Of a DNA stretch of 32,422 nt, positions 1-32,422 are shown one piece after another (the stretch's first letter is position 1; each line of letters starts with the position of its first letter). Under the pieces are notes generated by a model. It worked only from the letters and a program-made list of their open reading frames with translations, did not search any database and was not told where the DNA came from. A program made the position numbers and the translations under genes. The stretch is from a virus, in IMG/VR virus record IMGVR_UViG_3300012012_000643, positions 1 through 32,422 of that record; one strand, 5' to 3'.

Positions 1-890
1 GTGTCGGGGGTGGCGGCGGCCTGAGCGGCAGCGCGGGCGCGGAGGAGGTCGGCGAGCTTGGACATGGTAGAGACTCCGTTGGTGTTGGTGGCAGTGGACT
101 GAGACAGAGGCGCGGATGGGGCCGATGCGTTGATGCGGCCGATGTTGGCGAAGGGGCTGGGGGTGGGTGCGCCGGTGGGGTTGCCCCGGTCGCAGAGAGA
201 CAGGAACGGGCAGCCCCCGTAGGCGCTGCACGCATCGGACTGTGCAGGGACCTCCGTGGCCGACTCCTTCAGGGACCACTCCGCCATGCGGTTGGAGATG
301 GGCACGATGACCTCGCCCCACGTCTTGCGCACAGCGGAGGCGCTGAGCATCGCACTCGCGCTGCCCCGCCTGCAGGTCCCCTTGTGGACCTGATGGTGGC
401 TGACGGTCACGGCGGGCGGGCGGTAGGTGTCCACGGCCCAGCGGGCGTAGGGGACCATCTGCAGGTCCGTGGCCAGCTCCTCGTCGGTCTTGGCCCACTG
501 CCAGTCGCTGATGGACTTGAAGTCTACCAGCTCGATGTTGTGGGGCGCCGCCGATGCGTCCACGAGGTCGATGTAGCCAAGCAGCGGCACGGGGAGCCCG
601 GTGCCCTCGGTCGGGATGACGACCTCGACCTCAGAGAAGATGGTCTGGTCGGGGCCGGAGGCGGCGCCGGGCTTGAAGTGGCTGGCGAGGGCCACGGCGC
701 GGGGGTCCCGGCAGGGCGTGCCCTTCTTCAAGAAGGATTCGACCTGCCCGTGGATTTCGGTGCCCAGCAGCATCGCTGCGGAGGGTGGCTTGGCCGGGAG
801 TCCCGACAGCTTCTCAAACCACCACTTTCGGGGGCACAGCGAGGCGGTCTTGATTTGGCTGGCGCTGGTGCGCTTCCATGCGGTGGCCAT
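1..890 (-). CDS. Cas4/RecB-like PD-(D/E)XK nuclease with Fe-S cysteines (3' end beyond window)
   Basis: Starts at ATG 890 and stays open for 296 codons to the left edge. Visible motifs are an early cysteine (SLCPRKWWFEK, C19), an upstream helix with GTEIH, the acidic motif GYIDLVD, the DxK motif ELVDFKS, and a QMVPYARW segment. A late cluster CSAYGGCPFLSLC gives the other three cysteines. This is the layout of Cas4/AddB/DUF2800-type exonucleases, in which four cysteines hold an Fe-S cluster next to the nuclease core; the likely role is end processing in replication or recombination. The start overlaps the stop of the preceding gene by one base. After the last cysteine there is a Pro/Ser/Thr-rich linker. 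An in-frame ATG at 64 follows, preceded by GGAG eight bases upstream, and opens MSKLADLLRARAAAQ. That looks like the start of a second protein or domain in the same frame. Confidence 0.85.
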   Translation of the reverse strand, partial: MATAWKRTSASQIKTASLCPRKWWFEKLSGLPAKPPSAAMLLGTEIHGQVESFLKKGTPCRDPRAVALASHFKPGAASGPDQTIFSEVEVVIPTEGTGLPVPLLGYIDLVDASAAPHNIELVDFKSISDWQWAKTDEELATDLQMVPYARWAVDTYRPPAVTVSHHQVHKGTCRRGSASAMLSASAVRKTWGEVIVPISNRMAEWSLKESATEVPAQSDACSAYGGCPFLSLCDRGNPTGAPTPSPFANIGRINASAPSAPLSQSTATNTNGVSTMSKLADLLRARAAAQAAATPD

Positions 891-1366
891 CAGGACCAGT
901 CCTCGTCACGGGCGGGGGTGAAGGACAGGGCGAGCTGCTCCATCTCAACCTGCGCTGCCGCCCCCCGCAGAGACTCCACGCCCTCGCAGCCCGCTGCGAG
1001 CAGCGTGGCGAGCACCCGGCCCTCCGAACCTCCAGAGCAGTAGATGGACCCGTCGCTGGCCACCACTTCCCACTGCGCGCCGGGAGGGCCAGAGGGCTCG
1101 ACTACGAGGCAGGGGTCGTTCATCATGCGCCGGCCCAGCCACAGCAGATGCCCCACGGTGCCGGGGTCGGTCAGGTCGGGCAGGGCGTTGGGGTCGTACG
1201 GCCGGGACCCGTCGCTGGGGTGCAGCGTGTGCAGCGTGAGGATGGGCGCAACGATGGCCATGCCGGCACGCCAGACGAAGTAGGGGCTGGCGACCATCTC
1301 GGTGGCCAGCTCCGTGTCCGTGGTGTTGGGGTTGGTCAGTACGAGGGTGGCACGGAGCGTGGACAC
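890..1366 (-). CDS. Hypothetical protein, 158 aa
   Basis: Not recognised. GTG start at 1366 is chosen because AAGGAG lies six bases upstream. The stop TGA overlaps the ATG of the Cas4-like nuclease (TGATG), so the two are translationally coupled and probably work in the same early pathway. The protein is soluble-looking, with no membrane segment or signal peptide. It has a hydrophobic N-terminal third, a proline/glycine-rich middle and an acidic C-terminus ending in ARDEDWS. Three cysteines are scattered without a clear metal-binding spacing. Confidence 0.75.
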   Translation of the reverse strand: MSTLRATLVLTNPNTTDTELATEMVASPYFVWRAGMAIVAPILTLHTLHPSDGSRPYDPNALPDLTDPGTVGHLLWLGRRMMNDPCLVVEPSGPPGAQWEVVASDGSIYCSGGSEGRVLATLLAAGCEGVESLRGAAAQVEMEQLALSFTPARDEDWS

Positions 1367-1428
1367 GGTGGACTCCTTCTTGGTGGGGTGGGTAGGTCAG
1401 GCGCGGAGGAGGGCGGCGGCGGCGGGGG

Positions 1429-1773
1429 TCACGCTGCCATCCGGGCGCCGGCCGCGCGCCGGTCGGCCCGAACCCACGCGAGGACCATCGCGTTCCGCTC
1501 GGCCTGCCACGCGGCGTAGCCAAGCCGGTTGAAGGCGTGCGAGTGGGCTTCAAGGCGCAGGACGCGCCGGATGCGCGTAGAGAGGTCGCACGAGCGGCGG
1601 TCCTCGCTGAGCGCCCACACGCCGGTCACGGGCTCGACGTAGCCGCCGATAGCGGCGAGGTCCTTCACGGTCGCCGACCCGAACCCAAGGCGGGAGAGGT
1701 CGCCGTTGATCTCGCGCTGGCCGAGGCCGGGCGTCAGCGAGATCAGGGTGCGGAGGGCGTTCTTGGTGGTCAT
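1429..1773 (-). CDS. Hypothetical protein, 114 aa, possible DNA-binding helical protein
   Basis: Not recognised. ATG at 1773 is preceded by an AACGAGAAC leader nearly identical to that of the 29525-29959 gene. The sequence is mostly helical and basic. A segment around residues 15-45 (GLGQREINGDLSRLGFGS, then a second helix) could be a helix-turn-helix, but this is only a visual impression. The C-terminal part is Arg/Ala-rich. It is the first gene of the minus-strand group ending in the Cas4-like nuclease and has its own candidate promoter upstream. Two of the rare GATC sites (1708, 1741) lie in it. Confidence 0.65.
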   Translation of the reverse strand: MTTKNALRTLISLTPGLGQREINGDLSRLGFGSATVKDLAAIGGYVEPVTGVWALSEDRRSCDLSTRIRRVLRLEAHSHAFNRLGYAAWQAERNAMVLAWVRADRRAAGARMAA

Positions 1774-1829
1774 GGCGTTCTCGTTGGGGGTTCGGGGTTG
1801 GTGCGGGGGGTTCTGCCCCCGACTTCTGA

Positions 1830-1859
1830 ATACTACCCCGGTACTATTGTGGCTGTCTA
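1830..1859 (-). promoter_or_regulatory. Candidate promoter/operator A, shared with 30013-30038
   Basis: On the minus strand TAGACA (1859-1854) is followed after 18 bp by TAGTAT (1835-1830), a fair sigma-70 match. The spacer carries TAGTACC, so the site reads TAGTACCGGGGTAGTAT, a near-palindrome or short direct repeat. The same elements occur before the gene at 29959. It lies between the end of the primase gene and the 114-aa gene and would drive the latter and its two downstream neighbours. Confidence 0.45.
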
Positions 1860-1906
1860 CCCCCGCAGCGAAGATTCAAGAAGAAATCCTCACTGCGGAG
1901 GTCGGC

Positions 1907-4090
1907 TCAGTGGGCCGGGCCGGTGGGGGTGGGGTCGGGGGCGGTGGCGGTGGCGGTGCGGGAGTACGACACGCCCTTCGTGTTCGACCACAGGTTGACC
2001 CGGTTGTTGGAGCGGGTGAGGCGATGCCCGGTGATTTCGAAGCCCAGCCGCTGCAGCGAGGCGTTGACCCGGCGTGCCCACTTGCTGTACTCGGTCACCG
2101 GCAAGAACATCGCCTGCATCACGTCGGTGGTGACGAACTGATCCTTGCCCATCTTCACCAAGGCGACCTCTACCTGCGCGTCGTCCGGGCTCTCGTCAAG
2201 GAACGTGCGGAAGTGCTCGCTGTGCGCCTCCTTCTCTGCGGGGGTGTCGAAGTAGTGGGGCACCGCCACCTTGGCCGCTGCGTAGGCTTCTGCCCACAGC
2301 TGGTCGCGGTTGGCGTCCAGCCAGCTGGTGTCGGCCTGCGTCACGCCACGGTCGTACAGGCTGATGGGCCAGAAGCGGCGGGCCTCTGCGGTGTTGTCCC
2401 GGAAGATGGCCGGCTTGCGGTCGTTGGTGGTGACCACGAAACAGCAGTGGCGGGGGTGGCAGCCCACCGCCTTGTCGTAGGGGGCGCGGAAGAAGTCCTC
2501 CCGCTGCGACAAGAACCGCTTGGTGGCCTCCGTGCCGCCCTTCAGGAAGTCGCGCTCCTCCCCAATCTCGACCAGCAGGACCCGCTTCAGCTTCATGGCG
2601 GTGTCCTTGTTTTCGAGGTCCATGTGGGTGTCGGTGAACAGCGAGGGCTCCGGCATCAAGTGGCGCAGCATGGTGCTCTTGCGGATGCCCGGCGGGCCGA
2701 TGATGGAGAGGCAGTCGTCGGCCTGACAGCCGGGGCTCAGGATGCGGGCGGCCATCGCCACCATGAACTTGCTGCAGTAGGCACGCTCGATGGGGCTGAG
2801 GTCGATGCCGAACACCCGCCCCAGCCAGCTGTCGATGCGCTTGACTCCATCCCACTTCAGGGCCGACACATAGTCCCGCACCGGGTCGAACCCCCGCAGG
2901 TTGGCCACGAACAGCGCGGCGTCGTGCGCATCTGCGGGCTTGTGGTTCAGGGCGGTCAGCCGGTAGAGGTCGATGCGCAGCGACCGCAGGTCCTTGTCGG
3001 CAACCTCCTGCCCATTCCAGTACACGAGGTCCCGGAAGGTGTCCAAGCGCAGCGTGGCGAACTCTGCGTGAGAGAGCAGGTCCACGACGGCGGTGGGGTA
3101 GCTGGGCGTGACCACCACGCCACCCTGCTGCGTGGTCTTGGTGGTGCGGTTGATGTTGACCCCGGCGGCAGCGGCGGCGGGGGAGGCGGCGGGGTTGGGG
3201 GGCGTGGTGGAGACGATGGGCGAGGCCAGCCCGCTGCGGAGGCCATCCCGCAGCGTCCGCTGCGAGTCGGCTACGTCGGAGTGCTCCGCGCAGGCGGCGT
3301 CCAGCTCGGCCTCTGCGGTGGTGTAGTCGATGCGGCCGGCGCCGACGTAGCCGCCGATGAGGCGGGCCATCTTCAAGACCTGCTCGTGCCGGGAGCCGAC
3401 CGGCGGGGGGCGCAGCGTGGACAGGTGCTCGGTGATGAGCCGGCGCGTCTCGGCGTCGGGCACGATGGGCGGGCCGGTGGTGGGGATGGGCGCCGGCGCG
3501 GGTGCGGGGTTGTAGCGGAGTCCCACGGAGGGGGCGAGGTACGCAGCGGGCAGCTCGGCCATGGCGTCCACGTCGGGCACGGTGTCGCCGTGGATGACGA
3601 CGTAGCCGCCCTCGCCACGGGTGTCGAAGCCCGCCACCCCGCAGCCCGCCTGCTTGGTGGCCACCGCCTGCGGGGTCGTGTAGTAGTGGTGGAAGCCACC
3701 CCGCGCCGTGGTCAGGGTGACGGTGGCAGGCAGCGCAGCGCCAACCTTGGCCTCCAGCTGGGCCTGAGCGGTGGCGGCGTCGGTGCCCTTGCTGCTGTCG
3801 GTGTCGAAGTCGAGCATGACCACGCCGGCTCCGGTGCAGATGCCCACCAGCGCCTGCGGCCACCGGGTCCACAGCTCCTCGACCTCTGCGGGGTCGTCAG
3901 TGGCCTCGGAGTTCCAGTGGTCGAGCAGGGGCGTCTTGGCCTTGCGGATGCCCCCTCCGGGGAGCTGCTCAGCGGTGTGGCGGCAGGGGTGGACACGCCA
4001 GCCCGCGAGGGCGGCCTCTACCGCGACCTCCTTGCGGGTGCGCGCCGTGGGGTGGAGGGCGTAGGCGGGGAGGCTGGCGGCGTCGGACAT
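1907..4090 (-). CDS. PrimPol (AEP-type primase) fused to VapE-type helicase, 727 aa
   Basis: Start ATG 4090 (MSDAASLP) is chosen over the longer frame because AAGGAG lies seven bases upstream. The N-terminal half is a bifunctional primase/polymerase domain: VMLDFDTD supplies the metal-binding D94 and D96, ARGGFHHYY the histidine motif near residues 129-137, and FDTRGEGGYVV the third motif near 156. A Pro/Ala linker separates it from a VapE/VirE-family P-loop ATPase. There the Walker A is GPPGIRKST (K471), Walker B is LLVEIGE, and the family signatures FFRAPYDK, FVVTTND and ARRFWPISL follow. It should make primers and load or drive unwinding at the origin. The Walker A has Arg (470) where the usual motif has Gly. 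A leader hairpin and candidate promoter lie upstream. The C-terminus ends in a Thr/Ala/Pro tail. Confidence 0.9.
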   Translation of the reverse strand: MSDAASLPAYALHPTARTRKEVAVEAALAGWRVHPCRHTAEQLPGGGIRKAKTPLLDHWNSEATDDPAEVEELWTRWPQALVGICTGAGVVMLDFDTDSSKGTDAATAQAQLEAKVGAALPATVTLTTARGGFHHYYTTPQAVATKQAGCGVAGFDTRGEGGYVVIHGDTVPDVDAMAELPAAYLAPSVGLRYNPAPAPAPIPTTGPPIVPDAETRRLITEHLSTLRPPPVGSRHEQVLKMARLIGGYVGAGRIDYTTAEAELDAACAEHSDVADSQRTLRDGLRSGLASPIVSTTPPNPAASPAAAAAGVNINRTTKTTQQGGVVVTPSYPTAVVDLLSHAEFATLRLDTFRDLVYWNGQEVADKDLRSLRIDLYRLTALNHKPADAHDAALFVANLRGFDPVRDYVSALKWDGVKRIDSWLGRVFGIDLSPIERAYCSKFMVAMAARILSPGCQADDCLSIIGPPGIRKSTMLRHLMPEPSLFTDTHMDLENKDTAMKLKRVLLVEIGEERDFLKGGTEATKRFLSQREDFFRAPYDKAVGCHPRHCCFVVTTNDRKPAIFRDNTAEARRFWPISLYDRGVTQADTSWLDANRDQLWAEAYAAAKVAVPHYFDTPAEKEAHSEHFRTFLDESPDDAQVEVALVKMGKDQFVTTDVMQAMFLPVTEYSKWARRVNASLQRLGFEITGHRLTRSNNRVNLWSNTKGVSYSRTATATAPDPTPTGPAH

Positions 4091-4113
4091 GGGCGGCTCC
4101 TTGAAGGGGAGGG

Positions 4114-4146
4114 GCCTGCCCCCACAGTACCAGTGTGGGGGCAGGC
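4114..4146 (-). promoter_or_regulatory. 13-bp perfect hairpin in the primase leader
   Basis: Arms 4114-4126 (GCCTGCCCCCACA) and 4134-4146 are exact complements with a 7-base loop. The hairpin ends 24 bases upstream of the primase ATG, just before its Shine-Dalgarno. No T-run follows on the minus strand. It could be an attenuator or protein-binding leader structure; it could also stop transcription arriving from upstream. Confidence 0.5.
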
Positions 4147-4187
4147 GGGCCGTCCGCAGCGTGGGGCGGCCCAAGGGGGCGGTCGGA

Positions 4188-4249
4188 GGGTCTGGTACAC
4201 CCGATTCGATTACATCCAGACCCTATCCGAGAGCATCGGAGGGTGTCAA
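4188..4249 (-). promoter_or_regulatory. Candidate primase promoter with overlapping operator-like repeats
   Basis: On the minus strand a perfect TTGACA (4249-4244) is followed after 18 bp by TAGGGT (4225-4220), a partial -10. An 8-bp inverted repeat, GGGTCTGG (4188-4195) and CCAGACCC (4216-4223), overlaps the -10. TCGGAGGGT is directly repeated at 4183-4191 and 4236-4244, the second copy abutting the -35. This arrangement suits repression of primase transcription. Confidence 0.45.
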
Positions 4250-4369
4250 GCGGATTCTGTGGGGGGTCGTGATGATTTCGAGGCGGACCAGCTACGGCGG
4301 TAGCACTTCAGCACAGCGGGGAGGGGCGGAGCCGGGCTGAGGTAGTGGCGAGGTCGGGGTATCGGCGTA

Positions 4370-4680
4370 GGACACCACTAACGAAAAACCCAGCTTGGTC
4401 CGTCTGTATCCTATCTCTTAGTGGTATAGTCCTATCTATCTATCTAAAAGAGAGAGAGAGAGAGAGAGAAGGGGGGAGTAGTATAGTAGTAGTATAGTAG
4501 CAGGGGGGAGGAGGGGGGCTGTTGTATACAGGGTATGGGAAAACATGCCACCCGCCACGAGTGCCCACTGGTATGCAGGTACAAGCTGGACAGTTCGTGA
4601 ATCAGGTATGCCACCTGTCGCCACGAGGCCACTAACGGCCCCGCAGGCCCCCGCAGGCACCCCCGCAGGCACCCCCAACG
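4370..4680. repeat. Repeat-rich non-coding region, candidate replication origin
   Basis: About 650 bp between the primase (ends upstream at 4090) and the 4742-5062 gene hold no credible gene. This core contains several kinds of repeat. An inverted pair CCACTAA/TTAGTGG lies at 4375-4381 and 4418-4424, with CCACTAACG repeated at 4629-4637. There is a CTAT tract (4432-4445), (AG)10 (4449-4468) and two perfect copies of GTAGTATAGTA (4478-4499). Related copies of ATGCCACC...GCCACGAG lie at 4545-4561 and 4608-4627. CCGCAGGC occurs three times (4641, 4651, 4663). The stretch 4380-4500 is clearly AT-richer than the rest of the window, as expected for a duplex-unwinding element beside iterons. Function is inferred from layout only. 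Confidence 0.45.
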
Positions 4681-4683
4681 AGA

Positions 4684-4718
4684 GAGGGGCCGCCCTCCGG
4701 TGTGGAAGGCGGCCCCTC
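4684..4718 (-). terminator. Terminator-like hairpin after the 106-aa membrane gene
   Basis: Arms GAGGGGCCGCC (4684-4694) and its exact complement (4708-4718) form an 11-bp stem. It continues after one mismatch with three more pairs and a 5-base loop. It lies 24 bases beyond the stop of the 4742-5062 gene on the minus strand. No run of T follows, so strength as an intrinsic terminator is uncertain. Confidence 0.5.
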
Positions 4719-4741
4719 GGGGGCGCGCGTGCGAGCCGGGC

Positions 4742-5062
4742 TCAGGGGCGCGGGGGACACCCCACCGCTGCGTCCGTGAGCAGGGTGAGGAGCTGAGCCT
4801 CCTGAAGCTCGGCACGCGCCTTGATGGCCTCTACCTCCGCCTGAAGGGCAGCCAGCTGGGGGTCGGGGGTGGCGACCACCGCTGTGTGCTGCCGCAGGCT
4901 GACCACCCGGTCGAGGAACATGGCGGTGAGGATGGGGACGCCGACGCCGACCGCGACCACCACCATGAGGACGTTCATGGCGTTGCCGAGGTCGAGGAGG
5001 GTGCGGGTCGAGGGGGTGAGGGCGGTGATGGCTTGACGGGCGAGAGAGGCGAGTCGGGACAT
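4742..5062 (-). CDS. Small single-pass membrane protein with coiled coil, 106 aa
   Basis: Start ATG 5062 has AGGAG seven bases upstream. The N-terminus (1-28) is amphipathic and basic. One strong membrane segment runs about residues 29-50 (MNVLMVVVAVGVGVPILTAM). The rest is a soluble part with a heptad-like helix (LAALQAEVEAIKARAELQEA). No enzyme motif is seen. It sits alone between its own well-formed promoter and a terminator-like hairpin, on the opposite strand to the late genes. A holin-like, superinfection-exclusion or replication-anchoring role are all possible; none is shown. Confidence 0.7.
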   Translation of the reverse strand: MSRLASLARQAITALTPSTRTLLDLGNAMNVLMVVVAVGVGVPILTAMFLDRVVSLRQHTAVVATPDPQLAALQAEVEAIKARAELQEAQLLTLLTDAAVGCPPRP

Positions 5063-5086
5063 GAGGCACTCCTATGTGCTACTGCA

Positions 5087-5115
5087 AGCATACTGGAGGA
5101 CGCCCCCAGCGTCAA
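5087..5115 (-). promoter_or_regulatory. Sigma-70-like promoter for the 106-aa membrane gene
   Basis: On the minus strand TTGACG (5115-5110) and TATGCT (5092-5087) are separated by exactly 17 bp, with the ATG 25 bases beyond the -10 and a good AGGAG between. It is back to back with the plus-strand promoter at 5123-5152; the two -35 boxes are only 7 bp apart, so the promoters probably influence each other. Confidence 0.65.
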
Positions 5116-5122
5116 TACCGCC

Positions 5123-5152
5123 TTGACGCCCGGCCGGCGGGTGTGCTACCTT
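5123..5152 (+). promoter_or_regulatory. Candidate promoter for the packaging/structural genes
   Basis: TTGACG (5123-5128), 18-bp spacer, TACCTT (5147-5152). The terminase small subunit ATG begins at 5159, seven bases after the -10, which is about where transcription would start. If used, the transcript would be leaderless for the first gene. Confidence 0.45.
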
Positions 5153-5158
5153 GGGGAA

Positions 5159-5623
5159 ATGGGCGCTCCCGCAAAGAACACCAACAATCTCAAGACGCAG
5201 CTGAACACCCGCCAGCTGGAGGCGCTGCGCCGGATGGTCGAGGAGGGGCACTCCGGCAAGCGGGTGCGCACCGACATGGGCATCCACTTGACCCTGTGGG
5301 AGAAGTGGCGAGGGGACGGCATGTTCGTGCCCATGTACGAGCAGATGCTGAAGGAGCACGAGCAGGCGGTGCGGGACACGCTGAGGGCCGGCGCACAGGC
5401 GGCAGCCACCACGCTGCTCGCCCTGCAGACGGATACCGCCGTCAAGGAGTCGGTGCGCCTGATGGCCGCCAACTCCGTGCTCGACCGCACCGGGTACAAG
5501 CAGGCGGAGAAGATTCAGGTGCAGGCACAGCCCTTCGCCACCCGCGAGGAGATGGTGGCGGCGCTGCGGGCCATCCCCGCTGACGTGCTGGCGGAGGCGC
5601 TGGCTGCGGCGGGTCAGGATTGA
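5159..5623 (+). CDS. terS: Terminase small subunit (candidate), 154 aa
   Basis: Small helical protein directly upstream of, and overlapping, the large terminase gene, which is the usual place of the small subunit. It would bind the packaging site and hand DNA to the large subunit. The N-terminal half (QLNTRQLEALRRMVEEGHS through HLTLWEKWR) resembles a helix-turn-helix DNA-binding domain of the Terminase_2/HTH type. The middle (residues about 65-110) is a helical oligomerisation region rich in Ala and Leu. ATG 5159 is the first start in the frame after the promoter region. Only a poor GGGG lies upstream, so a leaderless start is possible. Identity rests mainly on position and size. Confidence 0.75.
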   Translation: MGAPAKNTNNLKTQLNTRQLEALRRMVEEGHSGKRVRTDMGIHLTLWEKWRGDGMFVPMYEQMLKEHEQAVRDTLRAGAQAAATTLLALQTDTAVKESVRLMAANSVLDRTGYKQAEKIQVQAQPFATREEMVAALRAIPADVLAEALAAAGQD

Positions 5624-6939
5624 ACCTCGACCGCATCATGGCCACGCTCCGAGAGGGGCGCCTGACCCTGTTCAAGCCCTCGCCCGCTCTGGTCGAGTTC
5701 ATGGGGTCGAAGCACCGGCGCATCCTCGTGCGCGCCGCCAACCGAATCGGCAAGACCCGCCACGCTGCGGCCAAGCTGGCCAAGGTCATGTTGGAGACTC
5801 CCAACGGGCGCTTTCGGGCGGTCGGGGTCACCTACGTCCAGTCGATTTCGGTTGTGAGTCGGTACCTGCACGAGTTCCTCCCGCCCGGCTCGATTGAGGA
5901 ATCCTGCAGGTACTCACTGGAGAATGGCTGGACGCACCAGCTCATCCGGCTGAAGAACGGGGCGACCTGCGAGATTCGGAGTCAAGACCAGTCGGCCATC
6001 GCCCACGCCGGCTCCGACCTTGACGGCGTTTGGATTGACGAAATCCCGCCCCCCGACATCTACTTGGAGTCGGTGAAGCGGGTCATCAGCCGCCGGGGCT
6101 GGGTGTGGGTGACCATGACCCCCATCGGTCGCCCGGTGGCGTGGTACCGCACGCTGGTCGAGGAGGCGGGCTCCCCGTGGATTCAGTACGTCGTGGAGTT
6201 CAGCCACGCCAACTGCCCGTGGTACACGGAGGCGCAGGTCAACGGGTGGCTCGCAGAGGCCGCCTCCGCAGCGTGGGCGTACCGGCAGACGGTGTTCGGG
6301 GATTGGGAGGGGGAGACGCTCGACCGCGTGTTCACCGGCTTCGACAACGATTGCGTGGTCACGGACGATGACCTGCCCTCGGAGGCGTTCAAGCTGGGCA
6401 TCGGCATCGACCACGGAGAGGGCATCGGCCGACAGGTGGCGCTGCTCGCCCTGTGGACCGACTCCACCCTGTACGTCATCGACGAGGTGGTGAGCACCAC
6501 GCAGACCACGCCAGAGCAGGACGCCAAGGCCATCCTGCGCACGCTGGGCGCATGGGGCTGGACCCTCACCGACGTGGCGCGCATTGTGGGCGACATCAAC
6601 AGCGCCGGCAAGCTGGGCGCCGGGCTGAAGGTCAACGAGGTACTGGCCGATGCGCTGAGCACGCAGTCCAAGATGCGCGCCCGCACGGTCACCATCGCCG
6701 CCCCGTCGAAGGGGAAGGGCTCGGTGTTGATGGGCGAGCGCACCATCAACGCCGCCTTCATGCGGGGCACGCTGCGGGTGAGCACCCGCTGCTCCAAGCT
6801 GCTGTTCGCCCTGAAGAACTACAGCGAGGGCGACGAGGACCTGAAGCACTACATCGACGCCCTCCGCTACATCGCCCAGCCCGTGCTGGAAATCTGGACC
6901 CTGACCAACCCGCAACCGTCAAGACTTCGGGTACGATGA
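5620..6939 (+). CDS. terL: Terminase large subunit, 439 aa
   Basis: ATP-driven DNA packaging motor and headful/cos nuclease. The ATPase domain has Walker A RAANRIGKT (K45, T46), Walker B GVWIDE (D140, E141) and the coupling motif MTPIGRP. The RNase H-like nuclease domain shows GIGIDHGEG (D264) and VGDINSAGK (D325) as metal ligands and the typical C-terminal HYIDALRYI. The frame opens with TTG at 5620 overlapping the stop of the small subunit (TTGA). ATG 5638 is an alternative start six codons in. The length is normal for a siphophage terminase. Confidence 0.95.
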   Translation: MNLDRIMATLREGRLTLFKPSPALVEFMGSKHRRILVRAANRIGKTRHAAAKLAKVMLETPNGRFRAVGVTYVQSISVVSRYLHEFLPPGSIEESCRYSLENGWTHQLIRLKNGATCEIRSQDQSAIAHAGSDLDGVWIDEIPPPDIYLESVKRVISRRGWVWVTMTPIGRPVAWYRTLVEEAGSPWIQYVVEFSHANCPWYTEAQVNGWLAEAASAAWAYRQTVFGDWEGETLDRVFTGFDNDCVVTDDDLPSEAFKLGIGIDHGEGIGRQVALLALWTDSTLYVIDEVVSTTQTTPEQDAKAILRTLGAWGWTLTDVARIVGDINSAGKLGAGLKVNEVLADALSTQSKMRARTVTIAAPSKGKGSVLMGERTINAAFMRGTLRVSTRCSKLLFALKNYSEGDEDLKHYIDALRYIAQPVLEIWTLTNPQPSRLRVR

Positions 6940-6981
6940 GCTGGACTTGTTCCGGCGCCTCGTGTACGATAGGAGGTCTGC

Positions 6982-8481
<1,500 letters not shown>

Positions 8482-8484
8482 ACC

Positions 8485-9054
8485 ATGAGCAACGAGCCCA
8501 CCCTCGACAAGATTGGCGACATCGACGTGCCCCTCGCCCTGAAGCAGCGATGGGATGAGCTGGTGTCCAGCAACAAGGCGCTGAAGGCAGCCGTGGTGGA
8601 GGCCAAGGCCGCCGCTGCGACTGTGGCCCCTGAGCTGACCGCCGCCAAGGCCCGCATCGCGGAGCTGGAGGGCACGATGGCCAAGGCGGAGCACGCGCGT
8701 GCGATGGCCGCCGACGGGGTGCAGGTCGATGACGACCTGTACGAGTACCTCCAATACCAGTACGGCAAGCACACCCCCGCAGAGGGCGAGGACAAGCCCG
8801 ACTTCATGGCGTGGTACGCCACCGCCAAGGAGAGCAACGGGGTGCTCCGCGCCGCCGTCGCAGCGGGGGGCAAGCCGGCCGCCACCACCGCCGCCCCGGC
8901 GACCAAGCCGGCCCCGGCCAAGACCCTGCCGCCCAAGCTCCCGACCGCAGCGGCTGCGACCTTCGATGCCGACAACATCGCCTCGCTGGGCAACGACCCG
9001 GCGGCGTGGAAGGCGAACAAGGTCAACGTGCGGCGCGCCTTGTTCGGTCAGTAG
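8485..9054 (+). CDS. Capsid scaffolding protein, 189 aa
   Basis: Guides assembly of the procapsid and is then lost. It is supported by position between portal and capsid, three bases after the portal stop, and by composition: an acidic, Ala/Lys/Glu-rich coiled coil in residues about 20-75, then an Ala/Pro/Thr linker (GGKPAATTAAPATKPAPAK). It ends in a short basic tail (KANKVNVRRALFGQ), which in scaffolds usually contacts the capsid protein. GGAGAG precedes the ATG. No protease motif is seen here or nearby, so maturation may not need one, or the protease is unrecognised. Confidence 0.8.
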   Translation: MSNEPTLDKIGDIDVPLALKQRWDELVSSNKALKAAVVEAKAAAATVAPELTAAKARIAELEGTMAKAEHARAMAADGVQVDDDLYEYLQYQYGKHTPAEGEDKPDFMAWYATAKESNGVLRAAVAAGGKPAATTAAPATKPAPAKTLPPKLPTAAAATFDADNIASLGNDPAAWKANKVNVRRALFGQ

Positions 9055-9055
9055 C

Positions 9056-9084
9056 TTGACACCCCCACTGAGCGGGGGTACGCT
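9056..9084 (+). promoter_or_regulatory. Strong promoter upstream of the major capsid gene with hairpin spacer
   Basis: Consensus TTGACA (9056-9061), a 17-bp spacer and TACGCT (9079-9084). The spacer contains ACCCCC and GGGGGT arms around a 7-base centre, a palindrome that could serve as operator. The start of the capsid gene lies 123 bp downstream, giving a long untranslated leader. This gives the capsid gene its own transcript. Confidence 0.65.
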
Positions 9085-9207
9085 TGGCGTAGTTGTTTCG
9101 TCCGCTCCACGTCACGGAGCCCGGCACCCTCGCAAGCTCAGCGTCAACAGAGCGGCCGGAGAGAACAGACACCCTCTCCATCCACTTCCTGACTTCTGGA
9201 GCCTCCC

Positions 9208-10113
9208 ATGGCCGCTGACACCTACGCCTCCCTCTCTGACCTGCGGGTTGCCGCCTACCTCAACGCTGAGCTGTTCACCCTCCTCCACGAGAAGGGCGAC
9301 CTGCGCGGCACGATGGTCGAGGTCCCCTTCAACCCGTCGCTCGGTTCGGCCGCCGCCAAGCTCGGCCTCTACCAGCCGCAGGACGCCTTCACCGCCCCCG
9401 GTGAGGACACCGCCGCCTCGGTGACCAACATCACCGATTCCAGCGCAACCCTCACGGTCGCGAAGTACAGCCTGCAGCGGGAGCTTACCGACCTCGCCCA
9501 AATCACCGGGGGTCCTGACCTCGACAAGCTCGCTGCGGACATGGCCGCATCGGCGTCGTACTGCCTCTCCGGGCTGCTCACCGCCGGCTTCACCAACCTC
9601 GCCACCAGCGTGGGCACCAGCGGCGTGAACCTCTCGGTGGATGACGTGTACTCGGCGCAGTACGCCCTCCAGCTCTCGCTGGTGGACGGCCCGTTCTACA
9701 TGGTGCTCCACCCGCAGCAGTGGAACGACTTTCAGGCGTCCCTCCGTGGCGAAGTCGGTGCCATGCAGTTCGTGCCCGCCACCGCCGAGGCGCTCGCCAT
9801 CAAGGGCTCCTCCTTCAAGGGGATGTGGAACGGCATCGAAATCTACACGCACAACAGCGTGGCGGCTTCGGGCGGCAACCGCATCGGCGCGATGTACGGC
9901 CGTGGCGCCTACGCCTTCACGGAGGCGCCGCTCGACAAGGTGACCCCCTTCATGGGCATGAGCAAGGCCCCCGCCGGCAGCAAGATGGTGGTTGAAATCG
10001 TGCGCGGCTCGGTCGGCGCCACCAAGGGCAAGACCTTCGCGGTCGGCCACTACTACCCGGCCGTTGCTGAGGTCGAGGACCTCCGTGGCGTCAAGATTGT
10101 GACCGACGAATAG
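9208..10113 (+). CDS. Major capsid protein, HK97 fold, 301 aa
   Basis: Shell-forming protein of the head. Position after the scaffold, the dedicated promoter and terminator, and a length of about 300 residues fit. The sequence shows the HK97-like pattern of an extended N-terminal arm, an E-loop region with TAPGEDTAASVTNITDS, a long spine helix region (DLDKLAADMAASASYC) and a C-terminal P/A-domain. The last includes FYMVLHPQQWNDFQ, EIYTHNSV and RIGAMYGRGAYAF, phrases typical of phage capsid proteins. GGAG lies seven bases before the ATG at 9208. Confidence 0.9.
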   Translation: MAADTYASLSDLRVAAYLNAELFTLLHEKGDLRGTMVEVPFNPSLGSAAAKLGLYQPQDAFTAPGEDTAASVTNITDSSATLTVAKYSLQRELTDLAQITGGPDLDKLAADMAASASYCLSGLLTAGFTNLATSVGTSGVNLSVDDVYSAQYALQLSLVDGPFYMVLHPQQWNDFQASLRGEVGAMQFVPATAEALAIKGSSFKGMWNGIEIYTHNSVAASGGNRIGAMYGRGAYAFTEAPLDKVTPFMGMSKAPAGSKMVVEIVRGSVGATKGKTFAVGHYYPAVAEVEDLRGVKIVTDE

Positions 10114-10123
10114 TCGGCTGCAA

Positions 10124-10155
10124 GGGGTCGGTGCCCGGCAACAGGCACCGACCCC
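10124..10155 (+). terminator. Terminator-like hairpin after the capsid gene
   Basis: GGGGTCGGTGCC (10124-10135) pairs perfectly with 10144-10155 around an 8-base loop, ten bases after the capsid stop. A pyrimidine-rich stretch follows but no T-run. It may allow partial read-through so that capsid mRNA is more abundant than downstream genes. Confidence 0.65.
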
Positions 10156-10202
10156 GACCCTCTCCCTCTCTCAACAACCCGTTCCCAATCCACCGGGGTT
10201 CC

Positions 10203-10919
10203 ATGTCCATCGTTCAGGAAATCGTCAGCCGACCCGACACCAGCAACGCCGCAGGAGGCATCACCCGCGTGCCCGTGTCGGTGCTCAACCTGTCTTGGGT
10301 GTTCACGCACTACCCGACCGCATGGACCTACGAGGGCGGAGAGTGGCTCCCTGAGCTGTCCCGCCTCTCCTTCCGGGATGGCCTCAACGGCCAGTCCGAT
10401 GGCAACACCAACGCCCCCAAGGCGCACGCCACGAGCAAGGGCGCCACCATCATCGAGCCCAGCAACACCAAGCTCGGCGCCTTCAAGAACTACCGGCACA
10501 CCATCCCCGCAGTGGACCCCAACAGCGGCGCCATCGGGACGTACTTCTGCGCAGCGTGGGAGAAGCCCACGATGATCGGCAACCGCAACGTCCGCTGGGA
10601 CGTGGACGGCGCTGCCTTCGCCGCCTTCCGTCGCCTGCTGGTCACGGCGGGCCTCGTGGAGCCCATCAGCCGCGTGGTGGCAGAGGGCAAGATTGACGCG
10701 ATGGAGGGCACCCTCGACCATCTGCAGGCGCTCCCCCGCACCACCCAGCGGGACGCCCGCATGGCTGCCATGGCCGCCTCCATCGACGCCATGCGCGCAT
10801 CCCTCGCTGACATCAAGGACGACTTCATCGAGGCGGACCCGGTGGGCACCATCGCGGTCGAGCCTCCCCCGCAGCCCCGCACCCGCCGGCTCGGCAAGCC
10901 CGCCGGGGGTGAGGCGTGA
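10203..10919 (+). CDS. Virion-associated hypothetical protein, 238 aa
   Basis: Not recognised. ATG 10203 (MSIVQEIVSRPD) is preferred over an upstream in-frame start because the latter would lie inside the post-capsid hairpin. The first 140 residues look globular, with several Trp/Tyr (WVFTHYPTAWTYEGGEW). The last 100 contain a predicted coiled coil (RDARMAAMAASIDAMRASLADIKDDF) and a Pro/Arg-rich tail. It lies between the capsid and decoration genes, so a head role is likely but unproved. The stop overlaps the next start (GTGA). Confidence 0.7.
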   Translation: MSIVQEIVSRPDTSNAAGGITRVPVSVLNLSWVFTHYPTAWTYEGGEWLPELSRLSFRDGLNGQSDGNTNAPKAHATSKGATIIEPSNTKLGAFKNYRHTIPAVDPNSGAIGTYFCAAWEKPTMIGNRNVRWDVDGAAFAAFRRLLVTAGLVEPISRVVAEGKIDAMEGTLDHLQALPRTTQRDARMAAMAASIDAMRASLADIKDDFIEADPVGTIAVEPPPQPRTRRLGKPAGGEA

Positions 10920-11068
10920 GCGGCGAGCGGGATGGCGCCCGCGATGCCATCGCCCGCGTTGTCAAGCACAACGTCGAGCACGGCATGAATCAAGAGCTGG
11001 CGAAGAAGAAGGCGGTCGAGGCCGCCCTGCGCTTCGACCGCCAGAACCCCAACCACCGTCCGAAGTAG
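10916..11068 (+). CDS. Small basic hypothetical protein, 50 aa
   Basis: A short frame from GTG 10916, overlapping the previous stop as GTGA, to TAG 11066-11068. The product begins VSGERDGARDAIARVV and ends NPNHRPK. It is highly charged and helical with no cysteines or membrane segment. The tight overlap and full coverage of the otherwise empty gap support translation. Function unknown; a small head-associated protein is plausible. Confidence 0.6.
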   Translation: MSGERDGARDAIARVVKHNVEHGMNQELAKKKAVEAALRFDRQNPNHRPK

Positions 11069-11104
11069 TCTCCCTCCCCTCAGTCGTACATCAAGGAGTC
11101 TCTC

Positions 11105-11761
11105 ATGTCTCTCACCGGCGCCGTCCCCTTCAAGCTCTACCGCCCTCTGGCTTTCGGAGCGTCGGGCTCCGGCGTTGCCGCCGCCACGCTGGCCGGCAAC
11201 CTGACCCTCACGATGGCGGATGAGCAGCACCAGCGGCTCAACCCCGACGGCACCGGCCGCAACGTGACCCTCCCCGCTGTGGTCCCGGAGGCCAAGGGTT
11301 GCTTCTTCACCATCTACAACACGGGCACGGTCGATGCGCTGCTCACCATCAAGGACGTGTCCACCACGCGCACCAAGGTGGGCATCGGCGGCTCCGCCAC
11401 GGTGATGTGCGACGGCACCAACTGGCTGGTGGTCAACGATGTCAAGGTGGCCCAGCGCATCACCGCAGCGCACACTGCGGCCATCCCCGTGGCCGAGAGC
11501 GGTTCGCTCGCCATCACGCAGAACGGCGCGGAGACGAACACGCTGGCCGACCCCACCTTCATGGGGCAGACCCTCTCCATCTTCGTGGACACCGACACCA
11601 GCGGCGCCCGTGTGGTCACCGCAGCCAGCCGGGTCAATCAGGCCGGCAACACCGTGATGACCTTCACGGCGGTGGGTGCGTTCGCCAAGCTGGAGGCCAT
11701 CACCATCGCGGGTGCCCTGAAGTGGCAGATCGTGTCCTCTGAAGGCGTGGGGCTCGCATAA
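11105..11761 (+). CDS. Head decoration-type beta protein, 218 aa
   Basis: The protein is beta-rich and has two tandem domains. The first (about 25-110) holds LTMADEQHQRLNPDGTGRNV and CFFTIYNTG. The second (about 120-218) holds LADPTFMGQTLSIFVDT, NQAGNTVMTFTAVGAF and LKWQIVSSEGVGLA. These phrases are typical of phage capsid decoration or head-fibre proteins that coat the mature shell. AAGGAG lies eight bases before the ATG. Its stop overlaps the next start (TAATG). Confidence 0.7.
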   Translation: MSLTGAVPFKLYRPLAFGASGSGVAAATLAGNLTLTMADEQHQRLNPDGTGRNVTLPAVVPEAKGCFFTIYNTGTVDALLTIKDVSTTRTKVGIGGSATVMCDGTNWLVVNDVKVAQRITAAHTAAIPVAESGSLAITQNGAETNTLADPTFMGQTLSIFVDTDTSGARVVTAASRVNQAGNTVMTFTAVGAFAKLEAITIAGALKWQIVSSEGVGLA

Positions 11762-11949
11762 TGGACCCCAAGGCCAAGTCTGTCATCCGCTTCATCGCGG
11801 CCATCGTGGCCAGCCTCGCAGCCGGGGCCGGCAGCGCCGTGGCGGTTCGCCCGCCTCCTCCGGCCTGCCCCGTCTGCGTGGCCCTCCCCGCTGCGGTCGA
11901 GGCTCCCGCCCTCCCCGTGCTTCCCATCACCCCGTCCGTAGCGGAGTAG
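11761..11949 (+). CDS. Small membrane protein, 62 aa
   Basis: Basic N-terminus (MDPKAKSVIR), then one hydrophobic segment (FIAAIVASLAAGAGSAVAV, about 11-29). A proline-rich tail follows, with a CPVC pair at about 36-39 and alternating Pro/Ala/Val. It could be a membrane-anchored or exported small protein; the CxxC could bind a metal or form a disulphide. Translationally coupled to the decoration gene by a one-base overlap. An unusual item among head genes; no family recognised. Confidence 0.65.
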   Translation: MDPKAKSVIRFIAAIVASLAAGAGSAVAVRPPPPACPVCVALPAAVEAPALPVLPITPSVAE

Positions 11950-11953
11950 CCCC

Positions 11954-12355
11954 ATGGCATACGCTGCAACCATCACCACCACCACGAAGCGCGTGGCGGG
12001 AGTGGAGTACATGGTTCTGACCATCACGGAAACCGGGGTGACCGGGGCCACGGATGAATGGTCCGTCCAAGTGGGGGTGATGGGCACGCTGCACTATCAC
12101 AAGTGCAAGCTGACTCCGGGGGACGGGTCCGCCACCACGGTGGACCCCATCGTGCAGGAAGCCACGGGCACCACGTCCACAGATGCGGTGTTTGCAAACG
12201 GCTCAGCTGCTGCTGTCACCCGCAACATCCCCGACAATGCCCACTTCCATGTGGTCAGCGGGGTGCTGTTCGGGCGGTCTGCAGCGAACGGCACCACGGG
12301 CACCACCGGCAACATCGTGACCACCCTCGTGCTCTCCGGCGACTTCCTTTGGTAA
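11954..12355 (+). CDS. Hypothetical virion protein, 133 aa
   Basis: A beta-rich protein without membrane segments. It contains ITETGVTGATDEWSV, a HYHK motif and repeated Thr/Gly stretches (NGTTGTTGNIVTT). Similar small beta proteins occur next to decoration genes in siphophages and are found in virions. GGAG lies seven bases before the ATG at 11954. A virion role is inferred from position. Confidence 0.65.
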   Translation: MAYAATITTTTKRVAGVEYMVLTITETGVTGATDEWSVQVGVMGTLHYHKCKLTPGDGSATTVDPIVQEATGTTSTDAVFANGSAAAVTRNIPDNAHFHVVSGVLFGRSAANGTTGTTGNIVTTLVLSGDFLW

Positions 12356-12362
12356 CCCGGTC

Positions 12363-12406
12363 GGGGGTGCCCTTCCGGTTTGTGGATTGACCTGCTGGGT
12401 GCCCCC
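12363..12406 (+). terminator. Weak terminator-like inverted repeat
   Basis: GGGGGTGCCC (12363-12372) and GGGTGCCCCC (12397-12406) can pair through five G-C pairs and more with two mismatches; GGCTTTCTTC follows. It lies in the 74-bp gap before the connector gene. A modest candidate only. Confidence 0.3.
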
Positions 12407-12429
12407 GGCTTTCTTCAGGAGCGAGCAAC

Positions 12430-13179
12430 ATGGCCATCAGCACGGACTACTCGCTGCCTACGTTCTTGGAGCGGGCCAAGACGCAGGCGCTGTCCATGCC
12501 GGTCTACACCGACTCGGCCACGCCCATCGCTCCGACCTCCGGCACGTTCAACCTGTACGACGCCGCCAAGGCCGTCATCGCCACGGGGGCTGTGACCATC
12601 ACTGCGGGGGTGGCCACCTTCACCGTCACCGCTGCGATGCTGCCCGACACGCTGCCCCTGTCGGATGAGTGGCAGGAGGAGTGGGTGCTGACGGTGGGCG
12701 GGGTGGTGGAGACGGTGCGCCGGGACTGCTACCTGTGCCTCCGCACCCTCTACAACGTGGTCAACGAGGCCATGCTGCTGCGCCGGGTGACCGACCTCAA
12801 CAACCTGCGGCCGTCTACCCTGACCTCGTTTCAGGGCTTCAGGGATGAGGCGTGGGCCAGCGTCAACAGCCGGCTGCTGCAGGACGGGCGGCGCCCCTTC
12901 CTGATTCTGAACAGCTGGGCCCTGAAGGACGTACTGCTCGACACCACGCTCGCGTACATCTTTGAGGACCTCGACACCTACATGGGCGACGGCCGGTACG
13001 CAGCGAGGGCCAAGGAGCACCGGGAGGCCGCAGAGCGCGGGTTCCTGTCGCTGCGGCTGGAGTACGACACGTCGCAGAGCAACAAGCGGTCGGAGGCCGA
13101 CGACTCCGTGGCGGCCGTCCCGGTCATCTACACCAACACCCCGCCGGTGTGGATCAACCGTGGGCCGTGGGATGGCTGA
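12430..13179 (+). CDS. Head-tail connector/adaptor candidate, 249 aa
   Basis: The first 95 residues form a beta domain (TSGTFNLYDAAKAVIATGAV, WVLTVGGVVETVRR). The rest is helical (LLRRVTDLNNLRPSTL, FEDLDTYMGDGRYAARAKEHREAAERGF), as in proteins that dock under the portal. Position between head decoration and tail genes supports an adaptor role. GGAG lies nine bases before the ATG. Its end overlaps the next gene by eight bases. Confidence 0.6.
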   Translation: MAISTDYSLPTFLERAKTQALSMPVYTDSATPIAPTSGTFNLYDAAKAVIATGAVTITAGVATFTVTAAMLPDTLPLSDEWQEEWVLTVGGVVETVRRDCYLCLRTLYNVVNEAMLLRRVTDLNNLRPSTLTSFQGFRDEAWASVNSRLLQDGRRPFLILNSWALKDVLLDTTLAYIFEDLDTYMGDGRYAARAKEHREAAERGFLSLRLEYDTSQSNKRSEADDSVAAVPVIYTNTPPVWINRGPWDG

Positions 13180-13606
13180 GTCCTCCCTCCCGCTGCGACG
13201 GATGCTCACTGAGGTCAGGGGGGTGCTGGAGTCCACCGGGCTGAAGCTGTCTCCCAGCATGTTCTCGGTGAACGCCCTCCCCAAGAACCTCGTGGACCTC
13301 GCCTTCACGCTCGACATGCAGAGCGCCAACACGGGGCTGTACCGGGGCGGCGCCGATGGCGTGCTGCGTCGGGAGGAGACGCTGAAGGTCACCATCCTGA
13401 AGCTGGTCAAGCCCCTCGACCAGTTCGCCTCGCAGCTCGATGCGCTCACCATCGAGGATAACGTCATCCGCGCCATGCAGGCGTCGGACGCCTTCGACTA
13501 CGCCCGCGTAGAGTGGCTGGCGACCTCCTCGACCCCCACCCCGCAGCGGGAGCATCTGGTCATCGAGTTGACCTTCAGGGTCGAGCACGACTACACTTGG
13601 CTCTGA
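13172..13606 (+). CDS. Tail terminator / neck protein candidate, 144 aa
   Basis: ATG 13172 overlaps the connector gene. The fold looks mixed alpha/beta (LPKNLVDLAFTLDMQSANTGL, then a strand-rich end EHLVIELTFRVEHDYTWL). This fits small neck or tail-completion proteins encoded between connector and tail tube. No direct family signature is seen, so the function is from order and size. Confidence 0.55.
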   Translation: MAESSLPLRRMLTEVRGVLESTGLKLSPSMFSVNALPKNLVDLAFTLDMQSANTGLYRGGADGVLRREETLKVTILKLVKPLDQFASQLDALTIEDNVIRAMQASDAFDYARVEWLATSSTPTPQREHLVIELTFRVEHDYTWL

Positions 13607-13619
13607 AATAGGTTACAAT
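13590..13619 (+). promoter_or_regulatory. Possible promoter before the tail tube gene
   Basis: TACAAT at 13614-13619 is a near-consensus -10 in a short AT-rich patch. The best -35 (ACTACA, 13590-13595, 18-bp spacer) is poor. A dedicated promoter for the abundant tail tube protein would make sense, but support is limited. Confidence 0.3.
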
Positions 13620-13636
13620 CACCCCCGGAGTTCGCC

Positions 13637-14143
13637 ATGGCTGAATCAACCGTAGTCCGCGTCAAGCGTGACGGACAAATCCTCCTCGCGGACAGCGGGG
13701 CGGTCCACACCTACCCCATCTCCTACGAGCCCGGCGACTTCGCGTACACGGTCCCCGACTACACGGTGAACGTGTTTCTCGACCGGGGCGAGATGGGGGC
13801 CACGCCCTCCATCCGCATCGGAGACGAGGCGCCCATGACGGGCTCCTTCTCGGCGTACCTGCGGGACCTTGGCGACACGGCATCGGGCTACGCCACGCTG
13901 CTCGACCTCGCCCACCGCTACGCTGCGAAGTACGTCGCCAGCAACTGGACCTCCACGATGGGCGCCGCATCGGACGTGTTCACCATCACCATCAGCCTGA
14001 CCATCGACGGCAGCCCGTTCGGTGAGGCCGACAAGACGGTAACCTTCCCCTTTGCGGTGCTCCGGGCCAACGTCAAGGAAGGCGACCCCAACACCGTGGA
14101 TGCTTCCTTCACCAGCTACGCCGTCCGCCCCCTTCTGTCGTAG
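13637..14143 (+). CDS. Major tail tube protein, 168 aa
   Basis: Subunit of the tail tube. Beta-rich, with the segments SYEPGDFAYTVPDYTVNVFL, PMTGSFSAYLRDL and GEADKTVTFPFAVLRA resembling siphophage tube proteins. It is followed downstream by the tail chaperone and tape measure. GGAG lies six bases before the ATG. Its length is near the lower end for tube proteins. Confidence 0.75.
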   Translation: MAESTVVRVKRDGQILLADSGAVHTYPISYEPGDFAYTVPDYTVNVFLDRGEMGATPSIRIGDEAPMTGSFSAYLRDLGDTASGYATLLDLAHRYAAKYVASNWTSTMGAASDVFTITISLTIDGSPFGEADKTVTFPFAVLRANVKEGDPNTVDASFTSYAVRPLLS

Positions 14144-14152
14144 GAGACTCCC

Positions 14153-14698
14153 ATGGGTACCGCATCCGCTCGCGTCAACATCGACATCCGCGCACAGGAG
14201 CTGCTCTCCAGCGGCATCCGTGCGGGGGTCATCCCGGCCAACTTCGCCGTGGTCCTCGACCTCACCAACGGCACCGCCGATGGTTCGTGCGACCTCGCCT
14301 ACGCTGCGAGCACCTCGGGCATCGCGGCCTCCACCATCACCAGCTACGACCTCGCGGGCGCTCTGGTGGACTCGTTCGGGACCACGCTGACCTTCGTGGA
14401 AGTGTGCCTCATCGCTGTGCGCAACAAGCGGACCACCGCTCTGGCGTACCTCGACGTGGGGCCGCACGCCACCAACGGCTTCGGCCGGCTCGCCTCCAGC
14501 CGTGGCTTCTGGCCTGCGGATGTGGCGGCCGATGCGGACCAAGGCTCCATCGTGGCGCCTGACTCGTGGCTGGTCCTCTACAACAAGGACGGCGTGCCCG
14601 TCACGGCGGGCACGGGCGACGTGCTCCGGGTGACCACCAGCGGCGTGGTCGGCTCGACCAACGCTTGGGACATCCTCATCCTCGGCCGCAGCGCATAG
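14153..14698 (+). CDS. Virion structural beta protein, 181 aa
   Basis: Beta-rich protein with YDLAGALVDSFGTTLTFVEV, AYLDVGPHATNGF and a C-terminal TAGTGDVLRVTTSGVV...ILILGRSA. These phrases recur in siphophage virion proteins of unclear role encoded beside the tube gene. AGGAG lies six bases before the ATG. It may decorate the tail or be a second tube-like protein; no enzyme motif. Confidence 0.6.
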   Translation: MGTASARVNIDIRAQELLSSGIRAGVIPANFAVVLDLTNGTADGSCDLAYAASTSGIAASTITSYDLAGALVDSFGTTLTFVEVCLIAVRNKRTTALAYLDVGPHATNGFGRLASSRGFWPADVAADADQGSIVAPDSWLVLYNKDGVPVTAGTGDVLRVTTSGVVGSTNAWDILILGRSA

Positions 14699-14730
14699 TC
14701 GGTCCAACCCCCGCAGCAGGAGTTCGCCCC

Positions 14731-15093
14731 ATGGCGTCTACCCCATCCACCGACCTCGACCTGCGCGGCTTTCCACCGTACATCGTCGCCAAGATTCGCG
14801 CCATCGAGGCGGAGCTGGACCTGACGTGGCCGGGCTGGCGTGAGCGCCTGCCCTTCCACCGGGTCGAGTACAACGTCAAGGCCCGCGTCAAGTGGCTGCT
14901 GAAGCGCCGGGTCCTGCTCTCGACACGAGAGGGGGGCGTGCCCTGCCCGCGCGATTGGGAGGTCATCGTGGTGCGGGACGGCACCGACCCCAAGAAGTGC
15001 TACGCCCACCCCGTCGTGCCGTCTGAAGCCCCCGCAGAGGACGCCCGCGTGCCCCCCTCTGTGGTGGCCGACCCCACCAAGGCCACGCCATGA
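14731..15093 (+). CDS. Hypothetical protein, 120 aa
   Basis: Not recognised. ATG 14731 has AGGAG eight bases upstream. The protein is basic in the middle (VKARVKWLLKRRVLLSTREG) and ends in a Pro/Ala-rich acidic tail. It overlaps the tail chaperone start by four bases (ATGA), so it is translationally coupled with it and probably acts in tail assembly. Confidence 0.65.
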   Translation: MASTPSTDLDLRGFPPYIVAKIRAIEAELDLTWPGWRERLPFHRVEYNVKARVKWLLKRRVLLSTREGGVPCPRDWEVIVVRDGTDPKKCYAHPVVPSEAPAEDARVPPSVVADPTKATP

Positions 15094-15563
15094 CCCCCCG
15101 CAGCAAGCCCCTCGTCATCCCCGACAACCCCCGGTATTGGTCGGTGGACCACCCGCAGCAGGGCAAGCACACCTTCAAGCACCCCTACTACGGGGTGGGG
15201 GCTCAGCTCTCGGTCTACCTGACCTCCGACTACATCCCCGCAGAGGAGGACACCCGCTCCCTGCAGGAGCAGTTCGCAGCGGTCCTGCCTCGTGCGGGTG
15301 CGCTGCTGGGGCTCTGTTGGTACGACCCCGACCGTGCCCTGTCCACCCCCGCCCCGACCGGGGCGTTGACCCCCACCATCCTCGCCGACTACGGCAACGC
15401 CGTGGCCGAAGAGTTGCAGGATGCGGGCTACACCATGCTCGACCTGTCGGAGCTGTTCTCTGCGGTCAGCGACGGCTTCCAGCAGCGGCAGTCTCTCATC
15501 TCGCAGGCGTCGGCCCGCGCGGATTTCTCCGCAGCCCCCAAGGAGTCCTCGACTTCCAGCTGA
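15090..15563 (+). CDS. Tail assembly chaperone, short form, 157 aa
   Basis: Gene located upstream of the tape measure, corresponding in position to lambda gpG. Chaperones of this type coat the tape measure during tail assembly and are often made in two forms by ribosomal frameshifting. The frame ends at TGA 15561-15563. A second open frame in the -1 register overlaps and continues to 15811. No enzyme or membrane motifs are present. The start overlaps the previous stop (ATGA). Confidence 0.7.
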   Translation: MTPRSKPLVIPDNPRYWSVDHPQQGKHTFKHPYYGVGAQLSVYLTSDYIPAEEDTRSLQEQFAAVLPRAGALLGLCWYDPDRALSTPAPTGALTPTILADYGNAVAEELQDAGYTMLDLSELFSAVSDGFQQRQSLISQASARADFSAAPKESSTSS

Positions 15564-15811
15564 CTGAAGCCGGAATCGGGCGCTTTGAGGGGGCTGACCC
15601 CTACACCCTCTCGGATGACGATACAGTGGAGCTGATGGCCTACATCCTCGCACGACGCAGCCCGCAGGGATACTCCCGCTCGCTGCGTGCTGCGTCGGCC
15701 ATGGACGCCATCCACCTGAGCAACGCGCAGGCCGCCCGGTCCGCCGGCCCCAAGAAGGGCTCCGGCGATGCCGACCTCGATGCGTTCTCGGCGTGGGCGG
15801 GGCGGGACTGA
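15539..15811 (+). CDS. Frameshift extension of the tail chaperone (long form about 240 aa with 15090 start)
   Basis: This -1 frame has no good start or ribosome site of its own. A candidate slip site is the run GCC CCC AAG at 15534-15542. The P-site tRNA-Pro can re-pair after a -1 shift within five Cs, giving CCC CAA GGA and continuing as QGVLDFQLTEAG. The extension adds about 90 residues, helical with a basic end (SLRAASAMDAIHLSNAQAAR). This matches the G/GT arrangement of siphophages. The slip site is not a perfect XXXYYYZ heptamer, so the exact position is inferred. Confidence 0.6.
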   Translation, partial: QGVLDFQLTEAGIGRFEGADPYTLSDDDTVELMAYILARRSPQGYSRSLRAASAMDAIHLSNAQAARSAGPKKGSGDADLDAFSAWAGRD

Positions 15812-16290
15812 TGGCCGGCGTCATCCTCCCCTACCACATGCAGAGCATCGAGCGGTTCATCCGCTCGGTCAACGGGGTGCCGCGTGAGCTGACCCTGAAG
15901 GAGCGGGAAATCCTCGATGTGTACGTTGGCGCCATGGTCGATGACATCATCGCAGCGTGGCCCGTGGACACCGGCAACAGCCGCGACAACTGGTCCTTCA
16001 CGGTGAGCGGGCGCAGCGACAACGTGGGCTTCACCATCGAGAACCTTGTGGACTACGCAGAGTACGTCCACGCGGTCGGGGACCTCACGCCGCTGGCCGA
16101 CTCGGTGGTGCCCGACATCATCGACAAGTGGCTTGACCGGCTCATGCCCGTGCTGCGGGACCAGATTGCGGCCACGCAGCGGGAGATTGCGGCCAACCAG
16201 AAGCAGGGCGGCCGGGGCCTGCTCGATGTGCTCCAGCGGCCCACGCCCTCCCCGCTGCTCGCCCGGCTGGTTGGAGGTCTGCGTGGCTAA
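15811..16290 (+). CDS. HK97 gp10-like minor tail/neck protein, 159 aa
   Basis: Starts at ATG 15811, sharing one base with the chaperone extension stop (TGATG). The segment AAWPVDTGNSRDNWSF followed by DYAEYVH is the hallmark of the HK97 gp10/Mu-type tail completion family. The C-terminus is helical and basic. Usually such a gene lies between connector and tail tube; here it lies after the chaperone. Confidence 0.7.
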   Translation: MAGVILPYHMQSIERFIRSVNGVPRELTLKEREILDVYVGAMVDDIIAAWPVDTGNSRDNWSFTVSGRSDNVGFTIENLVDYAEYVHAVGDLTPLADSVVPDIIDKWLDRLMPVLRDQIAATQREIAANQKQGGRGLLDVLQRPTPSPLLARLVGGLRG

Positions 16291-16762
16291 GCCCGGTGTA
16301 TCCGTCAACGTCACCAGCACGCTCGACCTCAGCGACATCGAGCGGCGCCTGACCGACGCCGAGTTCAAGGTGCTGCACAAGCACCGGAAGGGCGTGGTGG
16401 ATTTCATCAAGAGCAAGTGGATTGGGTGGCAGTACAAGGGTCGGCCCCCCGGCGCACCCCGGTTGGTGTCCCGTGACGCATGGACCTCTACCGTCTCCTC
16501 CGTCGAGAGCAAGGCCACCATGACCATCACCAACGAAGCCACCGACCGGGGCAAGCACTACGCTGGATACGTCCACCGCAGCGGCGCCGTGGTGGAAGAG
16601 TGGCGCGTGCTGTGGGAGCAGGTCAAGGCCCACTTCCTGCCCGTGTTCCACAAGGAGCTTCTCGCTGAGGTCCAGCGGTCGCTGGTGGCCAAGAACCCCC
16701 GGCGCATCCCCGGCGGGGTTAGCAGCAGGGCAGCCGCCCGCACCACTCGGAGGGTCGTCTGA
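16283..16762 (+). CDS. Second gp10-like protein, 159 aa
   Basis: GTG 16283 is chosen for GGAGGT four bases upstream; it overlaps the previous gene by eight bases. It has a comparable plan: an N-terminal helix region (LTDAEFKVLHKHRKGVVDF), a strand region with RGKHYAGYVHRSG resembling the YAxYVH motif of the gp10 family, and a basic Arg/Ala-rich tail. It is the same length as its neighbour, suggesting an old duplication, although sequence identity looks low. The stop overlaps the tape measure start (TGATG). Confidence 0.55.
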   Translation: MAKPGVSVNVTSTLDLSDIERRLTDAEFKVLHKHRKGVVDFIKSKWIGWQYKGRPPGAPRLVSRDAWTSTVSSVESKATMTITNEATDRGKHYAGYVHRSGAVVEEWRVLWEQVKAHFLPVFHKELLAEVQRSLVAKNPRRIPGGVSSRAAARTTRRVV

Positions 16763-18426
16763 TGTCTGATGGCAAGGTCACTCTCGCATTTGGCGCCGAC
16801 TCGGGCAACGTCCCGCAGGTCGTGGACCAGATCAACTCCAAGCTGCGGGGCATGGCCGCCACGGGCGAGACCGCAGGGGCGAAGGTTGGGCAGGGGCTCA
16901 ACACGGCAGGGACCGCTGCGGCCGGCGCCGGCACCAAGTTCGACCGGCTGCTGAAGGCCGCCGGGCCTCTCGGCGGGGTGCTCGCCAAAATCAGCCCGGA
17001 GGCGGGGTCCGCTGCGGCCTCCATCGCGGGCCTGACCGGCACCGCTGAGGCCATGGCTGCCGGGCTCGGCGTGAGCTTCGCGGCTGCGGGGGCTGCCGTC
17101 GCTGTGGTCACCGCTGCGCTCGGTGTCGGCCTCGTGGCGTGGACCGCCTACAACAACGAGGCACAGCGGCAGGCCGACTTCGCCCGCGTGCTCGCGGAGG
17201 GTGAGGACCGTGTACGCACCAGCGCAGAGCGGGCGCGGGACGCCCAGCGCGACCTGCAGGAGATTACCGGCACCCAGACCTTGGCTCAGGTCAAGAAGCG
17301 CATCGCGGATGAAGAGGAAGCCAAGTTCTACACCGAGTTCAGCGAGCAGCGCAGCAAGCAGACCGCACTAGCGGCCAAGGCTGCGGACCAAGAGTCTCGC
17401 GGCCGGCTGAAGCTCGCGGCCGCAACGCGGAAGCAGCTCGCTGAGGTCGAGGCCGTGCTGGCTCGTGGGCGGGAGGAAGTGGCCCTCACCATCGCGCTGC
17501 GGCAGGCCGCTGCTGAGTACGCTGACGAGCGGGATAGGTCTGACGCGGTCCTTGCCGACAAGGAAAAGAAGCTCCGGGCGGCCGAGGCTGCAGCCGCATC
17601 CGGGGCAGCAGCGGACGCCAAGCAGGCGGCCGACAAGGCCAAGGCAGACAAGGAGGCAGAAGAAGCAGCCAAGCGGGTGCTCGCCAACCAGACGCTCCGC
17701 GACGACGCCATGCAGGACTCCAACAAGAAGTCGCTGAAGCGGGTGGCTGAGCAGAAGAAGGAGGATCAGGAGCTGGAGGAGCAGCGGGCGGAGAACCACG
17801 AGGCAGAGGTGGCCCGCATCGCCGCAGAGCAGGAGGCCGCTATGGCGGCCACTCAGGTACGCCTCGCGACCGCTTCAGCCGTCGCAGCGAGCATCGAGGG
17901 ACTGACCACCCAACTCAACGACCAGCAGCTCGACAGCATCGACACCACGTCCAAGGCCGGCAAGCGGGCAGCCCTCCAGCAGTGGGAACAGAACAAGGCC
18001 GCAGCCACGGCTATGGCCACGGTGCAGGCCGCCCTCGCCATCGCGCAGGCCGTGGCATCCGCCCCGCCCCCGCTCAACATCCCCGCCATCATCCAGAACA
18101 CCGTGGCGGGCGCCGCTGCGGTCGCTTCCGTGGTGTCCGCACCCCCTCCGAAGTTCCACGCCGGCACCAAGCGGGTCGATGAGGTCAACGCCACGCTGCG
18201 GACGGGTGAGGCCGTGCTGTCCCCCACCGGGGTCGAGACCGCTGCGCGGGATGTCGTCGGCCGCTGGAACAGCGGTCGCAGCGCAGGGGGCGCGGAGCGG
18301 CCGATGGTGGTCCAGTACCGGCATCAAGTGTTCAACCAGTTCATCCGTGACAATCTCCGCATGAGCACTCCGCTCTCCGCTGCGGTCAAGACGGGGGCCG
18401 CTGCCGGCTTCCGGGATAGGGGGTAG
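16762..18426 (+). CDS. Tail tape measure protein, 554 aa
   Basis: Sets tail length and is delivered with the DNA. The N-terminal 95 residues are Gly/Ala-rich. A hydrophobic region (about 95-130, VSFAAAGAAVAVVTAALGVG) could insert in the host membrane. Residues about 140-430 form a long charged coiled coil full of Ala, Lys, Glu and Gln. A second Ala-rich hydrophobic stretch lies near 410-460. At the usual 1.5 angstrom per residue the tail would be about 80 nm, a short siphovirus tail. No peptidase or lysozyme motif is evident. Confidence 0.85.
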   Translation: MSDGKVTLAFGADSGNVPQVVDQINSKLRGMAATGETAGAKVGQGLNTAGTAAAGAGTKFDRLLKAAGPLGGVLAKISPEAGSAAASIAGLTGTAEAMAAGLGVSFAAAGAAVAVVTAALGVGLVAWTAYNNEAQRQADFARVLAEGEDRVRTSAERARDAQRDLQEITGTQTLAQVKKRIADEEEAKFYTEFSEQRSKQTALAAKAADQESRGRLKLAAATRKQLAEVEAVLARGREEVALTIALRQAAAEYADERDRSDAVLADKEKKLRAAEAAAASGAAADAKQAADKAKADKEAEEAAKRVLANQTLRDDAMQDSNKKSLKRVAEQKKEDQELEEQRAENHEAEVARIAAEQEAAMAATQVRLATASAVAASIEGLTTQLNDQQLDSIDTTSKAGKRAALQQWEQNKAAATAMATVQAALAIAQAVASAPPPLNIPAIIQNTVAGAAAVASVVSAPPPKFHAGTKRVDEVNATLRTGEAVLSPTGVETAARDVVGRWNSGRSAGGAERPMVVQYRHQVFNQFIRDNLRMSTPLSAAVKTGAAAGFRDRG

Positions 18427-18429
18427 CGC

Positions 18430-21400
18430 ATGTCCGACGTATCCGACACGACCCTGCGGGGGCTTCTCATCCCCGACCCCCGGCTGACCTACGCGGATGC
18501 GTACTCCAGCTCCTCGGTCGTCACGCAGCAGGGGCCTATCGCGGGCGTCCCCGTGGCCGTCAACGAGTCGGAGATGGTGCTGGAGTCGGGCGGCACTCAG
18601 GCCGCCGGCACCGTGGTGCATCTCCGCGTGCGCTCGGGCGGCCACCCCCGCCCCGACGGCGCCTCCTTCGCGTGGAGGTACTCCACCGACGCCTCCACCG
18701 ACAACCGGGGGTGGGACCCCCCCACCAGCATCACGGGCTTCGCCGCCCTCGACTACACCACCACTGCGAACCAGTGGAGCGAGCAGTTCGTCATGCGCCG
18801 GGCCGACGACGGGCTGGTGGCTGTGTGCCTGAAGTCCCGCCGCTACATCCGCGCATGGACTCGCCCTGCGACCTCGACCGCATGGACGGAACGTGTGGTG
18901 TACGACACGGGGGCCACCGTCACCAACGCGGCGAGCCCCTGCACCCTGCAACTGCCCGGCGGGCGCATCCTGCTGTTCCACTGGGTCGAGGTCACGGCCA
19001 CGCAGAATCAGGTGCGGATGCACTACAGTGACGACGACGGCGTGACGTGGACCACCGGCCAGCAGACCTGCCTGCTCACCCCCCTCACCACGAGCACCTA
19101 CACCCCCGGCCGGCTTCGCTGCGGCTACCTCAACGGGGAGGTCTTGCTGGTGGCCAGCGTGCTCGACACGTCGGGCGCGCAGAGTCGGGACCGGCTGGTG
19201 CAGTACGCCAGTGACGACCTCGGCACCACCTTCTCTCAGGTCAGCATCACCGCTGCGTACACTGCGGCGGCTGACTTCAACAGCCGGGCCTACGCTGAGG
19301 TCACCGTGGTGGGCGGGCGCTTCCTCGTCACCTACATCAAGACCCGCTCCTCTGGCACCGGCAACCGGGTGCCCTTCCGCAAGTTCTTGGGGCAGGCGTT
19401 CGACTCGCTCGCGAGTGCCCCGGAAGATATCGCCGTGCAGACCGGCAACACGATGGAGTGGGGCACCATCAGCGGCACCAACTACTTCACGGGCGGGGAG
19501 CTTGCGACGTGGCTGGACGATGATGGCGTGCTCTGGATGGCCGGTGACGACTTCTCCGACAACCACCCCTTCTACTGCCAGCGCAGCACGGACGGGGGGC
19601 AGACGTGGGCGATGGTCGGCAGCGGGTCCGCAGCGGGGTTTGGCTCTGCGTGGTGGAACGGTCGCGATGCGGCCACGCACCCCACCAACATCACCGGCTG
19701 CTCTCACCAAGGCCGTGCCGTAGTCCTGCACAACTTCGCAGCTAACCCCGGCACCGCAGACGCCTCGCTGTGCGCAGTCTACCTCGGTGGCTACACCACG
19801 GTCACGCTGCCCAACCTCGCCGGGGAGGCGGTGTCTGTGAAGTCCCGCGCCGCGTGGGAGCGCACTTGGCTGCCCTATGACGAGCCTGAGAACGTGGGCG
19901 GGGTGTGGAACCGGACTCTCGGTGGCGCCCCCACCATCGCCCTCTCTGGCGGGGAGCTGACCTACAGTGGCGGGGCGGGCGACTCGGTGGCCTACTACAC
20001 CGCAGCGGCCCCCTCTGGCACCATCGCGGAGGGGGTGATGGTGCTCATCGACGGGTACTGCACCACCACGTCCGCCACCGGGGGCGCCATGGTCAACGCG
20101 CAGGTCGGGGATGGGGCGGATGGCTACTCGGTGCGCGTTGCCTTCAGCAACCAGAACATCGTGGTGCGCGACCTGCAGGCGGCTGCGGACCTCGTGACCG
20201 TCACCGACTCCGCTGCGGTCACTGCGGCATCCACCGGCATCCAGATTCTCCTCCAAGTCTACAACCCGGCCGGCGGCGGCGCCGGCAACACCGGCCGATA
20301 CCGGGCGTGGTGGCGGTCTGCGGTGCCCGGCACCGACAGCGACCGCAAGTGGGTGGAGATTGGGTCCTCCACCACGCTGCAGACGGGCGCCATCGCCAGC
20401 TACGTCGCGTGGGGCGCCTTGAACGGCGTGACCACGGGGGCACGTTTCCGGGTGCAATGCTTCAGCAACAACAGCTATGCGGGCGCCCCTCTGTACGCCT
20501 TCTCCAACCCCGCAGACCTGCTCGGCCGCACCTTCTCCAACACGCTGGCCTACGTCGATGACGGGCTGCGGGTGCGCATGGTGGCGGGGCCTGCCTTCCG
20601 GGGCGATGAGGCCACCATCACTGCGGACTACAACTACCCCATCCGCAACATCTTCTCGGAGGTCAGCCCGTCCCCGGCGCAGGGGTGGCGGTCGGTGGAC
20701 ACGTCCAACGACGAGTTCATCCGGCTGGACTACGACTCCGTGCTGGCCCAGAACTCGGAGATGCTGGGGAACAGCATCGGCATCTACCTCGGCAACATCA
20801 ACTTCGAGTATTGCGAGCTGCAGGCCGCCACGGCCGGCGGCATCTTCAACACCATCGCCACGCTGTCCGCCAAGACGGGTCAACAGGGCATGGGGTTCAC
20901 CCGCAACGGCGACGAGCTGACGGTGAGCGTGGCGCATCCGGGCACCAACTCGATCCACTGGTACACCTACAACACCCTGCGCAACAGCTACGTCAAGATG
21001 ACCAGCGGCGGCGACCCTGCGGTGACCCGCATCCGCAAGATTCTGCACAACAGCGAGGGGGCGTGGCGGGCCACGGGCACCAAGACCGCACGCCTGCTGC
21101 TGGAGGGGGTATTGAGCGGCGACCCCACGGGGGACACCGCAACGAGCACCTGCGAGTTCTGGTCCAAGGACCTCATGTTCGTCATCAACGACGTGGCGAA
21201 GTACGCAGCGTTCCGCATCCGCATCCCCTCGCAGAGCACCTATGAGGGCGACTTCCGCATCGGCACGCTGCTCATGGGGCACATGGCTTGGTTCGGACAG
21301 AAGTACAGTCGGGGGCGCATCCTCGGCACCGACCCCAACACGCAGGTCACGACTTCACGCAGCGGGGCTCGGCGGGCCGTCAACGACGGCGGCGCCCGTC

Positions 21401-21768
21401 GGTCGGTGCAGTTCGGCTGGGTCGAGGGCATCGACACGTCATCCATCGCCACCACTCCGACGGAGCCCCAGCCCAACACGGTTTCGGCGTCCACGGGCGG
21501 GGCCGCAGAGGCCGCCCCCGCAGACACCCCGTACAAGGTGGCGGGCCTCGCAGAAGCCCTGCGGGGGGCCTTCACGCCCGTGGTGTACGTCGCCAAGTAC
21601 GCACGCCCCGCAGCGGCCTCGACCGACACCACGATGGTCAACCGCAACACCTTCCTGCACGCCCGGCTCGTCACCCCCGTGCAGCTTGAAAGCATCCTCG
21701 GCACGGAGTGGGCGAGCCCCGGCGAGGTATTCTCGGTGGGCACGGTCACTCTGGAGGAGGAGCTGTGA
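18430..21768 (+). CDS. Large tail tip protein with sialidase-type (BNR/Asp-box) repeats, 1112 aa
   Basis: The largest gene in the window, placed directly after the tape measure, so part of the tail tip. Three Asp boxes (SxDxGxTW) are visible: SDDDGVTW at 200, SDDLGTTF at 261 and STDGGQTW at 386. They lie in a beta-rich stretch (about 50-480) consistent with a sialidase-like beta-propeller. Residues about 490-690 and 700-950 look like further beta-sandwich (lectin-like) modules. The C-terminus (about 990-1112) returns to a more usual tail protein style with YKVAGLAEALRGAFTPV. It probably binds or trims a surface glycan. No complete sialidase arginine triad could be assigned by eye. Its end overlaps the next gene (GTGA). 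Confidence 0.75.
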   Translation: MSDVSDTTLRGLLIPDPRLTYADAYSSSSVVTQQGPIAGVPVAVNESEMVLESGGTQAAGTVVHLRVRSGGHPRPDGASFAWRYSTDASTDNRGWDPPTSITGFAALDYTTTANQWSEQFVMRRADDGLVAVCLKSRRYIRAWTRPATSTAWTERVVYDTGATVTNAASPCTLQLPGGRILLFHWVEVTATQNQVRMHYSDDDGVTWTTGQQTCLLTPLTTSTYTPGRLRCGYLNGEVLLVASVLDTSGAQSRDRLVQYASDDLGTTFSQVSITAAYTAAADFNSRAYAEVTVVGGRFLVTYIKTRSSGTGNRVPFRKFLGQAFDSLASAPEDIAVQTGNTMEWGTISGTNYFTGGELATWLDDDGVLWMAGDDFSDNHPFYCQRSTDGGQTWAMVGSGSAAGFGSAWWNGRDAATHPTNITGCSHQGRAVVLHNFAANPGTADASLCAVYLGGYTTVTLPNLAGEAVSVKSRAAWERTWLPYDEPENVGGVWNRTLGGAPTIALSGGELTYSGGAGDSVAYYTAAAPSGTIAEGVMVLIDGYCTTTSATGGAMVNAQVGDGADGYSVRVAFSNQNIVVRDLQAAADLVTVTDSAAVTAASTGIQILLQVYNPAGGGAGNTGRYRAWWRSAVPGTDSDRKWVEIGSSTTLQTGAIASYVAWGALNGVTTGARFRVQCFSNNSYAGAPLYAFSNPADLLGRTFSNTLAYVDDGLRVRMVAGPAFRGDEATITADYNYPIRNIFSEVSPSPAQGWRSVDTSNDEFIRLDYDSVLAQNSEMLGNSIGIYLGNINFEYCELQAATAGGIFNTIATLSAKTGQQGMGFTRNGDELTVSVAHPGTNSIHWYTYNTLRNSYVKMTSGGDPAVTRIRKILHNSEGAWRATGTKTARLLLEGVLSGDPTGDTATSTCEFWSKDLMFVINDVAKYAAFRIRIPSQSTYEGDFRIGTLLMGHMAWFGQKYSRGRILGTDPNTQVTTSRSGARRAVNDGGARRSVQFGWVEGIDTSSIATTPTEPQPNTVSASTGGAAEAAPADTPYKVAGLAEALRGAFTPVVYVAKYARPAAASTDTTMVNRNTFLHARLVTPVQLESILGTEWASPGEVFSVGTVTLEEEL

Positions 21769-23792
21769 AGCGTTGGAACCGCAGTAGGTTGCAGGGGCGC
21801 CGAGTCCTCTGGCTGCTCGACATCGAGTATGCGGGGCAGACCCACCGGCTGTCCACCGTGGACCTCGACGTGGCCAGCGCCGACGGTGACCTGCACTACA
21901 TGGGAGGCATCGCTGAGGTCGTGATGCAGACCGCGCTCGACCTGCTCGGGGAGTCGGGCGAGCTGCTGTCGGTGCCGCTGGAAGTCCTCATGCCCGTGGA
22001 CGTGGCCGCCCTGACCACTGCGGGCCACGACCTGTCTCTGGCCACCGGCACCCTCTCCCGCTGGGTAGAGGGCGACGTGTGGGAGGATCGGCTGGTGGTG
22101 CTGACCGGGCGGGTGTCGGACCCTGAGTACGGGCGGCAGGGCCTGCCCGTGCGCTTCAGTCTGGAGGACCGCATCTTCGATGATGCCGCGTTGGTGCCAG
22201 AGGCCACCGCTGTGGTATCGGGCGTGACCACCGACACCAACTGGCTGTCGGATGATGACCTTGAAGTGCCGTACCCCATCATCATCGGGCATCCGGGGCA
22301 GGTCCGCAGCGGCACCCGTGTCACGGGCTCCATCGCGCCGTGGCAGATGAAGGCGACCTATCACCACCGGGTCGTGCTGGCCGGGCACCGGGTCCAATGC
22401 AGCTACATCCGCGCCAACAACGACGGCACCACCACCACTCAGGTGTTCAAGGTCGAGCACACCATCGACCGGCTCGGCCGCGAGATTGCCGTGTTGCTGG
22501 AGGCCAACGGGTCGGGCACCGGGTCCACCCCCGTGACCACCACCACCTTCTACTACGGGCTCGACAGCACGGGCGTCCCGGCCACCTTCCAGCCCGCTGT
22601 GAGCGAGGACGCGCCCATCTTCATCGTGTGGGAGGACCCCGACGACATCTCCTTGGGGGGCCTCACCGGGGAGGGCGGCGACCTCCTGCGCGGGGCGGGG
22701 GACGTGATTGAGTACCTGCTGCGGCAGTCCTCCCGCCGGGTTGACTTTGGGCGCATCCGCGCCATCAAGGACCGCCTCAACGGCTTCAAGCTCGACTTCG
22801 CCATCGGGGAGCGCACGAGCCCGTGGGACTTCGTGCGCGACAACATCCTGCCGCTGCTCCCGGTGACGGTGGCGGCCGGGCCGGCTGGTCTGTACCTCGT
22901 GGTGTTCGACTACTCGGCCACCGCTGAGGACGCAGCGGGGAGCATTGACGAGGACACCAACCCCGGCGTGCAGCTCGGAGACTACATCCGGTCGGACGGG
23001 TCGCACGTCGCCAACCAGTTCACCCTGTCCTACGCTCACTCGGCGCGGGTCTCCAGCTTCACCGAGAAGCTCGTCATGGGCGCTGTCGGCAGCGAGGGGC
23101 ACGCCACGGCCGACCTCATCTGCTGCGGGGTCGAGATCGTCCGCCTCATCGCCACCGTGCCCGGCGGGGCGGGGGGCGGCTACACCATCGCGGTCTCCTC
23201 CACGGGCGCCCTGTCGGTCGCAGAGAACACCGGGGCCAAGACGGTGACCCTCACCTTCAACAGCGGCGTCACGACCTCGCAGGCCATGGTGGACGCCATC
23301 AACGCCGGCCTCACCGCTGTGCGCGCCGTGCTGATTTCTGGCATCGGCACCCGCGTGTTCGATGTCGGTGCCGTGGGCACCACGGCCACTGCGTCTGAGC
23401 AGACCGTCACGATGGCGAGCACGGGCACGGCCATCGACCTGCCAAGCTACTTCTGCGCTGCTTCTCAGGGCAAGCATCGGGGCGTCCTGAACCCTACGGG
23501 GGTCATCGAGAAGTTGATGGAGTCCCGGTGTATCTACGACCCTGCGACGGCGGCCATGGTGCTCTCGTGGCAGGCTCGGGCTCTGTCCCTGCCGTGGCGC
23601 AGGGTGGACGCCCTGCTCCCGGAGGCCGACTACGCATGGCTGGAGAAGGGCAACGTGGTCACGGTCACGGCCTCCCGGCTGGCTCTGTCGAGCAAGGTGG
23701 CCCACGTCGAGGCCATCGAGACTGCGGATGACGGCTTCCTTGCGGTTACGCTGCTCATGCTGCAAGACCCCCCGATGGACAACAGGAGCTAA
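21765..23792 (+). CDS. Tail tip/baseplate hub candidate, 675 aa
   Basis: GTG 21765 overlaps the previous stop as GTGA and has GGAGGAG upstream. The first 200 residues resemble a distal-tail/hub beta domain (RRVLWLLDIEYAGQTHRLS, DRLVVLTGRVSDPEYG). The middle holds a helical segment (GDVIEYLLRQSSRRVDFGRI, FDFVRD-like WDFVRDNILPLLPV) typical of hub proteins. A Gly/Ser/Thr-rich insert (about 465-570) precedes the end. Position between the tip protein and the fibre fits a hub role. No enzymatic motif was identified. Confidence 0.55.
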   Translation: MKRWNRSRLQGRRVLWLLDIEYAGQTHRLSTVDLDVASADGDLHYMGGIAEVVMQTALDLLGESGELLSVPLEVLMPVDVAALTTAGHDLSLATGTLSRWVEGDVWEDRLVVLTGRVSDPEYGRQGLPVRFSLEDRIFDDAALVPEATAVVSGVTTDTNWLSDDDLEVPYPIIIGHPGQVRSGTRVTGSIAPWQMKATYHHRVVLAGHRVQCSYIRANNDGTTTTQVFKVEHTIDRLGREIAVLLEANGSGTGSTPVTTTTFYYGLDSTGVPATFQPAVSEDAPIFIVWEDPDDISLGGLTGEGGDLLRGAGDVIEYLLRQSSRRVDFGRIRAIKDRLNGFKLDFAIGERTSPWDFVRDNILPLLPVTVAAGPAGLYLVVFDYSATAEDAAGSIDEDTNPGVQLGDYIRSDGSHVANQFTLSYAHSARVSSFTEKLVMGAVGSEGHATADLICCGVEIVRLIATVPGGAGGGYTIAVSSTGALSVAENTGAKTVTLTFNSGVTTSQAMVDAINAGLTAVRAVLISGIGTRVFDVGAVGTTATASEQTVTMASTGTAIDLPSYFCAASQGKHRGVLNPTGVIEKLMESRCIYDPATAAMVLSWQARALSLPWRRVDALLPEADYAWLEKGNVVTVTASRLALSSKVAHVEAIETADDGFLAVTLLMLQDPPMDNRS

Positions 23793-23796
23793 GCGC

Positions 23797-24825
23797 ATGG
23801 GCAAGTCCAAGGCCATCCCCTTCGCGCACGCAGCCACCCACTTGCCGGGAGGCAGCGACCCTCTGGCGAGCGCGGGCGATGTCGTCGGCCCGTCCTCGTC
23901 GGTCGCGAGCGAGGTGGCGCTATTCGACGGCACCACCGGCAAGCTGATCAAACGGGCGACCGGGACCGGCCTCGCCAAGCTCACCAGCGGCGTGCTCTCG
24001 ACGGCGACGGCGGGCACGGACTACTACGCGCCCGGCTCGACTGACGTAGCCGTAGCGGACGGCGGCACGGGGAGCAGCACGGCGGCGGGGGCGCGCACCA
24101 ACCTCGGGCTCGGCTCGGCGGCGGTGCTCGATGCGGCTACGACGCGAGCCGCGAGCGGCATCGTCAAGCTCGGCACGAACCTGCTGTATGGCATTGACGA
24201 TCTCGTGACGCACCTTGGCCACCACATCGCGTACACGCGAGCGGCGGCGGGGGCCTACGACAGCAGCGGGTGGGGCACCATCACGGTTGCAGGGGCGGGG
24301 GGCTCGCAGAGTAACAACCGATGGCTGCGCTCCACGTCGGCGACCGTGTCCGGGTGGTTTCAGGGAGCACGGCTTGCGGACACAGCCGAGGGCTTCGTCG
24401 GCGTAGTCTGCTTCAAGTTCCCCACGACGATCGGGGCGCGGCGCCTCTATATCGGGCTGGGCAGCACATCCCCCGTGGACAGCGACACGCCATCGGGGCA
24501 CTTCGTTGGGTTGCGCTACTCGTCCACGGTACCCGATGCGGGGTTCGTGCCGGCCTCGCGCGACGGCGCGACTACCACGATCGGCAGCGCGTTTGCGGCC
24601 CCGGTCGCGGATGTGCCGTACCTTGCGATCTTCACGGGCGCGGCGGGCGGCTCAGTCGTGGTCGAGTTGATCCGACTCGACACCGGAGCGCGCGAGACGG
24701 CTACGATCTCAGCCACCCTCCCGGCCGGCGGCACCAAGATCGACATAGTGTGCTATGGCTGGAATCAGGCCGTCTCCAAGGCGACGGAGTTCTCGTATAT
24801 GTATCGGTTCCTTCCCATGCTGTAG
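23797..24825 (+). CDS. Tail fibre / receptor-binding protein, 342 aa, atypical composition
   Basis: ATG 23797 has AGGAG eight bases upstream. The N-terminal part carries features of phage fibre shafts: AATHLPGGSDPL, KLIKRATGTGLAKL, and the repeat-like GGTGSSTAAGARTNLGLGS. The rest (about 130-342) is a beta-rich head domain ending in YMYRFLPML. The base and codon usage differ from neighbours: many GCG, TCG and CGA codons, and eight GATC sites, a tetramer almost missing elsewhere. This suggests recent acquisition of much of the gene, with the first 40 residues possibly native as the attachment part. It probably determines host range. Confidence 0.8.
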   Translation: MGKSKAIPFAHAATHLPGGSDPLASAGDVVGPSSSVASEVALFDGTTGKLIKRATGTGLAKLTSGVLSTATAGTDYYAPGSTDVAVADGGTGSSTAAGARTNLGLGSAAVLDAATTRAASGIVKLGTNLLYGIDDLVTHLGHHIAYTRAAAGAYDSSGWGTITVAGAGGSQSNNRWLRSTSATVSGWFQGARLADTAEGFVGVVCFKFPTTIGARRLYIGLGSTSPVDSDTPSGHFVGLRYSSTVPDAGFVPASRDGATTTIGSAFAAPVADVPYLAIFTGAAGGSVVVELIRLDTGARETATISATLPAGGTKIDIVCYGWNQAVSKATEFSYMYRFLPML

Positions 24826-24842
24826 AGGGCCAGCGGCGTAGC

Positions 24843-24862
24843 GGGCGAGGCGGGACTCGCCC
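24843..24862 (+). terminator. Terminator-like hairpin after the tail fibre
   Basis: GGGCGAG (24843-24849) pairs with CTCGCCC (24856-24862) around a 6-base loop, 17 bases beyond the fibre stop. No T-run follows. It separates tail genes from the lysis group. Confidence 0.45.
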
Positions 24863-24876
24863 TGACGTTCGTGCTG

Positions 24877-24885
24877 TGATATGCT
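24877..24885 (+). promoter_or_regulatory. Extended -10 promoter candidate for the lysis group
   Basis: TGATATGCT (24877-24885) matches the extended -10 form TGnTATnnT. No good -35 lies at the right distance, as is allowed for extended -10 promoters. It is 42 bases before the next start and right after the hairpin, so the lysis genes could be transcribed on their own. Confidence 0.4.
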
Positions 24886-24927
24886 GGGCGCAAGCGTCCG
24901 CCGCTGTTGTGTCAGAGGAGCTTGGCC

Positions 24928-25374
24928 TTGCCCACCTACCCCAATGCCCGCGACGACATCCGAGAGCTGGCCCGCATCTGCAGAGAGCAGGCGGATGCTC
25001 TGGTGCGGATTGCGGTTCAGATTGAAGCGGGGGCGGGTGTCTCCCGTGACGTAGCCTCCCGGCTGGTCACCATCGAGGAGCGGCTCAAGGAAGTAGATGT
25101 CTACTTCACGGCACAGAACACCGCACAGGCCAACGCCCACGCTCGGTCGCAGCGGGCGGCGGGGGACTTCCGGGCCACGCTGCTCTCTTGGGTGGCGTGG
25201 ATGACCCCCGGCCGGCTGCTGCTGCTGTTCGGATTGCTGCAGCCCCTGCTGCTGACCCTTGGCGTGCAGACGGGGGTGGCCAGTTGGGCCGTCCGCCTGC
25301 TGGCCCCTGCCGACACGGCGCCCCCCTCTGCGGGGGAGCCCCCCGCTGTGTACTCAGAGGAATCCGACCCATGA
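24928..25374 (+). CDS. Membrane protein with coiled coil, holin candidate, 148 aa
   Basis: TTG 24928 is chosen because AGGAG lies seven bases before it. The N-terminal 70 residues are an amphipathic helix region (RDDIRELARICREQADALV, VTIEERLKEVDVYF). A strongly hydrophobic stretch (about 97-125, GRLLLLFGLLQPLLLTLGV) follows, then an acidic Pro-rich tail. The layout recalls XhlA/gp-type small lysis membrane proteins. Neighbouring genes and the late position support a holin or antiholin role, but the family is not recognised. The stop overlaps the next start (ATGA). Confidence 0.55.
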   Translation: MPTYPNARDDIRELARICREQADALVRIAVQIEAGAGVSRDVASRLVTIEERLKEVDVYFTAQNTAQANAHARSQRAAGDFRATLLSWVAWMTPGRLLLLFGLLQPLLLTLGVQTGVASWAVRLLAPADTAPPSAGEPPAVYSEESDP

Positions 25375-25571
25375 CCCAACCCCCGGCCACCGACGCCCCC
25401 TGCCTCCTGACGCTCTGCGGGGGCATCCTCGATGCGGCTTGCCGGTTGGAGGCTCGGCTCTGCGCAGAGCCCGCTGTGGAGGCTCCCCGGAGGCCGACCG
25501 GGTTGCGCTCCGGCGCCGTCTCCGTCCCCACCAAGCGAGTCGCCCGTGCTGCAGCTGCATCTGTGTCGTGA
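25371..25571 (+). CDS. Small hypothetical protein, 66 aa
   Basis: ATG 25371 overlaps the previous stop by four bases (ATGA), which supports translation. The N-terminal half has four cysteines (C11, C16, C24, C31 approximately) in a helical context. The C-terminal half is basic with Arg/Pro/Ala. The last 26 bases overlap the next gene in another frame. No lipobox or clear membrane segment is seen, so a spanin role is not supported. Function unknown. Confidence 0.5.
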   Translation: MTQPPATDAPCLLTLCGGILDAACRLEARLCAEPAVEAPRRPTGLRSGAVSVPTKRVARAAAASVS

Positions 25572-25998
25572 CATCTTCGACCCCCGCTTCACGCTGGGGA
25601 CGCTTCACGTCAACGGGCTGCCGTTCGGCTTCACCGCTGAGGACACCGACCGGCGGCTGGGGGAGCCCGGCGGGGGCGAGAAGATTCGGGGCATCACCGC
25701 CATCCCGCTGGGGACCTACGCAGTGGTCTCCACTTGGTCGCCCAAGTACGGGCGCATGATGCCGCTGGTCTGCGGGGTGCCGGGCTACGCAGGGGTCCGC
25801 ATCCACAGCGGCAACGGGCCGGCGGACACGGAGGGCTGCATCCTGCCCGGCCTGCTGCGCGACCCCATCCGGGGCCGGGTCGGCAAGTCCCGCGCAGCGG
25901 TGGCGTGGCTGTACGAGGCCATCGAGAAGGCAGAGGCCGCAGCGGGGGGCGACAGCCCTGCGGTGCAGCTCACCATCACCCGCGCCTTGCCGGAGTAG
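25546..25998 (+). CDS. DUF5675 family protein, possible cell-wall active lysis protein, 150 aa
   Basis: GTG 25546 (VLQLHLCRDIF) matches where DUF5675 proteins begin. Family marks are FTLGTLHVNGLPFGFTAED, AIPLGTYAVVSTWSPKYGR, VPGYAGVRIHSGN and DTEGCILPG. The domain is common in phage lysis regions and its biochemical role is not established. The HSGN...DTEGC pair resembles the His and SHGC/SNGC catalytic motif of L,D-transpeptidases, so cell-wall chemistry is a reasonable guess. No other lysin is visible in the window. The ribosome site is weak (AAGCGAG upstream), so expression may depend on the overlapping upstream gene. A short tail follows the conserved domain. Confidence 0.75.
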   Translation: MLQLHLCRDIFDPRFTLGTLHVNGLPFGFTAEDTDRRLGEPGGGEKIRGITAIPLGTYAVVSTWSPKYGRMMPLVCGVPGYAGVRIHSGNGPADTEGCILPGLLRDPIRGRVGKSRAAVAWLYEAIEKAEAAAGGDSPAVQLTITRALPE

Positions 25999-26124
25999 CC
26001 GGAGGATGCTGCGGCGGGGGCGTCTCCACCCCTGCGTGACTCACGGGCAGGCACCAGTGGTCAGCCCACCCTCATGGTTGATGAGGATGAGAGCGCGCAC
26101 CCATACGGGCGCCGCAGCAAAGTC
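25999..26124. other. Convergent intergenic region
   Basis: Plus-strand late genes and minus-strand replication genes end towards each other here. The only structure noticed is a short hairpin CCTCAT/ATGAGG (26070-26086, loop 5), too weak to call a terminator with confidence. No gene is credible in this gap. Confidence 0.4.
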
Positions 26125-26397
26125 TCAGCGGAGGTCGGCGGGGTCGGCCTCCTCCGGCACGTTTCCGAATCCGGGGATGGGGTCATCGAAGTCGGTGATG
26201 TCCACGTCCAGCATCTTGGCGAGCCCGCTGCGGACAGCAGCGAGGAGCACCGCATGACGGCTGACCCGCAGCCCGGTTTCGCGGGACAGCTTGTCTGCAG
26301 CGGCGTCGGCCGCCGCTTTCAGCAGCGAGGCCGCCGGGGTGTTCAGGGTAATCATCCGGCTGCCGCCGGTCAGGGGGGTGAGCTTCGCGTGTTTCAC
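26125..26397 (-). CDS. Ribbon-helix-helix-like small protein, 90 aa
   Basis: GTG 26397 overlaps the stop of the RuvC-like gene (GTGA) and is preferred over the internal ATG at 26355, which lacks a ribosome site. Residues about 13-20 (SRMITLNT) could be the DNA-contacting strand. They are followed by one helix (ASLLKAAADAAADKLSRETG) and a second (VSRHAVLLAAVRSGLAKML), the plan of ribbon-helix-helix DNA-binding proteins. The C-terminus is acidic. It may be a regulator of its own operon or a replication accessory. It is the last gene of the minus-strand replication group. Confidence 0.55.
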   Translation of the reverse strand: MKHAKLTPLTGGSRMITLNTPAASLLKAAADAAADKLSRETGLRVSRHAVLLAAVRSGLAKMLDVDITDFDDPIPGFGNVPEEADPADLR

Positions 26398-26888
26398 TTG
26401 ATGCCTCGCTTGAAGTACCACAAGCATAGCCCGATAGCATCCCAACCGTCAAGGGTAGTACCGGGACGCACCGCCTGCTTCTCTCGCTGCGTCAGCTTGT
26501 CCTTGCTGCGGTTGGCGACGACCTGCTTGGGCGCCTGCCCCTTCCATGCGGAGGGCTCGACCCCGACCACCGTGGCGCCCAACCCCGCTGCGATGGCAGC
26601 GAGGCCGCCGGCCACGCCGCTGACCTGCAGGATGTCGTTGGGGTCTGCGTGGCTGCGGGGGTACACCACTTGGTCCTCGATGATGACGGTGATGGCCCCG
26701 GCGGGGTGCGGGGCGTCGGCCAGCTGGTCGAGCAGGGGTGCCCACACCCGGAAGGCTACCCGCCCCCACGCAGCGGGGCCTCGCCCGCCTCCGGGGAAGC
26801 TGGTGGTGTACGCATCCACCAGCACGCCGTCGTGGAACACGGCTACCCCTACGTCGTGCAGGGCGGGGTCGAAGCCGATGGTAATCAT
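26394..26888 (-). CDS. RuvC-like Holliday junction resolvase, 164 aa
   Basis: RNase H-fold nuclease that would cut four-way junctions and debranch replicating DNA before packaging. The acidic residues are visible: D7 in IGFDPALHDVGVAVF, E71 in VIIEDQVVYPRS, and D147/D150 in LDGWDAIGLCLWYFKR. The length fits RuvC family members. The start overlaps the polymerase stop (ATGA) and the stop overlaps the next gene (GTGA), so the three are translated together. The basic segment PSAWKGQAPKQVVANRSKDK fits DNA contact. Confidence 0.8.
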   Translation of the reverse strand: MITIGFDPALHDVGVAVFHDGVLVDAYTTSFPGGGRGPAAWGRVAFRVWAPLLDQLADAPHPAGAITVIIEDQVVYPRSHADPNDILQVSGVAGGLAAIAAGLGATVVGVEPSAWKGQAPKQVVANRSKDKLTQREKQAVRPGTTLDGWDAIGLCLWYFKRGIK

Positions 26889-28837
26889 GCCCGTGCCCCT
26901 CGTGCCGCCAGCCGCTGCTTCAGGCTCTGCTTGGCCGCCGGGGCCGCCGGGGCCGCCGGGGCCGCCGGGGTGGGCGTCCAGACCTGCAGCACCCCCTCCG
27001 CAGAGACGATGCGCTTGGCGGACTTCGACCAGCGGTCCATCGCCTCGACCTCGACCGACACCGGCACGTCGGGCATGAAGTGCGCCATCGCCTCGACCAT
27101 CACCACGCTGAGGCGCTCTGCGGCGGCGTGGACCTGAGCCAGCGGGGCCGACAGCAGGAACTCGTCATGCACGAAGGCGTGCGGCAGGCACCCATACAGA
27201 GCCGTGCCGGGCATCAGGCACTCCCGCACGATGCGGCCCATCGCCCGCTTGGCCCCATCAGCGGCCAAGCCTTGGAAGTAGGTGTTGCAGCCGCTGGTGT
27301 ACCGGCACCCGCCGCGCACTCGGCCGCTGCGGAGCTGCTCGATGCTGAAGGACTCAGCGGCGCCGGCCATCCGGGCGACGTGCTGGAAGTAGTCCTGCAT
27401 CTCGGGATACCAGCCCAGCCAGCGGTGCTTGAGGTCGGCCGCCTCCTCACGGGCGATGATGACGTTGTAGGTCGTGCGGGCGTACTCCACGAAGGCGTCG
27501 GGGCCAAGGCCCCCCGGCAGGCCGAAGTTTGCGGCCTTGCTGAGCTGCCGCATGTCCTTGGCGACTACATCCCCCGCCTTGTACCGGGCGACCGCCTCCT
27601 CGTAGCTGATGCCCATGAGGTCCGCTGCGGTGGCCAGATGCGGGTCGCGGCCGGCTCGGATGGTGTCGGCCAGCTTGGAGTACCCAAAGAGGTCGAGGCA
27701 GACCTGCGCAAGCGCCACCAGCTCCACGAAGGAGTAGTCGGCATCCACGAAGGCGTGACCGGCCGGGGGTCGGAACATCTCGCGGATGCCGCCCCTCCGG
27801 GGCATCTGCTGGATGTTGGGGTTGCGCCCGCTCGTGCGCCCCGTCTCCTTCAGCACGTCGTAGCCGGGGTTGACCACCCCCGCCGAGAGCGAGGGCAGGA
27901 ACGCCGACAGCAGCTTCTCTGCGGAGGCCACTTCCGACGCCGCCACCAGCAGGGCGTCTCCGCTGCTCGCCAGCGTGTCCGCTGCGGTGGAGGTCGCCCC
28001 GCTGTCGGTGATGGGCGGGGTGGTCCCCTTCGCTGCGTAGGCGGCCTCGATGCGGGCGCGGAGCTTCTTCATGTCCTTGGAGCCGTTCTCCCGCATGATG
28101 CCGGCTGCCCGGTACTGCGCATGGACAGTCTCAACCTGAGCCTGCAGCTCGACCTGCAGCTGGGCGGCGTCCTCCGTGGCAATCTCGATGCCGGTCATGG
28201 TGAACAGCTGCAGGGCGACGTGGGCATCCGTCTGCTCGCCCTCGTTCACGAACGTGTCGGCAGAGAGCTTGGGGGCCTGTCCGACCCGGTTCTGCGCGTG
28301 GAACACCGCGAGGGTCGCCGCAGCGTCCCGGAGGCTGTACTCGACCGCTGCGGTGGGGTACTGGTCGATGGGCAGGCCGTCCAGCTCTGCGTAGCGGGTG
28401 CGCCAAGTGTCCTCGCCCTTCTCCATGGTCACGCCGAGATAGCGGGAGGCCAGAGCGGCGAGGCTGAAGGAGGGCTGCCGCATGTTGTCGGCGGCGTCGT
28501 GGCTCAGCCGGCCCTCAGCGAGCAGGATGAGCTTGTCGCGGGTCTGCACGCAGCGGATGCGGCCGGCATCGAGGGCCGCAAACATCGAAGCGGTGAAGCG
28601 GTCGGGGTCGGGCGCCCACGTCAGGGCCACCCCAAGGTCGAAGCCGACGTTGGCGCCGACCAGAACCACGCGGGGGTTCTCCAGCCACGCCAGCAGCTTC
28701 GCTGCGGACTCGGCCGCCGTGACCAGCCATTCGTCGTCGCCCTCAGCGAAGGACATGCAGACGGGCTTCGGGGCGGGGACGCCGGGACCGAACAGGTGTG
28801 TCTCAAAGTCGAAGGCGATGTAGCGGGTGTCGGTCAT
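26885..28837 (-). CDS. polA: Family A DNA polymerase with 3'-5' exonuclease domain, 650 aa
   Basis: Replicative polymerase. The exonuclease domain has AFDFETHLF (D10, E12), GANVGFDLG (N63, D67) and YSLRD (Y167, D171), so proofreading looks intact. The polymerase domain has TGRTSGRNPNIQQMP and motif A DYSFVEL (D367, E372). Motif B is RQLSKAANFGLPGG (K434, F438, G442) and motif C is VHDE (H557, D558, E559). There is no 5'-3' nuclease domain. F438 aligns with E. coli F762, and G442 replaces Y766. The C-terminus ends with an AAP-type repeat encoded by four 9-bp units, then a basic tail. A strong hairpin lies in its leader. Confidence 0.95.
   Translation of the reverse strand: MTDTRYIAFDFETHLFGPGVPAPKPVCMSFAEGDDEWLVTAAESAAKLLAWLENPRVVLVGANVGFDLGVALTWAPDPDRFTASMFAALDAGRIRCVQTRDKLILLAEGRLSHDAADNMRQPSFSLAALASRYLGVTMEKGEDTWRTRYAELDGLPIDQYPTAAVEYSLRDAAATLAVFHAQNRVGQAPKLSADTFVNEGEQTDAHVALQLFTMTGIEIATEDAAQLQVELQAQVETVHAQYRAAGIMRENGSKDMKKLRARIEAAYAAKGTTPPITDSGATSTAADTLASSGDALLVAASEVASAEKLLSAFLPSLSAGVVNPGYDVLKETGRTSGRNPNIQQMPRRGGIREMFRPPAGHAFVDADYSFVELVALAQVCLDLFGYSKLADTIRAGRDPHLATAADLMGISYEEAVARYKAGDVVAKDMRQLSKAANFGLPGGLGPDAFVEYARTTYNVIIAREEAADLKHRWLGWYPEMQDYFQHVARMAGAAESFSIEQLRSGRVRGGCRYTSGCNTYFQGLAADGAKRAMGRIVRECLMPGTALYGCLPHAFVHDEFLLSAPLAQVHAAAERLSVVMVEAMAHFMPDVPVSVEVEAMDRWSKSAKRIVSAEGVLQVWTPTPAAPAAPAAPAAKQSLKQRLAARGARA
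26933..26968 (-). repeat. Four tandem 9-bp GGCCGCCGG units in the polymerase gene
   Basis: Perfect copies at 26933, 26942, 26951 and 26960 encode the Ala-Pro-rich linker before the basic C-terminal tail of the polymerase. Copy number changes would keep frame. Confidence 0.9.
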
Positions 28838-28854
28838 GGCGGCTCCAGAAGTGG

Positions 28855-28893
28855 CGAGCCCCCCGCTGTGTACGGGACACGGCGGGGGGCTCG
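28855..28893 (-). terminator. Strong hairpin between the SSB-like gene and the polymerase
   Basis: Arms 28855-28871 and 28877-28893 form a 17-bp stem with one G-T type mismatch and a 5-base loop. On the minus strand it follows the SSB-like stop by 16 bases and ends 18 bases before the polymerase ATG. No T-run follows. It may terminate or attenuate read-through into the polymerase group. Confidence 0.6.
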
Positions 28894-28908
28894 GTTGGGG
28901 TGGGGGGA

Positions 28909-29340
28909 CTACGACAGGGCGTAGAAGTTGTGCTTGGAGAACGCGGCGCCGGCCTTGGTCTTGATGTCCTCGACACGGATGCGGAGGGTCGAGCCGGCCA
29001 GCTCCGTGCCGTCGCCTTCGATGGCTTCCATCACCACCGATTCGTCCACGTCGGACTCGGCGGCGCTGGTGGCGGCCACGATGAACGCCTTGACATCAGC
29101 GAGGGCCATGTCGGGGTAGCGGCCGGTCAGCTTGCACATCCAAGTGGCGGGGCTGCCCGGCTGGACACCGGCGTTGCTGGACTCCTGCACGTCGAGGTCA
29201 GCGACGAAGAACTCGTCGGTGCCGACCTTGGACTTGACGTGGCGGCAGGAGACGATGGCCACCGTGTAGGTGCCGGCGGTGAGGAAGATGCCCTTGCCAC
29301 GGGCGGCGGCGGTGTTTCCAATGCGAGCGAAGATGGACAT
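28909..29340 (-). CDS. SSB-like replication protein candidate, 143 aa
   Basis: ATG 29340 has AAGGAA upstream. The protein opens MSIFARIGNTAAARGKGIFL, then beta strands (GTYTVAIVSCRHVKSKVG, EFFVADLDVQES) and an acidic helical end. This resembles phage OB-fold-type ssDNA-binding proteins (DUF2815 or DUF669-like) that sit beside PolA and a Cas4/DUF2800-like nuclease. The call rests on gene neighbourhood and fold impression, not on a sure signature. A lone C-terminal aromatic (HNFYALS) replaces the acidic tip of bacterial SSBs. Confidence 0.45.
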   Translation of the reverse strand: MSIFARIGNTAAARGKGIFLTAGTYTVAIVSCRHVKSKVGTDEFFVADLDVQESSNAGVQPGSPATWMCKLTGRYPDMALADVKAFIVAATSAAESDVDESVVMEAIEGDGTELAGSTLRIRVEDIKTKAGAAFSKHNFYALS

Positions 29341-29401
29341 GATGTTGGTTTCCTTGTTGCGGTGTTCAGAGTCACCGGGGGCGGGATGCCTCCGGTCTGG
29401 T

Positions 29402-29430
29402 CCGGTGCGGGCGCAGATGCGCCCTACCGG
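29402..29430 (-). terminator. Hairpin at the end of the 33-aa frame
   Basis: GGGCGC (29409-29414) pairs with GCGCCC (29419-29424) around AGAT, and CCGGT/ACCGG flanks extend it with a small bulge. It overlaps the stop of the small membrane frame and precedes the SSB-like gene. Confidence 0.4.
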
Positions 29431-29525
29431 GTCAGGTTGCGGGTGCGGGGCCACAGCAGGACCAGCCGCAGAGATTCGATGGTGAGCAGGAGGCCGCAGA
29501 GGGCCAGCAGCAGGGCGGTGTCCAC
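29424..29525 (-). CDS. Tiny membrane protein, 33 aa
   Basis: GTG 29525 shares one base with the stop of the upstream gene (TAGTG). The product is a single hydrophobic helix, DTALLLALCGLLLTIESL, followed by a basic tail RTRNLTR. The coupling and the clean membrane-helix composition support a real gene, but a frame of this size can arise by chance. No family recognised. Confidence 0.4.
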   Translation of the reverse strand: MDTALLLALCGLLLTIESLRLVLLWPRTRNLTR

Positions 29526-29959
29526 TATGCGACCGAGACACTGGAGACGAGGCTCTCGTAGTCGCTGACCTTGACCCGGCCCGCGAGGAGGGCGGCCAGC
29601 GCATCCTTCCAGCCCTCGACCGTCTTGGGGGAGTATGCGCGGGCGCCCCGCACGGGGTCGGCGTCGTACCACGCAATCTTCGCTTCGCAGTGGGCGACCT
29701 GCTCAGCGACGAGGGCGGCCACGATGTCGGTGTTGGGGCCGTGGCCGGCGCACACCTTGGCGTACTGGTTGGCGTAGATGCGGTGCCGGACGTTCGTGTT
29801 GTCGTCTGCGTCCCGGAAGGCGCCCTGCTTGGCGCCGAAGCTGATGACCGTGCAGCGGCGGAAGAACACCGTGACACCGTTGGCGTCGGGGAGGTTCCAG
29901 AGCCCGTGCATGGTGACCGGGGAGGCGGGGCGGGGGAGCTTGGTGGCGGGGGTGGTCAT
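29525..29959 (-). CDS. Hypothetical protein, 144 aa
   Basis: ATG 29959 (MTTPATKLPRP) is chosen because its leader AACGAGAACACC nearly equals that of the 1429-1773 gene. The first half is beta-like (MHGLWNLPDANGVTVFFRR). The second is helical with Cys and His (CAGHGPNTDIVAALVAEQVAHCEAK split across this region). No family recognised. A candidate promoter overlapping the end of the helicase gene lies just upstream. Confidence 0.65.
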   Translation of the reverse strand: MTTPATKLPRPASPVTMHGLWNLPDANGVTVFFRRCTVISFGAKQGAFRDADDNTNVRHRIYANQYAKVCAGHGPNTDIVAALVAEQVAHCEAKIAWYDADPVRGARAYSPKTVEGWKDALAALLAGRVKVSDYESLVSSVSVA

Positions 29960-30012
29960 GGTGTTCTCGTTCGGGGGTTCGCGGGAGGCTTCATCGCCGC
30001 CACACTCAGAAG

Positions 30013-30038
30013 ATACTACGGTACTACTCCAGCGTCTA
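30013..30038 (-). promoter_or_regulatory. Candidate promoter/operator B, near copy of 1830-1859
   Basis: On the minus strand TAGACG (30038-30033) precedes TAGTACCGTAGTAT (30026-30013), matching site A except for a 4-bp shorter interval. Upstream AATCTTC is also shared, and GAAGATTTC is directly repeated at 30048 and 30059. The site overlaps the last codons and stop of the helicase gene. Confidence 0.45.
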
Positions 30039-31692
30039 TGGCGACGTGAAGATTTCCTGAAGATTTCTCCGGGGCGCGGGCGGACCACCCACTGCACAGC
30101 AACAGCTTCTGGCGTTGGCCCGTGCTTGTTTCGACGTAGCGCGCATCCTCCATCGCGGCCTCGATGCCACGCAGCGGCAGGGCGGTCCAGTGGATGACCT
30201 CGATGTAGACCTCATCCGCCTCCTGCCCCTCTCGGTGCGTGCGGCCGATGAGCTGCTCTATGGCGGTGCCGCTGCTCATGGGCTCGACCAGCAGGTTGGT
30301 GCTCCAGCCCTGCAGGTTTCGGCCGACGCCGTGGCTGTGCCGGCTGAGCACCAGCGTGCGGGGCTTGGTCGGCACGGGCTGGCCCGGCCGCAGCACGTCC
30401 AGCCCCATCGACTCCAGCACGTCCATGACGGCGACCGACTCCACCCACACCAGCACAGCGCCGTGGTCATGCTCCAACGCCTCGACCCGGCGAAGCGTGG
30501 CGTCCATCACTGCGTAGCTCACCCACCGGGCGACCTGCGGGGGGCGGCAGCGGTCCTCGATGGCCTCCCACGCAGCGAGGGCGGCAGCGGCCCCGGTGTT
30601 CGGCCGGGACCGCACCCACGTCTCCGCCTGCAGGGGGCTGTCCACGAAGGGCAGGCGCCGGGCGAGGATGCTGCGGACCTCAGCGGACCACGCCGCACGG
30701 GCGGCCAGCCACTCTTGGTCAGGGCCGCCGGCCCCCCAATCCCACACATAGTAGAACCCCGACTGCAGCTGGCGTTCGGCCGCTGCGAAGTCGGAGGCAC
30801 GCAGGATTTCCGTGCCGTCCGGCAGCACCCACGCCCTCCGCAGGTCGCGCAGGGCATCGCGGAGCGCGGGCGGGGGGTCAGGGAGGCGGTGGGGCTCCAG
30901 CCGCAGCGAGCACTCCGCTGCGGACGTGTCGATGGTGCAGATGACGCCGGGGGCGCTGCGGAGGCGCATCAGGAACGCCTCCCGCGCGTTGGCGGCCTTG
31001 GGGAAGGCGGCGAGCAGCGGGGCCACGGCGCCGGTCTGGTGGCTGGTGGGCTCCCCGTGGGCGTCCATGACGGCGGCCCACGCTTCCAGCTCCAACCACT
31101 CGCGGGGCAGGGGGCTGCGCTCCCGCAGGGCCAGCTCGGACAGGTGGTCGAAGTCGGCCACGCTGCGGCTGGTGATGGTGCCGCTGAGCGCCACGAACAG
31201 CGTGGTGGGGTTCTCCTGAAACCACCGCACCAGCCGGCGGGTGCGGGCGGCTGTGCGGTGTCGAAGGTGGTGGCACTCATCCGCGATGATGAGGTCAGGG
31301 TTGTGCGCCTGCAGGGCCGCCTGCCCCGTGGCGGTGCTCAGGTCGTTGTACGACATCACCTTCAGGTTGGGATGCACTCGGAACACGGCGGACCACCGCT
31401 GCAGCTCCGTGCGGGTCTGCGGCACGAGCTGAGCAGGGACAAGCAGCAGGGGCCGCTCGACCCCCTCGATGACGCTGGGGGCCAGCAGGCTGATGAGCAG
31501 CTTGCCCTGCCCCACGCCGATGACGCCAAGCAGGCCCCGCTCCCGCTGTGCTTCACCAAGGGCAGCAAGCTGACCGGGGCGGAGCACAGCGGGGGAGGGG
31601 CCGGGCAGACGCAGGGTGTGCGCGTTGGTCGGAGGCGCACGCATCCCCTCGATGCGAGGCAGGGCGAGGATGCGGGCGACCTCCGGCAGCAT
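30016..31692 (-). CDS. SF2 helicase, SNF2-like, 558 aa
   Basis: ATP-dependent DNA translocase/helicase of the replication set. Motif I is GVIGVGQGKLL (K64), motif II DECH at 138-141, motif III ALSGTITS (S170), motif VI QLIGRTHREGQ near residue 485, the SNF2 style of HRxGQ. The usual Thr/Ser after the P-loop lysine is Leu (L65), which is unusual. The segment PLLLVPAQLVPQTR is typical of motif Ia in phage helicases. ATG 31692 lies two bases after the upstream stop. The C-terminus ends within the promoter-like site B. Confidence 0.85.
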   Translation of the reverse strand: MLPEVARILALPRIEGMRAPPTNAHTLRLPGPSPAVLRPGQLAALGEAQRERGLLGVIGVGQGKLLISLLAPSVIEGVERPLLLVPAQLVPQTRTELQRWSAVFRVHPNLKVMSYNDLSTATGQAALQAHNPDLIIADECHHLRHRTAARTRRLVRWFQENPTTLFVALSGTITSRSVADFDHLSELALRERSPLPREWLELEAWAAVMDAHGEPTSHQTGAVAPLLAAFPKAANAREAFLMRLRSAPGVICTIDTSAAECSLRLEPHRLPDPPPALRDALRDLRRAWVLPDGTEILRASDFAAAERQLQSGFYYVWDWGAGGPDQEWLAARAAWSAEVRSILARRLPFVDSPLQAETWVRSRPNTGAAAALAAWEAIEDRCRPPQVARWVSYAVMDATLRRVEALEHDHGAVLVWVESVAVMDVLESMGLDVLRPGQPVPTKPRTLVLSRHSHGVGRNLQGWSTNLLVEPMSSGTAIEQLIGRTHREGQEADEVYIEVIHWTALPLRGIEAAMEDARYVETSTGQRQKLLLCSGWSARAPEKSSGNLHVAIDAGVVP

Positions 31693-31694
31693 GG

Positions 31695-32422
31695 TCAGCG
31701 CGTGCCCCGCAGGACGCCCACGGCCCCGCAGACGAGCGGCAGGGAGGCTTCCTTCCAGATGTTGCAGGCGCTGTCCACCAGCACGAGCGTGCCGTCAGCG
31801 GGGAGCGCCTTGCCAATCATGTCGGCCACGGTGCGCTCTCCCGCACGGAAGTCCCGCATGAAGGCGGGGCCGCCGACCGCCTTCTCAAAGCTGGCGACGA
31901 TGGGCGCCAAGTACGCCTCCAGCGTCTGCAGCTTCCAGCCCGGCGGGGCCTGCACCACGCCGATGTCAACCAGCAGCATGTAGCCTTGCGTGGGGGTGGC
32001 GGCCGGGGCCTGCACCACCGGGCCGGGCTCGATGCGGCGGGGGGTCTTGGTGGTGGGGGCGGCCTCGACCGGGGCGGCCTTGGGGGCCTCGACCTCGACC
32101 GGGGCGGCGACCTCGACCGGGGCGGCCTTGGTGGCCTCGACCTCGACCTCGACCGGGGCGGCCTTGGTGGCCTTGGTGGCCTTGGTGGCGAAGTGGACGC
32201 CCGTGGTGTCCACCGTGGCCCCGGCAATCAGCTCCACGGCGCGCTCGACATGCGACCACGCCACGCGCTCCATGCCGCAGACGGTCCCGACCAGCAGCCG
32301 GGCCTCCTTGGCCGGCAGGGTGGCGCGCCCCGCTGCCGCCTTCTCGATGGCCGCCGCTGCGAGGGTGTAGTCCGCCTTTTTGGGCGGGCGGGGTGCCTGC
32401 GGGGTGGCGGTGGGGTCGGGGG
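31695..32422 (-). CDS. Ala/Val/Glu-rich protein, 5' end beyond window
   Basis: Open from the right edge to TGA at 31695-31697, 242 codons visible; an internal ATG exists at 32273 but the frame is open upstream with sensible sequence (KKADYTLAAAAIEK, ARLLVGTVCG), so the start is outside. A low-complexity middle repeats KAAPVEVE-like and TKATKA units. The C-terminal 100 residues form a folded domain (GYMLLVDIGVVQAPPGW, DGTLVLVDSACNIW). Not recognised. If the genome is circular, this is the downstream part of the Cas4-like reading frame. Confidence 0.7.
   Translation of the reverse strand, partial: PDPTATPQAPRPPKKADYTLAAAAIEKAAAGRATLPAKEARLLVGTVCGMERVAWSHVERAVELIAGATVDTTGVHFATKATKATKAAPVEVEVEATKAAPVEVAAPVEVEAPKAAPVEAAPTTKTPRRIEPGPVVQAPAATPTQGYMLLVDIGVVQAPPGWKLQTLEAYLAPIVASFEKAVGGPAFMRDFRAGERTVADMIGKALPADGTLVLVDSACNIWKEASLPLVCGAVGVLRGTR

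Follow-up and report, generated by a model that had tools for sequence, protein, structure and literature searches.

Exchange of tail-fibre and receptor-binding modules between distantly related phages has been described for Alteromonas phages A5 and V22 (PMC10579305), and phages, most strongly the non-temperate dsDNA phages, are known to avoid restriction sites (Rusinov et al. 2018, PMC6286503). Here we describe a viral contig of 32,422 bases (32.4 kb), analysed over its whole length and called the window below, in which both bear on a single gene. Its tail-fibre gene (23797-24825, + strand, 342 aa) is best explained, with a probability that we put at about 80%, as a chimaera whose foreign shaft and knob arrived late in a phage already purged of GATC. 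Swaps of phage host-recognition modules are usually very hard to date. Strong, codon-visible purging of one word provides an internal marker for this purpose, by which modules free of its scars can be recognized as late arrivals.

GATC is depleted across the window except in the tail-fibre gene

The window contains 19 GATC sites. Eight of these lie in the fibre gene, at 23946, 24199, 24429, 24579, 24627, 24669, 24705 and 24738, a span of 796 bp (23946-24741); a reading of the sequence alone had listed these eight positions within about 0.8 kb, and all are exact. Relative to a Markov expectation, the fibre gene holds 8 GATC against 6.9 expected, whereas the rest of the window holds 11 against 123.5, an approximately 11-fold depletion. 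The fibre gene is therefore normal in GATC density, not enriched for its own composition, and it is the remainder of the window that is depleted. This concentration is difficult to obtain by chance, both by binomial expectation (P = 6e-8 for at least 8 of 19 sites in the fibre gene) and by random placement, which never brought eight sites within 800 bp (0 of 20,000 placements). Synonymous-codon shuffles of the fibre gene gave 6.0 ± 1.7 sites against its actual 8; all other genes tested fell below their shuffled means.

The 11 remaining sites (1708, 1741, 2140, 10574, 11728, 13152, 16830, 17764, 20952, 22086 and 23135) all lie upstream of the fibre gene, where 94.8 are expected; downstream, where native DNA resumes (24826-32422), there are none against 26.0 expected. 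These flanks bear on the idea that metagenome assembly stitched the fibre of another phage into the contig at the conserved shaft described below. The 32,422-base record does come from a metagenome collection, and shaft blocks recur across phages. However, two false joins would be needed, since native-style DNA lies on both sides (11/94.8 and 0/26); the reading frame is also intact and the nearest known shaft is just 88% identical, and we regard such an artefact as highly improbable.

Three of the 11 resident sites fall within 432 bp, at 1708-2140, a clustering that is not significant (P = 0.08). A small gene near this trio (1432-1776, - strand) has a near-neutral codon preference (+0.003, in the measure described below) and might, though the case is weak, be another late arrival.

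Resident genes carry synonymous scars of GATC purging

The under-representation of GATC (11/123.5) goes beyond composition and is accompanied by synonymous replacement, as restriction-driven avoidance would require. The one-step neighbours of GATC are over-represented (GATT 48 seen against 22.3 expected, AATC 34 against 20.6). In native genes, ATT encodes 29 of the 37 Ile residues that follow a G-ending codon but 3 of the 270 others (p = 6e-30), and G-ending codons stand before Ile at a frequency of 12%, compared with 40% before other residues. The fibre gene is without these scars. All seven of its Ile codons after G are ATC, and G-ending codons precede Ile at 50%, within the 45-53% seen in comparison phages. 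The ratio of GATC to GATT plus AATC is 11:81 outside the fibre and 8:1 inside it (p = 3e-6). The depletion thus looks like selection working through synonymous sites.

The same codon context bears on whether the fibre could be an old resident whose GATC sites were retained by protein or RNA constraint. In its favour, tail fibres are unusual in amino-acid composition, and seven of the eight sites consist of a codon ending in G followed by Ile ATC. Yet a single synonymous substitution would suffice to remove any of the eight sites, native genes mostly use ATT for Ile after G, and synonymous shuffling by itself predicts six sites. Codon usage in the remainder of the fibre is foreign as well, and retention by constraint is very unlikely.

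The phage encodes a Prim-Pol/VapE protein, a family A DNA polymerase and a terminase. A Pfam scan, which covered its genes apart from some small ORFs, revealed no DNA methyltransferase of its own, and a search for the host with the terminase found no relative in a bacterial genome collection.

Other words are missing from the window as a whole. At least ten six-base palindromes are fully absent against 7-29 copies expected for each: CCCGGG (0/28.7), GTCGAC (0/25.9), CTCGAG (0/21.3), GACGTC, CCGCGG, GAGCTC, AGGCCT, ACCGGT, CACGTG, ATCGAT and AGCGCT. GCCGGC, CGGCCG, GGCGCC and CTGCAG are near expectation, and CTAG occurs once against 34.9 expected. So many absent palindromes suggest a host population with many restriction specificities.

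The fibre gene has foreign codon usage

GC content is unchanged at the fibre (0.687, compared with 0.684), and yet its codon usage makes it the top outlier among 20 genes (z = 9.6). The next deviation belongs to a capsid-like gene at 9208-10113 (z = 5.0), which has no GATC; that deviation is possibly an effect of expression rather than import.

As a foreign codon model we used L002 and L018 together, two unrelated phages with normal GATC and 68% GC. The donor-versus-native likelihood per codon is +0.088 for the fibre and between -0.095 and +0.003 for the 26 other genes, so that among 27 genes the fibre alone clearly fits foreign over own-genome codon usage. L002 and L018 carry shafts homologous to that of the fibre, but these contribute little to their codon tables, and the knob, absent from both phages, also scores as foreign. 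By part, the log-likelihood ratio is +12.1 for the shaft, +5.0 for the linker, +14.6 for the knob and -1.5 for the first 25 codons, and the maximal foreign segment is 23839-24813. By its z-score and its donor codon preference, the gene differs in composition from the rest of the genome, as expected of horizontally acquired DNA.

A codon break along 23-25 kb had been predicted from the sequence alone, and it is real. The proposed shift to GCG, TCG and CGA is borne out for GCG (0.67 in the fibre, 0.29 in the rest) and CGA (0.29, 0.04; 4 codons), whereas that for TCG is weak (0.33, 0.24); stronger shifts that had been overlooked are ACG (0.55, 0.31) and TAT (0.45, 0.07). The local style was said to persist until about 23860, which agrees with the start of the foreign codon segment at 23839 and of DNA homology at 23865, though 25 codons are too few for codon usage alone to identify this first stretch as native. 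On either side of the gene the style is native: the upstream tail-region gene (21771-23792, + strand) has native codon usage and 2 GATC against 11.2 expected, and native usage resumes from gene 24907-25374 onward.

The shaft is shared with otherwise unrelated phages

The fibre lies directly 3′ of large tail-region genes and 5′ of a DUF5675 gene; the two upstream genes are assigned to the tail by their position. Its protein matches four PHROG tail-fiber families (E 1.6e-5 to 1.4e-4), while Pfam gives no tail-fibre match. Also in the tail region, 18430-21768 encodes a 1112-aa protein with a BNR/Asp-box (sialidase-like repeat) match (Pfam BNR_2, E 1.7e-8).

The N-terminal part (MGKSKAIPFAHAATHLPGGSDPLA..., 23797-23864, + strand) has no DNA match to the shaft donors and is presumed to be the native attachment tip. 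It contains the motif AHAATHxPGGxDP, which a pattern search found in two viral contigs only, L028 and L029, in differing contexts. From 23865 the picture changes. The imported shaft/linker block (aa 24-111, 23865-24128, + strand) has 84-88% DNA identity by BLASTN to the fibre shafts of L002, L003/L018 and L019, and 73% to that of L016 over 23875-24113. The N terminus and the downstream part thus have different relatives, as had been anticipated. DNA matches between the window and all of these phages are confined to the shaft block, L002, L003 and L019 matching at 23865-24128 alone, so the relatives of the shaft are in phages unrelated elsewhere, a further mark of horizontal acquisition. GATC content is normal in the longer loci among them (seen/expected: L002 84/99.5, L018 75/85.9, L016 33/35.5). 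The GATC at 23946 has a counterpart at the aligned place in L002 and was therefore probably inherited along with the module.

In different phages, the shaft block is attached to different N termini. At the protein level, related shafts occur in contigs of 34% to 68% GC. Some contigs that encode them were binned with bacteria, Runella among these, and may represent phage or prophage. Downstream of the block lies a linker with a ARTNLGLGSAAVLDAATTRAASG-type repeat (24129-24228, + strand), similar to the second of the repeat units in the L019 fibre.

Codon usage, shaft DNA homology beginning at the predicted break and the missing purge scars provide three independent lines of support for the proposed import. 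The earlier wording that the module was swapped goes further than this: our searches gave no relative in which an older fibre occupies the locus, and the import may have been an addition or a replacement. No relative spanning the fibre locus turned up in the collections searched: the DNA at 22-25 kb of the window had no match in a GenBank phage collection, the fibre protein had a single weak match there, to a Limnohabitans phage over 15% of the query, and the two upstream tail-region proteins had no relative in viral-contig searches.

The knob has a predicted lectin-like fold

The C-terminal knob (24229-24822, + strand) has a single relative by sequence, with 35% identity over approximately 113-127 aa: a domain that is repeated within a 2473-aa fibre of L014. 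In this fibre (L014:4218-11639) the lectin-like knob domain occurs three times, in diverged copies separated by Gly-rich repeats.

A knob model built from four sequences, of low-to-moderate confidence (mean pLDDT 58, pTM 0.64), is a predicted beta-sandwich that matches 2a5z (Z 10.6, 144 residues, rmsd 3.2) as well as galectins and legume lectins (Z ~10, rmsd ~3-4 Å; VIA). It also matches uncharacterised proteins of uncultured tailed phages. The model thus resembles the galectin/ConA-like (legume) lectin fold, and differs from these lectins in sharing just ~6-14% sequence identity with them; the likeness is known here from a model with mean pLDDT 58. A single-sequence structure of the whole fibre (mean pLDDT 38) was set aside. 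The predicted fold naturally suggests that the knob is a putative binder of a surface-sugar receptor. The fold supports the suggested role in host recognition for the tip of the fibre, a role that stays inferred.

Resident GATC sites appear to turn over rapidly

L012, the one close relative that our searches gave, is 87% identical to the window across 7.4 kb and ends before the fibre locus. It is likewise depleted in GATC (5 against 37.2 expected). In the shared 7.4 kb, the window has two GATC sites and L012 five, and none of these seven positions is common to both, whereas other words with this letter composition are 65% shared. If that level of sharing is read as a Jaccard fraction of ~0.48, the probability that all seven sites would be unshared is ~0.01. 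At the position of every L012 site the window has GATT or AATC, and L012 has GGTC at both window sites. Resident GATC sites therefore seem to be short-lived, with rapid turnover judging from this pair of sequences, and against such turnover the eight intact sites of the fibre argue for late arrival. This supports the earlier view that the module has not yet been purged.

The main rival reading accepts the import but not its recency: selection against GATC would have relaxed, for example because the new fibre led the phage to a host without a GATC enzyme, leaving the depletion as a relic. A fibre change is the kind of event able to shift host, and our data carry no sign of present-day selection. 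Relaxation would, however, be expected to let GATC rebound, and the window has no more resident sites than L012 in their shared 7.4 kb (2 compared with 5, both small counts). We consider relaxed selection unlikely.

One observation counts against late import. For 17 six-base palindromes that are rare or absent elsewhere in the window, the fibre has 0 against 4.2-4.8 expected (P ~0.015). This suggests either a donor with partly the same avoidance, except that of GATC, or partial amelioration in which rarer sites were lost first.

The closest sampled shaft is 12% divergent and the knob relative 35% identical. The direct donor is thus unsampled, and with relatives this distant homology alone gives no recency. 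The idea that the missing purge dates the swap consequently holds as an ordering, in which the import is probably late relative to site turnover, and not as a calibrated date.

A probable late import into a GATC-purged lineage

The depletion, its scars, the compositional break, the common shaft block and the native flanks are established features of the window, and from them we infer that host restriction caused the depletion, that recombination took place through the shaft, that the knob binds a receptor and that the import was recent. The lineage would long have been under strong anti-GATC selection, most probably imposed by a Type II restriction enzyme of the host that cuts GATC. Its resident genes would have been purged mostly by synonymous changes, with ATT replacing ATC for Ile after G or G-ending codons avoided before Ile. 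A crossover close to where the shaft begins may then have replaced or added shaft and knob, from GATC-tolerant phages, joining the shaft block and lectin-like knob in frame, at about 23839-23865, to a short and probably native N-terminal attachment stretch; the downstream join would lie between the end of the fibre gene and native gene 24907-25374. Because its DNA is conserved between otherwise unrelated phages, the shaft block plausibly provided the homology for crossover. If the bulk of the purging preceded the module's arrival, there would have been little time for site removal, which would account for both its neutral GATC density and its foreign codon usage.

More tentatively, and in our view less likely than not, the shaft block (GDVVGPSSSVASEVALF...TDVAVADGGTGSSTAAGARTNLGLG) could be a universal joint at which recombination transfers receptor-binding knobs from one phage lineage to another, with the restriction-site scars of the recipient serving as a relative clock of swaps. 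The same test (the Ile codon after G, and GATC versus GATT/AATC) is applicable to large phage collections, where it could reveal recent imports and whether or not fibres dominate among them. In the literature searched, we found no precedent for combining site avoidance with the dating of imports, which is not proof of absence.

The type of event is known, both as fibre module exchange and as site avoidance; the value of this locus is a clear, testable internal marker. As in the exchange between A5 and V22 (PMC10579305), a host-recognition module has homologues in otherwise unrelated phages. Here, in contrast, a single gene of ~1 kb is involved, the direct donor is unsampled and a site-avoidance signal orders the import relative to selection. 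With a GATC observed/expected ratio of ~0.09 outside the fibre, by a simple Markov formula, the window resembles the near-elimination class of Rusinov et al. 2018 (compositional bias <0.1, PMC6286503). Unlike the cases described there, one gene is exempt and the scars in codon context are visible.
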